In this document: piece by piece, positions 1 through 64,000 of the stretch
Layout: every line of letters starts with the position of its first letter
Numbering within the stretch: the stretch's first letter is position 1
Source: an uncultured Bacteroidales bacterium
GTDB lineage: Bacteria; Bacteroidota; Bacteroidia; Bacteroidales; UBA932
Length of the DNA: 64,000 nucleotides
Assembly (NCBI GenBank): GCA_905233345.1
Contig: CAJODQ010000008.1
Coordinates: 61,200-125,199 of the forward strand
Reading direction: 5' to 3'
Notes under the pieces: model-generated
The model's input: the letters and a program-made list of their open reading frames with translations, nothing else
The model's database searches: none
Told to the model about the DNA's origin: nothing
Translations under genes and position numbers: made by a program

Positions 1-732
1 GCCCTCAAGATGGTCGCCGAGATGCCCGACTTCGCTGTCCGAAAGTCCACCATCGTCTACAACCCGTCCTGGCACAAGGGCGTCGTGGGCATCGTGGCCT
101 CGCGCCTGGTGGAAGCCTACTACCGGCCGACCATCGTCATGACCAAGTCGAACGGCTTCATCACGGGCAGTGCCCGTTCCATCGCCGGCTTCGACCTCTA
201 CGACGCCATTGAGAGCTGCGCCGACCTGCTGGAAAACTTCGGCGGCCACATGTATGCCGCCGGCCTCACCATCAAGGAGGAGAATTTCGAAACCTTCTGC
301 GAGCGCTTCGAGGCCACCGTCGCCGCCAAGATCCAGAACGTAGTGATGACCCCGACGGTCGACATCGACTCCTACCTCGACTTCAACCAGATCACGCCGA
401 AGTTCTTCCGCCTGCTCAAGCAGTTCCAGCCCTTCGGCCCCGGCAACCAGTCGCCGGTCTTCATCACCGAGAACGTCTACGACAACGGCAACGGCCGCAA
501 GGTGGGCGCCGCCGACGGTGGAGACCTCAAGCACCTGAAGCTCGAGCTCATCCAGGAAGACGAGCCTTACCACCACATCTCGGCCATCGCCTTCAACCTC
601 TCCGAGCACTTCGAGCACATGCAGGCCGGCAACCCCGTCGACATCTGCTACTCCATCGCCGAGAACTACTACCGCGGCATCGCCAACATCCAGCTCCGGG
701 TGAAGGACATCAAGGAGAAAGAGTTGTTCTAG
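1..732 (+). CDS. recJ: RecJ, single-stranded-DNA-specific 5'-3' exonuclease (C-terminal part, runs in from the left edge)
   Basis: The reading frame is open from base 1, so the gene begins outside the window; about 243 C-terminal codons are present. The visible part has the DHHA1 domain, with GSARS near residue 58 and GGHMYAAG near residue 83 that bind substrate and metal in RecJ, followed by the RecJ OB-type domain (FGPGNQSPVF around residue 150). RecJ degrades single-stranded DNA 5' to 3' in recombination and mismatch repair. The N-terminal DHH metal site cannot be checked. The gene is followed by a palindromic repeat and a strong hairpin. Confidence 0.93.
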   Translation, partial: ALKMVAEMPDFAVRKSTIVYNPSWHKGVVGIVASRLVEAYYRPTIVMTKSNGFITGSARSIAGFDLYDAIESCADLLENFGGHMYAAGLTIKEENFETFCERFEATVAAKIQNVVMTPTVDIDSYLDFNQITPKFFRLLKQFQPFGPGNQSPVFITENVYDNGNGRKVGAADGGDLKHLKLELIQEDEPYHHISAIAFNLSEHFEHMQAGNPVDICYSIAENYYRGIANIQLRVKDIKEKELF

Positions 733-734
733 AA

Positions 735-764
735 GAGATGCCGGATCGGGTCCGGCATGACGAG
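735..764. repeat. Dispersed palindromic repeat, copy 1
   Basis: Perfect stem ATGCCGGA / TCCGGCAT around a 5-base loop, starting 3 bases after the recJ stop and ending in ATGACGAG. The same design recurs at 11374-11428, 22444-22472, 38083-38110 and 44207-44234. Confidence 0.8.
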
Positions 765-770
765 TAAAAT

Positions 771-799
771 AAGAGAGCCGCTCGGTGAGCGGCTCTCTT
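771..799 (+). terminator. Strong hairpin downstream of recJ, probable terminator
   Basis: A perfect 13-bp stem AAGAGAGCCGCTC / GAGCGGCTCTCTT with a 3-base loop. The usual T tract after the stem is missing, so it may end transcription weakly, stabilise the recJ mRNA end, or both. Confidence 0.6.
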
Positions 800-868
800 C
801 GTGCATATTGGAATATTTTGGTCATTGGGTAGCCGATTAATATATCATATATGGTGATTTTTAGTAAT

Positions 869-892
869 TATTTGATAATTAATCATCAAATA
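869..892. promoter_or_regulatory. Probable HipB operator
   Basis: Perfect inverted half-sites TATTTGAT and ATCAAATA separated by 8 bases lie directly upstream of the hipB -7 box, where the -33 element would be. HipB-type antitoxins bind such dyads to repress their own operon. The site is seen; the binding is inferred. Confidence 0.6.
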
Positions 893-894
893 TG

Positions 895-902
895 TATATT
901 TG
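895..902 (+). promoter_or_regulatory. Bacteroidota -7 promoter box of hipBA
   Basis: TATATTTG matches TAnnTTTG. The first good ATG (907) is only 5 bases beyond it, so the hipB transcript would be leaderless or nearly so. Confidence 0.6.
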
Positions 903-906
903 CAGC

Positions 907-1200
907 ATGAGAGAAGAACAGCTGCAAGATACTTACGCGTATTCAAACGGAGAACTGGCTGCGCAACTTGGTGAACGTTTCAAGGATTACCGTAGCGCGC
1001 TGGGATTGTCACAGAAACAGGTGGCGATCCAAAGCGGGGTCTCCGTGATGACGATTGTCCGCTTTGAGAGAGGACAGGGGAACTCCATTCGGTTGGACAA
1101 CCTCATCGCCCTTCTGCGTGCCGTCCAGCGGCTGGACGACATAGCCGAACTGATCCCCGAAATGCCGCAAAGCCTGTACGCTAAAAAGAAAAGGAAGTGA
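907..1200 (+). CDS. hipB: HipB-like XRE-family antitoxin
   Basis: A 97-residue protein with a helix-turn-helix in the middle (LGLSQKQVAIQSGVSVMTIVRFERG), the typical size and fold of an XRE/HipB antitoxin, and a basic KKKRK tail. It should neutralise the HipA kinase encoded next and autorepress the operon through the dyad at 869-892. ATG 907 was preferred to 892 because the promoter -7 box (895-902) lies between them. The stop overlaps the hipA start by 4 bases (GTGA), indicating translational coupling. The upstream DNA is clearly more AT-rich than its surroundings, in keeping with a horizontally acquired module. Confidence 0.85.
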   Translation: MREEQLQDTYAYSNGELAAQLGERFKDYRSALGLSQKQVAIQSGVSVMTIVRFERGQGNSIRLDNLIALLRAVQRLDDIAELIPEMPQSLYAKKKRK

Positions 1201-2480
1201 AAGAGAATATTGTGAGCGTCCAGCTTTGGGGGCGCGAAATTGCCAAGCTGGAGTGGCGGGGAGGATACCGACAGAAGTTCGGAAAACTGGGCGCGGTCAT
1301 ATCCTTTCATCCGGACTATGTGTCGTATGGCTGGGATTTGGATCCCATCGGCCCCTATAACCGCTCCATCTACCTGGTTCAGAAGGGCCTGTCGGACTGG
1401 TGCCGGGCTACGGAATATGAAGGTCTGCCGCGTTTTCTGTCCGGCTCACTTCCGGATGACTGGGGAAACGCTGTTTTCTCCGCCTGGGTTGATAGCTGTA
1501 TGATTCGGCACGCCGATATTACCGCCGTGGACAAACTCGCTTTTATTGGGAGGCGGGGCATGGGCGCCCTGGAGTTTTACCCTGTACTGTACGATGGCAT
1601 TGCTCCCGATAATGCATTGATGCTGGAGGAACTCTACGATTTGTCCAGGCAGATTCAGCAGAGCCGGGAAGGAATTTCCGTGGACCTGAGTTCTCATCCG
1701 GGTATAGGTGATTTGATGGCTGTGGGTATGAGCGCCGGAGGTGTGCATCCCAAGGCTATCGTTGCCATTAACTGGAATACGGGCGAAGTCAATTCCGGGC
1801 AATTCCTGCTGCCGGAAGTGTTTACTCAGTACATATTGAAATTCAGGGATTCGGATATCTGGCCCACAGCCGAAGTCGAGTTGGTTTATCACAGGATGGC
1901 CCGCAAGTGTGGCATCACAATGGAGGCCTGCCGCCTGCTTCCCATCGAGGGGCAGAACCATTTTTTGACGGAACGGTTTGACAGGAAAGAAGGGCAGAAA
2001 CTGCATACGGCAACGTTGCGTGCTTTGAACGGCGAAACAGTTTCTTATGAACAACTGTTTACGGCCTGCCGCAGGATGCGGCTTCCGTATCCCGATATGG
2101 AACAGGTTTTCCGTCGAGCCGTGTTCAATTATTTAGCTGGCGTTTGCGACGACCACGACAAAAACTTCTCGTTTATCCTGGTGCCTGACGGAACCTGGCG
2201 CCTGGCGCCCGCTTACGATGTCACTTTTACCGTGAATCTGATGAACAAGTTCATCGGCGACCGTCACGTTCTGACCCTTTCCGGTCAGAACCGTTACGTT
2301 ACGCACGATGATATTCTCCGTTTTGCGGATTATGGCGACATCCGGAATGCTTCTTTCATCATCGAAGAAATCAAAGATGCCATAGGATCTTTCCAGTCCC
2401 TTGCATCAGAAATCGGAGTTGACGAAACAGTCCGTACCCTGATTCTTTCCCATATCAGGAGTCATTCCCCCGAGAAATAA
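1197..2480 (+). CDS. hipA: HipA-like serine/threonine kinase toxin
   Basis: 427 residues, full length for HipA. The N-terminal HipA_N-type region (about 1-110) is followed by the kinase core: a P-loop-like segment GVHPKAIVAI, the catalytic DDHDKNFSF (Asp near residue 318) and LAPAYD, equivalent to the metal-binding loop. HipA kinases phosphorylate aminoacyl-tRNA synthetases (GltX in E. coli) or related targets to arrest growth; the target here is unknown. It starts at GTG 1197, overlapping hipB. Many Bacteroidota carry the N- and C-terminal halves as separate genes; here they form one protein. The 3' end overlaps an antisense PIN-domain remnant. Confidence 0.88.
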   Translation: MKENIVSVQLWGREIAKLEWRGGYRQKFGKLGAVISFHPDYVSYGWDLDPIGPYNRSIYLVQKGLSDWCRATEYEGLPRFLSGSLPDDWGNAVFSAWVDSCMIRHADITAVDKLAFIGRRGMGALEFYPVLYDGIAPDNALMLEELYDLSRQIQQSREGISVDLSSHPGIGDLMAVGMSAGGVHPKAIVAINWNTGEVNSGQFLLPEVFTQYILKFRDSDIWPTAEVELVYHRMARKCGITMEACRLLPIEGQNHFLTERFDRKEGQKLHTATLRALNGETVSYEQLFTACRRMRLPYPDMEQVFRRAVFNYLAGVCDDHDKNFSFILVPDGTWRLAPAYDVTFTVNLMNKFIGDRHVLTLSGQNRYVTHDDILRFADYGDIRNASFIIEEIKDAIGSFQSLASEIGVDETVRTLILSHIRSHSPEK

Positions 2481-2708
2481 CACCTGCACCAACCTATCGG
2501 GGACCAGGATGCGGGGAGGGATCCAGTCGGACAGGAGGCCGGGCTGGATGTTGAAATGCTTCGGATTGCGCGTGATAAGCAGGGAGCAGCGTCCCTGTAC
2601 GGCACATACGGCCTGCAGGACATCCTCAAAATCCAGTCCGGAAAGCAGGAGGGCCCCTTTTTGCGTTCCGCCAAAGAATTTGTTATCTTTGTAGAAATAC
2701 GCGAATAA
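2406..2708 (-). pseudogene. Remnant of a PIN-domain (VapC-like) toxin gene, C-terminal fragment
   Basis: An open frame without a start codon reads LDFEDVLQAVCAVQGRC, then SLLITRNPKHF, the C-terminal signature of PIN ribonucleases in which DFEDALQ carries an acidic metal ligand and ITRN-KDF closes the fold. The N-terminal half with the first Asp is absent: the frame meets a stop at 2709-2711 and the space is taken by the promoter and start of the next gene. The tail runs antisense into hipA. It looks like the relic of a second toxin-antitoxin module beside hipBA. Identification rests on the motif only. Confidence 0.5.
2661..2691 (+). promoter_or_regulatory. Bacteroidota promoter (TTG, 20-base spacer, TATCTTTG)
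   Basis: The -33 TTG is at 2661-2663 and the -7 box TATCTTTG at 2684-2691, 19 bases before the ATG at 2711. The promoter lies inside the PIN remnant. Confidence 0.65.
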
Positions 2709-2710
2709 CT

Positions 2711-3643
2711 ATGAAAAGATTTCTCCTGATTACGCTGACCGTTCTGGCTGGAGCCTGCCTGGTGGCATCCTGCGGGGGCGTGAAACCGAAGGCCCAACAT
2801 GTGATCTTCATCGGCGTGGACGGTGTGTCGACGCCGGCTTTCAAGGATCCGGCACTGCTGGCACGGATGCCGAATGTCAAGATGATGATGGAGCAGGGGA
2901 GCTACACCCTGGGCAAGCGCTCCGTGATGCCGTCCTCCTCGGCCATCAACTGGGCCACGATCTTCAACGGCCTGCCGACGGAACAGCATGGATATGGCCA
3001 ATGGAATTCCTCCAAGCCGGAGATTCCGGCGGTGCTCGACAACGGTCGGGGCATGCCGCCGACCATCTACACGCTGGTGCGCGAGCAGCGCCCGAATGCC
3101 GAGACGGGCTGCGTGTACAACTGGAACGGCATCGGTCCGCTGCTTGACACGACGGTGATCAATTACCACTTGTACGATCCGGGCTATCACGAGCCGGAGA
3201 ACTACACCATGGAGAACTACACGAAGGAGCGCGCCGTCAAGTATATCTTGGAAAAGAAACCGACCTTTTTCACCTTTTACATCGGCGACGTCGATGAAGT
3301 CGGCCATCGCTGCGGCTGGGAATCGCCCGAATACTACGATTGTCTTGAAGAAACAGACCGTATGGTGGGCCTCATCCTGCAGGCGGCCAAGGACGCCGGT
3401 ATCTACGACAACACGATCTTTGTGTTTTCGTCCGACCACGGTGGCTCCGGCAAAGGCCACGGCAAACTGGAAATGGCGCATTTGGAAACGCCCTTCGTCC
3501 TCTATGGCAAGAACATTCGCAAAGGTTACGTTCTCGACGAGCCTATGATGCAGTACGACCTGCCCGCCACCCTGGCTTACGCCCTGGGCGTAACCATTCC
3601 GAAAGAATGGCGCGGCCGCCCGATGACGGCGATGTTCCAGTAA
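2711..3643 (+). CDS. Alkaline-phosphatase-superfamily phosphodiesterase lipoprotein
   Basis: 310 residues with a lipoprotein signal (lipobox VASC, Cys about residue 21), so it is predicted to be anchored in an envelope membrane. The fold is type I phosphodiesterase/nucleotide pyrophosphatase: metal site IGVDGV near the N-terminus, a Ser-rich nucleophile region (VMPSSSAINWATIFNGL) and the distal metal site SSDHGGSGKGHG. Such enzymes hydrolyse phosphodiesters, or sulfate or phosphonate esters; the substrate cannot be told. It has its own promoter and is convergent with the GH97 gene 6 bases away. Confidence 0.75.
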   Translation: MKRFLLITLTVLAGACLVASCGGVKPKAQHVIFIGVDGVSTPAFKDPALLARMPNVKMMMEQGSYTLGKRSVMPSSSAINWATIFNGLPTEQHGYGQWNSSKPEIPAVLDNGRGMPPTIYTLVREQRPNAETGCVYNWNGIGPLLDTTVINYHLYDPGYHEPENYTMENYTKERAVKYILEKKPTFFTFYIGDVDEVGHRCGWESPEYYDCLEETDRMVGLILQAAKDAGIYDNTIFVFSSDHGGSGKGHGKLEMAHLETPFVLYGKNIRKGYVLDEPMMQYDLPATLAYALGVTIPKEWRGRPMTAMFQ

Positions 3644-3649
3644 AAATCA

Positions 3650-5848
3650 CTACAGCTCCCGCAACGAGACGGCGAAGCCGCCCGAGCGGGCCATGCGGAG
3701 ATCGAGGACTGTGGAGGCATCCACGGTCCTTTTTGTGATGGTGTAGGCCTGGGGATTGGTCTCGTAGTCGGCGTCCGGGGCATCGGCGTAGATGGTCGCC
3801 TCGTATTTCAGGCCGGGCTGCAGGAAGTCGAGCTTCACGCTGACGTCGCGGGCATCCTCGCCCGTGATGCCGCCGACATACCAGACATCATGTTCGCGTC
3901 CGTCGGGATGCACGAACTCCCAGACGCTCGACTTGCCGCTCCAGCGGCCCGCATTGAGCGTTGCCATCTTCGGGTGCCGGGCCGTGACAATGAATTCGCC
4001 CGGTTCGGCCGCCAGGTAGAGGCTCTTGTCCCAGTCGACCGCCACGTCGCGGATGAACTGGAAGGCATCCATGAAGCGGGCGTAGTTTTCCGGCAGGTCG
4101 GCCGCCATCTGGAGGGGACTGTAGAAAGTTACATAGAGGCCCAGTTGATTGCAGATGGTGTGGCGCATCCGGCCTTCCTGGCCGGGCGCCGTGATGGCCA
4201 TGTCCTGCTCGAAGATGCCCGGGGTGAAGTCCATCGGGCCGCCCTGCAGCCGCGTGAACGGCAGGGTGGCGGTGTGTCCGGGCGGCACGGCGGCCATGAA
4301 CTCGTTGCCCATGGCGCTCTCGTTGCCGATCATGTTGGGCCAGGTGCGGCAGAGCCCGGTAGGGCGTACGGCTTCGTGTGCGTTCACCATGATGTGGTGC
4401 TTGGCCGCCTCCACGACGGCGTAGTGGTAGTGGTTGATCAGCGGCTGGCTGTAATGGTGCTCGCCGTAAGGGATGATGTCACCCACATAGCCGCTCTTGA
4501 CGGCGTCGTAGCCGTACTGGTTCATCAAGGTGTAGGCCTGTTCCATCCAGCGCTCATAATTGACGGTGGAAGAAGATGTCTCGTGATGCATGATGAGCCG
4601 GATGCCCTTGCTGTGCGCGTAGGTGTTCAGGGCAGGCAGGTCGAAGTCGGGGTAGGGTGTGATGAAGTCGAACACGAAGTCCTTCTGAGCGCCGAACCAG
4701 TCTTCCCATCCTTCATTCCAGCCCTCGATCAACAACGCGTCAAAGCCGTTTTCCGCCGCAAAGTCGATGTAGCGGCGTACGTTTTCATTGTTGGCACCGT
4801 GGTGGCCGTGCGGTTTGGCGTGGGCGTAGTCCGTGACACCCAGCTGTACCGACGGGAAGTCGGAGGTATAGGACCAATGCGACTTGCCGGTGATCATTTC
4901 CCACCAGACACCCATGTATTTGGTCGGATGGATCCAGCTCACATCTTCCAGCGCGCAGGGGTCGTTGAGGTTGAGGATCAGGCGCGATGCCAGCACGGCG
5001 GTGGCGCTGGTGCAGACCTGCACGGTACGCCAGGGACTAACGCAGGGCGCCTGCAGGCGACCCTTGACGCCTTCGGCATCGGGCGTCAGGTGGATATGGA
5101 ATGTATGGTTGTCCTCTTTCAGGACCAGGTTCGCGGTGGGGTAGTCCAGCACGCGGGCCTCGTGGAGGTTGACATACAGGCCGCTGTCGGTCTTCAACTG
5201 CAGGGAGGTCTGGACGGCCCGGTTCGAAATTTCGGCCTGCGAAGCGTTATAGGGGCGGGGAACAGCGTTGAGGCGGGGGATTTCTGAGATCCGGGAGCGG
5301 GTATAGCTGTACTCCTGCGTATCGTAGTCGCCGCTGATCCACCAGGCGACCGGGTCGCCGGGCAGCGCAAATTCGGTCTGTTCTTCTTCGACCTTGAAGT
5401 AGGTGAGCTTGTTCTCCTGCGGGAATTCGTAGCGGAACCCCAAACCGTCGTCGTACAGCCGGAAACGGACGTTCATGACGACACCGGAAGGCTGCTTGAG
5501 GCTGACCAGCAGCTCATTGTAGTGGTTGCGGATCTGCGATTCCTCGCCCCAGACGGGCTCCCAGGTCTCGTCGAGGCTGTCGAAGGAGGAGCCTGTCAGG
5601 GTGAAACCTTCGGTGAGACCGTCCCGGCCGATGAGGGTATAGCCGAGGCGGGAAGGAAGGATGACGGATTCTCCCGCACGGGAGAGGGCATATTGCGGAA
5701 CACCGTCCACGACAGCGAACTTCAATTCGAGCTGGGTGTCGGGGCTGCGGAGCACGAGGGCGTCGGCGGGCATCTTGGCGGTTTTGGCGGAGCATGCGCC
5801 GAGCAGGGACAGCACGGCCAGGGCTAGGAGGAAGCGGGTTGTTTTCAT
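3650..5848 (-). CDS. Glycoside hydrolase family 97 (SusB-like alpha-glucosidase) lipoprotein
   Basis: 732 residues, normal for GH97, with a signal ending in the lipobox LLGAC. It has the N-terminal beta-sandwich, the catalytic barrel and a C-terminal beta domain. Three glutamates, E423 (HHETSSS), E492 (NAHEAVRP) and E516 (MGNEF), are spaced 69 and 24 residues apart, the spacing I recall for Glu439, Glu508 and Glu532 of Bacteroides SusB, the inverting subtype. It therefore probably cleaves alpha-glucosidic bonds with inversion in the periplasm. No SusC/SusD pair is next to it. Its start overlaps the aroK stop by 4 bases. Confidence 0.9.
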   Translation of the reverse strand: MKTTRFLLALAVLSLLGACSAKTAKMPADALVLRSPDTQLELKFAVVDGVPQYALSRAGESVILPSRLGYTLIGRDGLTEGFTLTGSSFDSLDETWEPVWGEESQIRNHYNELLVSLKQPSGVVMNVRFRLYDDGLGFRYEFPQENKLTYFKVEEEQTEFALPGDPVAWWISGDYDTQEYSYTRSRISEIPRLNAVPRPYNASQAEISNRAVQTSLQLKTDSGLYVNLHEARVLDYPTANLVLKEDNHTFHIHLTPDAEGVKGRLQAPCVSPWRTVQVCTSATAVLASRLILNLNDPCALEDVSWIHPTKYMGVWWEMITGKSHWSYTSDFPSVQLGVTDYAHAKPHGHHGANNENVRRYIDFAAENGFDALLIEGWNEGWEDWFGAQKDFVFDFITPYPDFDLPALNTYAHSKGIRLIMHHETSSSTVNYERWMEQAYTLMNQYGYDAVKSGYVGDIIPYGEHHYSQPLINHYHYAVVEAAKHHIMVNAHEAVRPTGLCRTWPNMIGNESAMGNEFMAAVPPGHTATLPFTRLQGGPMDFTPGIFEQDMAITAPGQEGRMRHTICNQLGLYVTFYSPLQMAADLPENYARFMDAFQFIRDVAVDWDKSLYLAAEPGEFIVTARHPKMATLNAGRWSGKSSVWEFVHPDGREHDVWYVGGITGEDARDVSVKLDFLQPGLKYEATIYADAPDADYETNPQAYTITKRTVDASTVLDLRMARSGGFAVSLREL

Positions 5849-6345
5849 AAGGATTGGATGGTTTCAGCCAGGCCGGTGATGACCTGTTCGTAGTCGGTGT
5901 TGTCGATGGGGAAGATGATGTCGGCTGCTGCTGCGTAGAGCGGGCGCCGCGCGTCGTAGAGGGCGCGGATCTGGGCGATGGAGCGGCCGCGGACGACAGG
6001 GCGGTCGGCGTAGCCGATCTCAGAGAGGATGATGGCAAAGTCGGTGTCGAGCCAGATGAGCGTGGCGTTCTCCTTCAGGAGTTGGCGGTTTTCTTCGCGC
6101 AGGATGGTGCCGCCGCCGAGCGCCAGCACGGTGTCGTTTTCCCGCTGCAGGGTTTCGGCGAGCAGATCCGTTTCAATGGCGCGGAAAGCCGCTTCGCCTT
6201 GCGACGCGAAAATCTCGGCCGGCGTGCCGTAGCGCGCTGTGATCACGTCGTCGAGGTCGACGAAGTCCCAGCCGAGCCGCTCCGCCGCCGCTCGTCCGAA
6301 CGTCGTCTTTCCGCTCGCCATAAATCCTGTTAGTGCTGCAATCAT
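5845..6345 (-). CDS. aroK: Shikimate kinase
   Basis: 166 residues. It phosphorylates shikimate to shikimate 3-phosphate with ATP in aromatic amino acid synthesis. Walker A is GFMASGKTT (residues 7-15), followed by the shikimate-binding DLDD (about 31-34), the FR motif in EAAFRAIE and the GGGT loop. It lies directly upstream of the GH97 gene with a 4-base overlap, so the two are probably cotranscribed although unrelated in function. Confidence 0.93.
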   Translation of the reverse strand: MIAALTGFMASGKTTFGRAAAERLGWDFVDLDDVITARYGTPAEIFASQGEAAFRAIETDLLAETLQRENDTVLALGGGTILREENRQLLKENATLIWLDTDFAIILSEIGYADRPVVRGRSIAQIRALYDARRPLYAAAADIIFPIDNTDYEQVITGLAETIQSL

Positions 6346-6362
6346 TCTTTATCGTATCTATG

Positions 6363-6451
6363 CTTGCGCTTAAAGCGTCGGTCCGACCCGAGCCGAAGGC
6401 GAGAGCACGACCAAAGGGAGTAAAAGCAATGCCCAGAGCGCTAAGCGCAAG
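6363..6451. repeat. Intergenic element with 10-bp inverted ends
   Basis: CTTGCGCTTA at 6363-6372 pairs with TAAGCGCAAG at 6442-6451. Its right part, starting AAGCAATGCC at 6424, resembles the end of the structured block at 55716-55743. It fills the gap between parC and aroK and may fold as a long hairpin. Confidence 0.5.
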
Positions 6452-6459
6452 TATATCAT

Positions 6460-9195
6460 TTAAAACAACGTAGGTTCCGTGGGGTTGGACCAGTTGGTCG
6501 TGTCGGTTTCGGGTTCGTCGGTCTCGGGGAGATCGGCCTCCGGCAGATCATCTTCGGGCTCGTCGTCGGCCGGTTCTTCGGCCGGCTTCTCCTTGACCAG
6601 CGGCTCCACGAAGGTCACGCCCTTCACGTCGAACCACGACACCTTCTTGCCCTTGGCGCGGAAACCCTTCTTGCCAATGTACTGCTCCACGTCAATCAGC
6701 TCCGGCTCCTTGCCCGCGTTCTTTCCCTTGAAAGTCACCTCCAGCTGCGGGAACTCGTCTTCGTTGATCTCCACCAGCCGGGAACCCTTGCCATCCGCGA
6801 TGAAACTCACCGCAAGGCCATTGTTCGGCTCAAAGCTGAAACGCTTGATGTAGTAGGCCTTCGCCGGACCATCGTAATAGAGCACCGAGAAGGTGCGGTC
6901 CGGATCGAATTTCTCCACCCGCATCAAGTCGCCCTGGAAATGTGTGCTCAGGTCGAAGCTCGTCGTATAGTAACTGCCGTCCTTGCAGATCACCAGGATC
7001 AGGTCGCCGTCGGAGAACTCGCCCAGGTAGCGGCCGCGGCCCGCGTCGTTGAGGCGCACGATGTCCTCATCGAGCCAGATGCGCTTGCCCGCCAGCGTCG
7101 ACACGCCCTTCGATTTGAGCGTAATGCGCTGGATGATGTTCTTCGACGTGACCACGTTGCCGCGTGAGGCGCGACCCTTGATGGCCAGGTCGGCGAAATT
7201 GTATTCGTCCACCAGCTTCTTGAGCTTCGGGCGCGGGCGGTACTGGATGCGCAGCACCTCGGCCTCACCGTTGCTGTTGGCCGTGAACCAAAGCACCGTG
7301 GAACCGGGCGTGCCCATCGTCAGGTCGTATTCCTTGTCGCGCGTGACGCCCGTGATGGCGAAGCGCTTCGCGTAGTATACGCCACCCGCCTTGCCGTCGC
7401 GGTAGACCACGTTGTAGACCGTGCGCTCGTCGCGCCGGTTGAACACCGCCACGTGAATGATGTCTTTGCCGATGAAGGCCTTGTCCTTCACGCGCGTCAC
7501 CATGTACTTGCCGTTCTTCATGAACACCACGATCTCCGCGATGTCCGAGCAGTCGCAGATGTACTCGGCGCCGTCGATCTTCTTGGGATCGATGCCCACG
7601 AAGCCGTCGGCCTTGTTGGCGTATAGCTTCGCGTTGAGCGTGATCACCTTCTCGGCCTCGATGTTCTCGAAGGTCGTGATCTCGGTCTTGCGCGGGAAGC
7701 GGGCGCCGTATTTGCGCTTGAGCTGCTGGAAATAGCGGATGGTATATTCGGTCAGGTGCTCCAGGTTGTTGCGCACCTCGTCGATGTCAGCCTCGATGCC
7801 GCGGATACGCTCTTCGGCGGCTTTGATGTCGAAGCGCGAGATTTTGCGCACCGGCTTTTCCACCAGCTTGTTGATGTCTTCCGGCACGATGGGGCGCTTG
7901 AGCAGATGCTGGTATTTGCCCATCTCCCGCTGCACATCCTGCAACTGCTCCTCCCAGCTGGCGGCGTCGTTTTCCAGGATGCGGTAGACCTTCTGTTCGA
8001 AGAAGATCTTCTCGAGGCTCGACCAGTGCCAGTCGCCCTCCAGCTCGTCGAGCAGGATCTTGAGCTCCTGTTCGAAGAGGTCCTTGGTGTGGAAGGCGTT
8101 GTAGCGCAGGATCTCGTCCACGCCCATGAAATGGGGCTTGCGGTCCATGATTACGCAGGCGTTGGGGGAGAGGGCCACCTCGCAGTTGGTGAAGGCGTAG
8201 AGCGCGTCGATGGTCTTGTCGGGCGAGACTTCGTTCTGCAGCGTGATGTTGATCTCCACGCCGTCGCTCGACATGTCGTCGGCCTTCTTGATCTTGATCT
8301 TGCCCTTGTCGTTGGCCTTGATGATGGAGTCGATCAGGCTTTCGGTGGTCTGGCCGTAGGGGATCTCGGTGATGGTCAGCGTGCGCTTGTCGGTTTTGAC
8401 GATGCGGGCGCGGATTTTGACCTTGCCGCCGCGCTGGCCGTTGTTGTAGCGCGAGCAGTCGATCAGGCCGCCGGTGGGGAAGTCCGGATAGAGCTCGAAG
8501 GGTTTTTCCTTGAGCGCCGCGATCGAAGCATCAAGCAACTCGTTGAAGTTGTGCGGGAGGATCTTGACCGAGAGACCCACGGCGATGCCTTCCGTGCCCT
8601 GCGCGAGCAGCAGCGGGAACTTCATCGGCAGCACCACAGGCTCCTGGTTCGTGCCGTCGTACGAGGGCACCCACTCCGTAATCTTCTTGTTGAAAGCCAC
8701 TTCCAGGGCGAACTTGCTGAGCCGGGCCTCGATGTAGCGCGAAGCGGCGGCGGCGTCACCCGTGAAGATGTTGCCCCAGTTGCCCTGGGTGTCGATCAGG
8801 TATTCTTTCTGTCCCAGGCCCACGAGGGCGTCCTTGATGGACGCGTCGCCGTGGGGGTGGTATTTCATGGTGTCGCCCACGATGCCGGCCACCTTGTGGT
8901 AATGGCCGTCCTCCACCTTGTTCATGGCATGCAGGATGCGGCGCTGCACGGGCTTGAGGCCGTCTTCGATGTGGGGCACGGCACGGTCGAGGATTACATA
9001 GGAGGCGTAGTCGAGAAACCAGTCGCGGTACATGCCCGAGAGCTTGTACTTGTTCTCGCCTTCGGCCACCAGGCGGTCGAACTTGCCCTGCGCCGGGTCT
9101 TCGGCGTCTTCGTCCACGATGTCCACTTCCTCCTCTTCCTCAGGGAGTTCTTCGCTTCTTTCGTCCAGTTCGTCCAATTCGTCGTCCTCTTTCAT
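6460..9195 (-). CDS. parC: DNA topoisomerase IV subunit A (ParC; GyrA/ParC family)
   Basis: 911 residues. It cuts and rejoins duplex DNA to separate replicated chromosomes, together with ParE, which is not in the window. The active-site tyrosine is Y154 in AASRYIEARLS; the quinolone pocket KYHPHGDASI (111-120) has Ala where GyrA has Ser83. The C-terminal region is a beta-pinwheel without an obvious GyrA box, which, with the DNA-gate sequence, favours ParC over GyrA. Unusual acidic tails are present at both ends (residues 1-35 and the last 40). An upstream start near residue 35 of this frame cannot be excluded. It lies in a leftward run after era. Confidence 0.87.
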   Translation of the reverse strand: MKEDDELDELDERSEELPEEEEEVDIVDEDAEDPAQGKFDRLVAEGENKYKLSGMYRDWFLDYASYVILDRAVPHIEDGLKPVQRRILHAMNKVEDGHYHKVAGIVGDTMKYHPHGDASIKDALVGLGQKEYLIDTQGNWGNIFTGDAAAASRYIEARLSKFALEVAFNKKITEWVPSYDGTNQEPVVLPMKFPLLLAQGTEGIAVGLSVKILPHNFNELLDASIAALKEKPFELYPDFPTGGLIDCSRYNNGQRGGKVKIRARIVKTDKRTLTITEIPYGQTTESLIDSIIKANDKGKIKIKKADDMSSDGVEINITLQNEVSPDKTIDALYAFTNCEVALSPNACVIMDRKPHFMGVDEILRYNAFHTKDLFEQELKILLDELEGDWHWSSLEKIFFEQKVYRILENDAASWEEQLQDVQREMGKYQHLLKRPIVPEDINKLVEKPVRKISRFDIKAAEERIRGIEADIDEVRNNLEHLTEYTIRYFQQLKRKYGARFPRKTEITTFENIEAEKVITLNAKLYANKADGFVGIDPKKIDGAEYICDCSDIAEIVVFMKNGKYMVTRVKDKAFIGKDIIHVAVFNRRDERTVYNVVYRDGKAGGVYYAKRFAITGVTRDKEYDLTMGTPGSTVLWFTANSNGEAEVLRIQYRPRPKLKKLVDEYNFADLAIKGRASRGNVVTSKNIIQRITLKSKGVSTLAGKRIWLDEDIVRLNDAGRGRYLGEFSDGDLILVICKDGSYYTTSFDLSTHFQGDLMRVEKFDPDRTFSVLYYDGPAKAYYIKRFSFEPNNGLAVSFIADGKGSRLVEINEDEFPQLEVTFKGKNAGKEPELIDVEQYIGKKGFRAKGKKVSWFDVKGVTFVEPLVKEKPAEEPADDEPEDDLPEADLPETDEPETDTTNWSNPTEPTLF

Positions 9196-9207
9196 GATGG
9201 TTTGGCT

Positions 9208-10110
9208 TTAGTCCTGAATATATCCGAATTTCTTGAGCATTTTCTTGTCTTCCCGCCAGTTGGGCTCCACTTTCACGAAGACCTGCAGGAACACTTTCTT
9301 CTGGAAGAAGTCTTCCATTTCCAAGCGGGCGGCGGTGGCGACGCGCTTGAGTGCGGAGCCGCCCTTGCCGATAATGATGCCTTTCTGGGAGTCGCGCATC
9401 ACGTTGATCACGGCGCCGATGTCGTAGCGTTCCTCGCCTTCTTTGAAGCGTTCGATGACCACCTCGGTGCAGTAGGGGATTTCCTTGTCGTACTGCTCGA
9501 GGATCTTCTCGCGGATGATCTCCGAGGCGAAGAAGCGCATGCTCTTGTCGGTGAACTGCTCCTTGTCGTACCACGGCGGGCTGACGGGCAGCTTCGCGAT
9601 GATGCTGTCGAGGATGCCTTCCAGGTTGAATTTTTCCTTGGCGGAGACGGGGAAGATCTCGGCGTTGGGCACGAGGGCCTGCCACTCCTCGATAAGATTG
9701 AGCACGGTGGGCTGGTCGCTCAGGTCGATCTTGTTGATGACGATGATCACGGGGCAGCTGAGCCGCGCGAGTTTCTCCACGTATTCGGCGTTCTTGTCTT
9801 TCTTCTCCACCACGTCGGTGACGTAGAGGATCACGTCAGCATCGCCGATGGCCACGTCCACGAAGTCGAGCATGCTTTGCTGCAGGGCGTAGCTGGGCTT
9901 GAGGATGCCCGGCGTGTCAGAGAAGACGATCTGCCAGTCCTCGCCGTTGACGATGCCCATGATGCGGTGGCGGGTGGTCTGGGCCTTGGCCGTCACGATG
10001 GAGAGGTTTTCGCCCACAAGGGCGTTCATCAGGGTCGATTTGCCGACGTTCGGGTTGCCGATGATATTGACAAAGCCGGCGCGGTGCTGTTTCTGGGGCT
10101 GGCTGTCCAT
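9208..10110 (-). CDS. era: GTPase Era
   Basis: 300 residues, standard length. G1 is GNPNVGKST (18-26), G3 DTPG, G4 NKID; the C-terminal KH domain has GIIIGKGGSALKRV. Era binds the 3' end of 16S rRNA and assists 30S assembly. It overlaps the upstream pseudouridine synthase by one base and precedes parC by 12 bases, so the three probably form one transcript. Confidence 0.95.
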   Translation of the reverse strand: MDSQPQKQHRAGFVNIIGNPNVGKSTLMNALVGENLSIVTAKAQTTRHRIMGIVNGEDWQIVFSDTPGILKPSYALQQSMLDFVDVAIGDADVILYVTDVVEKKDKNAEYVEKLARLSCPVIIVINKIDLSDQPTVLNLIEEWQALVPNAEIFPVSAKEKFNLEGILDSIIAKLPVSPPWYDKEQFTDKSMRFFASEIIREKILEQYDKEIPYCTEVVIERFKEGEERYDIGAVINVMRDSQKGIIIGKGGSALKRVATAARLEMEDFFQKKVFLQVFVKVEPNWREDKKMLKKFGYIQD

Positions 10111-11045
10111 TATTCGAAGGCCCCCATTTTCAGCAGTCCGACTTCTTTTTCATCGAGGAAGCGCCAGGCGCCGCGGCGCAGGTTCTTCTTCGTCAGGCCC
10201 GCGAAATACACGCGGTCCAGTTTCTTGACTTTGTAGCCCAGGTGCTCGAACATGCGGCGCACGATGCGGTTGCGGCCGGAGTGGATCTCCAGTCCCACCT
10301 GCGTCTTGTCGCCTTCCACATAGGAGAGGGCGTCGGCTGCGATGGGGCCGTCTTCCAGTTCGATGCCTTCGAGGATTTGGTCGAAATCCTCTTTCCGGAG
10401 CGATTTGTCAAGGGTCGCGTGGTAGATCTTGCGCACCTGGTGCTTGGGATGGGTGAGCTGGTCGGCCAGGTCGCCGTCGTTGGTAAAGAGCAGCACGCCT
10501 GTGGTGGCTTTGTCGAGCCGTCCCACCGGGTACACGCGCTCGGGGCAGAGGCCCTTGTTGATGAGGTCCATCACGGTTCGGTCGGCGTGCGGATCGGAGA
10601 GGGTGGTGACGAAGTCCTTGGGCTTGTTCATCACCAGGTAGACCTTCTTCTCGCCCTTGATGCGCGAGCCGTTGAAGCGGATGTCGTCCTTGGCGGGGTC
10701 AACCTTGGTGCCGAGTTCAGTGACGCGGACGCCGTTGACGCTCACCAGGCCGTTCTCGATATAGGTGTCGGCTTCCCTGCGGGAGCAGATGCCGGAGTTG
10801 GCGATGAATTTGTTGAGGCGCACCAAGCCATCGTCTTCGACGGGTTTGGCCTGCTTTTTCGGCTTGGCCGTATAGGTTTTTGGTTTTGTGGCGTAAGGTT
10901 TAGCCTTGTCTGTAAATGTCTTTCTGACAGGACGTTTCTCGCGTTCATCCTTGTCGTAGGAGCGGCGCGGTTTGGCGCTGCGGGTCGGCGACGTCTGGCG
11001 ATTCTCATCGGTTTTGCGACGGCCGTATGATCGTTTGTTTTCCAT
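10110..11045 (-). CDS. rluB: RsuA/RluB-family rRNA pseudouridine synthase
   Basis: 311 residues. A basic, disordered N-terminal tail (about 1-75, rich in Lys, Arg, Ser, Pro) is followed by an S4 RNA-binding domain (VRLNKFIANSGICSRREAD) and the catalytic domain with GRLDKATTGVLLFTNDG, whose Asp attacks the uridine. The RluB/RluE/RluF subtype is the best guess; the exact rRNA site cannot be read from the sequence. The lysine-rich extension is likely an additional RNA-binding element. Confidence 0.85.
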   Translation of the reverse strand: MENKRSYGRRKTDENRQTSPTRSAKPRRSYDKDEREKRPVRKTFTDKAKPYATKPKTYTAKPKKQAKPVEDDGLVRLNKFIANSGICSRREADTYIENGLVSVNGVRVTELGTKVDPAKDDIRFNGSRIKGEKKVYLVMNKPKDFVTTLSDPHADRTVMDLINKGLCPERVYPVGRLDKATTGVLLFTNDGDLADQLTHPKHQVRKIYHATLDKSLRKEDFDQILEGIELEDGPIAADALSYVEGDKTQVGLEIHSGRNRIVRRMFEHLGYKVKKLDRVYFAGLTKKNLRRGAWRFLDEKEVGLLKMGAFE

Positions 11046-11074
11046 GGGTGTATAAAATACGCATTATAATCATG

Positions 11075-11082
11075 CAAAATTA
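11075..11082 (-). promoter_or_regulatory. Bacteroidota -7 box for the rluB-era-parC run
   Basis: TAATTTTG on the minus strand, 30 bases before the rluB ATG, matches TAnnTTTG. Confidence 0.5.
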
Positions 11083-11103
11083 GTTAAAACCAAAGGATTT
11101 TCC

Positions 11104-11111
11104 TATATTTG
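11104..11111 (+). promoter_or_regulatory. Bacteroidota -7 box of the permease gene
   Basis: TATATTTG matches TAnnTTTG; it is divergent from the box at 11075-11082. A real Shine-Dalgarno GGAGG (11128-11132) precedes ATG 11140 by 7 bases, which is uncommon in this window. Confidence 0.6.
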
Positions 11112-11139
11112 AAAGTCAAATCTTTTTGGAGGATCTGTG

Positions 11140-12327
11140 ATGAGAGATGTTTTCCGTACCGCCCTGGATGCTTTTGCTTCGAACCGCCGCCGCTTCCTGC
11201 TGACGGTGGCCATGCTGGCTGTCGGTGTCGCCGCGCTGGTGGGCATCGAAACGGCCGTGGATGTGCTGTCGCGCGAGGTCGTCGGCAGCTTCGACAAGCT
11301 CGGCGCCGCCACCCTGCTGCTCCGTCCCAAGTCCGACGCCCCGCCGATCGACTATCGCCAGGCTTTGGCATTCCGTCATTCCGGACTTGATGCTTCCCGT
11401 CATGCCGGACTTGATCCGGCATCTCAAGTTTCTGTCTGGTCGCCACTGCAGTCGTCAGCCGTCGTCCGGTCCGGCGGCATAGCCACCGACCCCGTCGTGC
11501 AACTCCTGTCTGTGGACGAAAACTATCTGTCTGTCGAAGGTCTTCGCCTGGCTGCCGGCCGCAACTTCTCGGTCCTCGAGGCCGGGCAGCCGGCCGCCGT
11601 TGCCCTGCTGGGCGACAACGTCCGCCGCCGCCTCTTCGGCGAAGGAGACGGGCTAGGGGAGATGGTCTCTGTCGACGGCCTGCGGCTGCAGGTCGTCGGG
11701 GCCTTGGAGCGCCAGGGGGCTGTCTTCGGCACGGGCATTGACGATGCCCTGCTGATCCCGGTCAGCGCCGGGACGAAAGACTGTCAGATCACGCTGCGTG
11801 CGGCCTCCGGCCAGACACGGCAGGCGATGCTCGCGGCCGGCAGCCTGCTGGCTTCCATCCGGCGCCTGCCGCCGGGCGCGGAACCCGACTTCGAGATCGT
11901 CGAGGCCGACGGCGCCGCAGCCACCCTCGCTTCGCTGCGCGCGAAGCTCTCGCTGGTGGCGCTGGCCATCGGCCTGGTGACGATGCTCGGCGCGGCGGTC
12001 GGCCTGATGAACAGTCTGCTGGTATCGGTCAAAGAGCGGACACGCGAAATCGGGACGCGGCGGGCGCTGGGCGCCCGTGCGTACGACATCGCGCGTCAGT
12101 TCCTGGCGGAAGCCCTGGGTATCGGCGCCGTAGGAAGCGCCGCCGGCGTCGTGCTGGGCCTGCTGCTGGGCAATCTCGTGGCCCTTTCGCTCGACGGAAG
12201 TTTCAGCGCGCCCTGGGGCTGGATGCTCGCCGCCGTTGCGCTCGCGGCGGCCGTGAGCCTGGCCTCCGGCCTCCTCCCGGCCCGCGCCGCCTCCCTCGAC
12301 CCCATCGAGGCCCTCCGCAGTCTTTAG
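11140..12327 (+). CDS. MacB/FtsX-type ABC transporter permease, orphan
   Basis: 395 residues. One N-terminal membrane segment (about 18-40), a large extracytoplasmic domain and three C-terminal segments, with the ERTREIGTRRALGAR coupling loop after segment 2, define the MacB/FtsX permease family. These proteins work with an ATPase in export of peptides, lipoproteins or lipids by mechanotransmission; no ATPase gene is adjacent. The extracytoplasmic domain has an in-frame insertion of about 20 residues near residue 80 encoded by a dispersed palindromic repeat (11374-11428), and the frame survives it. ATG 11140 was chosen over GTG 11137 on the GGAGG spacing. Confidence 0.82.
   Translation: MRDVFRTALDAFASNRRRFLLTVAMLAVGVAALVGIETAVDVLSREVVGSFDKLGAATLLLRPKSDAPPIDYRQALAFRHSGLDASRHAGLDPASQVSVWSPLQSSAVVRSGGIATDPVVQLLSVDENYLSVEGLRLAAGRNFSVLEAGQPAAVALLGDNVRRRLFGEGDGLGEMVSVDGLRLQVVGALERQGAVFGTGIDDALLIPVSAGTKDCQITLRAASGQTRQAMLAAGSLLASIRRLPPGAEPDFEIVEADGAAATLASLRAKLSLVALAIGLVTMLGAAVGLMNSLLVSVKERTREIGTRRALGARAYDIARQFLAEALGIGAVGSAAGVVLGLLLGNLVALSLDGSFSAPWGWMLAAVALAAAVSLASGLLPARAASLDPIEALRSL
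11374..11428. repeat. Dispersed palindromic repeat, copy 2, inside the permease gene
   Basis: A truncated unit (CGTCATTCCGGACTTGATGC) is followed by a complete unit CATGCCGGA-cttga-TCCGGCAT. Both are read through in frame as RHSGLDASRHAGLDPAS. No neighbouring permease motif is disturbed. Confidence 0.75.
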
Positions 12328-12370
12328 CGAGGTTTTGTCTGCATAGCTGGCTTTTTCGGTCGATTTTTTA

Positions 12371-12378
12371 TAAATTTG
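12371..12378 (+). promoter_or_regulatory. Bacteroidota -7 box of the mscS-type gene
   Basis: TAAATTTG matches TAnnTTTG, 33 bases before the ATG at 12412. Confidence 0.55.
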
Positions 12379-12493
12379 CAAGATAGCCCCTAAACGGACG
12401 ATAAGCAGTCTATGAGAAAGAAACTCCTGACCAATTGTCTCCACGCTCTTTGTCTATGCCATTCCTGTCTTCTGCATCGTAAACGGGCAGCCC

Positions 12494-15115
12494 TTGACCG
12501 AAGTGCTCAAGGATCTCCGCAGCGAACTGAAGATGGCCGTCGAGCAAAGCGTTGAGGAACAAGAACTTTTTGAAAAGGATTATGATCTGCAGCATCAGCG
12601 GATGGTCGATGTGATCACCGCGTCCAACGAATTGTCCCTCCTCCTGTATACCCAGGAGCAGCATATGACGTTCGACCTGGCCTATGCCCTGGAAAAAGTA
12701 TCTTCGGCCTATGAGGATTTCAGCAAGGACAGAAAGCCGTACGACCGCATTGTCCATGAATTGGACGTCGAGGTCGACCGCTATGCCCGTCTCATCGAGG
12801 CCCTCCGCCGGCTCCCGCCGATTATGACGGAAATCGAGATCGAGATACTGCCGGACAGCCTGCTGTATCACGTTGATTCCCTGGATAAGCAGTATTTCGA
12901 TTTGGCATCCAATCTGGAAAAGGAGGTGATCCGTATTGCCATCAAGGACTCCCTTTCGTCCCCCTTCGTATTGGACGAGGAAGGAGAAATCCACCGGGAT
13001 TCCTGCATCGCGTATGCCTCCGAACTGCTGAGACAGCATGCCAGCAACCGTGACAGCATGATCGCAGACAGTACGCACTACCAGGCGGCCTACTGGCGGA
13101 TGAAAGAGGCGTATGACTATGCGCAATCCCGCTACAAGGAACTGGAGAAATACGTCTTCGTGGATGGTCAGACGTCATTTATGGCATTTCTGGCGGATCC
13201 CAAGGGCTCTTGGGAAAAAGTCAAGGTCGCTTTGCACAATCAGTATGATTTTTCGGAATTGAGCAGCGACGATGTGCAGCCTGCCGATTCGGTGGCTGTC
13301 AGTTCGTCCATTGAAGAGGAGATTATCCGGGAGGAAGATGCTGACCTGTTCACCGGTCTGTCCAGCAAGGGCGCCAATGCCATGCTGGTGCTGGTGACCA
13401 TCATCCAGTTGGTCGCCCTGATTATTTTCTGGGCGCTGGCTTTCCTGATCATCTGGCTGTTAAGCCGTATTCCCAAGATGAAGCGCTTTCTGCCCAAACG
13501 CAATCTGCCCGTGTTCTCGGTGCTGTTCGGAACCATTCTTTACTATCTGGTGTTGGGTATCAGCGTATCCGGTGACACGAACGAATACATTCAGTTGGGC
13601 GCCAAGCATATCAACACCTTCCTCTGGCTGTTGATTGTGATCTCCGGATCCCTGCTGCTCCGGGTGAAACCTGCACAGATGTGGAACTGCCTGCGGCTCT
13701 ACATCCCGACCATCATCATTGCGCTCATCATCATTGTCTGCCGCATCACCTTCGTTCCGGACAATCTGCTGGTTGTCCTGTTCCCGCCGATCCTGGCGAT
13801 CGTCGTCGTACGACAACTCTTCTTCTGCATCCGGGAAAGCGGAAAGGCCATGCCCATCGACAATATACTGGGCTGGATATCCTTGTCCATCTATATCATC
13901 GCTTTTGTCTTTGCCTTCCTGGGCTACACCTTCGTGGCCTTGCTCATCCTGATCTGGTGGTATTTCCAGCTGACTGTCCTGCTGACCATCGTCTGTATTT
14001 CCGACCTGATGGGACGATACAAGGAGCGTTGGCTGGACAAACGGGTGGACGCCATGCGCAACCGTATTACCTATGTGGCAGGAGCGGACCGGGAGTCCCT
14101 TCTCTTCGGCGCCACCTGGTTCTACGATTTCATCCGGCAGGTGGCCATCCCGACCTTGTTCGTCATCTCCCTGCCGTTCTGCGTACACATGTCCCTGGAC
14201 ATCTTTGATTTCGAAGATCTGTTCGACAAGATTTTCAACGTTCCTTTCATCCGGCTCGTGGACAAGGAAGGGTTTGAGACACTGCGTATCTCCGGCAGAA
14301 GCATCGTCGGCCTGCTGGTCCTGTTCTTCTTCCTCCGGTATATCAACCGGGCCGTCCATGCCATCTGGCAATATGTGCGCTATGCGACCTTCATGCGCAA
14401 GCACAACCGCACCTCCATCCGGAATAACGAAATCAACCTCTCCCTGGGCAACAGCATCATCAGCGTCCTGATCTGGATGTCCTATGCGATCGCCGTTGTC
14501 GCCGTCTTGCGGATTCCGACCGGATCGCTCGGCATGGTGGCCGGTGGTCTGTCGGCCGGTATCGGTCTCGCCCTCAAGGATATCCTCAACAACTTCATCT
14601 ACGGTATCCAGCTGATGGGCGGCCGCCTGCGTGTGGGCGACTGGATCGAATGTGACGGCGTGCGCGGCCAGGTGGTGGCCATCAACTACCAATGCGTGGT
14701 GGTGGAGACGCTGGACGGTACGGAAATGTCCTTCCTCAATGCTTCTCTCTTCGGCAAGAATTTCAACAATCTCACGCGCAACAACTCTTATGAGTTCACG
14801 AAGATCGTGGTGGGTGTCGCCTATGGAACCGATGTCAAGAAAGTGCGCCAGGTGCTGGTGGATGCCATGCAGCAGATGCGGACGAAAGACAAGTACGGCC
14901 GCGAGATCGTGGATCCCCAATACGGTGTCTATGTGGTTGTCAACGATATGAGCGACAGTTCCGTGGACATTGCCGTGAAACAGTACGTGCTGGTCGCCGA
15001 ACGGATCGGTTATATTGACAGGTCCAAGGAAGTGATCTACGAGGCACTCAACGATGCGGGCATCACCATCCCGTTCCCGCAATGCGATGTGCATCTGATT
15101 CACGATGATCAATAA
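12494..15115 (+). CDS. MscS-family mechanosensitive channel with large N-terminal domain
   Basis: About 873 residues from TTG 12494. The N-terminal 270 residues look periplasmic and partly coiled; many membrane segments follow, and the C-terminal MS_channel region has the pore-lining helix (LSAGIGLALKDILNNFIYG) and GDWIECDGVRGQV. It should open under membrane tension to release solutes. The natural start is probably ATG 12412 (MRKKLLTN), but that frame lies one base off; in the gene frame 12440-12493 reads STLFVYAIPVF, the hydrophobic core of a signal peptide, with a stop at 12428-12430. One extra base between about 12431 and 12440 would explain this. It could be a mutation or a sequencing error. 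Confidence 0.82.
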   Translation: MTEVLKDLRSELKMAVEQSVEEQELFEKDYDLQHQRMVDVITASNELSLLLYTQEQHMTFDLAYALEKVSSAYEDFSKDRKPYDRIVHELDVEVDRYARLIEALRRLPPIMTEIEIEILPDSLLYHVDSLDKQYFDLASNLEKEVIRIAIKDSLSSPFVLDEEGEIHRDSCIAYASELLRQHASNRDSMIADSTHYQAAYWRMKEAYDYAQSRYKELEKYVFVDGQTSFMAFLADPKGSWEKVKVALHNQYDFSELSSDDVQPADSVAVSSSIEEEIIREEDADLFTGLSSKGANAMLVLVTIIQLVALIIFWALAFLIIWLLSRIPKMKRFLPKRNLPVFSVLFGTILYYLVLGISVSGDTNEYIQLGAKHINTFLWLLIVISGSLLLRVKPAQMWNCLRLYIPTIIIALIIIVCRITFVPDNLLVVLFPPILAIVVVRQLFFCIRESGKAMPIDNILGWISLSIYIIAFVFAFLGYTFVALLILIWWYFQLTVLLTIVCISDLMGRYKERWLDKRVDAMRNRITYVAGADRESLLFGATWFYDFIRQVAIPTLFVISLPFCVHMSLDIFDFEDLFDKIFNVPFIRLVDKEGFETLRISGRSIVGLLVLFFFLRYINRAVHAIWQYVRYATFMRKHNRTSIRNNEINLSLGNSIISVLIWMSYAIAVVAVLRIPTGSLGMVAGGLSAGIGLALKDILNNFIYGIQLMGGRLRVGDWIECDGVRGQVVAINYQCVVVETLDGTEMSFLNASLFGKNFNNLTRNNSYEFTKIVVGVAYGTDVKKVRQVLVDAMQQMRTKDKYGREIVDPQYGVYVVVNDMSDSSVDIAVKQYVLVAERIGYIDRSKEVIYEALNDAGITIPFPQCDVHLIHDDQ

Positions 15116-15147
15116 AAAAAATCCCGGGTCAATGGCCCGGGAATTTT
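15114..15147. terminator. Bidirectional terminator
   Basis: Stem TCCCGGGTC / GGCCCGGGA with a run of A before and T after it, between the convergent mscS-type and batD/E genes, so it can serve both strands. Confidence 0.85.
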
Positions 15148-15163
15148 TGTAATTCACCTCGAA

Positions 15164-17809
15164 TTAAATCACCTCGAAGGTAGCGGTGCTGGCCCAGCCC
15201 TGGCGGCCGTCGGCGATGGAGATCTTGGCGAAGTCGCCCACGTTGTCGAGGATGCGGACCTTCGTGCCTTCGTGGAGGACGAAGACCGTCTTGCCGCCCT
15301 CGGCCGGCGAGCTTTTCACGGAGCACACCGGACTGGTGACGATGGCGCTGTCCTGGCGCGTGATGGCGCGCTTCTGCTGCAGCGAGAACACAAAGGTGAA
15401 GACCGTCAGCACAGCGAATAAGCAGCCCACGATGAAGGAGACCGTGCGCAGGGCGGGGGAGCCGCCCAGGCGGAAGAGCAGGAACAGCACGCCGACGAGG
15501 GCCGCCAGCGCCAGCGTGATCCAGGCCCAGGCATCGGCCGACAGGCTCTGCCGCAGGTTGCGGAACCACGAGACCAGGATGAAATCGGGCACGACATCGA
15601 TTTTGTCGAGCGTCATCTGCCGGACGATTTCCAGGTTGTGCGCCGCATCGCTGTGCGCCGGATCGAGCTTCAGCGCCCGCTCATAATAGAGGATGGCGTG
15701 CGCGATATCGTCGAGCTTGAAGTAGGTATTGCCGATGTTGTAGTACAGATCAGCACTTTCGAGGTTTTCACCCTCGATCATCTGGTAGTAGTTCAAGGCG
15801 TTCTGCCACTGCCCGGCCGCAAAGGCCTCGCCAGCCATGTTCCACAGGTCCGACACATTGTTCTGTGCCTGCGCGGCAGGCGCTGCCAGAAGCAACAGAG
15901 CTGCCACGGCGGCACCGACGGCCGCCTTGCCGGCGGCTTTGGGATTCTTCAGCTGGCCTTCGATGGCCGAGATGGCGTGCACGGCATCGTTGTATTCGTT
16001 TTCCATTTGGGCTTGACCACTTTCGGGCGCGTAACGCGCGAATTCGCATTTGTCAATCAGATCGGTCAGGGCGGTCACGCTCTCTTCACGGACGCCCCGC
16101 TCCAGCAGCTTCTCCCGGATGGTATCCTTCGACAGGTCGGCCGCCGGGATCATCAACTTGTCGGACACATAGCCCAGCAGGGCCTTGTGCAGTTCCTCGT
16201 AATAGGCGCCGCTCAGTCCCTGCTTCAGGTACGATTCGGCACTCTTGAGCCGGGCCCGTGCCATCTTGTTGGCGCGGCGGTTCTTTGAACCCGCCACGTC
16301 GGCGCGCCGGGCCTGCGAGAAGCTGAAGAGGCGGCTGACGAGGAAGACGAGGAGCACGATGGCGAGCAGGAGCCCGTAGAACAGGGGAGAGCCCGCGAAG
16401 AACGCGCCTTTCTTCCTGAGGTTGCCGTCGCCCAGGGCGATGTAGCGGATATCTTCGGCCAGGCTGCGGACGTTCTGTCGGTTGGTGCCGGCCACGGCCA
16501 CGCCGCCGCCCGCGATCTCCTCGCCCTTTTCGACCGTCACGGGGATGTCGCCGGTTGCGGTAACGGCGTATTTCCCGTGGGCCATGTCGTAGTAGCCGTA
16601 TTCGATCGACGGGATGACGAAATCACCGTGGCTGCGCGGGATGAACGGATACTCGAAGGTCTTCGAGCCGCTGGTGCCGCTGGCTGAAGTCTTGTCGGTG
16701 GATTTCAGGTCGTAGACCTCGAAGTCCGGCGGGAAGTCGACCTTCGGCGCCTGGAGCATCGATAGGTTGCCGTTGCCCGAGATCGTGACGATGAGCGAAG
16801 CCGCCTCGTTCGACTTGATGCCGTCCTTGCTCAGCTTCGCGCTGATCTTGAAGTCGCCCACGCCGCCGCCGAACGAGGCCGGGGCACCGGCCGGCAGCTC
16901 CTTCACCTTCACGCTGAGGGTGGGGGTGCTGATGCGCTTGCGGATGGTCTGGTACTGGTCGAAGAAGTCGTCGAAAATGGAGAGTGGGCTGCCGCTGGAA
17001 GTACGGACACGCAGCTGGCAGACCATCTCCGCCGGGTCGATGGACAGCGTGCCGGACTGCTGCGGGATGAGCACCCACTGCCGGACCAGCGCACTGTTGT
17101 AGATGGTGCCGTTGACGTTCTCCCGGTTGAATTCCAGGTTGTTGACCGTGACGGTCTCCTTGCTCCAGAAGCCGTTGAAAGTCGGGAACTTGATGTCTTC
17201 GAAGCCCACGATGTCAGCACGCGTATAGAGCTTGAGGGTGGCGGTGACGGGTTCGCCCTTTACCACATTGGTCTTGTTGAGGGTCAGCCGCAGGAAGATG
17301 TCCTGGTTGGACACGGTGCCCGTGACGGTCGGATCATCCTGTTGCTGGCGGTTGGGCTGTGCCTGCTGGCTGCTTTGCTGGTTGCCTTGCTGGCTGCCCT
17401 GAGATGCGTTGCCGGCGGGTTGCTGCGCCTGCTGCTGGTTGGCCACGACTTCAATCTGCAGCGTGCCCGAAGAGACCTCCTGCTTGTCGACCTTGGCCGA
17501 GGCCGCGGTAATGGTGAAGGTGCCGGTGCGGCGCGGCTGGAGCAGATAGGTGACGGTCTCCTGGCGCGTGGAGGTGCGTTTGCCGTTGATGATGTTGACA
17601 CTCGACATGGAGCCTTTCTGCGGTCCCCAGACCACGTCGAAGTCTTCCGTGCCGGGCCAGTTGAAATCGCTCATCCGCGCGTCGGCGGTAAAAACGATGC
17701 GGAAGGTCTCGTCGGCGGAAACCACCTGCGGGCCTTCCAGTTTCAGTGTCTGGGCTGCGCCCGACAGGGCGCTGAACAGCAACAGCAATGTAAGCAAACG
17801 TTTCGTCAT
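15164..17809 (-). CDS. batD: BatD-BatE fusion protein (aerotolerance operon)
   Basis: 881 residues. Residues 1-20 are a signal peptide; the BatD region (to about 600) has beta-rich oxygen-tolerance domains, a Gln-rich linker near 125-165 and a membrane segment near 475. At about 618-644 lies a second signal-like segment (GAAVAALLLLAAPAAQAQ), followed by a BatE-like part: TPR repeats (about 650-730), two membrane segments and a C-terminal SH3-type domain. This indicates that once separate batD and batE genes fused, leaving the BatE signal buried. Bat proteins of Bacteroides support growth under oxidative stress and probably act as an envelope complex. It is the last gene of the operon. Confidence 0.85.
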   Translation of the reverse strand: MTKRLLTLLLLFSALSGAAQTLKLEGPQVVSADETFRIVFTADARMSDFNWPGTEDFDVVWGPQKGSMSSVNIINGKRTSTRQETVTYLLQPRRTGTFTITAASAKVDKQEVSSGTLQIEVVANQQQAQQPAGNASQGSQQGNQQSSQQAQPNRQQQDDPTVTGTVSNQDIFLRLTLNKTNVVKGEPVTATLKLYTRADIVGFEDIKFPTFNGFWSKETVTVNNLEFNRENVNGTIYNSALVRQWVLIPQQSGTLSIDPAEMVCQLRVRTSSGSPLSIFDDFFDQYQTIRKRISTPTLSVKVKELPAGAPASFGGGVGDFKISAKLSKDGIKSNEAASLIVTISGNGNLSMLQAPKVDFPPDFEVYDLKSTDKTSASGTSGSKTFEYPFIPRSHGDFVIPSIEYGYYDMAHGKYAVTATGDIPVTVEKGEEIAGGGVAVAGTNRQNVRSLAEDIRYIALGDGNLRKKGAFFAGSPLFYGLLLAIVLLVFLVSRLFSFSQARRADVAGSKNRRANKMARARLKSAESYLKQGLSGAYYEELHKALLGYVSDKLMIPAADLSKDTIREKLLERGVREESVTALTDLIDKCEFARYAPESGQAQMENEYNDAVHAISAIEGQLKNPKAAGKAAVGAAVAALLLLAAPAAQAQNNVSDLWNMAGEAFAAGQWQNALNYYQMIEGENLESADLYYNIGNTYFKLDDIAHAILYYERALKLDPAHSDAAHNLEIVRQMTLDKIDVVPDFILVSWFRNLRQSLSADAWAWITLALAALVGVLFLLFRLGGSPALRTVSFIVGCLFAVLTVFTFVFSLQQKRAITRQDSAIVTSPVCSVKSSPAEGGKTVFVLHEGTKVRILDNVGDFAKISIADGRQGWASTATFEVI

Positions 17810-17813
17810 GGCA

Positions 17814-18608
17814 CTACCAATTTTTCTCTTTCTGTTTTGATTTGAGCTTCGCGGCTTTCTCTTTCTTGACCTTGTCCTGGGTCTTGTCTTCCTGGGCCTG
17901 GATGGCCTGCAGCATCTGCTGGGCGGCTTGCGGCGTTATGTTGGGCTGCTGCCCCTGCTGTTGCTGCTGGTCCTTGTTCTGGTCCTGCTGATCCTGGTTC
18001 TGGTCGTTGTTCTGATCCTTGTTCTGATCGTTCTGATCTTTGTTCTGGTCCTGGTTCTGATCCTGGTTCTGATCGTTTTGATCGTTGTTCTGATCCTGGT
18101 TTTGCTGGTCCTGGTTTTGGTCTTGGTTCTGATCCTGGTTCTGGTCGTTGTTGCCGCCACCACCGCCGTTCTGCTGCTCATTTTCCAGCATCTTCTGGGC
18201 ATAGGCCAGGTTGGCTTTGGTCTCCTGGTCGTCGGGATGGCGCCGCAGGGCGTTCTTGTAGGCCTCGATGGCCCCCTGCCAGTTGCGCTGCTTCAGCAGC
18301 GAGTTGCCCATGTTGTGGAAGGCATCGGCGCCGTGTGTGCCCTTGGCCAGCGAGTCGATGCCCGCCTTGTAATAGCGGTCCGCCTCACCGTAATTTTCCT
18401 GACGGTAGTAGTTGTTGGCCAGGTTGTAATCGGCGGTCACGGAGGTGGAATCCGCTACCAGCGCCTTCTTGTAGTCGATCTCCGCCTCCGCATACTTCTC
18501 TTTCTTGAACTGGCGGTTGCCGCGGCGCACGCTCTTGCGCTCGCTCTGCGCGAAGCAGACGCCGCCGCAGAGCATCAGGCATAGGATGACAAACAGATAT
18601 CTTTTCAT
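17814..18608 (-). CDS. batC: BatC, TPR protein with Asp/Gln/Asn repeat tract
   Basis: 264 residues: signal peptide (cleavage after VCFAQ), TPR repeats from about 25 to 130 (YAEAEIDYKKAL, NWQGAIEAYKNALRRHP), then about 80 residues made almost only of D, Q, N and K (DQNQDQNQDQ), then a charged Lys-rich C-terminus. In the Bat system BatC is thought to scaffold the VWA proteins BatA and BatB. The low-complexity tract is encoded by near-identical repeated codons at about 17950-18165 and could change length by slippage. It sits 3 bases after batB. Confidence 0.85.
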   Translation of the reverse strand: MKRYLFVILCLMLCGGVCFAQSERKSVRRGNRQFKKEKYAEAEIDYKKALVADSTSVTADYNLANNYYRQENYGEADRYYKAGIDSLAKGTHGADAFHNMGNSLLKQRNWQGAIEAYKNALRRHPDDQETKANLAYAQKMLENEQQNGGGGGNNDQNQDQNQDQNQDQQNQDQNNDQNDQNQDQNQDQNKDQNDQNKDQNNDQNQDQQDQNKDQQQQQGQQPNITPQAAQQMLQAIQAQEDKTQDKVKKEKAAKLKSKQKEKNW

Positions 18609-18611
18609 GGC

Positions 18612-19616
18612 TCAATGCTTGAACAGCCTCCGCCGGGCCTTCGTTTCCGGAACCAGGAATTCGAGGATCAGGAAGAAGAGGGCGATGGCGAAGAAATACA
18701 TGTATTGTTCATCGAAGTCTTCGAAGACCACGGAGTTGAACTGCTCCTTGTCGAGGGTCCGGATGTCGTCGATGATGGGATTCAGGCCGAATTCGCTGTT
18801 GCCGGCGCGGACATACTTGCCGCCGCCGATGGCCGCGATCTCCTGCAGGATGCCTTCGTCGAGGCGCGTGACCACGATCTCGCCGTTGGCGTCTTTCATC
18901 AGGCTGCCGTTCTTGGGAATGGGCTTGCCCTGGGGCGAACCCACGCCGATGGTGTAAATGCGGATGCCTTCCTCGGCAATGGAGCGGGCGGCGTCGAGCG
19001 CCTCGCCCTCGTGGTCCTCACCGTCGGAGATCAGGATGATGGCGCGGGAACGCTCGCTCTGGGTGCTGAAGCTGCGCGCCGAGGCCATCAGTGCGCCGGC
19101 CAGGTCGGTGCCCTGGATGGGCACGCTCTCGGTGGTGATGCTCTTGAGGAACTGCTTGGCCGACACGTAGTCGGCGGTGATGGGCAGCTGCACGAACGCC
19201 TCGCCGGCGAAGATCACCAGGCCGATGCGGTCGCCCTGCAGGCGGTCCACCAGCCGGGAGATGGCCAGCTTCGAGCGCTCCAGGCGGTTCGGCGAGTAGT
19301 CCTCGGCCAGCATGGAATTGGAGACGTCAAGGGCGATCATCACTTCCACACCCTGGCTTTCGTGTTCGCGGAGCCGGGCGCCCAGTTGCGGGCGGGCCAG
19401 GCCGATCACGAAGAAGAACCAGGCGAGGGACAGCAGGCTCAGCTTGAGCCAGCCTTTGCCCGTGGAGGCATTCGGCATGAGCTGCTTCACGAGCTCGGGA
19501 TTGCCGAGCTTGGCGATGCGCTTGCGGCGGATGCGCAGCTGAAGGGCATAGGCCACGAACAGCAGCGGAATCAGCAGCAGAAGCAACAGGTATTGGGGTT
19601 GTACCAGGTATACCAT
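18612..19616 (-). CDS. batB: BatB, membrane-anchored VWA-domain protein
   Basis: 334 residues: two N-terminal membrane segments (about 8-26 and 56-75), a von Willebrand factor A domain with the MIDAS motif ALDVSNSM (near 95) and a C-terminal membrane helix with a basic tail. VWA domains bind protein partners through the metal. It overlaps batA by one base, and with batA, batC and batD/E it forms the classical aerotolerance set. Confidence 0.9.
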   Translation of the reverse strand: MVYLVQPQYLLLLLLIPLLFVAYALQLRIRRKRIAKLGNPELVKQLMPNASTGKGWLKLSLLSLAWFFFVIGLARPQLGARLREHESQGVEVMIALDVSNSMLAEDYSPNRLERSKLAISRLVDRLQGDRIGLVIFAGEAFVQLPITADYVSAKQFLKSITTESVPIQGTDLAGALMASARSFSTQSERSRAIILISDGEDHEGEALDAARSIAEEGIRIYTIGVGSPQGKPIPKNGSLMKDANGEIVVTRLDEGILQEIAAIGGGKYVRAGNSEFGLNPIIDDIRTLDKEQFNSVVFEDFDEQYMYFFAIALFFLILEFLVPETKARRRLFKH

Positions 19617-20602
19617 TACGGAATCCTCCTCAGAATGACAAAACGGAACAGAAGTTCAGCCAGCAGGCAGAACAGCGCGATCAGCGCGAAGCGCATGAAC
19701 AGCTCGGAATACACCGGGAAGCTGTCGACCGTGGTGCGGGTCTTTTCCATCTGGTTGATCTCGCCGTAGATTTCCATCAGCTTGGTGTTGTTGGTGGCAC
19801 GGAAGTACTTGCCGCCCGTCTCTTCGGCGATCTGCCGGAGCAGGTCTTCGTCGATCTCCACCTTGACGTTCTGAACCTGCACGCCCCACGGGGTCATGAA
19901 GGGGTAGGGAGCTTCGCCCATCGCGCCCACGCCGATGGTGTAGACGCGTACGTCGTAAGTCTTGGCGATCTCCGTGGCCATGAGCGGCGAGATCTCGCCG
20001 CAGTTGTTCATACCGTCGGTCAGCAGGATCACCACCTTGCTTTTCGCGTCGGAGTCTTTCAGGCGCGCCACGGCAGTGGCCAGGCCGTTGCCGATGGCGG
20101 TGCCGTCGTCGATCAGGCCGGTTTCCACCTCCTTCATCAGGTTGATCAGGGTGGCGCGGTCGGTGGTCAGCGGCGCCTGCGTATAGCTCTCGCCGGCGAA
20201 GACCACGATACCCATGCGGTCGGCAGGCCGGCTCGCGATGAACTCGATGGCGATGTCCTTGGCGGCGCCGATGCGGTCGGGCTTGAAGTCGCGGGCCAGC
20301 ATCGAGGTGGAGACGTCCATCGTCAGCACGATGTCGATGCCTTCGGTGTCCACCTTCTCGAAGTTCTGTGACGAGCGGGGGCGGGCGATGGCCACGATGA
20401 TCGCGGCGAGCGCCAGCATCCGCAGGATGAAGGGGATGTGCCGCGACCAGCCGGCGAGCTTGCCGCTGCCGCTGTCCCACTGGTCGGCGTTGGAAACCGC
20501 CAGCCAGGGCTCCTTCCCGCGCAGGCAGCGCCACAGGTACAGCGCCACGAGCGGAATTAGCAGGAGCTCCAGCCAGAGCAGGTTCGGATATTCAAAAAAC
20601 AT
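19616..20602 (-). CDS. batA: BatA, membrane-anchored VWA-domain protein
   Basis: 328 residues with the same plan as BatB: N-terminal helix pair, VWA domain with MIDAS LTMDVSTSM (near 93) and LLTDGMNNCG, and a C-terminal membrane helix. It is paralogous to BatB. It lies 3 bases downstream of the gene at 20606-21556 and is translationally coupled to batB. Confidence 0.9.
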   Translation of the reverse strand: MFFEYPNLLWLELLLIPLVALYLWRCLRGKEPWLAVSNADQWDSGSGKLAGWSRHIPFILRMLALAAIIVAIARPRSSQNFEKVDTEGIDIVLTMDVSTSMLARDFKPDRIGAAKDIAIEFIASRPADRMGIVVFAGESYTQAPLTTDRATLINLMKEVETGLIDDGTAIGNGLATAVARLKDSDAKSKVVILLTDGMNNCGEISPLMATEIAKTYDVRVYTIGVGAMGEAPYPFMTPWGVQVQNVKVEIDEDLLRQIAEETGGKYFRATNNTKLMEIYGEINQMEKTRTTVDSFPVYSELFMRFALIALFCLLAELLFRFVILRRIP

Positions 20603-20605
20603 GCG

Positions 20606-21556
20606 TTATTCCTCCTCCTCTTCGGTTATCTGGGACATATAGGTTTCGTTGACGAAACGGATGGCGGTCGGGATGGCGTTCTCGTTCTCCTGGTCGGAAG
20701 CCGTGTGCTTGGCGAACTTCACGAAGTCGGCTGTGGCGAGCAGGTCTTTCAGCTGGCCGAGCAGCGCGGGGTCGATCTCCTTGCCGGAGAGGTCCTCCAG
20801 CATCTCGGCGGAGGTCTCCTCCAGGGCCGGGATCTCGTAGCGTCCGGCGATGTACTGGCGCAGTGCGTCGGTCACCTGCGTGTAGAACTGCTTCTGCTTG
20901 CCGGCCTGCCAGAGTTTCTGGGAACGGGTCTTCTCGAGGCTGCGGAGCGCCACGATGTGCGGCGGATCCTGCACCACGGGCTTGCCGAACAAGGTGCGGT
21001 TCTCGCGCCGCATCTTGATCCAGCGCACCAGCAGCCACACCAGCGCCGCGACCAGCAGCGCCAGCCCGATCCAGGGAAGTACCTCCTTGAAGGTCAGGGG
21101 ATAGCGGATCTGTCCCTTGATGTCGTAGGGCTGGAAGGTGGCGGTGTCGATGGGGATGGTGTTGACGGCGAGCCGGGGTCCGGCATAGCGCAGCGTGTCG
21201 ATGGTGCCGTCGGTATGGGCCAGCAGCACGAACAGTTCCGGCAGCTGGTAGCTGCCGCTGTCGAAGCTGGTCAGCGTGACGTGCCCGCGCAGCTGCAGCG
21301 TGCCGTCCTTTTTGGATTTCGACAGGGTGTCGAGCGCCAGTTCGCCGAGGGCTTCCACACCGGGCACCGGCGCTTCGCCCGGCTTGCTGATGCGGGCTTC
21401 CTCGCCAGGGGCGATGCTGAAGTCGAGCGTCCACTCGATCTGGTCGCCGATCAGGATGGAGTCGCGGCTGATGCGGCTTTGCAGCACTTCGTCGCCCTGT
21501 GCGCGGCACAGCAGCGGGAAGAGCGAAAGCAGGATCAGCAGGGATATCTTCTTCAT
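20606..21556 (-). CDS. BatD-like conserved protein of the aerotolerance operon
   Basis: 316 residues: signal peptide ending near LLCRAQ, a beta-rich domain (about 25-160), a single membrane helix (WIGLALLVAALVWLLV) and a cytoplasmic helical domain with the pattern YTQVTDALRQYIAGRYEI, also present in the first half of BatD. It is the gene typically found between the DUF58 gene and batA in Bacteroidota. No enzyme motif is visible; it is probably a structural partner of the Bat complex. Confidence 0.75.
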   Translation of the reverse strand: MKKISLLILLSLFPLLCRAQGDEVLQSRISRDSILIGDQIEWTLDFSIAPGEEARISKPGEAPVPGVEALGELALDTLSKSKKDGTLQLRGHVTLTSFDSGSYQLPELFVLLAHTDGTIDTLRYAGPRLAVNTIPIDTATFQPYDIKGQIRYPLTFKEVLPWIGLALLVAALVWLLVRWIKMRRENRTLFGKPVVQDPPHIVALRSLEKTRSQKLWQAGKQKQFYTQVTDALRQYIAGRYEIPALEETSAEMLEDLSGKEIDPALLGQLKDLLATADFVKFAKHTASDQENENAIPTAIRFVNETYMSQITEEEEE

Positions 21557-21557
21557 G

Positions 21558-22439
21558 TCAGGCTCTGTTTTTGAAGAATGAGATGAGACCTTTCACGTAG
21601 TCGTCGCCCGTGGCGATGCTCACCGTGTCGATGCGGTAGCGGCGCAGGGTGGAGAGGGCGTTGTCCGCGGCTTCCCGGCTCCAGTCTTCGTAGCTGCGGC
21701 GGACGTTGGCCGAGGCGGTGTTCACCCAGCTGCTGCGTCCTGTCTCGGCGTCGCGCACGTGCACCAGGCCCACGTTGGGCAGGGTGCGCTCCCGCGGGTC
21801 GTAGATGTTGATCACGGAGATATCGTGACGGCCTGCAGCGATCTTCAGGGCGTCTTCGTAGCGCGGCTTGCGTGCCTCGTCCACGTCGATCAGGTCGGAG
21901 AGCAGGAAGGCCGTGCAGCGCTTCTTCAGGGCGTTGGTCAGGAACTCCAGGGCGGCGCCGATGTTCGTTCCCGGGTCTTCGGGCTGGAATTCCACCAGCT
22001 CGCGGATGATGCGGAGCAGGTGGCTGCGACCTTTCTTCGGCGGGATGAATTTCTCGACCTTGCTGCTGAAGAAGAGGGCGCCGACCTTGTCGTTGTTGAT
22101 CGAAGCGGAGAAGGAAAGCACCGCGGCGATCTCGGTGAGGAGGTCTTTCTTGGTCTGGGTGGTGGTGCCGAAGAGGCGCGAGCCGCTGACGTCGACGAGC
22201 AACATCACGGTGAGTTCGCGCTCTTCCTCGAAGATCTTGACGTAGGGCGCCCGCAGTCGGGCGGTGACGTTCCAGTCCATGTTGCGGACGTCGTCGCCGT
22301 ACTGGTACTCGCGCACCTCGCTGAAGGCCATGCCCCGTCCCTTGAACGCGGAATGGTATTCTCCGGCGAAAACCTGGTGCGACAGTGCCTTCGTCTTGAT
22401 CTCGATCTTCCGGACCTTCTTTAATAAATCATTTTCCAT
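21558..22439 (-). CDS. DUF58 domain protein, VWA-like
   Basis: 293 residues. The DUF58 signature YQYGDDVRNMDWNVTARL is followed by a VWA-like fold with LLVDVSGS (MIDAS DxSxS). It lies between moxR and the bat genes, the usual order, and is predicted to be cytoplasmic since no signal or membrane segment is seen. DUF58 proteins partner with MoxR ATPases. A palindromic repeat separates its start from moxR. Confidence 0.88.
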   Translation of the reverse strand: MENDLLKKVRKIEIKTKALSHQVFAGEYHSAFKGRGMAFSEVREYQYGDDVRNMDWNVTARLRAPYVKIFEEERELTVMLLVDVSGSRLFGTTTQTKKDLLTEIAAVLSFSASINNDKVGALFFSSKVEKFIPPKKGRSHLLRIIRELVEFQPEDPGTNIGAALEFLTNALKKRCTAFLLSDLIDVDEARKPRYEDALKIAAGRHDISVINIYDPRERTLPNVGLVHVRDAETGRSSWVNTASANVRRSYEDWSREAADNALSTLRRYRIDTVSIATGDDYVKGLISFFKNRA

Positions 22440-22443
22440 GCTA

Positions 22444-22472
22444 CGTCATTCCGGGCTTGACCCGGAATCTCC
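22444..22472. repeat. Dispersed palindromic repeat, copy 3
   Basis: ATTCCGGG-cttga-CCCGGAAT preceded by CGTC, filling most of the 35 bases between moxR and the DUF58 gene inside the operon. Confidence 0.8.
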
Positions 22473-22474
22473 TG

Positions 22475-23467
<993 letters not shown>

Positions 23468-23487
23468 GACAAGTATGATATTTTTTG

Positions 23488-23495
23488 TATTTTTG
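23488..23495 (+). promoter_or_regulatory. Bacteroidota -7 box of truA
   Basis: TATTTTTG, 34 bases before the truA ATG, divergent from the moxR promoter. Confidence 0.55.
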
Positions 23496-23513
23496 TTGTC
23501 TGTAACAATCTTG

Positions 23514-23521
23514 CAAAAGTA
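23514..23521 (-). promoter_or_regulatory. Bacteroidota -7 box of the moxR-bat operon
   Basis: TACTTTTG on the minus strand. The two divergent boxes (23488-23495 and this one) are interleaved, so the transcripts would overlap by some tens of bases and the promoters may compete. Confidence 0.55.
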
Positions 23522-23529
23522 ATAAAAAT

Positions 23530-24282
23530 ATGCGGCTCTTCGTCCAGCTTTCCTACGATGGAAGCCCTTTCTGCGGATGGCAGTCACAGCCCAATGTCCC
23601 TTCTGTCCAGGATGAGATGGAACGGGCGCTGTCGATCGCGTTGGGAGAGTCTGTCACCGTGGTCGGGGCGGGGCGGACGGATACGGGCGTGAACGCGCGG
23701 CACTTCATCGCGCATTTCGACGTGTCCGCCTGGCCGCAGGAAGAGACCGAGCGACTCTTACGCAAATTAAATGCCATTCTGCCGCCCGCCATTGTGGCAG
23801 AAGCTTTCTATCGCGTTGCCGACAACGCCCATGCGCGCTTCGACGCCATCAGCCGCACCTACCGCTACTACATCCACCTGGCTAAGGATCCCTTCGCGCA
23901 CCACTCCTGCCGCTGCTGGTACCAGCTCGACGTGGAGGCCATGAACCGCGCCGCCGCCCCGCTGCTGGGCCGGCACGACTTCTCGAGCTTCGAGAAGACG
24001 GGCGGTGCCAACAAGACAGATATCTGCACCGTCACCGAAGCGCGCTGGGAGGCCCTCGATGCTACGCACCTGGTGTTCACCATCACCGCCGACCGCTTCC
24101 TCCGCAACATGGTCCGCGCCACGGTCGGCACGCTTTTGGAAGTGGGAAGGGGACGGCGTGCGCCCGAGTGGGTGGCCGAGGTGCTGGAGGCGCGCAACCG
24201 CAGTGAGGCGGGACAGTCCGTCATCGGGGAGGCGCTCTTCCTGGAAGACATCCGCTACCCGTATCCCCTGCAAGCACTTTGA
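23530..24282 (+). CDS. truA: tRNA pseudouridine synthase A
   Basis: 250 residues, full length. Motifs: LSYDGSPFCGWQ, the catalytic GAGRTDTGVNAR with its Asp, and FLRNMVRATVGTLLEVG. TruA makes pseudouridine at positions 38-40 of the tRNA anticodon arm. It is the first gene of a rightward run that continues into exbB, 25 bases on. Confidence 0.95.
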   Translation: MRLFVQLSYDGSPFCGWQSQPNVPSVQDEMERALSIALGESVTVVGAGRTDTGVNARHFIAHFDVSAWPQEETERLLRKLNAILPPAIVAEAFYRVADNAHARFDAISRTYRYYIHLAKDPFAHHSCRCWYQLDVEAMNRAAAPLLGRHDFSSFEKTGGANKTDICTVTEARWEALDATHLVFTITADRFLRNMVRATVGTLLEVGRGRRAPEWVAEVLEARNRSEAGQSVIGEALFLEDIRYPYPLQAL

Positions 24283-24307
24283 AAACAATTTAAAAATCAT
24301 ATCATTT

Positions 24308-25009
24308 ATGCTTTCTACATTTCTCCAGACCACCGCAGACGCGATCGAAGCGGTTCCCGTGCAGGAAGAGCTTTCTTTCTCCCTCATCAGCATGGCTGCC
24401 AAGGGCGGCTGGCTGATGTTGGTGCTGCTGGCACTCTCCATCGTCGCCATCTACATTTTCGGCAAGAAATGGTGGGCCATCCGCCAGGCCGGCAAGATCG
24501 ACAAGAACTTCATCAAGGATGTGGACAACTACCTGATGGAAGGAAAGGTCCGTTCGGCCCGCGCGCTGTGCAAGCGCAGCGACACACCGATTGCCCGCAT
24601 GATCGACAAAGGGGTTGAGCGCATCGACAAGCCGCTGGCGGACATCCGCATCGCCGTCGAGAACGTGGCCAACGTGGAAGTCGCCAAGCTTGAGAAGGGT
24701 CTTCCGGCCCTGGCGACCATCGCCGGCGGCGCGCCGATGATCGGTTTCCTCGGCACGGTGATGGGTATGGTGCAGGCCTTCTTCAACATGGCGCAGGCCG
24801 GCAACAACATCGACATTACCCTGCTCTCGGGCGGTATCTACACGGCCATGATCACCACGGTCGGCGGTCTGATCGTCGGTATCCTTGCTTACTTCGGCTA
24901 CAACTTCCTCACGTCCCAGGTCACGAGCCTGGTCTCGAAGATGGAAGCGGCCTCGATTGAATTCCTCGACGCGGCACAGGCCCGCAAAGACAACAAATCC
25001 GAGCTCTAG
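24308..25009 (+). CDS. exbB: MotA/TolQ/ExbB proton-channel family protein
   Basis: 233 residues from ATG 24308. Three membrane segments (about 35-55, 135-160 and 178-200) with the family motif in GGAPMIGFLGTVMGMVQAF and GIYTAMITTVGGLIVGI. With the ExbD protein encoded 2 bases downstream it converts the proton gradient into energy for a TonB- or TolA-like protein in the inner membrane. The long upstream in-frame extension into truA is not used. Confidence 0.9.
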   Translation: MLSTFLQTTADAIEAVPVQEELSFSLISMAAKGGWLMLVLLALSIVAIYIFGKKWWAIRQAGKIDKNFIKDVDNYLMEGKVRSARALCKRSDTPIARMIDKGVERIDKPLADIRIAVENVANVEVAKLEKGLPALATIAGGAPMIGFLGTVMGMVQAFFNMAQAGNNIDITLLSGGIYTAMITTVGGLIVGILAYFGYNFLTSQVTSLVSKMEAASIEFLDAAQARKDNKSEL

Positions 25010-25011
25010 CC

Positions 25012-25425
25012 ATGGCAATCAAACGGACCACGAAAGTTGACCCGTCCTTCTCGATGTCGTCGATGACCGACATCGTGTTCCTGCTGCTGATCTTCTTCCT
25101 CGTGACCTCGACGCTGGTCAACCCGAACGCCCTGAAACTCTTGCTCCCGAAGAGCACGGGACAGGTGGCGGCCAAGGCCACGGTGAGTGTCTCGATCAAG
25201 CACTATCCGCAGGAAAACCGGGTCACCTACCACATCAACGGCAACCAGAAGCCGGTGGCCTTCAGTGAGATCGAGCCCCAGCTCCGCGAGCTGCTGCAAT
25301 TCGAGGACGACCCGACCTTCTCGATCTACGCCGACGAGACGGTGCCCGTCAAGGAGGTCGTTGCGCTGATGAACATCGCCAAGCGAAACCACTACAAAGT
25401 CATCATGGCGACATCGCCAGAATAA
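25012..25425 (+). CDS. exbD: ExbD/TolR-family biopolymer transporter
   Basis: 137 residues: short cytoplasmic N-terminus, one membrane helix (about 20-40) with the essential proton-carrying Asp in SSMTDIVFLLLIFF, and a periplasmic domain ending in KRNHYKVIMAT. It is the partner of the upstream ExbB-like channel. Confidence 0.92.
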   Translation: MAIKRTTKVDPSFSMSSMTDIVFLLLIFFLVTSTLVNPNALKLLLPKSTGQVAAKATVSVSIKHYPQENRVTYHINGNQKPVAFSEIEPQLRELLQFEDDPTFSIYADETVPVKEVVALMNIAKRNHYKVIMATSPE

Positions 25426-25444
25426 TCTTCATTTGTCAGAAAGG

Positions 25445-26179
25445 ATGGACCGGTCCAACTGGGTAGGCATTGGATTGACGGTGGTGCTCCACGCACTGCT
25501 GCTGGTCGTGTGCGTCCGCGGCGGACTGAAATACATCTATCCGCCGCCCGAGGAGCAGGCCGTGCTCATGGAATTTCCCGAGGAGTTCATCCCCGAGGAA
25601 GTGACGGTGGGCAACGAGCCGCGCGCGGAAGTGCCGAATCCGGAGGACGAGGTCCAGCTGGTGAAGCGCTCCGAGGCCCCGGTGCAGGGCACGAAGGCCA
25701 ATGAGGCCGAGGAGGCGACCGTCGGGAACGACGGCGACGTCGAAGTGCCCGAACCCGTGCGCCAGATCGACAAGCGTGCGCTCTTCCCATCAGCGGCCAA
25801 CAACAAGAAAGACACGCTGGCCACCCAGACCGCCGCGCAGCCTACGCCGCGCTTCGACGAGGGCCACGCCAGCGGCAATACGCTCTCGGGCTCTTCCGAC
25901 GGCGAGCCCTCCGCCCGCCTGGCCGGTCGCAACGTGGTGGGCTCCCTGCCGTTGCCCGAGTACGGCGTGCAGAAGGCCGGCCGCGTCGTGGTCAAGATCC
26001 TGGTCGACCGTGAGGGCAACGTCACCGATGCCATCCCCGGCATTGAGGGCACCTCCGTCACGGACCGTTCCCTCTGGGCCGCCGCCAAGAAATCGGCCCT
26101 CCAGGCCAAGTTTACGGCCAACGAAAAGGCCCCCATCTCCCAGGAAGGCACCATCACCTACATCTTCCGGCTGCAGTGA
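25445..26179 (+). CDS. tonB: TonB/TolA-like energy-transducing protein
   Basis: About 244 residues from ATG 25445 (TTG 25433 is possible). One N-terminal helix (GIGLTVVLHALLLVVCV) with a His in the membrane, as in TonB and TolA; then a long Glu/Pro-rich linker; and a C-terminal TonB-type domain (GRVVVKILVDREGNVTDA). It probably transmits energy from ExbB/ExbD to outer-membrane receptors or the envelope. The C-terminal YIFRLQ overlaps the start of the Nudix gene (GTGA). Confidence 0.85.
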   Translation: MDRSNWVGIGLTVVLHALLLVVCVRGGLKYIYPPPEEQAVLMEFPEEFIPEEVTVGNEPRAEVPNPEDEVQLVKRSEAPVQGTKANEAEEATVGNDGDVEVPEPVRQIDKRALFPSAANNKKDTLATQTAAQPTPRFDEGHASGNTLSGSSDGEPSARLAGRNVVGSLPLPEYGVQKAGRVVVKILVDREGNVTDAIPGIEGTSVTDRSLWAAAKKSALQAKFTANEKAPISQEGTITYIFRLQ

Positions 26180-26577
26180 AAACCATCGAAGTTGTCGCCG
26201 CCATCATCCGCCGGGAAGACCGTATCTTCGCGACCCAGCGGGGCTATGGTGACTGGAAGGACTGGTGGGAGTTCCCGGGCGGGAAGATGGAGCCCGGAGA
26301 GACCCCCGAAGCGGCCCTGGTGCGGGAGATCCGCGAAGAGCTTTCCACAGAAATCTGTATTGACAAGTTCCTCACGACAGTAGACTACGACTATCCCGCC
26401 TTCCACCTCACGATGCATTGTTATATGTGCTCCCTTACCGGCGAAGCGCCGCATCTCAACGAGCACGAGGCCGCCCGCTGGCTCTCCGCCGCCGAGCTTT
26501 TTAGCGTCCGCTGGCTTCCCGCTGACGAAGGTCTGCTCCCCTTGATCGCGCAGGAGCTGAAAGAATCCTGTCAATAA
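26176..26577 (+). CDS. Nudix hydrolase, MutT-like
   Basis: 133 residues from GTG 26176, overlapping the tonB stop. The Nudix box is GGKMEPGETPEAALVREIRE followed by ELSTEI, with the catalytic REIREE. The WWEFPGGKME context and short length resemble MutT/8-oxo-dGTP pyrophosphatases and CTP pyrophosphohydrolases; the substrate is not certain. It probably cleans oxidised nucleotides. Confidence 0.88.
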   Translation: MKTIEVVAAIIRREDRIFATQRGYGDWKDWWEFPGGKMEPGETPEAALVREIREELSTEICIDKFLTTVDYDYPAFHLTMHCYMCSLTGEAPHLNEHEAARWLSAAELFSVRWLPADEGLLPLIAQELKESCQ

Positions 26578-26580
26578 CTG

Positions 26581-27246
26581 ATGAAATTTGCCCCTATGAA
26601 TCATTCGATGAAATCCATTAGAATCCATTTGCGGATCCTTTTGACGCTGTTAGTTGCGGTATGGTTGGTCCTTGCTTGCAAGAAAAACGGCTGGACGGAG
26701 GAAGAGCGGGCGTTGATTGCCGGGCAGCCGGATGTCATGCGGGTCTTGACAGTAGAAAATGAAGGGGACCTGCAGGTGCTGCGTACGCCATGCACCAACC
26801 TCTCTGCTGCCATGCTGGCAGATCCGCTCTACGAACAGCTGGCCGCGAAGATGATCGCTACTGTCACTTCGCCCGAGCAGAACGGCGTGGGCATCGCGGG
26901 CCCGCAGGTTGGCCTCTCGCGTCGCATCGTGGCCGTGCAGCGTTTCGACAAGGAGGGGGAGCCCTTCGAAGTCTATCCGAACATTCGCATCACCGCCCTG
27001 CGGGGAGAGCCCGAGCTGGGGCGTGAAGGCTGCCTGTCCGTCCCCGGACGGCGCGGCGAAGTGCTCCGTTATCGGGACATCGACATCCAATATACCCTTC
27101 CTGCGAGCGGCAAGGATACCACCGAGCGCATCGAGGGCTTCACCGCCGTCATCTTCCAGCACGAAACCGACCACCTCGACGGGGTGCTCTACACCGACAA
27201 GCTGGCCCCGGAGCATCCGGAAGACACAGCCTCAGATTCCGAATAG
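26581..27246 (+). CDS. def: Peptide deformylase with lipoprotein signal
   Basis: 221 residues. The three deformylase motifs are intact: GVGIAGPQVG, EGCLS (metal Cys) and QHETDHLDG (metal His pair). Instead of starting just before the catalytic domain, the protein has a hydrophobic segment ending in the lipobox VLAC (Cys about residue 33 from ATG 26581, or 24 from ATG 26608, a more usual signal length). It therefore looks like an envelope lipoprotein rather than a ribosome-associated enzyme, and its substrate in that compartment would be unusual. Its 3' end overlaps the convergent exonuclease gene by 15 bases. Confidence 0.88.
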   Translation: MKFAPMNHSMKSIRIHLRILLTLLVAVWLVLACKKNGWTEEERALIAGQPDVMRVLTVENEGDLQVLRTPCTNLSAAMLADPLYEQLAAKMIATVTSPEQNGVGIAGPQVGLSRRIVAVQRFDKEGEPFEVYPNIRITALRGEPELGREGCLSVPGRRGEVLRYRDIDIQYTLPASGKDTTERIEGFTAVIFQHETDHLDGVLYTDKLAPEHPEDTASDSE

Positions 27247-27738
27247 TTTTAGTTTCAACGCGATGTGTGCGCAGGCCTCGGCGTCGGCCAGGGCGTGGTG
27301 GTGCTGCCGGAGGTCGAAGCCGCAGGCATCGGCGACGGTTTGGAGCTGGTGGTTGGGCAGGTCATGCCCGAAGTGCCGCCGGGAGGCGGCCAGTGTGTCG
27401 TAGAAGACGTAATCGGGATAATCCAGCTGGTAGACACGGAAGACGGCCTTCAGGCAGCCTTCGTCGAAGCGCGCGTTATGCGCCACCAGCGGCAGCCCTT
27501 CAATCCGTGGCGCAATCTGCTCCCAGACATACGGAAAGACAGGCGCACTGTCCGTGTCACAGGGGCCCAACCCGTGCACGCGCTGGCAGAACCACTGGTA
27601 GTATTCCGGTTCCGGATGGATCAGTGAATAAATAGAATCGACGATCTCGCCGCCATGCACGACCACCACGCCCACGCTGCAGACGCTGCAGGGCTGTTCG
27701 TTGGCCGTCTCAAAATCGATGGCAGCAAAATCCGTCAT
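27232..27738 (-). CDS. DnaQ-like (DEDDh) 3'-5' exonuclease
   Basis: 168 residues from ATG 27738 (MTDFAAIDFETA). Exo I is AIDFETA, Exo II HNARFDEGCL, Exo III HHALADAEACAHI with the DEDDh His. Without a polymerase domain it could proofread, trim RNA or degrade short DNA. It overlaps the deformylase gene at its 3' end and follows the DUF1232 gene by 5 bases. Confidence 0.88.
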   Translation of the reverse strand: MTDFAAIDFETANEQPCSVCSVGVVVVHGGEIVDSIYSLIHPEPEYYQWFCQRVHGLGPCDTDSAPVFPYVWEQIAPRIEGLPLVAHNARFDEGCLKAVFRVYQLDYPDYVFYDTLAASRRHFGHDLPNHQLQTVADACGFDLRQHHHALADAEACAHIALKLKLFGI

Positions 27739-27743
27739 GAAAA

Positions 27744-28106
27744 TTATTCGGCGTAGCCGATGGTGACGACCGGCCCGAACCATTTGTCGAGCGTCGCGTC
27801 GACTCTCCGTTCGATCTCGGGGGTGATGTGCTTGTTGATGCGCTTGAAGATCCAGGCAGCCACGCCTACGTCGTCCAGCATGCCGAACAGGCCCAGAAAC
27901 TTGCGGGGCAGCAGGTCGTGCGGTACGACGATATAGACGATGCCGGCGTAGACCATTGCCTTTTCAGAGGCGGACAGATCGCCGTACTGCAGTGTGTAAT
28001 AAAACTTCAGCACGATGCGGGCGCCTGCCCGTCCGGCCTTCCTGGAGAAAGCCACGACGTAGCGCCAGACATTTTGAGCCAGTTGTTTTCCGTCCATTTT
28101 CTTCAA
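27744..28106 (-). CDS. YkvA-family DUF1232 membrane protein
   Basis: 120 residues. The DUF1232 core YIVVPHDLLPRKFLGLFGMLDDVGVA is clear; one or two weakly hydrophobic helices suggest membrane association. No function is established for the family. It is probably cotranscribed with the exonuclease gene downstream. Confidence 0.82.
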   Translation of the reverse strand: MKKMDGKQLAQNVWRYVVAFSRKAGRAGARIVLKFYYTLQYGDLSASEKAMVYAGIVYIVVPHDLLPRKFLGLFGMLDDVGVAAWIFKRINKHITPEIERRVDATLDKWFGPVVTIGYAE

Positions 28107-28155
28107 ACTATTTGGTGAACACGTCCGAAATCACTGCATAATAAGTGCCAGAAAT

Positions 28156-28770
28156 TTATAACAGCGGTTTCAGCTCTTTTTCGAAGATTTCCCGCGCCAC
28201 GATGCGGTAGTGGGGATGGTATGTCTCGTTGAAAATGCGGCTGTGGTGCAGGATATAGTGTCCTTCGGCCATCAGGGAATCGATGGCTGCCAGATCGGCA
28301 GATGCATCGGGAATAGCGGGGAAGTCCTTCCGGATGACGGCCGCTACAGCGGTCCATTTCTCTTTCCAGGCATCCGTTGACAGGATTTTGCCCGCGTTGG
28401 CGCTCCGCACGAAAGCATCCAGCAGCGTTTCGGCATCCACGCGGGAATCCAGCACAACGGAAAGGTCAACGCGGACATAGTTCCCGGCATCACCCACCAG
28501 TACATAACGCACTGCCGGCATGGTATACCGGGCGTTGTCCAAGTCTTCCTGATAGGTCTCCAATTCTGACATCAGATATGCCTTGGCAGCTTCCGGATTG
28601 GGGATCAGATGTCCCGGTCCCAGATTGTCCTGGCAGAAACTTTTATAGATATCTTGTACCCGGCTCTCCGGATACTGTTTCAATTGCTGTTCGATGGCTC
28701 CCCGCGTTGGATCTGCCTGACAGGAAGACAGCAGCAAAAAGGAAAGGATGAAAAGGAAAATGCGGGTCAT
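28156..28770 (-). CDS. Hypothetical lipoprotein
   Basis: 204 residues from ATG 28770, with lipobox LLSSC (Cys about residue 17). The rest is helical with no motif I recognise; FCQDNLGPGHLIPN and HYILHHSRIFNETYHPHYRIV are candidate signatures. It sits 10 bases downstream of the membrane protein at 28781-29923, so the two likely form an operon. Start chosen at the lipoprotein signal, not at the longer frame from 28863, which would run into the neighbour. Confidence 0.7.
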   Translation of the reverse strand: MTRIFLFILSFLLLSSCQADPTRGAIEQQLKQYPESRVQDIYKSFCQDNLGPGHLIPNPEAAKAYLMSELETYQEDLDNARYTMPAVRYVLVGDAGNYVRVDLSVVLDSRVDAETLLDAFVRSANAGKILSTDAWKEKWTAVAAVIRKDFPAIPDASADLAAIDSLMAEGHYILHHSRIFNETYHPHYRIVAREIFEKELKPLL

Positions 28771-28780
28771 ATCTTGCCGT

Positions 28781-29923
28781 TTACGCTCCTTGCGATTCCA
28801 GTCTTTTTTTGAATCGCTTTCTTCGCGATGCATATTCAATCCATTTCCAAGATACCGTGACAATCCAAGTCGCCAGAGCGGTAATAATAGTTGTCAGCCA
28901 AAATAGCCGCATGCTCTGCTTATTCTCATTTTCCAGATGCTTGACAAACAGCAACAGATCAACTTCTCCCTTCATTAAATGTTTCAGTTTTTCCGGGTCA
29001 GAATATACGACTTTCGTCAGCCCAATCTCGTCCGGTTCCGGAATCACGTCCGCCAATGAAATCGGTGATCCGAAGTCAATGGTCAGCCTGAAATTGCCGG
29101 GCAATTCTTCCCACCACAGGTTTTTGGTTTGAAGTGAATCTTTTTGGTAAATTCTTCTTTGACACAAAAGGTGGATGTATGTATATGACCTAGAGATGTC
29201 TTTAAGCTCACGGTTGACATTTCCGAAGACCGGGTTGTTTATATTGAAGACACTTGAATGAGAATCAGAATAAAAAACAATGACGTCCTTTGATAAGGTG
29301 TCCTTGAAATAAACATGCTCGTAACCTTTAAAGCAATTATATTGATAGTGATTCCTTATTTCATGGATATAGACAGCCAATGAATCGTTTACATAGATAT
29401 TGGTATCCTGGAAGTGTTTGTTGACAAATCTTTCTTGCATGTTCCTCGTGAGGCGGGGCAGTCTGGAGGTTGATTCGAAGCAGAAGTAAGTCCAGATGCA
29501 AGAATTGACGCTGTCTATATTGTTTAATTGTTGAGGATGATGTGCCTTTATGTATTCGCGAGTAGTATAAGCGCCAATATTGGCGGTATGAGTAGATGAA
29601 GAATAGGTAGGACTTCCAGCCGTTATTCCCCAGAAACGCCCCCAGTCGCCACTACGTTCAACCAACTTGTTCATGGATGAATCACGCAAGTACCCTTTGA
29701 GTGAACGATTGCTGACGGCAAGGGTCATATCCATATCCACATATTCTGGTCCTTCGGCCAATATTGAAACATTGACCTTATTTTGGGGAATCTGGTTAGC
29801 CCAAAGGAAAAGGTGGATAAAGACAAATAGTAAAGCGCCGGCAATGAAAATCTTTAGCAAACTGCGTTTGCCATACGAAGACATTTTCGAGATGATATGG
29901 ATCTGGGAAAAGAAGTTAGTCAT
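28781..29923 (-). CDS. Hypothetical membrane protein, AT-rich
   Basis: 380 residues from ATG 29923 (or 367 from ATG 29884). It has an N-terminal membrane helix (SLLKIFIAGALLFVFIHLFL), a large extracytoplasmic domain of about 290 residues and a C-terminal membrane helix (LFWLTTIITALATWIV). No domain recognised. Codon use is visibly more AT-rich than neighbouring genes, suggesting recent acquisition. Its promoter is at 29952-29959. Confidence 0.7.
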   Translation of the reverse strand: MTNFFSQIHIISKMSSYGKRSLLKIFIAGALLFVFIHLFLWANQIPQNKVNVSILAEGPEYVDMDMTLAVSNRSLKGYLRDSSMNKLVERSGDWGRFWGITAGSPTYSSSTHTANIGAYTTREYIKAHHPQQLNNIDSVNSCIWTYFCFESTSRLPRLTRNMQERFVNKHFQDTNIYVNDSLAVYIHEIRNHYQYNCFKGYEHVYFKDTLSKDVIVFYSDSHSSVFNINNPVFGNVNRELKDISRSYTYIHLLCQRRIYQKDSLQTKNLWWEELPGNFRLTIDFGSPISLADVIPEPDEIGLTKVVYSDPEKLKHLMKGEVDLLLFVKHLENENKQSMRLFWLTTIITALATWIVTVSWKWIEYASRRKRFKKRLESQGA

Positions 29924-29951
29924 TTTCTAACAGGGGAATGAAAGGCACATA

Positions 29952-29959
29952 CAAATATA
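29952..29959 (-). promoter_or_regulatory. Bacteroidota -7 box of the 28781-29923 gene
   Basis: TATATTTG on the minus strand, 29 bases before the ATG at 29923. Confidence 0.55.
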
Positions 29960-30097
29960 CAAAAATGATAAACATGACGATGATTTCCCGGTTTGGCTTC
30001 ACATGAGCGGAATCATAAAAGTCGCATAATAAACGACGCACGCGTGCATTTTCTCATTATTTCGTATCTTGTATGCGAAAACCAATATCCTTGAACG

Positions 30098-30844
30098 ATG
30101 AATAGAACACTCAATACAATAATTGCCGCCATAATCACTCTTCTCGTGCTGGTCCTTGCATGCTCAGCCAACTGGGCTTCGTCCCATGAATACCTTCCGG
30201 CCAGGGAGGGCCCGGACGGGATTGACATCTCTCACCATAATGGAAAGATTAATTGGAAGAAGGTCAAGGATAAATGCCCGGACCTGTCTTTCGTCTATAT
30301 CAAGTGCACGGAAGGCGCCACCTTTGTGGACCCGAAATTCAAGGCAAACGTGGAAGGCGCCCGTAGCCAGGGGTACAACGTCGGGGGCTACCACTACTTC
30401 CGGATGACCAGCAGTGCCCATGACCAGTTCGCACATTTCAAGCAGCAACTGGATGGCGTCGACTGCAATCTCATCCCGATGGTCGATGTCGAGAAAAACG
30501 ACGGGAAGACCCGGGAAGAGCTGCAGGACAGCCTCCATGTCATGCTGGATCTGCTGGAGGCGGCATATGGCGTAAAGCCGGTTCTGTACGGATTAAACGC
30601 TTCGTACAACAGGCTCTGTGCCCCGGAGTTCAATGGCTATACGTTATATATCGGCAGGTACGGGGATGATTCTCCGGTCGTGACGGGCGCAGGCCGATAC
30701 GCCATCTGGCAGTATTCAATATCCGGGATTATCAAGGGGATTCCCCAGCCCGTCGACCTCTGTCGGTTCCACCCAGACACGGATTTAGAGGACATTCTGC
30801 TGCCTCAGGACCCTACAACTCCTACCATTGAAGTGCGCCAATAA
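30098..30844 (+). CDS. GH25 muramidase (lysozyme) lipoprotein
   Basis: 248 residues with a lipoprotein signal (LVLAC, Cys about residue 22). GH25 motifs: GIDISHHNGKINW, YIKCTEGATF, GYHYFR, and PMVDVE with the catalytic Asp-x-Glu pair. GH25 enzymes cut the beta-1,4 bond between N-acetylmuramate and N-acetylglucosamine. As a lipoprotein it may remodel the cell's own wall or act on competitors after surface display; no immunity gene is evident. The promoter is weak (TATCTTGT near 30064). Confidence 0.88.
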   Translation: MNRTLNTIIAAIITLLVLVLACSANWASSHEYLPAREGPDGIDISHHNGKINWKKVKDKCPDLSFVYIKCTEGATFVDPKFKANVEGARSQGYNVGGYHYFRMTSSAHDQFAHFKQQLDGVDCNLIPMVDVEKNDGKTREELQDSLHVMLDLLEAAYGVKPVLYGLNASYNRLCAPEFNGYTLYIGRYGDDSPVVTGAGRYAIWQYSISGIIKGIPQPVDLCRFHPDTDLEDILLPQDPTTPTIEVRQ

Positions 30845-30885
30845 CGGCATGCTGATAGTCACCGCGTCAGGAAAGGCTGTGAAAT

Positions 30886-30895
30886 GGGGGGGGGG
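30886..30895. repeat. Ten-G homopolymer tract
   Basis: A run of 10 G lies between the GH25 stop and the DUF4143 ATPase stop, inside a short open stretch (about 30849-30945, reading MLIVTASGKAVKW...SNLEEAYDYVRS) that resembles a gene fragment. Long G runs are prone to slippage. No complete gene is disrupted by it. Confidence 0.45.
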
Positions 30896-30919
30896 AAGTA
30901 ATCTTGAAGAGGCTTATGA

Positions 30920-32197
30920 TTATGTGAGGAGCCAGTCTATTGCGGAGATGATGTGGATAGTCTTGCTGTCGATTTGCACATCCCGCGTGGGGGTAAATGC
31001 GATCAGGGTGAGGTTATTGCAGTTGAGGGAACCTGCCGCCTGAAGAAGGGCTGTAGTCTCCCGGTTAAATGATTTCGGAGTGTCAATTTCGTATGTAACC
31101 TGGATGAGTTCAAGAGCTCGGTCTTTGTCACAGACGACAAAGTCTACTTCTTTTGCTCTGGGATGGGCCTTGTAGTAGTAAACGTCCTGAAAATTGTACG
31201 CGCAGCGTCGAAGGAGTTCAATGTAAACCACATTTTCAAGACGCCAGCCGATGTTCTCTCCGGCCATCGAGTTCTCACGATTGTTCTGGAATCCGGGATC
31301 CACGATATAAGATTTTGGGTTCCTGATTCTGTTTTTGCTCTTGAAAGAATGCTTCGTGAGTATCTGGATGAAAAATGCCTGACGGAGATAGTCCGTGTAT
31401 TTCTTGCAGGTTTTGTCGCTGATGCCAAGGATGCCCGACATATCATCATAGTTGATTTCCTGACAGGCGTTATTGATGAGGTGGTTGGCTATCTTCCGGA
31501 GTGCATCGACATTGTGGATCTTGAAGCGGCGTTTGATGTCTTTTTCCAGAATGGCGCCGATGAGACTTTCAATATATCTCCGTTTGTTTCTGATGTGCTG
31601 GAGCTCTGGGAAACCTCCGGTCACGATGTAGTCCATAAAAGCGCTCTTGCGGGACGCATCAGCCTTGGTGGTGATGCTTGCGGTGTCAATCTGATGGAAG
31701 GTACAATATTCGGCGAATGAGAACGGGAAGAGGCGGATCTCGTTGTAGCGGCCGGTCAGGTGTGTGGCCAGTTCGCTGCTGAGCAGTTTGGCATTGCTGC
31801 CCGTCACGAATATCCTCATCTTGCTTCTCAGAAGCCGGTTCACGAACAGGTGCCAACCGTCCACATCCTGAATCTCATCCAGGAAGAGGTAAGGGATGTC
31901 CGTACCATAAAGTTGGTAAACGCACGAAAGGACGGTATTTAGGTCCCTCGCTTCTATCCCGAGGAGCCGGTCGTCGTCAAGATTGACGTAGCCGTACCGG
32001 ACGCCATGCTCCAGCAGCACTTTATGGCAGAGGGTGGACTTTCCGCTACGCCGTACGCCGATTACAACTTGAGCCATGGCGCTGTCAAACTCGAACAGTG
32101 ATTCTTCTCGGCGCGGCACCCACTCCGAAGGGTTGTATCCCCTTATTTCATCTCTTTGTTCAGCAAGGACTTGCAGGATGATTCTCTCTTCAATCAT
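30920..32197 (-). CDS. ATP-binding protein, AAA_14/DUF4143 family
   Basis: 425 residues from ATG 32197. N-terminal P-loop VIGVRRSGKSTL, Walker B LFLDEIQDV, sensor FVTGSNAKLL, then the DUF4143 C-terminal part with YYKAHPRAKEVDFVVCD, a restriction-endonuclease-like EVDF motif. The family is abundant in gut Bacteroidales, often in many copies; its role is unknown. The upstream region has the -7 box and three direct repeats at 32-bp spacing. Confidence 0.85.
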   Translation of the reverse strand: MIEERIILQVLAEQRDEIRGYNPSEWVPRREESLFEFDSAMAQVVIGVRRSGKSTLCHKVLLEHGVRYGYVNLDDDRLLGIEARDLNTVLSCVYQLYGTDIPYLFLDEIQDVDGWHLFVNRLLRSKMRIFVTGSNAKLLSSELATHLTGRYNEIRLFPFSFAEYCTFHQIDTASITTKADASRKSAFMDYIVTGGFPELQHIRNKRRYIESLIGAILEKDIKRRFKIHNVDALRKIANHLINNACQEINYDDMSGILGISDKTCKKYTDYLRQAFFIQILTKHSFKSKNRIRNPKSYIVDPGFQNNRENSMAGENIGWRLENVVYIELLRRCAYNFQDVYYYKAHPRAKEVDFVVCDKDRALELIQVTYEIDTPKSFNRETTALLQAAGSLNCNNLTLIAFTPTRDVQIDSKTIHIISAIDWLLT

Positions 32198-32218
32198 GTT
32201 TTGCCTATATCGTTGATA

Positions 32219-32226
32219 CAAAGATA
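32219..32226 (-). promoter_or_regulatory. Bacteroidota -7 box of the DUF4143 ATPase gene
   Basis: TATCTTTG on the minus strand, 21 bases before ATG 32197, immediately downstream of the repeat array. Confidence 0.6.
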
Positions 32227-32240
32227 GTAAAAATATGAGA

Positions 32241-32319
32241 ATTCCGATAAAATGCAGATAATAATTTTCTTAATTCCGATAAAGTGCGGTAAATAATTGC
32301 CCGAATTCCGATAAAGTGA
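32241..32319. repeat. Three direct repeats with exact 32-bp period
   Basis: ATTCCGATAAA(A/G)TG starts at 32241, 32273 and 32305. Bases between repeats are only partly conserved. The array lies directly upstream of the DUF4143 ATPase promoter, where a -33 element and activator or repressor sites would be. It is too short and too loosely conserved to be a CRISPR array. Confidence 0.75.
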
Positions 32320-32346
32320 AGAGAACTGTTTTCCTGCCGCTTTGTA

Positions 32347-33285
32347 TCAATAGTTCGCGTTCATGAATTCGGCCATCCGGGCATTGACTTCCCGGGAGGC
32401 GGGGAGGTCTATGTCCAGGACATTGTGGTCATGGCCTACTTTCTTGTCGGTGGAGGCGATGTCTACGAAGTCCAGCGGGCGGCCGAGCGCTTCGCTGTCA
32501 TCCCGGATCTTGAGCGATTCGGAGCGGATGAAATCGTTGGTGCAGGTGGAGACGAACAAAGGACCCGTGTAACTGGCAAAATAAGTGCGCGGTGACATGG
32601 CGGCCAACCAATCCTTGTCTTCGTAGCGGGGACCGATAAACCATTCCAGGGCAGCTTTCGTGAAGGCCTTCAGATTCGCGAAGTTGGCATAATCATAGGC
32701 CGGGCAGTTGAGGAGCACGCCGCGGGGCGAGAAAACCGCGGGGCGGATCGGGAGCGAAGGATCTTCCGCCCCTTCCGCCATGTAGAGCGCCAGATGTCCC
32801 CCAGCCGAATCGCCCGTCAGGAACATCCGGTCCGGATTAAGACCCAGCTCCGCGGCATGGGTAACCAGGAAATCCAGCCCCGTGGCGCAGTCGGCCAGCT
32901 CGTCCGACACGTCGCGCTGTCCGTCGTTCAGGCGGTATTCGAGCAGGACGACATCGTAACCTTCCTTCAGGAAAACCGATGCGATGTCGCGATTGTTCTC
33001 TTTCAAGCCGGCCACGTAGAAACCACCGTGGAAGTCGATCACGGTGGCATCCTTGCGGACCGCCGGGTCGGCATAGTAGATGTCCAGCACCTGCGCAGGA
33101 TCGCCGTTCTCCACGTAGGGGACAGCGAGACGCTTCTCGCAGGAGTCGGCATAGAACAACCCCGGTATGGGCTTTGAGCTTACAGCCGCAATCATTTTCA
33201 AGATGGGCTTGGTCATCCTGACGTTGCAGCCGGCCAATAGGAGCAGGGCGCCGACCAGCAGCGCTGCGGTACGAATTCTTTTCAT
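32347..33285 (-). CDS. Alpha/beta-hydrolase (HSL-like esterase) lipoprotein
   Basis: 312 residues, lipobox LLAGC (Cys about residue 20). Oxyanion motif FHGGFYVAG, nucleophile elbow GDSAGGH, probable Asp in the STCTNDFI region and His in VGHDHN. It resembles the hormone-sensitive-lipase family of carboxylesterases, here in the envelope; substrate unknown. A promoter at 33304-33311 is divergent from that of the next gene. Confidence 0.85.
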   Translation of the reverse strand: MKRIRTAALLVGALLLLAGCNVRMTKPILKMIAAVSSKPIPGLFYADSCEKRLAVPYVENGDPAQVLDIYYADPAVRKDATVIDFHGGFYVAGLKENNRDIASVFLKEGYDVVLLEYRLNDGQRDVSDELADCATGLDFLVTHAAELGLNPDRMFLTGDSAGGHLALYMAEGAEDPSLPIRPAVFSPRGVLLNCPAYDYANFANLKAFTKAALEWFIGPRYEDKDWLAAMSPRTYFASYTGPLFVSTCTNDFIRSESLKIRDDSEALGRPLDFVDIASTDKKVGHDHNVLDIDLPASREVNARMAEFMNANY

Positions 33286-33303
33286 AACAGAGAGGTTTCG
33301 TCA

Positions 33304-33311
33304 CAAAAATA
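33304..33311 (-). promoter_or_regulatory. Bacteroidota -7 box of the esterase gene
   Basis: TATTTTTG on the minus strand, 18 bases before the ATG at 33285. Confidence 0.55.
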
Positions 33312-33336
33312 AGAAAAAGAAACGAATCCGTTTTCG

Positions 33337-33344
33337 TAACTTTG
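33337..33344 (+). promoter_or_regulatory. Bacteroidota -7 box of the 33368 gene
   Basis: TAACTTTG, 23 bases before ATG 33368. Confidence 0.55.
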
Positions 33345-33367
33345 TACCATGTCAAAATAGCATAGCC

Positions 33368-34030
33368 ATGAACTTTTCACTGCATAACGAAGACATCACG
33401 TATTTTTACACCTGGGGCGGGCCGCTGAAAGTGTGCGGGAAGGGGAAGGTCTGCGAAGAAGACCTGGACGTGAAATACGATCGCGGCGAAGGCCGCAGAT
33501 GGACAGACGAATACGACGGCGTGGCATTCGAAAACAGCATCACCGAGGTGGGCCCCGGCTTCCTGGAGGGCTTCTGCAACCTGTCGTATATCGTGATTCC
33601 CTATACCCTCCAGTCCATTGCCGTGACGCCCGCGCTGAAGGCGCTGCTCAAGAAAAACAAGGTGCTCGTCCGCGGCTGGTATGACAGCTATGGGGAGCGC
33701 TTCGCGCAGGAAAATGGCCTGGATTTTCGCCACGCTGACATTCTCGTGGGGTGGGCCCGGGATGAGGCGCACATGACCGATACCCGGCTGGAAATCCGCT
33801 TCCGGGAAGATGGGAAACCTTACCGTTTCTATGACGACATCTGCCCCGGCTGGGCGGCCAGCAACAACGGCGGCGGCACCTATGAAAGGGAACTGGATGA
33901 AGATTTCTTCGTCGGGGAGACCCTGGAGAGCATCGCCGGATGGCTCGAGCGCTTCAAGGACGATGTCCTGAAGAACGAAGACCTCCGCTATTATCTGGAG
34001 ACCGCCAACCGGCGCTACGCGAAGAAATAG
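33368..34030 (+). CDS. Hypothetical protein, weak LRR-like segment
   Basis: 220 residues from ATG 33368. The middle part (ENSITEVGPGFLEGFCNLSYIVIP and following) reads like one or two BspA-type leucine-rich repeats; the flanks are acidic and have no recognised domain. No signal peptide. The tail is highly charged (KDDVLKNEDLRYYLE). Function unknown. It ends 9 bases from the convergent phosphoesterase gene. Confidence 0.7.
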   Translation: MNFSLHNEDITYFYTWGGPLKVCGKGKVCEEDLDVKYDRGEGRRWTDEYDGVAFENSITEVGPGFLEGFCNLSYIVIPYTLQSIAVTPALKALLKKNKVLVRGWYDSYGERFAQENGLDFRHADILVGWARDEAHMTDTRLEIRFREDGKPYRFYDDICPGWAASNNGGGTYERELDEDFFVGETLESIAGWLERFKDDVLKNEDLRYYLETANRRYAKK

Positions 34031-34039
34031 AAGCCTGAA

Positions 34040-35950
34040 TCAGTACTGCAGCAGCGTGACGACGCCGTCCATCGTGGCGACCAGGAGCTGGTTGCCCGGG
34101 AGGGGGACGATGCTGTTAAGCAGGGCTACGGAGATCTTGTGCTTCCACACCACGGAACCGTCTTGGGCATTGAGGCAGAAGAGGTTGCCCTTGTCGGTGG
34201 GCACGAAGACCAGGCGCCCGTCGGCGCTGCAGGCGCAGGGCGTCGGCGCAATCTCGTAGCCAAAGCCCGGATGGGCTTCCCAGCGCAGCACAGGACCGTC
34301 CGAGGACGTTTCGTAGGCCTGGATGCTGTCGAACATCGTCTTCACATAAATGGTTTTTCCGTCGGGCGAGAGTGCGATGGACTCGCGGCCGCCGGGGTGT
34401 ACCCACAGCTGCTCGCCCGTGCGCGCGTCGAGTGCATAGGTCTTGCGCTCCGGGGTGACGAGGAAGATCTTGCCCTGGGCCTTGACGGGATAGACGGCTG
34501 CGGGCGAGAACATGCGGGAGCCTTTCGTCTGCCAGGTCCACTGCAGTGCCCCCGTGCGCGGGTCGAGCGAATAGAGCGTGTTGGCCCAGTCGCCGAAAAC
34601 CACCTGCTCCGCGTCGACGTAAGGCTTGCATTCCACGAAGCCCGCGATGCCCTCGTGGGCCCAGCGCAGCTTGCCACTGCGCACCTTCAGCGCGCGGAAC
34701 ACATGGTCGGAAGATCCCACATAGGCGATGCCTTTCCGGATGACGGGGGAGGCCAGCACGGACTTCCCGCAGCGATAGCGCCAGCGGAGCTTGCCGTTGC
34801 GGAGTGAGAGGCAGTAGATGAAGCCGTCGGTCGAGCCGATGACCACCCGTTTTCTCCAGACAGCCGGGGTGGAGAAGACCTTGCCTTCCGTGGCGAAGCG
34901 CCAGACCTCGCGCCCTGTCCGGGCATCGAGCGCCTTGACCACGCCCGCCTCGTTGGCGTAGAGCACATAACGGCCCGCCGGGACGGCACCGCAGCCGATG
35001 TCACCTTCGTCCTGGCTGCGCCATACCTCGGTGACCTGCGGATATTCGCGGTTCACGTCGAATTTCAGGAAGGGGTAGTCGAGCGGCAGGCCGTAGGGAT
35101 TGTCGCGCACGGCGGCTTGGTCGGGCTCGTATTGCGGCGTGTCGGTGAAACGCTGGGTGTACCAGGGCTTGCCATTGCGGGGCGTGACGACCTGTCCGTC
35201 CTTGTCGACCAGGATGCGCTCATACACGGAGAAGACCCCGTCCTTGAACTCCATGATGTTGTAGCCCACCTCCTTGCCGCGGTCGGGCGAGCGGCCCAGG
35301 ATACCCGGAACGCCTTCATAGTTGAGTTCCCGGTTCATGTGCCAGTGGCCACCGATCAGCAGCTGGATGTTGCCCTTTTTCAGGGTGTTGAGCACCTGGA
35401 AATAGTTGAGGATCGAGGTGTCCTGTGGGTAGTGGTTCACGAAGACCACGGGCTGGTTTTTCGGCGTGGCCGTCATGATGGAGTCGAGCCAGACCAGGCT
35501 CTCGTGCGGGAGCAGGGCCGGCGCCATGCGCATGTTGGGGCCGCTGTTGCAACCCAGGAATTTCACGCCGCCCGCCTCGAAGTCGAACTGCTCGTAACCA
35601 TAGACTTTGGCGAAGGTGTTGCAGCCGCTCTCCGACCATTTGGCGTCGTGGTTGCCCGCCACGATCCAATAGGGGTGATCGAGCTGGTCGAGCATCTCCT
35701 TGGTCATGGCGATCTCTTCGTCGGCGCCGAATTCGGTGATGTCGCCGCCCAGGATCGTGAACTGGATATCGGGCTGGCTGTTGATGTCGGCGATGCAGCG
35801 CAGGAGGTTGTCGATGCGGGGATTGCCCTCACAGATATGGATGTCGCTCAGGTAGGCGAACTTGACGGGCGCCTGTGCCGGCACAACCGGCTGCGCCGCC
35901 ACTGACCAGGCAAAGAACAGGATCAGCAGCGGAAGGAAAAAGCGTTTCAT
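34040..35950 (-). CDS. Secreted metallophosphoesterase fused to a PQQ-like beta-propeller
   Basis: 636 residues with a signal peptide (cleavage near SVAAQ). The calcineurin-like phosphoesterase domain (about 28-260) has all metal motifs: SDIHICEG, GGDITEFG, GNHDAKW and GGHWHMN. The C-terminal half (about 320-636) is a repeated WR-containing propeller of the PQQ/WD type (VKALDARTGREVWRF, IYCLSLRNGKLRWRY, TYALDARTGEQLWVH). Such propellers may bind a ligand or protein rather than PQQ. The substrate is unknown; the enzyme should act in the periplasm or outside the cell. It lies directly after rmlA. Confidence 0.85.
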   Translation of the reverse strand: MKRFFLPLLILFFAWSVAAQPVVPAQAPVKFAYLSDIHICEGNPRIDNLLRCIADINSQPDIQFTILGGDITEFGADEEIAMTKEMLDQLDHPYWIVAGNHDAKWSESGCNTFAKVYGYEQFDFEAGGVKFLGCNSGPNMRMAPALLPHESLVWLDSIMTATPKNQPVVFVNHYPQDTSILNYFQVLNTLKKGNIQLLIGGHWHMNRELNYEGVPGILGRSPDRGKEVGYNIMEFKDGVFSVYERILVDKDGQVVTPRNGKPWYTQRFTDTPQYEPDQAAVRDNPYGLPLDYPFLKFDVNREYPQVTEVWRSQDEGDIGCGAVPAGRYVLYANEAGVVKALDARTGREVWRFATEGKVFSTPAVWRKRVVIGSTDGFIYCLSLRNGKLRWRYRCGKSVLASPVIRKGIAYVGSSDHVFRALKVRSGKLRWAHEGIAGFVECKPYVDAEQVVFGDWANTLYSLDPRTGALQWTWQTKGSRMFSPAAVYPVKAQGKIFLVTPERKTYALDARTGEQLWVHPGGRESIALSPDGKTIYVKTMFDSIQAYETSSDGPVLRWEAHPGFGYEIAPTPCACSADGRLVFVPTDKGNLFCLNAQDGSVVWKHKISVALLNSIVPLPGNQLLVATMDGVVTLLQY

Positions 35951-35953
35951 GGC

Positions 35954-36826
35954 TTATTGCAAAAGCGAGAGAAGATACTGTCCGTACTGGTTCTTCCGCA
36001 TCGGCTCGGCGATGGTGCGCAACTTCTCGGCCGTGATCCAGCCGTTGTTGTAGGCGATCTCCTCCAGACAGGCGATCTTGAGGCCCTGCCGCTTTTCGAT
36101 GACCTCCACGAAGGTCGAGGCCTCGGCCAGCGACTCGTGCGTGCCCGTATCGAGCCAGGCGAAGCCGCGCCCGAAGGTCAGCACCTTGAGCTCGTGGTCC
36201 GCCAGGAAGGCGTTGTTGACGGAGGTGATCTCCAGTTCGCCGCGGGCGGAAGGCTTCACCGCCTTGGCCACGCGCACCACCTTGTTGGGGTAGAAATAGA
36301 GCCCCACCACGGCATAGTTGCTCTTGGGCTGAGCCGGCTTCTCCTCGATGCAGTCGGGATTTCCTTCGGCATCGAACGATACCACGCCGTAGCGCTCCGG
36401 GTCTTTCACCCAGCAGCCGAACACCGTGGCCTTGGCGTCTTCCTCCGCGTTGCGCACGGCCTGCCTGAGCAGGTCGCGGAAGCCGGAACCCTGGAAGATG
36501 TTGTCGCCCAGGACCATGCAGACGTTGTCGTTGCCGATGAACTCCTCGCCGATGATAAAGGCCTGGGCCAGACCGTCGGGCGAGGGCTGCTCCGCATAGG
36601 AGAAGCGGACGCCGTAGTCGGAGCCATCGCCTAGCAGGCGCTTGAAGCCCGGCAGGTCGTAGGGCGTGGAGATGATGAGGATCTCGCGGATGCCCGCCAT
36701 CATCAGCACCGAGATCGGATAATAGACCATCGGTTTGTCGTAGATGGGGATCAGTTGTTTGGAGATGCCTTTGGTGATGGGGTAGAGGCGGGTTCCACTG
36801 CCGCCTGCCAGTACGATGCCTTTCAT
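35954..36826 (-). CDS. rmlA: Glucose-1-phosphate thymidylyltransferase
   Basis: 290 residues from ATG 36826 ([16 protein letters not shown], the nucleotide-binding signature). Other motifs: LGDNIF with the metal Asp, [19 protein letters not shown], and [10 protein letters not shown]. It makes dTDP-glucose, the first step to dTDP-rhamnose. rmlB, rmlC and rmlD are not in the window. The in-frame sequence upstream was rejected because it would run into ubiX. Confidence 0.95.
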
Positions 36827-36827
36827 A

Positions 36828-37376
36828 TTATGACCATTTATATTGTTCTTCGAGGGGCTGGAGGCCGGCGAGCTGCAGGATCCGGGCGACAAAACTGTCG
36901 ACCAGGATGTCGAGGCTGCCGGGCCGGGCATAGAAGCCCGGGGCTGCCGGGGCGATGACGGCGCCGGCTTCCGTCAGACTTGTCATGTTGCGCAAGTGGA
37001 TGAGGCTGAGGGGTGTTTCGCGCGGCACCAGAATGAGCGGGCGGCGCTCCTTGAGCTGCACGTCGGCCATGCGGGCGATGGCGTCGTCGGCGGTGCCGGC
37101 GGCGATACGCCCGAGTGTGCCCATGGAGCAGGGGAGAACCACCACCACGTCGGCGGCCGCGCTGCCTGAGCAGAAAGGTGCGTCGAAGCGATGGTTGTCG
37201 AGGCCCTGCGGCGCTTCGCTTCCGAGTTCGTGCCGCCAGACCTCCCGCGCCGTGTCGGTCAGGACCAGGTGCAGCGACACGCCCGGCAGGGCGCTGGCCC
37301 GCTCCAGGAAGCGGCGGGCGTAGCAGGCCCCGCTGGCGCCGGTGACGGCCAGCACGACGTTTTTAGAGGTATTCAT
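36828..37376 (-). CDS. ubiX: UbiX-family flavin prenyltransferase
   Basis: 182 residues. N-terminal FMN motif [13 protein letters not shown], then [17 protein letters not shown] and [14 protein letters not shown]. UbiX prenylates FMN to the cofactor of UbiD-type decarboxylases. A futalosine-pathway gene (mqnC) lies in the same window, and that pathway uses a UbiD-like decarboxylase, so a role in menaquinone synthesis is plausible but inferred. Its 5' end overlaps the sirtuin stop by 14 bases. Confidence 0.92.
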
Positions 37377-38070
37377 CGAGCAGGATCTGCTTGAGTTTCT
37401 CCATGCCCACGGTCGCGGGCTCCTGGATCTGCGTGAACTTGTTGTAATCCAGCCGGATGGGCTTCGGATCGATGAGGAAGATAGGGGTGCCGGGCTGCAC
37501 GTAGCGGAAGAGCCCGGCGGCCGGATAGACGTTGAGCGAGGTGCCGATGATCAGCAGGATGTCGGCTTCCGACACTTCGCGGGCGGCGGGCGTCATCATG
37601 GGCACGGCTTCCCCGAACCAGACGATGTGGGGCCGGAGTTGCACGCCGCGGCTGTCGGTGTCGCCCAGCTTGACGTCGCGGTAGCCGACGTCAACCACCC
37701 CGCGGGTCCCTTCACCAATGTCCTCCCGGTCTTCCGGTCGGACCTTGGTCAACTCGCCGTGCAGGTGGATGATCTTCGTGGAACCGGCCCGCTCGTGGAG
37801 GTTGTCCACATTTTGCGTGACCACGGTCACGTGGAAATAACGCTCGAGCTCTGCGATGATCTTGTGCGCCTGGTTGGGCTGCGCCGTCTCCAGCTGGTGG
37901 CGGCGTTCGTTATAGAACTGGAGCACAAGGCCTTTGTTGCGGTACCATCCTTCGATGTCGGCCACGTCGGCCACATTGTAGTTTTCCCACAGGCCGTCGC
38001 TGTCGCGGAAGGTCTTGATCCCGCTCTCCGCGCTGACGCCGGCGCCCGAAAGTACGACGAGTTTCTTCAT
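37363..38070 (-). CDS. cobB: Sirtuin-family NAD-dependent protein deacylase
   Basis: 235 residues from ATG 38070. NAD motif SGAGVSAESGIKTFRDSDGLW, TQNVDNLHERAG, and catalytic His 104 in HLHGEL. Y53 and R56 (FYNERR) form the Y-x-x-R pair that lets class III sirtuins take succinyl- or malonyl-lysine. The four zinc cysteines of E. coli CobB are absent between HLHGEL and LRPHIVWFGE; related Bacteroidota proteins that I recall also lack them. It is preceded by palindromic repeat copy 4. Confidence 0.92.
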   Translation of the reverse strand: MKKLVVLSGAGVSAESGIKTFRDSDGLWENYNVADVADIEGWYRNKGLVLQFYNERRHQLETAQPNQAHKIIAELERYFHVTVVTQNVDNLHERAGSTKIIHLHGELTKVRPEDREDIGEGTRGVVDVGYRDVKLGDTDSRGVQLRPHIVWFGEAVPMMTPAAREVSEADILLIIGTSLNVYPAAGLFRYVQPGTPIFLIDPKPIRLDYNKFTQIQEPATVGMEKLKQILLDEYL

Positions 38071-38082
38071 GTTTTGGTATTT

Positions 38083-38110
38083 AGATTCCGGGTCAGGCCC
38101 GGAATGACGG
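38083..38110. repeat. Dispersed palindromic repeat, copy 4
   Basis: ATTCCGGG-tcagg-CCCGGAAT followed by GACGG, between the ATPase stop and the sirtuin start. Confidence 0.8.
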
Positions 38111-38113
38111 TTT

Positions 38114-39172
38114 CTATACAAAATAATACTTGCGCAGCCAGTATTCAAACAGGGGGTCGGTCAGGCGGGCGTTGTCTTCTTCGTCGAAGACCACCAGCTC
38201 GCGTTTGGCCAGGGCCTCGCGGCTGCGGGCCACGCCGGCCGAGGAGTTGAGGCGGTAGCGCTCCATGGTGTCGGCGCTGGAGAATTTGCGGATGCCGTCG
38301 ACAATGGCATGGAGCAAGTTGATCTGGTTGACTGTCAGGTCGAAGAGCCAGTGCTTGAAGCGGGGGACGTGGGTCGCCAGCAGCAGGTCGCGCGCCTGGT
38401 TGACGGTCACGCGGCTGATGTAACCGGCCGGCATGGCGTAGCACAGGGCGCAGAGTTGCTTCACGTACCACATGTTGCCCGCTGTCATCTCATAGATGGC
38501 CAGGATCTCTTCCGCTTCGATGACGCGGCCCAGGTTGAGGAAGGCCGAACGGATGTATTCGCACACCAGTTTCTTGTCGAGCGGCTGCAACTGCAGGGTG
38601 CGGCACATGCCGTAGAAGCACTTCCGCTCTTCGAAGATGCTTTTCATCGCATTGACGAAAGAACCGGTGAAGAGGTAGCGGATGCTTTTGTGGCGGCTCC
38701 AGGCCCGGTCGAGCATTTCGAGATGGAACTGCTCGTCTTCGATCCGGAGCAGGTTCTGGAATTCCTTGAAGTAGATGATGATCGGTCGGCCCGACTCGCT
38801 GGAGATGACCTGGGGGAGGTCGTAAATTTTCTTTTCGGGGACTTCGTCAAGCGAAATGTCGAAGGGCAGCAGCGCGCCGCGGTTCATCTCGTTGGCGCAT
38901 TCTTTCATCTTACGGCGCCACAGGGCGACAAACTGCTCGCTGGTGCGGAGCCCGGTCAGGTCGATGTCGCAGACGATGGCCTGGCTATGCTTCTGCAGGT
39001 AGCGGTCGATGGCTTCCCGTACGATCGTCTCCTTTCCACTGCGCGCCTCGCCGTAAAGAGCCAGGTTCGTACCGCCCGTGTCCAGGGCGGAGAACACGGT
39101 GGCGATCTCGGCGCTGCGGCCTACGATGCTGCCGCCGGCAGGGATTTTGTCGAAGGAGAAGGGACGGTCCAT
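38114..39172 (-). CDS. Archaeal-ATPase-like (AAA) protein with degenerate Walker motifs
   Basis: 352 residues. The N-terminal VGRSAEI and ATPase core are recognisable, but Walker A reads GEARSGKE (41-48), with Glu in place of the Ser/Thr that binds Mg, and Walker B reads IIYFKEFQNLL, with Lys where Asp is normal although the Glu remains. The C-terminal part is a winged-helix/endonuclease-like region (ending in LTDPLFEYWLRKYYF) as in other Bacteroidales ATPases. Hydrolysis may be weak or lost. It may be a regulatory member of a family whose other members are active. Terminator of DUF3276 lies just upstream. Confidence 0.8.
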   Translation of the reverse strand: MDRPFSFDKIPAGGSIVGRSAEIATVFSALDTGGTNLALYGEARSGKETIVREAIDRYLQKHSQAIVCDIDLTGLRTSEQFVALWRRKMKECANEMNRGALLPFDISLDEVPEKKIYDLPQVISSESGRPIIIYFKEFQNLLRIEDEQFHLEMLDRAWSRHKSIRYLFTGSFVNAMKSIFEERKCFYGMCRTLQLQPLDKKLVCEYIRSAFLNLGRVIEAEEILAIYEMTAGNMWYVKQLCALCYAMPAGYISRVTVNQARDLLLATHVPRFKHWLFDLTVNQINLLHAIVDGIRKFSSADTMERYRLNSSAGVARSREALAKRELVVFDEEDNARLTDPLFEYWLRKYYFV

Positions 39173-39182
39173 CCAGATAAAT

Positions 39183-39214
39183 GAAAAAAACCGGCCAAAA
39201 AGCCGGGTTTTTTG
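39183..39214 (-). terminator. Terminator after the DUF3276 gene
   Basis: On the minus strand: AACCCGGC-ttttt-GGCCGGTT followed by seven T in all, directly after the stop codon; it is A-rich on the other side, so weak bidirectional use is possible. Confidence 0.8.
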
Positions 39215-39583
39215 TTATAATTCCTCGAAATTGACGTCCGAGAAGGTTCCCGGTGCCTGGTCCGAATTCTCAACTTGTTCTGCCGGTGCGGCGTTTTCTT
39301 CGGCCGGCAGCCGTTCACGGATATAGTTCACTACTTCCTGCAGACCGTCGGCGAATTTGTCAAAATCTTCTTTGTAGAGGAAAATCTTGTGTTTGTCGTA
39401 CACGTAGCGGCCGTCCCGCTCCACGCGGCGCTTGCTTTCGGTGATAGTCAGGTAGTAATCGTTGCCTTTGGTGGCTTTTACATCGAAAAAGTAGGTTCTC
39501 TTTCCTGCTCTTACAGGCTTCGAATAGACGTCGTCTCCATTTCTTTCCTGATAGCCTGCATTGTCGTAATCCTCGAAGTACAT
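39215..39583 (-). CDS. DUF3276 family protein, PUR-alpha-like nucleic acid binder
   Basis: 122 residues. The PUR-like beta-beta-beta-alpha segment is KRTYFFDVKATKGNDYYLTI ... YDKHKIFLYKEDFDKFADGL. Related proteins in Borrelia (BpuR) bind RNA and DNA. Conserved in Bacteroidota, precise role unknown. It has its own promoter (39620-39627) and terminator, so it is a single-gene unit. Confidence 0.85.
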   Translation of the reverse strand: MYFEDYDNAGYQERNGDDVYSKPVRAGKRTYFFDVKATKGNDYYLTITESKRRVERDGRYVYDKHKIFLYKEDFDKFADGLQEVVNYIRERLPAEENAAPAEQVENSDQAPGTFSDVNFEEL

Positions 39584-39619
39584 GTCTAGTGTTTTTAAAC
39601 GTTTTTCGATAAACTCCTA

Positions 39620-39627
39620 CAAAGATA
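39620..39627 (-). promoter_or_regulatory. Bacteroidota -7 box of the DUF3276 gene
   Basis: TATCTTTG on the minus strand, 36 bases before the ATG at 39583, implying a leader of about 30 bases. Confidence 0.6.
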
Positions 39628-39652
39628 GATTTTTTTTTTGAACGAAACCACG

Positions 39653-39660
39653 TATCTTTG
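39653..39660 (+). promoter_or_regulatory. Bacteroidota -7 box of nusB
   Basis: TATCTTTG, 24 bases before the nusB ATG; divergent from the DUF3276 box, with a ten-base T run between them. Confidence 0.6.
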
Positions 39661-39684
39661 TAAAATAATTCAGAAAACTTTGAA

Positions 39685-40626
39685 ATGCTTTCCCGCAGAT
39701 TGATCCGCATCAAGGCCTTCAAGACGCTCTTTGCTTACGAGGGGTCGCATGCCGACAACGCGCTTGCCGCACAGAAGGCCCTCGTCGAGTCCTGTGACAA
39801 GGTCAAGGATCTATACTATTTCATGCTCAACATCTCTTCCTCGCTCATCCGCGTGGCTGAAGACAAGATCGCCGCCGGCATGCAGAAGTTCCGGCCTACC
39901 GAGGAAGAAGCGCACCCCAATCTCAAATTCGTGCACAACCGCTTCGCGGCCCTGTTGTCGGACGATCCGGAATTCGGACGTTACTGCATGCGACGCGGCC
40001 TGCAGTGGGGAGAGTACGGGCCCTTCGTCCGTCATGTATACAATTCGCTGATAACCAAGGACTACTATCGGAACTACATGGCCTCCGGCGAGGATTCCTT
40101 CGAAGAAGACTGCCGGCTGTTCTCCTGCATTTTCCAGGATGAATTCGAAGACAACGAGGAGTTGGAATCCATCCTTGAGGACATGTCGGTGCTCTGGGTC
40201 GACGACCTGGCCTTCGCCTTGAACGCCATCATCGCTGGCATCGACGAGACGGCCCGCAAGCGAGTCATCGTCCATCCGAACACCTTCCTCAAGGAAGACG
40301 ACAAGGATTTTGCCCTGCGCCTGCTCGCCGAATCCATCGCCCGCTACGACGAATACTTCGAGCTGATCTCGCAGCACCTCGACAACTGGAAATCCGACCG
40401 TTTGGTGATGACCGACGCCACGCTGATCGTGATGGGCATCACCGAGGCCGTGGTATTCCCGACCATCCCCGTGAAGGTGACCATCAACGAATATGTGGAG
40501 ATCTCGAAATACTACAGCACGCCCAACAGCCGGGTCTTCGTCAACGGCATCCTCGACCGCATCATCCAGGAGAAGATCGCCAGTGGCGAGGTGGTGAAGC
40601 AGGGACGGGGACTGTTGGAAGAATAA
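39685..40626 (+). CDS. nusB: Transcription antitermination factor NusB (long Bacteroidota form)
   Basis: 313 residues, roughly twice E. coli NusB, as is usual in Bacteroidota. The N-terminal MLSRRLIRIKAFKTLFAYEG and the C-terminal NusB fold (DRLVMTDATLIVMGITE, VTINEYVEISKYYSTPNSRVFVNGILDRI) are conserved. NusB with NusE binds boxA RNA in rRNA transcripts. First gene of a rightward run to fabG. Confidence 0.93.
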   Translation: MLSRRLIRIKAFKTLFAYEGSHADNALAAQKALVESCDKVKDLYYFMLNISSSLIRVAEDKIAAGMQKFRPTEEEAHPNLKFVHNRFAALLSDDPEFGRYCMRRGLQWGEYGPFVRHVYNSLITKDYYRNYMASGEDSFEEDCRLFSCIFQDEFEDNEELESILEDMSVLWVDDLAFALNAIIAGIDETARKRVIVHPNTFLKEDDKDFALRLLAESIARYDEYFELISQHLDNWKSDRLVMTDATLIVMGITEAVVFPTIPVKVTINEYVEISKYYSTPNSRVFVNGILDRIIQEKIASGEVVKQGRGLLEE

Positions 40627-40657
40627 CCTGGAATAAATTAATTAAATTACTGATACT

Positions 40658-40978
40658 ATGACTCTTACTGTTATGAATTTCCTGCAGGCACAGGGCGCCC
40701 AGAGTGGTGGCGGCCTGACCATGCTGCTGATGCTCGCCCTCATCTTCGTGGTGATGTGGCTCTTCATGATCCGTCCCCAGCAGAAACGCCAGAAGGAACT
40801 CAACAATTTCCGCAACAGCCTCTCCAAGGGTGACAAGGTGGTCACCGTGGGTGGCATTTACGGCACCGTCCTCGAGGTCAACGACAACAAGGTGATGCTT
40901 GAGATCGACAAGGACGTCAAGATCAAAGTCGACAAGGCTTCGCTCGTGAAGGACTTCAGCGACGCCCAGCAGGCGTAA
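40658..40978 (+). CDS. yajC: Preprotein translocase accessory subunit YajC
   Basis: 106 residues. One membrane helix (about 20-38) ending in FMIRPQQKRQKE, then KGDKVVTVGGIYGTV, the family hallmark. It associates with SecDF-YidC. Two in-frame ATGs (40658, 40673) are close; the first is taken. Confidence 0.93.
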   Translation: MTLTVMNFLQAQGAQSGGGLTMLLMLALIFVVMWLFMIRPQQKRQKELNNFRNSLSKGDKVVTVGGIYGTVLEVNDNKVMLEIDKDVKIKVDKASLVKDFSDAQQA

Positions 40979-40984
40979 CGCCCG

Positions 40985-41929
40985 ATGCGCGACCTGCGCC
41001 TGTTTCTGGTTTCCCTGCTCATCGCCTGCCTCGTGTGGGTGATGCACACCTTTGCACTCACATATTCCGCCACGATGCCCTGTACGGTGCAGGTGACGAC
41101 CAGCTTGCCCGGTTACGCCGCAGAGGCGACAGCCCGCGAGACCGTGCTGCTGCGCGGCAAGGCGTCGGGCTTCTACCTGCTGCGGATGCGGGGCACGGGC
41201 CGAAAGCCTGTCCGCCTGGCGATTGAGGAGGATCCCCGGCATTTCAAGCCGGTGCCGGAGAGCGAGGACACGTTCTCCCTTCCGGTGTCGGAACTCCGCG
41301 ACCGTCTGTCCGAGCAGATGGGCGACCATTTTGAGATCGATTATATCGACGCCGAGCAGCTGACCTTCCCTTTCACGCGCCAGTCGTTCGTGCGGGTGCC
41401 CGTGGTGGCCTCGCTCGACCTGGCCTTCCGTCCGCAGTACATGCAGGTGGGTGAGGTGGCGCTGACGCCCGACTCCGTGTCGGTCTACGGCCCGGTGAAG
41501 GAGCTGCAGCGCATCACACAGGTCCGTACGCAGTCCATAACGTATCATAAGGTCGACAAGCCCATCCAGGGCTATGTGGGTTTGGATCCGATCTCCGGCC
41601 TGCGCCTGGAGACCGACAAGGTCCGCTTTGAGGTGGATGTGGAGCGCTATGTGGAGACGACGATGACCCTGCCCGTGACGGTCCGGGGGGCGCCTTCCGG
41701 CCGGACGCTGATCGTCCTGCCTTCGCAGGTTGAACTGACCTTCCGGGCACCGTTCCGTCCCCAGGGCGGACGCATTGTGCCCGAGGACCTCGCGCTGGTG
41801 GTGAACTACGCCGACTTCGCGGGGGCGGAGAGCACGAAGCTGATTCCGCAGCTGGTCACGCGGCGCGAGATCTACGACTGGCGCATCAAGCCCGAGCTCG
41901 TGGAGTGTATCCAGATGGGAGGACGATGA
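40985..41929 (+). CDS. YbbR-domain (CdaR-like) protein
   Basis: 314 residues: one N-terminal membrane helix (about 6-24) and extracytoplasmic YbbR repeats (EVALTPDSVSVYGPVKELQ; TLPVTVRGAPSGRTL). In Firmicutes CdaR regulates the diadenylate cyclase CdaA; here its position between yajC and coaE is the common Bacteroidota order and no cdaA is adjacent. The stop overlaps the coaE start (ATGA). Confidence 0.82.
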   Translation: MRDLRLFLVSLLIACLVWVMHTFALTYSATMPCTVQVTTSLPGYAAEATARETVLLRGKASGFYLLRMRGTGRKPVRLAIEEDPRHFKPVPESEDTFSLPVSELRDRLSEQMGDHFEIDYIDAEQLTFPFTRQSFVRVPVVASLDLAFRPQYMQVGEVALTPDSVSVYGPVKELQRITQVRTQSITYHKVDKPIQGYVGLDPISGLRLETDKVRFEVDVERYVETTMTLPVTVRGAPSGRTLIVLPSQVELTFRAPFRPQGGRIVPEDLALVVNYADFAGAESTKLIPQLVTRREIYDWRIKPELVECIQMGGR

Positions 41930-42537
41930 AGCAGCCCTGTGTCATTCTCTGCACTGGCGGCATCGGCAGCGGCAAGTCCGTGGTGGTGCGTCTGTTCCGG
42001 GAACTGGGCGTCCCCTCCTACGATTGCGACCGGGCGGCCAAGGAGCTGTACGACCGCGATCCGCAGCTGCTGGCCGACGTGGTGGCGCTGTGCGGGGAGG
42101 GGGTGCTGGATGCAGCCGGCCGGCTCGACCGGGCTGCGCTCGCCAGCCGGATCTTCGCGGATCCTGCGTTGCTCGCCGCGTTGGAAGACCGGGTGCATCC
42201 TGCTGTCATCCGCGACTTTGAAAGCTGGAAACAGCAACAGGAGAGCAGCCTGGTGGCGATGGAATCGGCCATCCTGCTCGAAAAGCCGCGCTTTGCGGGG
42301 CTCATGGATTACACCGTGGTGGTGACGGCGCCCGAGGCGGTGCGCATCGCCCGCGTGATGGCACGCGACGGGATCAGTGAAGCCCGGGTGCGAGAGCGAA
42401 TGGCTGCGCAGTGGAGCGACGAAGCGCGCGCTGCAAAAGCCGATTGTATATTGGAAAACGATGACCGCCAGGCCCTGTTGCCCGCGGTCCTGCAAATAAT
42501 TGACAAGCTTACAAAAAGATGGAAAAGACAGATTTGA
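41926..42537 (+). CDS. coaE: Dephospho-CoA kinase
   Basis: 203 residues from ATG 41926. P-loop TGGIGSGKSVV and SYDCDRAAKELY; it phosphorylates dephospho-CoA to CoA, the last step. Its 3' end overlaps the DUF5606 gene by 19 bases. Confidence 0.94.
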   Translation: MKQPCVILCTGGIGSGKSVVVRLFRELGVPSYDCDRAAKELYDRDPQLLADVVALCGEGVLDAAGRLDRAALASRIFADPALLAALEDRVHPAVIRDFESWKQQQESSLVAMESAILLEKPRFAGLMDYTVVVTAPEAVRIARVMARDGISEARVRERMAAQWSDEARAAKADCILENDDRQALLPAVLQIIDKLTKRWKRQI

Positions 42538-42962
42538 AAAAGATTCTCTCCGTTTCGGGTGAACACGGATTGTTTGAATATGTAGCCCAGGGCCGCGGCG
42601 GCATCATCGCCGAGTCGCTGGCTACGAAACAGCGCACGATGCTCGGTGCGAGCGCCAAGGTGAGCTCGCTGGCCGATATCTCGATCTATACCGACGAGAC
42701 CGACGTGCCCCTGCGCGACGTGCTTACGAACATGGCGGCGAAGCTCTCCCAGGGTCCGGCCCCGGATCCCAAGGGCGACGCCAAGGCCATCAAGGCCTTC
42801 TTCGCAGAGGTGATTCCCGATTACGATGAGGATCGCTTCTACGTGTCGCACATGAAGAAGATCCTCGGCTGGTACGAGGAGCTCCGCAACTACGCTTCGC
42901 TCGAATTCGTCGAGGACGAGGAAGAAAAAGAAGCTGAGAAAGCAGAGGAGAAGACCGCGTGA
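42519..42962 (+). CDS. DUF5606 family protein
   Basis: 147 residues with the conserved N-terminal KKILSVSGEHGLFEYVAQGRGG and ISIYTDETDVPLRDV, and an acidic C-terminal tail (about 125-147). Found in Bacteroidota beside coaE or rimO; role not known, no catalytic motif seen. Its start lies within coaE and its stop within the rimO GTG start, indicating strong translational coupling. Confidence 0.82.
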   Translation: MEKTDLKKILSVSGEHGLFEYVAQGRGGIIAESLATKQRTMLGASAKVSSLADISIYTDETDVPLRDVLTNMAAKLSQGPAPDPKGDAKAIKAFFAEVIPDYDEDRFYVSHMKKILGWYEELRNYASLEFVEDEEEKEAEKAEEKTA

Positions 42963-44239
42963 AGCGCATCCAGGTCGTGACGATGGGGTGCTCCAAGAAC
43001 CGGGTGGATTCGGAGCATCTGATGCGCGTTCTTCAGGAGCGCGGCTACGAACTCGTGCCTGAAAGTGTTGACCTGGCTTCCGGCGGGGTCGACGAAGTGA
43101 TCATCAATACCTGCGGCTTTATCCAGGACGCCAAGGAGGAATCCATCAACGCCATCCTGGAGGCGGTGGAGGCCAAACAGGCGGGGCTGGTGCAGAAGGT
43201 GTCGGTGTTCGGCTGCCTGTCGCAGCGCTACCGCAGCGAGCTGCCGCCCGAGATTCCCGAAGTGGACGAGTGGAACGGGGTGCTGACCTTCGACACGCTG
43301 GGCCGTGTCCTTACTACGCCGAAGCACTATGCTTACCTGAAGATCGCCGAAGGCTGCGACCGTTCGTGCTCGTACTGCGCCATCCCGATGATCCGCGGTC
43401 CGCACGTGAGCGTGCCGATGGAGCAGCTGGTGGCGGAGGCGAAGCTGCTGGCGGCGCAGGGCGTCAGGGAACTGATCGTCATTGCGCAGGATACGACCTA
43501 TTATGGGCTTGATCTGTACGGAAAGCGGATGCTGGGCACGCTGCTCGCGCAGCTGGCCGCCATCGACGGCATCGAATGGATCCGCCTGCACTATAGCTAT
43601 CCGGCGGGTTTCCCGGAAGATGTGCTCCGCGTGATGGCCGAGAATCCGAAGATCTGCCCGTATATCGACATTCCGCTGCAGCACAGCGCCGACAAGGTGT
43701 TGTCGATGATGCGCCGCGGCGTGACGGGCCGCGAGACCCGTGACCTGGTGTCGCGCATGCGCCGGATGGTCCCGGGCGTGGTGCTCCGCACGACGCTGAT
43801 CGTGGGGCATCCGGGCGAGGGCGAAGCGGAGTTTGAAGACCTGCTGGACTTCGTCCGCGAATGCCGTTTCGAACGGCTCGGCGCCTTCCAGTATTCCGAA
43901 GAGGAGGGCACTTACGGGGCCATCCACTACAAGGATGACATCCCCGCCGAAGTCAAACAGGAGCGGTACGACCGGCTGATGGAACTCCAGAGCGGCATCT
44001 CGCTGGCCTACAACCAGTCGCGCGTCGGCACCCGCGCCCGCGTCCTCGTCGACTCCGTCTCCGCCGACGGCATCCTCGTCTGTCGCAGTCAGACAGAGTC
44101 CCCCGAAGTAGACGGCGAGATCCTCGTCAAAAGCGATGCGAAAGACCTGGTGGGCCAGTTTATCGACGTGAAGATAAGCGGTGCCGACGAATACGATTTA
44201 ATTGCAGAGATTCCGGGTCAAGCCCGGAATGACGAATAA
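42959..44239 (+). CDS. rimO: Ribosomal protein S12 methylthiotransferase RimO
   Basis: 426 residues from GTG 42959. The N-terminal UPF0004 domain has cysteines in TMGCSKNRVDSE, NTCGF and FGCLSQRY; the radical SAM motif is GCDRSCSYCAIP; a TRAM-type domain ends the protein. It adds a methylthio group to an Asp of ribosomal protein S12. The natural C-terminus would lie near DLIAE; palindromic repeat copy 5 adds EIPGQARNDE and the stop codon. Confidence 0.94.
   Translation: MKRIQVVTMGCSKNRVDSEHLMRVLQERGYELVPESVDLASGGVDEVIINTCGFIQDAKEESINAILEAVEAKQAGLVQKVSVFGCLSQRYRSELPPEIPEVDEWNGVLTFDTLGRVLTTPKHYAYLKIAEGCDRSCSYCAIPMIRGPHVSVPMEQLVAEAKLLAAQGVRELIVIAQDTTYYGLDLYGKRMLGTLLAQLAAIDGIEWIRLHYSYPAGFPEDVLRVMAENPKICPYIDIPLQHSADKVLSMMRRGVTGRETRDLVSRMRRMVPGVVLRTTLIVGHPGEGEAEFEDLLDFVRECRFERLGAFQYSEEEGTYGAIHYKDDIPAEVKQERYDRLMELQSGISLAYNQSRVGTRARVLVDSVSADGILVCRSQTESPEVDGEILVKSDAKDLVGQFIDVKISGADEYDLIAEIPGQARNDE
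44207..44234. repeat. Dispersed palindromic repeat, copy 5, forming the 3' end of rimO
   Basis: GAG then ATTCCGGG-tcaag-CCCGGAAT then GACGA. It lies within the rimO frame up to 5 bases before its stop at 44239. Confidence 0.8.
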
Positions 44240-44246
44240 TACGATT

Positions 44247-44993
44247 ATGGAATTATTGAAAGGAAAGGTCGCGCTGATTACGGGCGCGGCACGGGGCATC
44301 GGCAAACAGATCGCCCTGAAATTTGCAGAAGAAGGCGCTGATATCGCCTTCACCGACCTCGTGATCGACGAAACCGGCGAGCAGACCAAGAAGGAACTCG
44401 AAGCCTTCGGCGTCCGCGTCCTGGCTCTCGCCTCCAATGCCGCCGACTTCGAACAGACCCATCACGCCGTCGAACAGATCGTCGAACATTTCGGCCGCAT
44501 CGACGTGCTCGTCAACAACGCAGGCATCACCAAGGACGGCCTCATGCTGCGTATGAGCGAACTCCAGTGGGACGCCGTCCTGACCGTCAACCTCAAGAGC
44601 GCCTTCAACTTCATCCACGCCGTGAGTCCCGTCATGCTGCGCCAGCGCGGCGGCTCGATCATCAACATCAGCTCCATCGTGGGCGTCCACGGCAACGCCG
44701 GCCAATGCAACTATTCCGCATCCAAGGCCGGCATGATCGGCCTGGCCAAATCCATCGCCCAGGAACTCGGTCCCAAGGGCGTCCGTGCCAACGTCGTGGC
44801 CCCCGGCTTCATCCTGACCGACATGACCGAGAAACTCGGTCCCGAGGTCCTGAAACAGTGGGAAGCCAAGATCCCGATGCGCCGCGGCGGAACCCCGGCT
44901 GAAGTGGCGAAAGTCTGTACTTTCCTGGCTTCCGACCTGGCCTCCTATGTTTCCGGACAGGTGATCCTGGTCGACGGAGGAATGGGAATGTAA
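44247..44993 (+). CDS. fabG: 3-oxoacyl-[acyl-carrier-protein] reductase FabG
   Basis: 248 residues from ATG 44247. NADP motif TGAARGIG, NNAG, the catalytic Ser/Tyr/Lys in NISSIVG and YSASKAG, and the C-terminal VDGGMGM. It reduces 3-oxoacyl-ACP in fatty-acid elongation. No other fab gene is adjacent. A frame upstream runs from the palindromic repeat but is not a better start. A terminator follows at 45001-45025. Confidence 0.93.
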   Translation: MELLKGKVALITGAARGIGKQIALKFAEEGADIAFTDLVIDETGEQTKKELEAFGVRVLALASNAADFEQTHHAVEQIVEHFGRIDVLVNNAGITKDGLMLRMSELQWDAVLTVNLKSAFNFIHAVSPVMLRQRGGSIINISSIVGVHGNAGQCNYSASKAGMIGLAKSIAQELGPKGVRANVVAPGFILTDMTEKLGPEVLKQWEAKIPMRRGGTPAEVAKVCTFLASDLASYVSGQVILVDGGMGM

Positions 44994-45000
44994 GAGCAAA

Positions 45001-45025
45001 TCGGTACAACGATACCGCTTTTTTT
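45001..45025 (+). terminator. Terminator after fabG
   Basis: Short stem CGGTA / TACCG, then C and seven T. Confidence 0.65.
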
Positions 45026-45065
45026 GTAACTTTAAGGACAAATTGTACTGAAATCCTTAATACAA

Positions 45066-45746
45066 ATGCCTATGAAAAAGTATGTAGCAGAATGTATCGG
45101 AACGTTCGTACTGACGTTCCTGGGCTGCGGAACAGCCATGTTCCTGGGTTGCGGTGACACCGCCGGCGTCGTGGGTACCGCCATTGCCTTCGGTCTTTCC
45201 GTCGTTGCCATGGCCTATACCATCGGCGGCATCTCCGGATGCCACATCAATCCGGCCATCACCTTCGGTGTGGCCATCTCCGGCCGTATGAGCTGGAAAG
45301 ATGCAGTCGGTTACTGGGTGGGCCAGATCATCGGCGCCATCATCGCCGGTGCCGTGCTGACGCTCATCGTCAAGGTGACGGGCGCTCCGGGTGCCATGGG
45401 TAACCCGGCTGGCCTCGGCGCCAACGGCGTGGCCAATGCCGGTGGCGTGGGCGGCGCCCTCCTCGTCGAGTGCATCGCCACCTTCCTCTTCGTCTTTGTG
45501 GTCCTCGGGACGACCGACGAGAAGAAAGGAGCCGGCAACCTGGCCGGCCTGGCTATCGGTCTGACGCTGATCCTCATCCACCTGGTGTGCATCAACCTGA
45601 CTGGTACTTCCGTCAACCCGGCCCGTTCCATCGGCCCGGCACTCTTTGTCGGCGGCGAAGCCCTCGCCAATGTCTGGGTCTTCATCCTGGCCCCGATGGT
45701 GGGCGGCGCCCTGGCTGCTGGCTGCTGGAAGGCGATTGCCAAATAA
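45066..45746 (+). CDS. aqpZ: Aquaporin Z-like MIP channel
   Basis: 226 residues with six membrane helices and two NPA boxes (HINPAITFG and VNPARSIGPAL). The selectivity filter residues expected for a water channel are present: His in LIHLVC, Thr in LTGTS and Arg after the second NPA; Tyr replaces the usual Phe (MAYTIGG). Water transport is therefore more likely than glycerol. A single-gene unit with a strong terminator. Confidence 0.93.
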   Translation: MPMKKYVAECIGTFVLTFLGCGTAMFLGCGDTAGVVGTAIAFGLSVVAMAYTIGGISGCHINPAITFGVAISGRMSWKDAVGYWVGQIIGAIIAGAVLTLIVKVTGAPGAMGNPAGLGANGVANAGGVGGALLVECIATFLFVFVVLGTTDEKKGAGNLAGLAIGLTLILIHLVCINLTGTSVNPARSIGPALFVGGEALANVWVFILAPMVGGALAAGCWKAIAK

Positions 45747-45768
45747 CAGCTGTCACACAGGCTTTTCG

Positions 45769-45804
45769 ACCCGTAGGAGCGCGAATCTCCTACGGGTTTT
45801 TTTT
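45769..45804 (+). terminator. Terminator after aqpZ
   Basis: Perfect stem ACCCGTAGGAG / CTCCTACGGGT with a 7-base loop and eight T. Confidence 0.9.
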
Positions 45805-45819
45805 CTGCGAAAAAAGTAT

Positions 45820-45827
45820 TATTTTTG
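45820..45827 (+). promoter_or_regulatory. Bacteroidota -7 box of the wza-wzz pair
   Basis: TATTTTTG, 34 bases before ATG 45862 and immediately after the aqpZ terminator. Confidence 0.6.
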
Positions 45828-45861
45828 CAGATTATTACTTAATGTGTATAACTGTACGCTT

Positions 45862-48270
45862 ATGCTGAAAAAGATATTTTTGCTGATGGCTGTCCTGTGC
45901 ACTGCCCTGTTGGCCATCGCACAGAGCACGATGACCGACATCCAGGTGCTGGAATATGTGAAGGCCGGTGTCGAGCAGGGGAAACCTCAGGAACAGATGC
46001 TCCGGGAACTGGCTGCCCGCGGTGTGGACCGGGCGCAGGCCGAACGGGTCCGGGCGCTGTACGAGCGCCAGAAGACCAGCTCGGCGCAGGCTGCCTCCAC
46101 CACGACGGAAAGCCGCAGCCATTCCGTGGCCGGAGAGGTGGATATCAACCCGGCAGCCTTTGAGGAAGACACGGCGATGACGGCCATCCGAATTTTCGGT
46201 CGCGACGTGTTCCGCAACAAGTCGCTCAACTTTGCACCGAGCGAGAACCTGGCCACCCCGAAAAACTACCGGCTCGGCCCGGGCGACGAGGTGATCATCG
46301 ACATCTTCGGCGCCAACCAGGTGACCCTGCGCAGCGTCATTTCGCCGGAAGGCAGCATCAACGTCGATGTGCTCGGCCCCCTCTATCTGAGCGGCATGAC
46401 CATCGAAGAAGCGAACAAATACCTGAAGCGCAAGCTCGCCGGCATCTACGGCGGCCTGAACCGCAGTTCGGCGGGTACCGATATCCGGCTGAGCCTCGGC
46501 CAGATCCGCTCCATCCAGGTCAACGTCCTGGGCGACGTGCAGCAGGCAGGTACCTATGTGGTATCGGCCTTCTCCACGGTGTTCCACGTCCTGTATCTGG
46601 CGGGCGGCGTGACGGGTCCGGGCTCCCTGCGCAACATCACCGTCACCCGCGCCGGCAAGGTCGTGGGGGAGGTGGACGTGTATGACTTCCTGATGAACGG
46701 TTCGCGGGAAAGCGACATCCGCCTGGAAGAAGGCGACGTGGTGATGGTCCATCCGTACACCTGCATGGTGAAGATCGGCGGTGAGGTGAAACGCCCGATG
46801 AACTTCGAGATGAAGGAAGGCGAGACCCTGCAGGACCTGCTCCGCTATGCGGGCGGTTTTGCCGGCGGCGCCTATACCGACAACGTGACTGTGGTGCGCC
46901 AGAATGGCCGCAACTACGAGGTCCGCACCGTGGAGGCCAAAGACTTTCCGCATTTCCTGATGAAGGACGGCGATGAAGTGACGGTGTCGAAACTGAACTC
47001 GTTCTATGAAAACCGCATCGCCATCAGCGGTGCCGTGTACCAGCCCGGTACCTACGAATTTGGCGGTGACGTGAAGACCGTACGCCAGCTGGTGTCCAAG
47101 GCCGGTGGCCTGCGGCCCGATGCGTTCCTGAACCGCGCCGTGCTGCACCGCGAGCACGAAGACAAGAGCCTGGAAGTCATCTCGCTCAACCTGGGCCGGG
47201 TGATGAGCGGCCAGGATCCCGATGTCCTGCTGCAAAAGAACGACGAACTTTTCGTCACCAGTGAAGCGGATCTGCGGGAGCAGGGCACCATGACCATCTA
47301 CGGCATGGTAGCCAATCCCGGTACCTTCCCCTTCGCCAAGAATACGACCGTTGAAGACCTCATCATCATGGCCGGTGGTCTGCGCGAAGGCGCCTCGCTC
47401 GCCCGCGTGGACGTAGCCCGGCGCAAACGCGACGCGAACGGCCTGGTCCAGACCGACGAAGTGGGCGAGATCTTCAACCTGAGTTTGAAAGACGGCTTCC
47501 TCGACGATGGCGGCACGCGCTTCTACCTGCAGCCCTACGATGAGGTGACCGTGCACCAGAGCCCTTCTTACAATGCACAGACCCACGTGACCCTGACCGG
47601 TGAGGCCAACTTCCCCGGCTCCTTCACGATGACTCACCGCAACGAGCGCTTGAGCGACCTGGTCAAGAAAGCCGGCGGCATCACCAACTACGCCTACCTC
47701 CAGGGCGCGCGCCTGTTCCGCAATATGACGGACGACGAGCGTCGGCAGATCATCGACATCCTGAGCATACGTGTGGGCCGGGAGAACACGGCGATCGATA
47801 CGGCCAATGTCTATCAGATGATGGAGAATTACCAGGTGGGTATCCGGCTCGACCAGGCACTGGCCAATCCGGGCTCCGATGCGGATATCATCCTGCAGGA
47901 AGGCGACGTGCTTGACATCCCGGTCGTACGTGGTACCGTGCGTATCATGGGTGCCGTGATGATGCCTTCCGTGGTGTCGTTCAACAGCCGTCTCAGCGGC
48001 AAGGACTACATCAAGGCCGCTGGTGGCTATTCCGCCAACGCCAAGAAGAACAAGGCGTACGTGGTGCACATGAACGGCAACTCCGAACCTTTGAAGGGCG
48101 GTACGCGCATCTTTGCGGGCGACGACATCGTGATACCGGAGAAACGCGTCAAGGAGGGGACGACCGACCGTACCTTCCAGTATGTGACCGCGTCGGTCAG
48201 CGCCCTGACGGCCATCACCTCCGCCGGCGCATACATCTATCTGATCATCCAGAACAGCAACAAAAAATAG
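45862..48270 (+). CDS. wza: Wza-like polysaccharide export protein with SLBB domains
   Basis: 802 residues from ATG 45862, with signal peptide (cleavage after AIAQ). A helical N-terminal region, the Poly_export domain (LGPGDEVIIDIFG ... INVDVLGPLYLSG) and six SLBB-type domains follow (QVNVLGDVQQAGTY, KIGGEVKRPM, AISGAVYQPGTY, IYGMVANPGTF, LTGEANFPGSF, RIMGAVMMPS), with one C-terminal hydrophobic helix (ALTAITSAGAYIYLII). It forms the outer-membrane exit for capsule or exopolysaccharide. Only wzz follows; no sugar transferases are adjacent, so it may serve a distant cluster. Confidence 0.9.
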   Translation: MLKKIFLLMAVLCTALLAIAQSTMTDIQVLEYVKAGVEQGKPQEQMLRELAARGVDRAQAERVRALYERQKTSSAQAASTTTESRSHSVAGEVDINPAAFEEDTAMTAIRIFGRDVFRNKSLNFAPSENLATPKNYRLGPGDEVIIDIFGANQVTLRSVISPEGSINVDVLGPLYLSGMTIEEANKYLKRKLAGIYGGLNRSSAGTDIRLSLGQIRSIQVNVLGDVQQAGTYVVSAFSTVFHVLYLAGGVTGPGSLRNITVTRAGKVVGEVDVYDFLMNGSRESDIRLEEGDVVMVHPYTCMVKIGGEVKRPMNFEMKEGETLQDLLRYAGGFAGGAYTDNVTVVRQNGRNYEVRTVEAKDFPHFLMKDGDEVTVSKLNSFYENRIAISGAVYQPGTYEFGGDVKTVRQLVSKAGGLRPDAFLNRAVLHREHEDKSLEVISLNLGRVMSGQDPDVLLQKNDELFVTSEADLREQGTMTIYGMVANPGTFPFAKNTTVEDLIIMAGGLREGASLARVDVARRKRDANGLVQTDEVGEIFNLSLKDGFLDDGGTRFYLQPYDEVTVHQSPSYNAQTHVTLTGEANFPGSFTMTHRNERLSDLVKKAGGITNYAYLQGARLFRNMTDDERRQIIDILSIRVGRENTAIDTANVYQMMENYQVGIRLDQALANPGSDADIILQEGDVLDIPVVRGTVRIMGAVMMPSVVSFNSRLSGKDYIKAAGGYSANAKKNKAYVVHMNGNSEPLKGGTRIFAGDDIVIPEKRVKEGTTDRTFQYVTASVSALTAITSAGAYIYLIIQNSNKK

Positions 48271-48276
48271 CCGCTT

Positions 48277-49407
48277 ATGGAAGAAAACTATCGTGACGTG
48301 AACGTCGAGGACGAGGGCTTCACCATCGACTGGATGGAGATCCTGCGCAAGCTCTTGCGCCGCTGGAAGTTCATCGTGCTGGTGACCTTTATCTTCTCGG
48401 TCCTTGGCGTGCTCTTCGCCCTGTCGATGGAGCGCAAGTACCAGGTGACCGTGACCCTGGCCCCCGAGATGCAGAACCGTGCAAGCGGTACCGTGTCGGC
48501 CCTGGCCAGCATGCTGGGTGGCGGCGCGACGCTCAACTCGTCGCCCGATGCCCTGAACATCACGCTCTTCCCCCAGATCAGCGCCAGCACGCCTTTCCTG
48601 TGCTCGCTGCTCGAAGTGCCGGTGACCCCGTACGTGCCGCAGCCGCAGCTGGTGGCGGGCGTCGTGCCCGACACCACCACGGTGTTCATCCATGTGCTGG
48701 GCCGCGACAAGGCCATGAGCGAGAAGAAGGCCCGCAAGATGGCCGAGGCGGATGCCAAGTATCTGTATGATGACAGTGTCATCAATCCCGAGGACCTGAC
48801 GCCCCGCCAGGGCAAGGCTGTCAGTGCCCTGCGCTCTTCCATCAATACCAGCGTCGACAACAAGACCGGCGTCACGACCATCGTGGTGACAGGCGACGAC
48901 CGGATGATCGTCAAGCAGCTGGCTGATACCGTGACCCAGCGCCTGCAGGATTTCGTGATCGACTATCGCACCAAGAAGGCCACGGCCGACTATGAATATT
49001 ACGTGCAGCTGGCCGACGAGGCCTATGCCAAGCTGGTCAAGGCGCAGGCTGCCTATGCCGCCCGCGTGGACTACGACCGCAGCGTGATCCTGCAGTCGGT
49101 CAACAGCGAGCGCCAGCGCCTCCAGGACGAGGCCAACCTGGCCAACCAGATCTACAGCCAGATGGCCCAGCAGCGCGAACTCGCCAAGGGCAAGATTCAG
49201 GAGATGAAACCGGTCTACGCCGTCGTTCAGCCGGCCAGCGTGCCTTTGCGCCCGGCCAACAGCCGCGCCAAGGTCTGCATCATCTGGTTCTTCGTCGGTT
49301 TCTTCCTCGCCTGTGCCTGGGTCGCTTTCGGCGATATCGTCATCAATTTTTTCAGGGATCTTTTCCATCCTCAGAAACCGGGCGCTTCCGCTACAGCCGG
49401 TGCTTAG
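48277..49407 (+). CDS. wzz: Wzz-family polysaccharide chain-length protein
   Basis: 376 residues. Membrane helix near 35-55 (FIVLVTFIFSVLGVLFAL), an extracytoplasmic domain rich in coiled coil (about 230-310) and a second helix (about 335-355) preceded by the Pro-rich QPASVPLRPANSRA. This is the Wzz topology, without the BY-kinase domain. It acts with the Wza-like protein 6 bases upstream. Confidence 0.9.
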   Translation: MEENYRDVNVEDEGFTIDWMEILRKLLRRWKFIVLVTFIFSVLGVLFALSMERKYQVTVTLAPEMQNRASGTVSALASMLGGGATLNSSPDALNITLFPQISASTPFLCSLLEVPVTPYVPQPQLVAGVVPDTTTVFIHVLGRDKAMSEKKARKMAEADAKYLYDDSVINPEDLTPRQGKAVSALRSSINTSVDNKTGVTTIVVTGDDRMIVKQLADTVTQRLQDFVIDYRTKKATADYEYYVQLADEAYAKLVKAQAAYAARVDYDRSVILQSVNSERQRLQDEANLANQIYSQMAQQRELAKGKIQEMKPVYAVVQPASVPLRPANSRAKVCIIWFFVGFFLACAWVAFGDIVINFFRDLFHPQKPGASATAGA

Positions 49408-49422
49408 GCCGTAGCAGTGGGT

Positions 49423-49468
49423 GATAAAAAATCCCGGGACCATTTTTCTGGTTCCGGGATTTTTTATC
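49423..49468. terminator. Long bidirectional terminator
   Basis: Near-perfect 20-bp stem, TGATAAAAAATCCCGG pairing with CCGGGATTTTTTATCA, between the convergent wzz and tricorn-like genes. The A and T runs form part of the stem, so both strands can terminate. Confidence 0.9.
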
Positions 49469-49489
49469 AGAGCAAGCGGAGGCCGCCTG

Positions 49490-52400
49490 CTATTCGAGGC
49501 CGATCCGGCTCTTGTCCGGGGCCGGCGGGGTAGGCGGCAGCGGCTTCCAGTTCTTCATTTCGGCTTTCAACACCTCGATGGCTTTGTCGAGCTGGGCGTC
49601 TTTGCCCTGGTAATCTTCGAACGGGTTGATGTCGATGTCAATGTCGGGATCCACGCCGTGTCCTTCGATGATCCACTTGCCTTCCAGCGAGTAGGAGGTG
49701 AAGAACGGGGTGCGCATGTCCTGTCCGTCGAGATAGGACCGTGAGCCGGAGATGCCCACGATACCGCCCCACGAGCGCTTGCCGATGAGCTTGCCCAGGC
49801 CGAGCTGGCGGAAGCCATACGGGAAGAGGTCGCCGTCGGACGAGGAGTACTTGTCGATGAGGCAGACCTTCGGGCCGTAGAAGGCCTGGTTCGGCACGGG
49901 CTGGTTGGCACCGTTGCGGTACATGCTCATGCGGTATACTTCGCGCTGCAGGCGCTCCAGGATCATCGGGGAGACGTTTCCGCCGCCGTTCATACGGTCG
50001 TCGATGATCAGGGCTTTCTTGTCGAGCTGCGTGTAGAAGAGCTTGGTGAACATGTCGAGGCCTTCGGTGCTCATGTCGGGGATGTGGATGTAGCCGATCT
50101 CACCGTTCGACGCCTTGTCGACCTTCTCGATGTTCTTGTTGACCCATTCGTAGTAGGCCAGGTTGCTCTCGTCGGCCACCGGTTTCACATACACGGTGCG
50201 GGCGTTCTTGCCGGTCGCGTTGTCGGCAATCTCGAGTGCGACAGTCTTGCCCACCTTGCCCACGAGGGCCTGGTAGATGTCGATCAGTTCGTTGGACGGA
50301 GTGCCGTTCACCTTGGTGATGTACTGGCCGACCTTGGCGTTCACGCCGGCAGCGTCAAGCGGGGAGACGAGGGTCTTGTCCCACGATGCACCCTTGAAGA
50401 TGTGCTCGATGCGGAAGGCACCGGTCTTGGGATCCTTGCTGAACTTGCCGCCCAGCAGGCCGGTGGCGATGCGCGGGATCTCCGGCACTTCGCCCGAAGT
50501 GATGTAGGCGTGACCCACGGTCAACTCGGAGATCATCTCGCCGATGAGGTAGGTCAGGTCGTGGCGGTGTTTCACATAGGGCAGCATCACGGCGTATTTG
50601 TCGTGGATGGCGTTCCAGTCGATGCCGTGCATGTTCTCCACGTAGAAGTTGTCGCGGGTCACGCGCCAGCTTTCGTCGTAGATCTGGCGCCATTCGGCCT
50701 CATGGTCGATGAGCATGTCCATCTCCTGGGTCGGGACGGGTGCGTCGAGTCTGGCCGGGCCGCCCCAGGCCGTCACATAGAACTTGCCGCCGTCGCGGAC
50801 GAGGCATTTCTTGTGGTCGGGCGTGAAGCTCAGGGGCATGTTCTTCGGACCGTCGGAGGTCTGCAGGGTCTTGAGGTCGAGCACCTTGACGGCCGATGCG
50901 CTGCCGCGGGCACCGCCCGGGCCACCGGCCGGCATGCCGGGCATGCCGCCGCCGAAGCTGCTGTAGTAGAGCTTGTCGTTGTCAGCCAGGATCAGGCGGT
51001 AGCGGCCGGCCGGCAGCGGCAGCACGCTGACGCGCTGGCCGATGCCTTCGACATCCACCTTCATCTTGGCGGGTTTTTCAGCCGCTGGCTTCTCAGGAGC
51101 CGGCTTGCCGGGCGCACCGGGTGCCGGGCCACCGGGCCTGGGGCCTTCAGGTTTCGCCGGCTTGACCCCGTATTCATCCGACGTCATCGTCGTCGGGTCG
51201 GGCGTATCCTTGGCCAGCGGAATCACGAACACATAGGAGTTGATGCTGTAGGAGGCGTTCCATTCCACCTGTGAATACTGGGAGCGGAGCTCGCGGGCCG
51301 AGGTGAAGAACAGGTATTTGCCGTCCTGCGAGAACATCGGGCTGGAGCAGTCGTACCAGCGGTCGGTGACCTGGTAGGACTTGCCGGAAGCCACGTTGTA
51401 GAGATAAATGGCCGAGATATCGTTGTCCAGCCCCATGGTGTAGGTGGCCCAGCTGCCGTCGGCCGAGAGGGTGAAGCCGCGCGGAGCGCTGGTCTGGCTG
51501 ACGATGATGCGGTCGAGCTTGCCGGATGCCACGTCGAGGCTGTAGATGTCGCGCTTCAGCGTGCTGAAATAGAGCGTCTTGCCGTCGGGCGACCACTGCA
51601 GGTTGCTAGGGTAACCATCGGTGAAATGGGTCAGCTGGCGGGGATGTTCCATGTCGTTGGAAGGCGCCACGTAGACCTGGTATTCGCCGTCCTTGTCAGA
51701 GAACCAGGCGACGTTCTTGCCGTCCGGGCTCCATTCGGCTTCACGCTCATGCGCACCCGGTGTGTGGGTGACGTTGCGGACGTCGCCCTTGCGGGCCGGG
51801 AGGGAAAAGACGTCACCGCGACCTACCAGGAGCACGCGCTCGCCGTCGGGCGAGAGGCTGTAGGAATTCAGGCGGTCGGAGACATTCTTGTATTCGGGAC
51901 GGCTGTAGAGGTTGTCGTTCTCCAGGTAGATGGTCACTTTTTCGCAAGTGCCTTTCTTGACGTCGTATTTATAGATGTAGCCGCCGTTCTCGAAGACCAC
52001 GTACTGCTGGGAGTAGGAGGGGAACTTGCAGTCGTACTCTTGGAAGTCCGTCACTTTGCGGGTCTTCTTGGTCTTGGTGTCGTAGACGAAGAGGTTCATG
52101 AAGCGGTCGCGGTCGGAGAGGTAGTAGATCTCGTTGCCGATCCACATCGGGAAGATGTCCTGGGCGTCGTTGTCGCTGATCTTCTCGAGCTTCGTGGTGC
52201 CGACCTGGTTGATCCAGATGTCGTCGGCCTGGCCGCCCCGGTAGTATTTCCAGGTGCGGAACTCGCGGAACATGCGGTTCATGGCGAGCTGCTTGCCGTC
52301 GGGCGAGTAGCTGCAGAAGCCGCCCTCGGTGGTGGGGATCTCCTCGGCGGGGCCGCCCAGGGCGTTGACCTTGCAGAGCTGGCCGCGCAGGCCGCTGAAG

Positions 52401-52822
52401 CACCACTGTTTGCTGCGGTACACGATCTGCTTGCCGTCAGGGGTCCAGCACATGACGATGTTGTTGGGGCCCATGCGTTCGCCCACCATGTCGCGGCTCA
52501 CGAGGGCCGACCAGGTGACGCGCCGGGGCTCGCCGCCCGTGATGGGGATGGTGTAGACTTCAGTGTTGCCGTCGTACTGGCCGGTGAAGGCCACGGTCTG
52601 GCCGTCGGGCGAGATGCGCGGGAACACTTCGTAGCCCACGTGGGAGGTCAACTTCACGGCGTCGCCGCCGTTGATGCCGACACGGTAGAGATCGCCGGCG
52701 TAGCTGAACACGATGTGGTCGCCGCCGACGGCAGGGAATCGGAGCAGGCGCGCCTCCTGGCGGTCTGCGGCAAAGGCCAGCAGCGGAAGCAGGGCTGCCA
52801 GCACGGTGAGGATTCTCTTCAT
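49490..52822 (-). CDS. Tricorn-like S41 serine peptidase
   Basis: 1110 residues, signal peptide (cleavage after AFAAD region). The N-terminal two-thirds is beta-propeller of PD40/WD type (ISPDGQTVAFTGQ, WSPDGKTLYFST and others), followed by a Pro/Ala/Gly/Lys-rich insert (about 555-590), a second domain, a PDZ domain (LDAAGVNAKVGQYITKVNG) and an S41 core: RMNGGGNVS and the nucleophile Ser in KYSSSDGDLFPYGFR. It should degrade peptides in the periplasm. The insert looks disordered and resembles a linker. Confidence 0.9.
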   Translation of the reverse strand: MKRILTVLAALLPLLAFAADRQEARLLRFPAVGGDHIVFSYAGDLYRVGINGGDAVKLTSHVGYEVFPRISPDGQTVAFTGQYDGNTEVYTIPITGGEPRRVTWSALVSRDMVGERMGPNNIVMCWTPDGKQIVYRSKQWCFSGLRGQLCKVNALGGPAEEIPTTEGGFCSYSPDGKQLAMNRMFREFRTWKYYRGGQADDIWINQVGTTKLEKISDNDAQDIFPMWIGNEIYYLSDRDRFMNLFVYDTKTKKTRKVTDFQEYDCKFPSYSQQYVVFENGGYIYKYDVKKGTCEKVTIYLENDNLYSRPEYKNVSDRLNSYSLSPDGERVLLVGRGDVFSLPARKGDVRNVTHTPGAHEREAEWSPDGKNVAWFSDKDGEYQVYVAPSNDMEHPRQLTHFTDGYPSNLQWSPDGKTLYFSTLKRDIYSLDVASGKLDRIIVSQTSAPRGFTLSADGSWATYTMGLDNDISAIYLYNVASGKSYQVTDRWYDCSSPMFSQDGKYLFFTSARELRSQYSQVEWNASYSINSYVFVIPLAKDTPDPTTMTSDEYGVKPAKPEGPRPGGPAPGAPGKPAPEKPAAEKPAKMKVDVEGIGQRVSVLPLPAGRYRLILADNDKLYYSSFGGGMPGMPAGGPGGARGSASAVKVLDLKTLQTSDGPKNMPLSFTPDHKKCLVRDGGKFYVTAWGGPARLDAPVPTQEMDMLIDHEAEWRQIYDESWRVTRDNFYVENMHGIDWNAIHDKYAVMLPYVKHRHDLTYLIGEMISELTVGHAYITSGEVPEIPRIATGLLGGKFSKDPKTGAFRIEHIFKGASWDKTLVSPLDAAGVNAKVGQYITKVNGTPSNELIDIYQALVGKVGKTVALEIADNATGKNARTVYVKPVADESNLAYYEWVNKNIEKVDKASNGEIGYIHIPDMSTEGLDMFTKLFYTQLDKKALIIDDRMNGGGNVSPMILERLQREVYRMSMYRNGANQPVPNQAFYGPKVCLIDKYSSSDGDLFPYGFRQLGLGKLIGKRSWGGIVGISGSRSYLDGQDMRTPFFTSYSLEGKWIIEGHGVDPDIDIDINPFEDYQGKDAQLDKAIEVLKAEMKNWKPLPPTPPAPDKSRIGLE

Positions 52823-52824
52823 GT

Positions 52825-53700
52825 TTATAGGATATTGAGTGTTTGTTCCTTGATCTTTTCGAGCTCGTCTTTCATCTTCACCACGATCTTCTGGATCTCG
52901 GCGTGGTTGGCCTTCGAGCCGAGGGTGTTGATCTCGCGGCCCATCTCCTGGGCGATGAAGCCGAGCTTGCGGCCGGGCATGGGCTCGTTGTCCGCGGTCT
53001 CGCGGAAGTAGCGGCAGTGCTGGCGCAGGCGCACCTTCTCTTCATTGACGTCGAGTTTCTCGAGCCAGAAGATCATCTCCTGCTCGAGGCGGTTGCCATC
53101 CATCTGCAGGGCGATCTCCCGGGCGCGAGCGTCGATGCGTTCGCGGATGGCCGGCACGCGTTCGCGTTCGTAGCGCTCCACTTCGGGGATGTAGCTTTCG
53201 ATCTTGTCGACCTGGGCGAGGACGTCGTTGCGGAGGCTGACGCCCTCTTTGGCGCGGAAGGCGTCAAGGGCGTCGACGGCTTGGCGGATGGCGGCGAAGA
53301 GGGTCTCCCACTGGTCGGGCGCCAGTTCGGTGCTGCGGGTCTCCAGCACGTCGGGCAGGCGCATCAGCGAGCCGAGCATCACGTCGGGTTCGCAGCATTC
53401 CAGCGTCGTCCCCTGGATGGCCTCCTGCAGCTGCTCGTAATAGGCCAGCAGGGTTCCGCGGTTGATCTGTTTCGTGGCGGCGCCTTCGGAACGTTCAACG
53501 GTGATGAAGAGGTCGATGCTGCCGCGGCCGAGCTGCTCGGCGATGTATTTGCGGACTTCGACTTCCTTGTCGCGGGGGATGAGGGAGCTTTTGAGGTTGA
53601 TGTCGGCGTTCTTGCCGTTGACCGAGCGGATCTCGATGAGGTATTTGTCTGAGCCCAGCAGGCACTCTGCCTTGCCGTAGCCCGTCATGGATTTCAGCAT
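52825..53700 (-). CDS. YicC family endoribonuclease-like protein
   Basis: 291 residues. N-terminal LKSMTGYGKAE and C-terminal FIAQEMGREINTLGSKANHAEIQ (DUF1732) are the YicC hallmarks. YicC proteins were linked to RNA cleavage or sRNA stability. It sits 2 bases upstream of the tricorn-like gene and so shares its transcript. Confidence 0.92.
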   Translation of the reverse strand: MLKSMTGYGKAECLLGSDKYLIEIRSVNGKNADINLKSSLIPRDKEVEVRKYIAEQLGRGSIDLFITVERSEGAATKQINRGTLLAYYEQLQEAIQGTTLECCEPDVMLGSLMRLPDVLETRSTELAPDQWETLFAAIRQAVDALDAFRAKEGVSLRNDVLAQVDKIESYIPEVERYERERVPAIRERIDARAREIALQMDGNRLEQEMIFWLEKLDVNEEKVRLRQHCRYFRETADNEPMPGRKLGFIAQEMGREINTLGSKANHAEIQKIVVKMKDELEKIKEQTLNIL

Positions 53701-53743
53701 GCTGTGTATCGGGTTTAACGCGTTAAAGATAGTGATTTTTTCC

Positions 53744-53751
53744 TATATTTG
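53744..53751 (+). promoter_or_regulatory. Bacteroidota -7 box of glnS
   Basis: TATATTTG, 21 bases before ATG 53773. Confidence 0.6.
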
Positions 53752-53772
53752 CAGGTCAAACCGCTCGCAAAC

Positions 53773-55425
53773 ATGGAAGAAGAGAAGAAAAACAATTTCC
53801 TCGAAGAGATCATCGAGGCGGACCTCGCAGCCGGAAAGTACGACACCATCATCACCCGCTTCCCGCCGGAGCCGAACGGCTACCTCCACCTGGGACACGC
53901 CAAGAGCCTGTGCATCAATTTCGGACTGGCACAGAAGTATGGCGGCAGGACGAACCTGCGCTACGACGACACCAACCCCACGAAGGAGGATGTCGAGTAC
54001 GTGGACGCCATCAAGGAGGACATCAAGTGGCTGGGCTTCCAGTGGGCAGAGGAACGCTATGCGTCGGACTATTTCGACCAGCTCTACGAATGGGCGGAGC
54101 AGCTCATTGAGCGTGGTCTGGCGTATGTCGACGACCAGACCCTCGAGGAGATTCGCGTGAACCGCGGCACCGTGGAGCAGCCGGGCATCGACTCGCCCTG
54201 GCGCAACCGCAGCGTCGAGGAGAACCTGCGGCTCTTCCGTGAGATGAAAGCGGGCAAATATCCCGACGGGGCGAAGGTGCTCCGCGCGAAGATCGACATG
54301 GCGCATCCCAACATGATGTTCCGCGATCCGATCCTCTACCGCATCAAGCACGCGCATCACCACCGCACGGGCGACAAGTGGTGCATCTACCCGATGTACG
54401 ACTACACGCACGGCCAGTGCGACTCCATCGAACACATCACCCACAGCATCTGCACGCTGGAATTCGATATCCACCGCCCGCTCTACGACTGGTTCATCGA
54501 GACCCTGGGCATCTACCCCTCGCACCAGTACGAGTTCGCGCGCCTGAACCTGACCTACACGCTCATGAGCAAGCGCAAGCTGCTGGAGCTGGTGGAGAAG
54601 GGCTTCGTTTCGGGCTGGGACGACCCGCGCATGCCGACGCTCTGCGGCGTCCGTCGCCGCGGCTACACGCCGGAGGCGCTGAAGATGTTCTGCGAGAAGA
54701 TCGGCGTGAGCAAGCGCGATCAGCTGATGGACATCGGGCTGCTGGAATACTGTGTGCGCCAGGACCTGAACGAGCGCAGCAACCGTTACATGGTGGTCTC
54801 GGACGATCCCATCAAGGTGACGCTCACCAACTGGGAGCCGGGCGAGGTGGAATGGTTCGAAGCGCCGCTCAATCCGGCGGATCCGGAAGGGGCCAAGCGC
54901 AAGGTTCCGTTCACGGGCGAGCTGCTCATCGACCGCGCCGACTTCATGGAAGACGCGCCGAAGAAGTTCTTCCGCCTGCGTCCGGGTGGGGAAGTGCGCC
55001 TGAAATACACCTACATCATCCAGTGCAACGAGCTTGTAAAGGATGCCGCGGGCAAGGTGGTGGAGCTCAAGTGCACCTACGACCCGATGACGCATCCGGC
55101 CTCCGGGCAGTGGCGTTCGGTCAAGGGCACGATTCACTGGGTGTCGACGGCCTTTGCCAAGGAGATCGAGTGCCGGCTTTACGACCGCCTCTTTACGTTG
55201 GCTGACATGTCGCAGGTGCCTTGCGACAAGGACTACAAGGATTTCCTCAATCCGGAGAGTCTGGTCGTCCGTAAGGGTTGGGCCGAGCCCGCCCTCCTCG
55301 ACGATCCCGGCGATCTGGCGGTGCAGTTCGAGCGCGTGGGCTACTTCAAGAAAGATCCTGACTCCACGCCCGACCACCTCGTCATGAACAAGACGACAAG
55401 TCTGAAAGATTCCTTCAAATTGTAG
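53773..55425 (+). CDS. glnS: Glutamine--tRNA ligase
   Basis: 550 residues from ATG 53773 (an earlier ATG overlaps the -7 box region). HIGH-type PEPNGYLHLGHAKS, KMSKS-type LMSKRKLL, and the C-terminal beta-barrel anticodon-binding region. A direct glutaminyl-tRNA route means the indirect GatCAB route need not supply Gln-tRNA. The choice of GlnS over GltX follows from RFPPEPNGYLH and the barrel (KYTYIIQCNE). Confidence 0.94.
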   Translation: MEEEKKNNFLEEIIEADLAAGKYDTIITRFPPEPNGYLHLGHAKSLCINFGLAQKYGGRTNLRYDDTNPTKEDVEYVDAIKEDIKWLGFQWAEERYASDYFDQLYEWAEQLIERGLAYVDDQTLEEIRVNRGTVEQPGIDSPWRNRSVEENLRLFREMKAGKYPDGAKVLRAKIDMAHPNMMFRDPILYRIKHAHHHRTGDKWCIYPMYDYTHGQCDSIEHITHSICTLEFDIHRPLYDWFIETLGIYPSHQYEFARLNLTYTLMSKRKLLELVEKGFVSGWDDPRMPTLCGVRRRGYTPEALKMFCEKIGVSKRDQLMDIGLLEYCVRQDLNERSNRYMVVSDDPIKVTLTNWEPGEVEWFEAPLNPADPEGAKRKVPFTGELLIDRADFMEDAPKKFFRLRPGGEVRLKYTYIIQCNELVKDAAGKVVELKCTYDPMTHPASGQWRSVKGTIHWVSTAFAKEIECRLYDRLFTLADMSQVPCDKDYKDFLNPESLVVRKGWAEPALLDDPGDLAVQFERVGYFKKDPDSTPDHLVMNKTTSLKDSFKL

Positions 55426-55441
55426 CTCGTGTGCTGGTTCG

Positions 55442-55743
55442 CAGGGTATGCCTTGCTCAACCACCCTCCCACTACGTGGGCCCCTCCCACTGGGGCGTGG
55501 GCGCCATGTTTCTCAAGGCATACCCTGTCTCACGGATCGCACACTTCGCCATGCCTTTGCTTGCGCCATGCGCGGGTGGGTGCTTGCTCCAGAACACATG
55601 CCACCCTCGGCACTGTAAGAGGGAGGGGCCCATGCGTAGCATGGGAGGGGTCGAGCGTAGCGAGACGGTTCTGGAGCAACACCCAGAGCGCACCAGCAAG
55701 CAAATCGAAGAACGGAAGCAATGCCTAGTGCGACAAGCGCAAG
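55442..55743. repeat. Structured non-coding block of inverted repeats
   Basis: The 324-base gap between glnS and mqnC has no credible gene. It contains a perfect 14-bp inverted repeat (CAGGGTATGCCTTG at 55442-55455 and its complement at 55514-55527), a near-perfect 17-bp pair around CTCCAGAAC (55587-55595) and GTTCTGGAG (55670-55678), and local hairpins CCCATG-cgtag-CATGGG and GTCGAGCGTAGCGAGAC. Its end (55716-55743) resembles the 6424-6451 element. It may be a mobile palindromic element or a structured RNA. Confidence 0.6.
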
Positions 55744-55749
55744 AAAGAG

Positions 55750-56853
55750 ATGAAAATGAATAGATTATCAAAAGAAGAGGCGACGCGGTTGTATCGGGAG
55801 GTGCCGTTGGAGGAGCTCTCCGGAATGGCCGATGCCGAACGCTACCGGCATGTGCCGGAGCGCCGCGTGAGCTACCAGATCGACCGCAACATCAACTATA
55901 CCAACGTCTGCCTCTCCGGCTGCAAATTCTGCAACTTCCATTGCCGCCCCGACGAACCCGAAAAAGCGTATACACTTGCTTTCGAAGACTATCTGCCGAA
56001 GATCGCCGAGCTTCGGGCACTTGGTGGCGACCAGCTGCTGCTGCAGGGCGGCCTCCATCCGAAGTATGGCATCGACTGGTACGAGACGCTGTTCCGACGG
56101 CTGAAAGAGGCCGAGCCTTCTTTGAAGCTCAATGCCCTGGGCCCGCCGGAGATCGCCCACATCGCCCGCGTCAGCAAACTGTCGTATCACGACGTCCTCG
56201 TCCGGCTGCGCGCCGCCGGCCTCGACACGCTGCCCGGCGCCGGCGCCGAGATCCTCAGCGACCGCGTGCGCCGCTTCCTGTCGCCGGCCAAACCGACCGC
56301 GCAACAGTGGCTCGACGTGATGGGGGAGGCCCACCGCCTGGGCATGAGCACCACGGCCACCATGGTCTACGGCCATGTCGAAACCCTCGAAGAACGCATC
56401 GATCACCTGCTCGCCCTGCGCGCCCTGCAGGACGTCCGCCCTGCCGGCACGCCCGGCTTCCGCGCCTTCATCTGCTGGCCCATGCAGCTTACGGGCACTG
56501 AACTTCAGCGCCTGGCCGACGCCGGCCGCCTGCCCGCAGGATTCGCCCTGCCGGGCGCGGCGACGGACTGGAGTCCCGCCGAGGCGTTCCTCCGCACCGT
56601 CGCCATCGCCCGCCTCGTGCTCGACAATGTCGACCACATCCAGGCCTCCTGGCTCACCGTCGGCCTCGACACGGGCGTCTGCGCCCTGCACGCCGGCGCC
56701 GACGACATGGGCTCCATCATGATCGAAGAAAACGTGGTCTCCGCGGCCGGCAGTCACAACCTGCTCTCCGACGGCGAGCGCACCTTGCGCGCCGCCATCA
56801 CCGCAGCCGGCTTCGAACCCTGGCTCCGCGACCAGGAATACCGTCCCCGCTAG
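55750..56853 (+). CDS. mqnC: Cyclic dehypoxanthine futalosine synthase, MqnC
   Basis: 367 residues. Radical SAM motif TNVCLSGCKFC (C54, C58, C61), then GGDQLLLQGGLHPKYGIDWY and LPGAGAEILSDRVR. MqnC cyclises dehypoxanthine futalosine in the futalosine route to menaquinone. I distinguish it from MqnE and CofH by LLLQGGLHP and the GAGAEILSD motif. No other mqn gene is visible. It ends 3 bases before REPIN-like element A. Confidence 0.88.
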   Translation: MKMNRLSKEEATRLYREVPLEELSGMADAERYRHVPERRVSYQIDRNINYTNVCLSGCKFCNFHCRPDEPEKAYTLAFEDYLPKIAELRALGGDQLLLQGGLHPKYGIDWYETLFRRLKEAEPSLKLNALGPPEIAHIARVSKLSYHDVLVRLRAAGLDTLPGAGAEILSDRVRRFLSPAKPTAQQWLDVMGEAHRLGMSTTATMVYGHVETLEERIDHLLALRALQDVRPAGTPGFRAFICWPMQLTGTELQRLADAGRLPAGFALPGAATDWSPAEAFLRTVAIARLVLDNVDHIQASWLTVGLDTGVCALHAGADDMGSIMIEENVVSAAGSHNLLSDGERTLRAAITAAGFEPWLRDQEYRPR

Positions 56854-56856
56854 CAG

Positions 56857-56980
56857 CTCTGGCCACAGAATGACGCTCCCACTGGCTACGGCCATTCTGT
56901 GTCCTAGAAACCGCCGTTTTTGCCCGAATCCTGGACACAGAATGCCTCTCCGTCCCGCCAGCATTATTCTGTGGCCAGAG
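56857..56980. repeat. Paired-hairpin (REPIN-like) element A, 124 bp
   Basis: 15-bp perfect inverted ends CTCTGGCCACAGAAT / ATTCTGTGGCCAGAG. Inside are two hairpins with arms CACAGAATG / CATTCTGTG; the first loop is 20 bases (56873-56892). The linker carries CCGCCGTTTTTGCCCGAATC. The second hairpin has a 3-base insertion. The right end reaches into the RAYT gene and provides its last codons and stop. Confidence 0.85.
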
Positions 56981-57959
56981 CGCTATACTTCATGCAGAGG
57001 CAACGACGGAGTTGTGCCTCCGTGAAGGTTCGACCATTCAACCAAGGTTCTTTCTGGCGGTTCAACGAAAGCAGATTTTTCTGCCAGAGCCAGTCGTACA
57101 ACTTGATTCGCTGGTTCTGGGTGAGGGCATAGACAGATGCATCATCCGGATTCCGGAAGATCCGTGGAAGTAGCCTTTCGTCAATCAGCTGGCAGAGTTC
57201 GATATCGGTCATTCGGTGGCGGTTCACCTTCCCCTGCTCAAAAGTCCGCGTCAGTTTCGGATCGAAGTCCGGGACATTCGTTTCCATTAGGTCCAAGGTG
57301 ATAGGTGGTGTATCGTTCTCGTTCTTCTGTGCCTGGATGTCCCGGTCATCTTCGCCGGTACGGTTCATGTGAAACAGGTAGTTGCGTGGTGTGATATAGA
57401 TTTCTTCCACGTAAGCCGTATCCAGAATGTCCTCCCGAAGCAGCAGGCCGGACCGGTCCATCCGATATTGCTCCGGAATCCGGATATTGGAGGGAAGGAA
57501 CTGACAACGTTTCGAAGGAGGCATCAGTTCAGGAACCTGGATTTTGCCAAGTGCCTGGCGAAAGAAGGTATTGGCCGAACCATGCGCATAATCGAAGGGC
57601 GTGGCGGCGAGCCCGTGATGCAGCCCCTGACGATTGACATAGTCGAGGGCCGCCTGCAGATGATACAGGCCTTCGACTTCCAGCATGAAATAATATTTCT
57701 CTCCCAGCCTCCCTTTTCGTTTATACTTTGTATTGAAGTATCGGGCATAGGCGTTCCTGTCGCGATGCATCAACTCACGCGGACAGTCAGACTGCGCCAT
57801 GCTGTGATGATGGGTGGACATGAATCCTTCAGCCAGCGCCCGTGATTCCGTAGACAGACTGGCAACCGCAAAACAGTTGAATCCGACAATCAGGTCGGCC
57901 TCATTGCGATACATGACTTCATCGTGCGATGAAAGACATAGATGAACGGTCTTTCTCAT
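56964..57959 (-). CDS. REP-associated tyrosine transposase (RAYT), HUH nuclease family
   Basis: 331 residues. The Y1-transposase signature has His-x-His at H50-H52 (STHHHSM), then ARYFNTKYKRKGRLGEKYY (about 72-90) and DYVNRQGLHHGLAATPFDY (about 106-124), as in IS200/IS605-like TnpA_REP proteins. The HUH core lacks the usual bulky hydrophobic residue between the His pair (HHH). A C-terminal extension of about 190 residues has no domain I recognise. The protein lies between elements A and B, and its stop codon (TAA, 56964-56966) is inside element A. AAGGAGG upstream of ATG 57959 is a genuine Shine-Dalgarno site. RAYTs are thought to mobilise REP elements; activity here is unproven. Confidence 0.8.
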   Translation of the reverse strand: MRKTVHLCLSSHDEVMYRNEADLIVGFNCFAVASLSTESRALAEGFMSTHHHSMAQSDCPRELMHRDRNAYARYFNTKYKRKGRLGEKYYFMLEVEGLYHLQAALDYVNRQGLHHGLAATPFDYAHGSANTFFRQALGKIQVPELMPPSKRCQFLPSNIRIPEQYRMDRSGLLLREDILDTAYVEEIYITPRNYLFHMNRTGEDDRDIQAQKNENDTPPITLDLMETNVPDFDPKLTRTFEQGKVNRHRMTDIELCQLIDERLLPRIFRNPDDASVYALTQNQRIKLYDWLWQKNLLSLNRQKEPWLNGRTFTEAQLRRCLCMKYSALATE

Positions 57960-58072
57960 AGCATTCTCCCTCCTTCAACAATCTCCTGCGCCATCCCGCT
58001 CCACGAACCATTCGCTTCATCAAGAATGCTGGCAGATGCAAAAACACCTTGCAAAAAATGTGCTACCTCCAT
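57956..58072 (-). CDS. Small open frame coupled to the RAYT gene
   Basis: 38 codons from ATG 58072, starting MEVAHFLQGVFASASILDEA. Its stop overlaps the RAYT ATG (ATGA) and the Shine-Dalgarno of RAYT lies inside it, so it could act as a leader peptide for translational coupling. No domain is recognised. It may be non-coding. The longer in-frame sequence (to 58606) crosses element B and is rejected as a protein. Confidence 0.35.
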   Translation of the reverse strand: MEVAHFLQGVFASASILDEANGSWSGMAQEIVEGGRML

Positions 58073-58112
58073 GTAGATCCTGCGGTAACCCTGTCGTTCA
58101 GTCTTGCGGCCC

Positions 58113-58228
58113 GGCCACAGAATGTCGCTCCCGCTGGCCACAGCCATTCTGTGGCTGGAAAACCGCCGTTTTTGCCCGAATCCTAGACACAGAATGACGC
58201 TCCGCTCTGTCACAGCCATTCTGTGGCC
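58113..58228. repeat. Paired-hairpin (REPIN-like) element B, 116 bp
   Basis: Ends GGCCACAGAATG / CATTCTGTGGCC are perfect inverted repeats. Hairpin 1 (58114-58155) and hairpin 2 (58188-58225) both have 20-base loops (58125-58144; 58197-58216). The 32-base linker between them reads TGGAAAACCGCCGTTTTTGC and onward to GAATCCTAGA. The remainder of the 370-base gap to recG (58229-58329) has short inverted G/C-rich stretches and no gene. Confidence 0.88.
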
Positions 58229-58329
58229 CTGCCAGCGCGGAGCTGGCGAGTGTTTTTTGGAGCCGCGAGCATTTTTTCTGCGAGCGGGACAAAAAACCGA
58301 GTCAGTGGAGCGCCGGCGGGGCGCCGAAA

Positions 58330-60429
58330 CTACGAAATCTTGGAGTAATCTTTGACGGTCGTGTCGAGCCGCAGGGTGCGGAGCTGCTCGACGAGCAGGC
58401 GGTTTTCGATGCGTTCCAGGAGCGGGTCGTCGGCCAGGATCTTTTCGCCGAGCTCGCGGGCTTCCACCAGCGCCGGCGAATCTTTCGCCAGATCGGCGAT
58501 GTGCAGGTCGAAGGCCAGGCCGCTCTGGCGCGTGCCCTCGAAATCGCCCGGGCCCCGCATCTTCAGATCCGCTTCCGCCAACTCGAAACCATCGTTCGTG
58601 GCACACATCAGCTCGATGCGCTGCTTCGACTCGTTGCTCAGCTTGTAGCCCGTCATCAGGATGCAGTACGACTTTTCGGCGCCACGGCCTACACGACCGC
58701 GCAGCTGGTGCAACTGCGAGAGCCCGAAACGCTCGGCGCTCTCGATCACCATCACCGACGCGTTCGGCACGTCCACGCCCACTTCAATGACAGAGGTAGC
58801 CACCAGAATATGCGCCCGGCCCTTCGCGAAGAGATCCATGTCGTAGGCCTTGTTCTCGGCCTTCTGCTTGCCGTGCACCACCGCCGTCACATACTGCGGC
58901 GCCGGAAAGGCCTCCGTAATATGCAGGTAACCCTCTTCCAGGTTCTTGTAGTCCATTTTCTCCGACTCCTTGATGAGCGGATACACCACAAACACCTGGC
59001 GGCCCAGCGCGATCTGCTGCCGCATGAAATTGTAAAGGTCGCCGCGGCGGTTCTCCGTCCAGTGCACCGTCTCCACCGGCTTGCGGCCCGGCGGCAGCTC
59101 GTCAAGCACCGATACGTCGAGATCGCCGTAGAGCGTCATGGCCAGCGTGCGCGGGATGGGCGTGGCGGTCATCACCAGCACGTGCGGTGCCACGGCCGAC
59201 TTCGACCAGAGCTTGGCGCGCTGCTCCACACCGAAGCGGTGCTGCTCATCGATGACGGCGAGCGCCAGGTTGCGGAACTGCACGGTATCTTCAATCAGGG
59301 CATGCGTGCCCACGAGGATCTGCACCGAACCGTCGCGCAGCCCTGCGTGAATCGCTTCGCGCTCTTTCGCTTTTGTGTTGCCGGTCAGCAATTCGACCCG
59401 CGCGCCGGAGGGTGCCAGGAACTTCAGCATGCTGTGGTAGTGCTGGTTGGCGAGCACCTCGGTGGGCGCCATGACGCAGGCCTGGAAGCCATTGTCGAGT
59501 GCCATCATGGCCGCGAGCACCGCCACCAGCGTCTTGCCGCTGCCCACGTCGCCCTGCAGCAGGCGGTTCATCTGCTTGCCGCTGCCCACGTCCGAACGGA
59601 TCTCCTTGAGCACGCGCTTCTGCGCGCCCGTCAGCGGGAACGGCAGCGCCTCGTACGTCTTGTTGAAATAGTCGCCGATGCGGCGGAACACCACCCCGCT
59701 GTCGGCCCGCATACGGATGCTTTTCTGCCGCAGCAGGGAGAGCTGCAGGTAGAAGAGCTCCTCGAATTTCAGGCGGCGCTGCGCGCGGGACAGATCCTGC
59801 ACCGAGCCCGGGAAATGGATGTTCTGCAACGCAAAGTCCAGCGGCGCCAGGTGCTTCTGATCCCGGATCCAGGCCGGCAGGGTCTCTTCGAGCGTGCCCA
59901 GCACCTTGTCGAGCAGCGTGCCGATCATCTTCTCGAAGAACTTGTTGGTGATGCCGGCGGCGTGCAACTTTTCGGTGCTCGAATACACGCCCATCATCAC
60001 GCCGAGCTGCGAGAGGCGCTCCTCCGTGGCCAGATCCACCTCGGGATGGACCAGGTTCCAGCTCTGCCCGAAGACGGAGGGCTTGCCGAAGACCACGTAT
60101 TCCGGACCGATCTGCAGTTTTTCCTCCATCCACTTGATCCCTTTGAAGAAGACCAGGTCAATCGAGCCTGTGCCGTCGGTGAAACGTGCCACCAGTCGCT
60201 GGGAGCGGGCCTGCCCAACTTTGTCGATGCGGGTGATGCGGCCGCGCAGCTGGATGTACGCCGACGACGAGTCGATCTCCCGCACGCTGTAGAAACGCGA
60301 GCGGTCGACATAGCGGAAGGGGAAATAATAGAGCAGGTCGCGGAAGGTACTGATGCCCAACTCTTTGTTTAAAAGCTCAGCCCGTTTCGGACCCACCCCC
60401 GGCAGGTATTTGATGTCGCTGTCCAGCAT
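58330..60429 (-). CDS. recG: ATP-dependent DNA helicase RecG
   Basis: About 699 residues from ATG 60429 (MLDSDIKYLPGVG); ATG 60438 is an alternative, both directly after the promoter. Helicase motifs: GDVGSGKTLV (I), DEQHRFG (II, IDEQH), MTATPIPRTLAM (III), and ESAERFGLSQLHQLRGRVGRG (V-VI). The N-terminal wedge domain has GRITRIDKVGQ. RecG remodels stalled forks and branched DNA. Confidence 0.95.
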   Translation of the reverse strand: MLDSDIKYLPGVGPKRAELLNKELGISTFRDLLYYFPFRYVDRSRFYSVREIDSSSAYIQLRGRITRIDKVGQARSQRLVARFTDGTGSIDLVFFKGIKWMEEKLQIGPEYVVFGKPSVFGQSWNLVHPEVDLATEERLSQLGVMMGVYSSTEKLHAAGITNKFFEKMIGTLLDKVLGTLEETLPAWIRDQKHLAPLDFALQNIHFPGSVQDLSRAQRRLKFEELFYLQLSLLRQKSIRMRADSGVVFRRIGDYFNKTYEALPFPLTGAQKRVLKEIRSDVGSGKQMNRLLQGDVGSGKTLVAVLAAMMALDNGFQACVMAPTEVLANQHYHSMLKFLAPSGARVELLTGNTKAKEREAIHAGLRDGSVQILVGTHALIEDTVQFRNLALAVIDEQHRFGVEQRAKLWSKSAVAPHVLVMTATPIPRTLAMTLYGDLDVSVLDELPPGRKPVETVHWTENRRGDLYNFMRQQIALGRQVFVVYPLIKESEKMDYKNLEEGYLHITEAFPAPQYVTAVVHGKQKAENKAYDMDLFAKGRAHILVATSVIEVGVDVPNASVMVIESAERFGLSQLHQLRGRVGRGAEKSYCILMTGYKLSNESKQRIELMCATNDGFELAEADLKMRGPGDFEGTRQSGLAFDLHIADLAKDSPALVEARELGEKILADDPLLERIENRLLVEQLRTLRLDTTVKDYSKIS

Positions 60430-60441
60430 CTGTGGCATACA

Positions 60442-60449
60442 CAAAAATA
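60442..60449 (-). promoter_or_regulatory. Bacteroidota -7 box of recG
   Basis: TATTTTTG on the minus strand, 12 bases before ATG 60429, so the leader is very short or absent. Confidence 0.55.
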
Positions 60450-60485
60450 AGAATTTTTTGTATCTTGCGGAAAATTTAGAAGCTC

Positions 60486-61565
60486 ATGAAAGATAAGATA
60501 GTGGTGGGCATCGCTCAAGGTGACACCAATGGAATTGGATATGAAGTGATCATCAAGGCGCTGTCCGATGCACGCATCCTCGAAAACTGCGTCATCGTGC
60601 TCTACGGCTCCTCCCGTTTCTTCGGCATCTACCGCAAGTTCCTGCCCGATGTCGAGCAGGTGGCGACCAACGTGATCAACGCCGCCGAAGACGCCCGCTC
60701 CAAGCGCATCAACATCATCAACGCCGTGCCCGAAAGCATGGCCATGGAGATCGGCCAGCCGACCCCCGACGGCGCCAAGGCTGCCATCATGGCGCTCCAG
60801 GCCGCCGTGGCCGATGCCAAGCGCGGTGCCATCGACGCCATCGTCACCGCCCCCTTCAACAAGCACACCGTGGCCGAAAACGGCTTCGGCTTTCCTGGCC
60901 ATACCGAATACCTCATCCACGAATTCGGCTGCGAGGATGGCCTGATGTTCCTCTGCTCGGAGAACCTCCGCGTGGGCGTGGTCACCAACCACCTCCCGAT
61001 CTCCAAGGTGAGCAGCGCCATCACCATCGACATCATCCTCAGCAAGCTGCGGCTGATGAACGCCTCGCTCAAGCGCGACTTCGGCATCATCAAGCCCAAG
61101 ATCGCCGTCATGGGACTCAACCCGCACGCCGGCGATGGCGGCATACTCGGCAACGAGGAGATCGAGACCATCACCCCGGCCATCAACGCCGCCAACAAAG
61201 AGGGCATCCTGGCCTTCGGTCCGTACTCGCCCGACGGCTTCTTCAGCATCCACATGCACGGCCAGTTCGACGCCGTGCTGGCCATGTATCACGACCAGGG
61301 GCTCATCCCCTTCAAGGCCCTGGCCTTCGACAGCGGCGTGAACTTCACGGCCGGCCTGCCGATCGTTCGCACCTCGCCCGACCACGGCACGGGCTACGAC
61401 ATCGCCGGCAAGAACAAGGCGCTCTCCGATCCGATGCAGCGCGCCATCTTCGCCGCCATCGACCTGAGCAACAACCGCCGCCGCTACGATCAGATGTACG
61501 CCAACCCGCTCGAAGCCAAGCATTTCGAGGGGCCCCGGCACGAAAAGACCATTCTGCCTGAATAG
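60486..61565 (+). CDS. pdxA: 4-hydroxythreonine-4-phosphate dehydrogenase
   Basis: 359 residues. IAQGDTNGIGYEVIIKAL at the start, then PFNKHTV, GFPGHTEYL and MYHDQGLIPFKAL with the metal His residues. PdxA oxidises 4-phosphohydroxy-threonine in pyridoxal phosphate synthesis. pdxJ is not in the window. Its stop overlaps the rnhA GTG start by one base. Confidence 0.94.
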   Translation: MKDKIVVGIAQGDTNGIGYEVIIKALSDARILENCVIVLYGSSRFFGIYRKFLPDVEQVATNVINAAEDARSKRINIINAVPESMAMEIGQPTPDGAKAAIMALQAAVADAKRGAIDAIVTAPFNKHTVAENGFGFPGHTEYLIHEFGCEDGLMFLCSENLRVGVVTNHLPISKVSSAITIDIILSKLRLMNASLKRDFGIIKPKIAVMGLNPHAGDGGILGNEEIETITPAINAANKEGILAFGPYSPDGFFSIHMHGQFDAVLAMYHDQGLIPFKALAFDSGVNFTAGLPIVRTSPDHGTGYDIAGKNKALSDPMQRAIFAAIDLSNNRRRYDQMYANPLEAKHFEGPRHEKTILPE

Positions 61566-62044
61566 TGGATCGCGCGCCCATCCAACTCTACACGGACGGG
61601 GCTTGCAGCGGAAACCCCGGGCCAGGTGGCTATGCGGCCATCCTGCGCTGCGGCAGCTATGAGAAAGTGTTCGCGGCGGGCTATGCCACCACGACCAACA
61701 ACCGCATGGAGCTGCTGGCGGTCATCACGGGTCTGGAGGCCATCCGCTGGACGCAGGCCGATGTGACCGTCTGGAGCGATTCGTCGTACGTGGTGGACGC
61801 AGTGGAAAAGGGCTGGGTGTTCAGTTGGGAGCAGAAGGGCTTCGCCAAGAAGGCCAATGCGGACCTGTGGCAGCGCTTCCTGGCGGTATACCGCCGGCAT
61901 CAGGTGCGTTTCGTCTGGGTGCGGGGCCACAACGGGCACCCCGAAAACGAACGCTGCGACCGACTGGCAGTCGCAGCATCGCAGGAGAAAAATCTGTTGG
62001 TCGACGTCGGCTACGCGTCAGTCGTTGGCGCGCAGGAAGCGTAA
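61565..62044 (+). CDS. rnhA: Ribonuclease HI
   Basis: 159 residues from GTG 61565. Catalytic residues: Asp in LYTDGACSGNPG, Glu in NNRMELLAV, Asp in VWSDSSYVVDA, and Asp in ENERCDRLA. It removes RNA from RNA-DNA hybrids. The 3' end overlaps the convergent VOC gene by 27 bases. Confidence 0.94.
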   Translation: MDRAPIQLYTDGACSGNPGPGGYAAILRCGSYEKVFAAGYATTTNNRMELLAVITGLEAIRWTQADVTVWSDSSYVVDAVEKGWVFSWEQKGFAKKANADLWQRFLAVYRRHQVRFVWVRGHNGHPENERCDRLAVAASQEKNLLVDVGYASVVGAQEA

Positions 62045-63082
62045 GGCCTTCAGCATCCAGGACGGCAGACCCTTGTGGTCGTCGCGTTTGCGGAAATCCA
62101 GATAGATCCCCCATTTTTTCATGATCGGAATCCGGAAGGTTTCGACGAACTCGATCAGGGTTCCGTCGGGGTCTTCGATATAGGTGAAGTGGCCGTCGGC
62201 ATCGCCCATGGCGAAGTCGACGCCGCTGTCGCAGACGAAGGGATGGCCGGCGGCCTGGCAGTCGCGCTCCACGGCGTCCATGTTGCGCACGTCGAAGCAG
62301 ATCTGGATGTAGCCAGGGTCGCCCCAATAGCGGTTTTCATAGATTTTCACGACGGGCGCGTCGAGGGCCTGGACGAGTTCCAGGTGTGCGGGGCCCATGA
62401 GCGGGGACAGCGGGCCTTCGAAGGGCTTGCTGCGCTCCAGCAGCACGCGGCGGACTTTGCGCTCGCTGCCGGGGATGCCTTTCAGGTCGTCGAACACGCC
62501 GGTCTGGTCAGCGCGGACAACGTCGAAGCCGAGGACCTGGCCGTAGAAGGCGATGGAGCGGTCCATGTCGCTGACGCCGAGGACGGCGCCGTCGGTGCCG
62601 CCGGTAGTCACGGTCTTGGAGCGGGCGAAGACGAAGGGGTCTTCTTCTATCTCGTAGATGTTGTCCCAGGGGTCGAAGAGATAGAAGTGCTGCAGGCCCG
62701 CGAAGGAAGCACAGGGCTTCGTCAGCAGACGGAGGCCTTCGCGCTGGAAGAAGTCATAGGTCGCCTGCACGTCGCGGCTCTTGATCTTGGCGATGAAGAT
62801 GCCGAGGTCGCCGAGCTGGGGCTGCTGCGGGGGATAGTTGAGTTCGCGGCCGCGCGGCTCCCAGATCTCCAGGCCGCCGCCGCCCTGAAGGTTGACGGCG
62901 AGGATGGCATAGCGGGGCTGAGGCTTGCCGCCGGTATAGGGCAGCATGCGTTCGGCCACGCCGACGGCGTCGACCACGGGGATGTCGATGCCGAAATACT
63001 TCCGGTACCATTTCCACGACTCTTTGGCGTCCTTGACGCCGACGCCCACCTGCTGCAGGCCGCAAATGACTTTCTCTTTCAT
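62018..63082 (-). CDS. VOC-superfamily protein (two glyoxalase/dioxygenase-like domains)
   Basis: 354 residues from ATG 63082. Two VOC modules: about 5-160 (GLQQVGVGVKDAKESWKWY ... FYLFDPWDNIYEI) and 165-325 (AVLGVSDMDRSIAFY ... FTYIEDPDGTLIEFVE). Metal ligands of VOC enzymes (His, Glu) are seen in LELVQ and LIEF, but not all can be matched. Dioxygenase, glyoxalase or binding role is undetermined. Confidence 0.82.
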   Translation of the reverse strand: MKEKVICGLQQVGVGVKDAKESWKWYRKYFGIDIPVVDAVGVAERMLPYTGGKPQPRYAILAVNLQGGGGLEIWEPRGRELNYPPQQPQLGDLGIFIAKIKSRDVQATYDFFQREGLRLLTKPCASFAGLQHFYLFDPWDNIYEIEEDPFVFARSKTVTTGGTDGAVLGVSDMDRSIAFYGQVLGFDVVRADQTGVFDDLKGIPGSERKVRRVLLERSKPFEGPLSPLMGPAHLELVQALDAPVVKIYENRYWGDPGYIQICFDVRNMDAVERDCQAAGHPFVCDSGVDFAMGDADGHFTYIEDPDGTLIEFVETFRIPIMKKWGIYLDFRKRDDHKGLPSWMLKALRFLRAND

Positions 63083-63102
63083 TCCTTCGATCGTTTGACG
63101 TA

Positions 63103-63110
63103 CAAAGATA
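63103..63110 (-). promoter_or_regulatory. Bacteroidota -7 box of the VOC gene
   Basis: TATCTTTG on the minus strand, 20 bases before ATG 63082. Confidence 0.6.
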
Positions 63111-63148
63111 GTTATTTTTCGGGCGCCAGCTACGCCGCCCCGGCTCAT

Positions 63149-63264
63149 GGCCATAGAATGACGCTAGCGGAGCGGAGCGCCATTCTGTGTCCGCTATTCG
63201 GGCAAAAACGACGGTTTTCCAGCCACAGAATGGCTGTGGCAGGCTGGAGCGTCATTCTGTGGCC
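63149..63264. repeat. Paired-hairpin (REPIN-like) element C, 116 bp, opposite orientation
   Basis: Ends GGCCATAGAATG / CATTCTGTGGCC. The linker reads as the complement of that in A and B (CGGGCAAAAACGACGGTTTT), so C is inverted. Arms at 63152-63160/63181-63189 and 63224-63232/63253-63261 again enclose exactly 20 bases each. It lies 5 kb from the RAYT gene. Confidence 0.85.
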
Positions 63265-63312
63265 GAACATTTGACGCGGAGCGCCGCTGGTTCATCGTTT
63301 GCGGATTTTTAT

Positions 63313-63320
63313 TATATTTG
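63313..63320 (+). promoter_or_regulatory. Bacteroidota -7 box of pgi
   Basis: TATATTTG, 24 bases before ATG 63345. Confidence 0.6.
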
Positions 63321-63344
63321 TACGATTAGAAAACTCACAATATT

Positions 63345-64000
63345 ATGGTAAAAATAGATCTTACGGGATGTGATTCCTTTGTCAAGAAAGAACAGTTCAA
63401 CGAATACGTCAACAAGGCCCTGGCGGCGCAGAAGGTGCTGCAGGAAGAGAGCGGTGCCGGCAATGATTTCCTGGGATGGCAGCATCTGCCTTCCTCCATT
63501 GGCCGGAAGGAGCTGGACGACTGCCTGAGTGTGGTGGACCGCTGGATCGAGCGCGAGATCGACCTGGTGGTCGTGATCGGCATCGGCGGCTCGTATCTGG
63601 GTGCGAAGGCGGCCATTGAGGCCCTGAGCCACAGCTTCGCCTGCCAGCTCGGCAGCCATGGCCCGAAGATCGTCTTCGCGGGTGAGAATCTCTCCGAGGA
63701 CTACACGGCCGAACTGCTCGACCTGATCCATGTCCGCAACCCGGCCTGCGTGGTGATCTCTAAGAGCGGCACCACGACCGAGCCGGCCGTGGCCTTCCGT
63801 CTGGTGAAGAACTACCTGGAACAGACCTACGGCAAGAAGGAAGCTTGCGAGCGCATCGTCGCCATCACCGACAAGGCGCGCGGCGCCCTGAAGTCGCTGT
63901 CGAACCAGGAGGGCTACAAGACTTTCGTGATTGAGGATAACATCGGTGGTCGCTTCTCGGTGCTGACGCCGGTGGGCCTGGTGCCCATCGCCCTGGCGGG
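63345..64000 (+). CDS. pgi: Glucose-6-phosphate isomerase (5' part, runs off the right edge)
   Basis: 218 codons are visible from ATG 63345, open to the window end. Motifs: VVIGIGGSYLGAKAAIEAL, VISKSGTTTEPAVAFR and FSVLTPVGL, the sugar-phosphate-binding SIS signature of Pgi. It interconverts glucose 6-phosphate and fructose 6-phosphate. Its upstream region contains element C. Confidence 0.93.
   Translation, partial: MVKIDLTGCDSFVKKEQFNEYVNKALAAQKVLQEESGAGNDFLGWQHLPSSIGRKELDDCLSVVDRWIEREIDLVVVIGIGGSYLGAKAAIEALSHSFACQLGSHGPKIVFAGENLSEDYTAELLDLIHVRNPACVVISKSGTTTEPAVAFRLVKNYLEQTYGKKEACERIVAITDKARGALKSLSNQEGYKTFVIEDNIGGRFSVLTPVGLVPIALA

Follow-up and report, generated by a model that had tools for sequence, protein, structure and literature searches.

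A divergent RAYT-like gene and its paired-hairpin elements in a Bacteroidales genus

Results

A RAYT-like gene lies between two paired-hairpin elements

The window analysed here is a stretch of 64,000 nucleotides from a contig of an uncultured Bacteroidales bacterium, and it contains a gene for a RAYT-like HUH/Y1 protein with one paired-hairpin element on each side and a third element farther away (Table 1). The two elements beside the gene are 116 nt each, stand as direct repeats and are 82% identical. Each consists of two 44-nt hairpins of the form GGCCACAGAATG-N20-CATTCTGTGGCC with slightly varied arms, whose starts are 72 nt apart, leaving 28 nt between the hairpins. The first-pass annotation had placed the gene exactly between the two copies; it is indeed bracketed by both, but the fit is not exact, as the downstream element overlaps the last codons of the gene and the stop codon therefore falls inside the first arm of copy 1.

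Table 1 The RAYT-like gene and the places of the type-A paired-hairpin element in the window and in its genome bin (G000).
Feature	Position in window	Position in bin	Description
RAYT-like HUH/Y1 protein gene	56964..57959, minus strand		331 aa; ORF, conserved residues, homology via kin
Putative REPIN copy 1, downstream of gene	56861..56976	C8:118060	hairpins 56861-56904 and 56933-56976, spacer 56905-56932
Putative REPIN copy 2, upstream of gene	58113..58228	C8:119312	hairpins 58113-58156 and 58185-58228
Putative REPIN copy 3, away from gene	63149..63264	C8:124348	80% identical to copy 1
Further type-A place		C8:132755	
Further type-A place		C29:23415	
Further type-A place		C46:2454	

When the whole window was scanned strictly for all four arms, two clusters were found, which are copies 1 and 2, and the same scan of 297,672 nt of base-shuffled locus sequence gave none. 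The third copy, which the first-pass annotation did not mention, escaped the strict scan because one of its arms is changed. Folded as single-stranded DNA, copies 1 and 2 reached z scores of -4.9 and -4.7 and were better than all 200 dinucleotide shuffles, and the third copy reached -6.6 against such shuffles. The paired-hairpin element is not a chance structure. A search of window positions 52000-64000 against Rfam gave no match at E ≤ 0.1.

Absence of the element from the rest of the genome had been named beforehand as an outcome that would speak against a REPIN-RAYT system. The element, which we call type A, was found at six places in the bin (2.32 Mb in 68 contigs, 89.4% complete and GC-rich), where 11 hairpins matched with at most three mismatches and the control gave 0. 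The contig of the window itself ends inside a type-A hairpin (G000:C8:132755-132796), so the assembly probably broke at the repeat.

The protein is linked to RAYTs through remote kin

The alignment of the window protein shows the motif THHH with H50 and H52, followed by Y107 and Q111, and about 190 residues extend beyond the HUH core, whose end we placed near residue 140. H50, H52 and Y107 are invariant in all 16 aligned relatives, which are 308-333 aa long; THxH and YVxRQ each occur in 15 of them, and Q111 is likewise kept in 15, the remaining one having N. The residue between the two histidines varies among the relatives and is often not hydrophobic, so that the core is H50-x-H52 and not the His-His-His read earlier.

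Direct scans of the window protein hit no Pfam or NCBIfam family at E ≤ 1, and Y1_Tnp (PF01797) matched neither this protein nor any of the 16 aligned family members. Scans of the family with PADLOC and PHROGs yielded nothing useful, the family profile had a single chance-level match in the PDB (YhcH, E 0.21), and E. coli RayT did not match the family profile (probability 0.4%). AlphaFold2 models built on alignments of only 5 and 4 sequences had pLDDT values of 41 and 38. As the models tried from Pfam, NCBIfam and similar collections miss the subfamily, annotation is likely to overlook it.

The link came from an alignment (A3) of eight remote kin, which are from related genomes and 21-32% identical to the window protein. 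The family profile aligned with A3 end to end over 281 columns (probability 100%, E 9e-60), placing the family HxH over the NHxH of the kin and Y107 over their tyrosine; at the column of Q111, A3 has N. All eight A3 kin matched REP_Tyr_transpos (NF047646) at E ≤ 0.1, the best at 1.5e-11, and the one member with scores shown had 28 bits against a curated cut-off of 80. Of ten remote proteins scanned, eight matched Y1_Tnp, with one reaching the cut-off and one exceeding it. The A3 profile reached E. coli RayT weakly (probability 20%, E 0.0012) and, in the PDB, gave weak matches to Y1 transposases and 4er8, with a best E of 0.028. The family is thus linked by homology to RAYT/Y1 proteins, through intermediates only, and the claim that the gene encodes a Y1/HUH transposase is borne out only through this profile comparison with remote kin.

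The same genome carries a remote RAYT with NHVH (L051, G000:C12:22784-23458), which has short hairpins of its own on its flanks, GATGTCCC ... GGGACATC, placed in inverted orientation. Six more remote members (L028, L030, L031, L084, L085 and L086) have other flanking repeats that do not take the 44-28-44 form, some of them arrayed at intervals of about 105-128 nt.

The family splits into eight clades, nearly all within a single genus

Matches at E ≤ 1e-3 were found in 37 of 100 related genomes, many of which have remote kin only: 28 of the 40 inside the genus and 9 of the 60 outside it. In the phylum sample, without listed family members, none of 394 other genomes matched at E ≤ 1e-20, and no relatives were found in viral contigs, plasmids or phages. 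The phylum sample agrees with the earlier view that the system is specific to this lineage, but the lineage has to be drawn more widely, as relatives are spread through much of the genus and also occur in some of the family's other genera.

A protein tree of 56 rows resolved eight clades (A-H) comprising 45 loci, counted without the partial matches L017, G018:C22 and G024:C28, and nearly all from one Bacteroidales genus; one clade-A locus is from another genus (G053). All genomes are incomplete bins, and near-identical pairs such as G033/G036 enter the row counts twice. No genome had two members of the same clade among the 45 fetched loci, while a single genome (G036) held seven clades. The genome of the window has four family members, the other three being 50, 24 and 23% identical to the window protein; several near-identical gene-bearing copies, as expected of IS200/IS605 elements, were not found in it.

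Hairpin stems follow the protein tree

The strict scan placed paired hairpins no more than 400 nt from the gene in 33 of 49 family rows, one of them the window row, and the other 16 had no strict element that close. Within 1.5 kb, a distance that some rows do not cover before their contig ends, the strict scan found an element on at least one side in 39 of the 49 rows and on both sides in 11. Bracketing by elements thus holds at the window gene and is not general in the family under the strict scan. Under looser comparison, direct repeats on both sides of the gene also appear at further loci, among them L011, L050, L059, L063, L066 and L074. Of 36 flanking elements from the strict scan, 26 had hairpin starts 72 nt apart and 7 had them 71 nt apart.

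The stems by clade are CACAGAATG in A, CGACACAGA in B, CGACAGGA and variants in C, CGACGCAGA in D, CGAAAGG in E, CGAGACGGA in F, CGAAAGG or GGACGCGA in G and GGACGCTC in H, so that one stem is common to clade E and most of clade G. A few flanking elements show the stem type of a different clade, as seen at L019, the stem label of which comes from one relaxed hairpin only. Stem types could be assigned to 44 of the 56 tree rows, 12 being left without a label, and the labels were read by us from the flanking sequence and not blind. Placed on the protein tree, the ten stem types require nine changes, the minimum possible, whereas 200 label shuffles required at least 26. The paralogous RAYT clades mostly have their own hairpin stem.

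Among 29 type-A elements the mean identity was 88% in the first arm, a value inflated because arm sequence and an exact 72-nt spacing were the selection criteria, 34% in the first loop and 48% in the spacer. Hairpins of types A and B have no regular GTAG or CGTC tag: within 15 nt of the outer arms, GTAG on either strand was found at 1 of 29 type-A and 1 of 17 type-B elements, and CGTC at 5 of 29 and 4 of 17, respectively.

Hairpin numbers and presence of the matching gene

Genome-wide hairpin counts covered types A, B, C and H in 40 genomes of the genus. Type A gave 148 matches (control 6). The eight clade-A genomes had 2-32 hairpins with a median of 9, and the 32 genomes without clade A had a median of 1; the one-sided p of 4e-5, which ignores kinship between genomes, became 8e-4, again with kinship ignored, when four hairpins were subtracted per gene-bearing genome. 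In this test G022 was counted outside clade A by its place in the tree; it has 20 type-A hairpins, the highest number without a clade-A gene, and its related gene, which branches outside clade A, is accompanied by a similar stem. A comparison of copy number with RAYT presence had been proposed in the first-pass annotation, and type-A hairpins are indeed more numerous where the clade-A gene is present, contrary to the equal frequency in relatives lacking the RAYT that the annotation had set as a second refuting outcome.

Type B gave 91 matches (control 0) and was present in only 11 of the 40 genomes: the four clade-B genomes had 9, 10, 12 and 25 hairpins, and the 36 genomes without a clade-B gene had a median of 0. 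Two genomes in which no clade-B gene was detected had 8 (G004) and 16 (G008) hairpins; four of those in G008, which has a type-D gene, are nearer to type D. For type H (86 matches, control 39), the six clade-H genomes had 5-19 hairpins against a median of 0 in the other 34, that is 52 matches against 13 in the control, compared with 34 against 26 elsewhere; 11 hairpins were found in G018, where no clade-H gene was detected. Type C (160 matches, control 52) exceeded the control only in G011 (74), G032 (11) and G034 (14), all of which have the clade-C gene, and elsewhere amounted to 61 against 49. Four genomes with a clade-C gene (G008, G018, G036 and G039) were at background for type C, perhaps owing to differing stems or geometry. 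The exceptions, in which hairpins occur without the matching gene, may be remnants after gene loss, or the genes may be missing from incomplete bins. A tandem array of 11 type-C hairpins with an exact 72-nt period was seen in G011 (L151, C23:18674-19427).

Orthologous sites with and without the gene

The window gene and its two elements occupy the gap between an mqn-like gene and recG. G001 keeps this gene order but has just one type-A element in the gap and lacks the RAYT; in G024 both are missing. As the non-coding sequence flanking the element in G001 does not align, this element may stem from a different insertion. In G024 the mqn-recG gap contains repeats of a different hairpin type (L117 2636-2804, G024:C113), GGGCACAAA ... 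TTTGCTCCCG, which is perhaps a further REP family. The third window element is missing from G001, in which the two flanking blocks join directly; G024 has it, with a different right flank.

A further site concerns clade B. In G000 the clade-B gene (C17:38450-39397) stands between two 105-nt element copies that are 99% identical, and in G004 the same surroundings (91-95% identity) contain one intact, gene-free element. The downstream copy in G000 lacks nine loop nucleotides that are kept in G004, and G004 therefore does not look like the product of a simple deletion. These alignments suggest that the clade-B gene was gained in G000, unless the nine nucleotides were lost later. The site of another G000 type-B element (C16:19448) was searched in eight genomes: G039, G033 and G036 have the same neighbouring genes, which seem to be convergent, without the element between them, and matches in the remaining five were split or partial. 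At a further G000 element (C31:5372), also searched in eight genomes, G004 shares the element and the right side and the others the right side only, which has no bearing on insertion.

Clade H is found at one place in five of its six genomes, and clade A at several chromosomal places, where a common flanking ORF within about 1.3 kb was seen, among eight loci, only for the pairs G033/G036 and G023/G011; inheritance is therefore mixed. In four genomes with a clade-A gene elsewhere (G033, G036, G028 and G015), no clade-A gene was found beside the mqn orthologue within the stretch covered. Remote RAYT-like genes of 20-26% identity lie near the mqn orthologue in G039, G028, G018 and G015 (L121, L122, L124 and L127), and the mqn spot may attract such genes.

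Discussion

We read the window family as a divergent RAYT subfamily with apparently untagged REPINs. The locus very probably represents a RAYT-REPIN system, that is, a divergent REP-associated tyrosine transposase with surrounding and scattered paired-hairpin elements that it would recognise as single strands. The suggestion of a strong REPIN-RAYT candidate, made from the window alone, is now supported by homology, catalytic residues, flanking and scattered elements, congruence of stems with clades, and presence or absence at orthologous sites. By analogy with what is established for TnpAREP (PMC8266576), the protein would recognise its own hairpins in single-stranded DNA, Y107 would cut the element at the HxH metal site, and the nicked element would be rejoined elsewhere. 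The 116-nt unit may thereby be copied or moved at a low rate, the elements spreading slowly and non-autonomously. Single-strand recognition, cleavage, transposition and a stem specificity of each protein are all predicted on this analogy. The nearly fixed distance of 72 nt suggests that the hairpin pair is treated as a single unit, in line with the REPIN proposal (PMC3116915).

The gene and its flanking hairpins could instead be an autonomous insertion sequence of the IS200/IS605 type, with the hairpins as its ends and the scattered ones as decayed or MITE derivatives. The different chromosomal places of clade-A genes would fit such an element, and so would the clade-B gene of G000, which sits within an element of which G004 has an intact copy without the gene; YxxxQ is moreover the pattern of IS200-type TnpA (Table 1 of PMC6006769). 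We nevertheless consider it unlikely, because an active insertion sequence would be expected to occur in more than one same-clade member per genome, which was the case in none of the genomes of the 45 loci, and because G000 has six type-A places for one clade-A gene, clade H keeps a single place in five of six genomes, and each flank in the window is a complete two-hairpin element rather than one terminal hairpin. A passive role, in which ordinary duplication and recombination spread the elements as transcription terminators or mRNA-stabilising hairpins and the gene is a bystander, agrees with the intergenic position of the window copies by our ORF reading and with the gene-expression roles ascribed to REPs (PMC8266576). 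It is already disfavoured and seems highly improbable to us: the stem type tracks the protein tree with zero excess change, the spacing is kept while the loops differ, type B occurs in few genomes of the genus, and type A is rare without its gene.

Within the RAYT-REPIN reading, it is a tentative proposal, to which we give somewhat less than even weight, that the RAYTs of this genus are not only fixed, vertically inherited and domesticated: the gene may enter existing REPINs, and up to seven clades may share a genome, most with a private hairpin code. We propose this because of the intact gene-free element in G004, the single element in the gap of G001 and the varied places of clade A, and because the two G000 copies are 99% identical and carry a loop deletion that simple removal of the gene would not undo. 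RAYTs have been described as single-copy and vertically inherited (PMC8049555), and the clade-A and clade-B sites suggest that this rule is not fully valid in the genus. That whole RAYT genes are present at some REPIN sites and absent from others is relevant to how RAYTs are gained and lost, a matter that PMC8049555 states to be left aside in its main model. If the proposal is true, the genus would offer several mutually orthogonal HUH hairpin nucleases, and a natural series in which the drift of a hairpin code could be followed. Eight clades in essentially one genus, most of them beside a differently coded hairpin, make a ready test of how RAYT and REP keep recognising each other during change.

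No publication on the window family was found in the RAYT, REPIN and TnpAREP literature or that on Bacteroidetes, with subscription journals partly covered, and none of the rows 1.1, 1.2, 2.1-2.8 and 3 of the motif table, in the excerpted text of PMC6006769, combines THxH with YxxRQ. RAYTs with atypical hairpins in Bacteroidetes have already been published as TnpAREP subclass 2.6, or RAYT group 5 (Quentin et al. 2018, PMC6006769). That subclass shares with the present family the phylum, the atypical flanking hairpins and the copies elsewhere in the genome, but, compared by printed motifs, it has NH[LIV]H, YIH[QN]NP and 179 aa, whereas the window protein has THxH, YxxRQ and 331 aa. Subclass 2.3 is similar in length (325 aa) but differs in having NHYH and YVDLNP and in belonging to Chromatiales and Alteromonadales, and no hairpins are reported for it in the same excerpt (PMC6006769). 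The pattern Y---Q--HH of TnpA_Y1 subclass 1.2, from Cyanobacteria and Bacteroidetes, is that of YVNRQGLHH here; that subclass, however, has DH[IV]H, 148 aa and, in the excerpted text, no reported hairpins, as against THxH, a long C-terminal part and hairpins in our family (PMC6006769). Class 3 TnpA_Y1 likewise combines a tyrosine motif containing Q with atypical flanking structures, and three related genes occur in one bacterium, but its NHVH, 178 aa, CnGA foot and other phyla set it apart (PMC6006769).

The REPINs of Pseudomonas fluorescens SBW25 (Bertels and Rainey 2011, PMC3116915) are similar in layout, as they too consist of two inverted hairpin units and a spacer, form tandem arrays and adjoin a RAYT. 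The distance in the SBW25 GI REPIN is 71 bp and mostly 72 here, but SBW25 has 430 doublets and hundreds of copies, whereas here there are tens, the stem differs between clades and types A and B lack a regular GTAG-type tag (PMC3116915). E. coli RayT and its BIMEs likewise place an HUH/Y1 protein amid palindromes, although RayT has 165 aa and GTAG-tagged REPs and shows no profile match to the window family.
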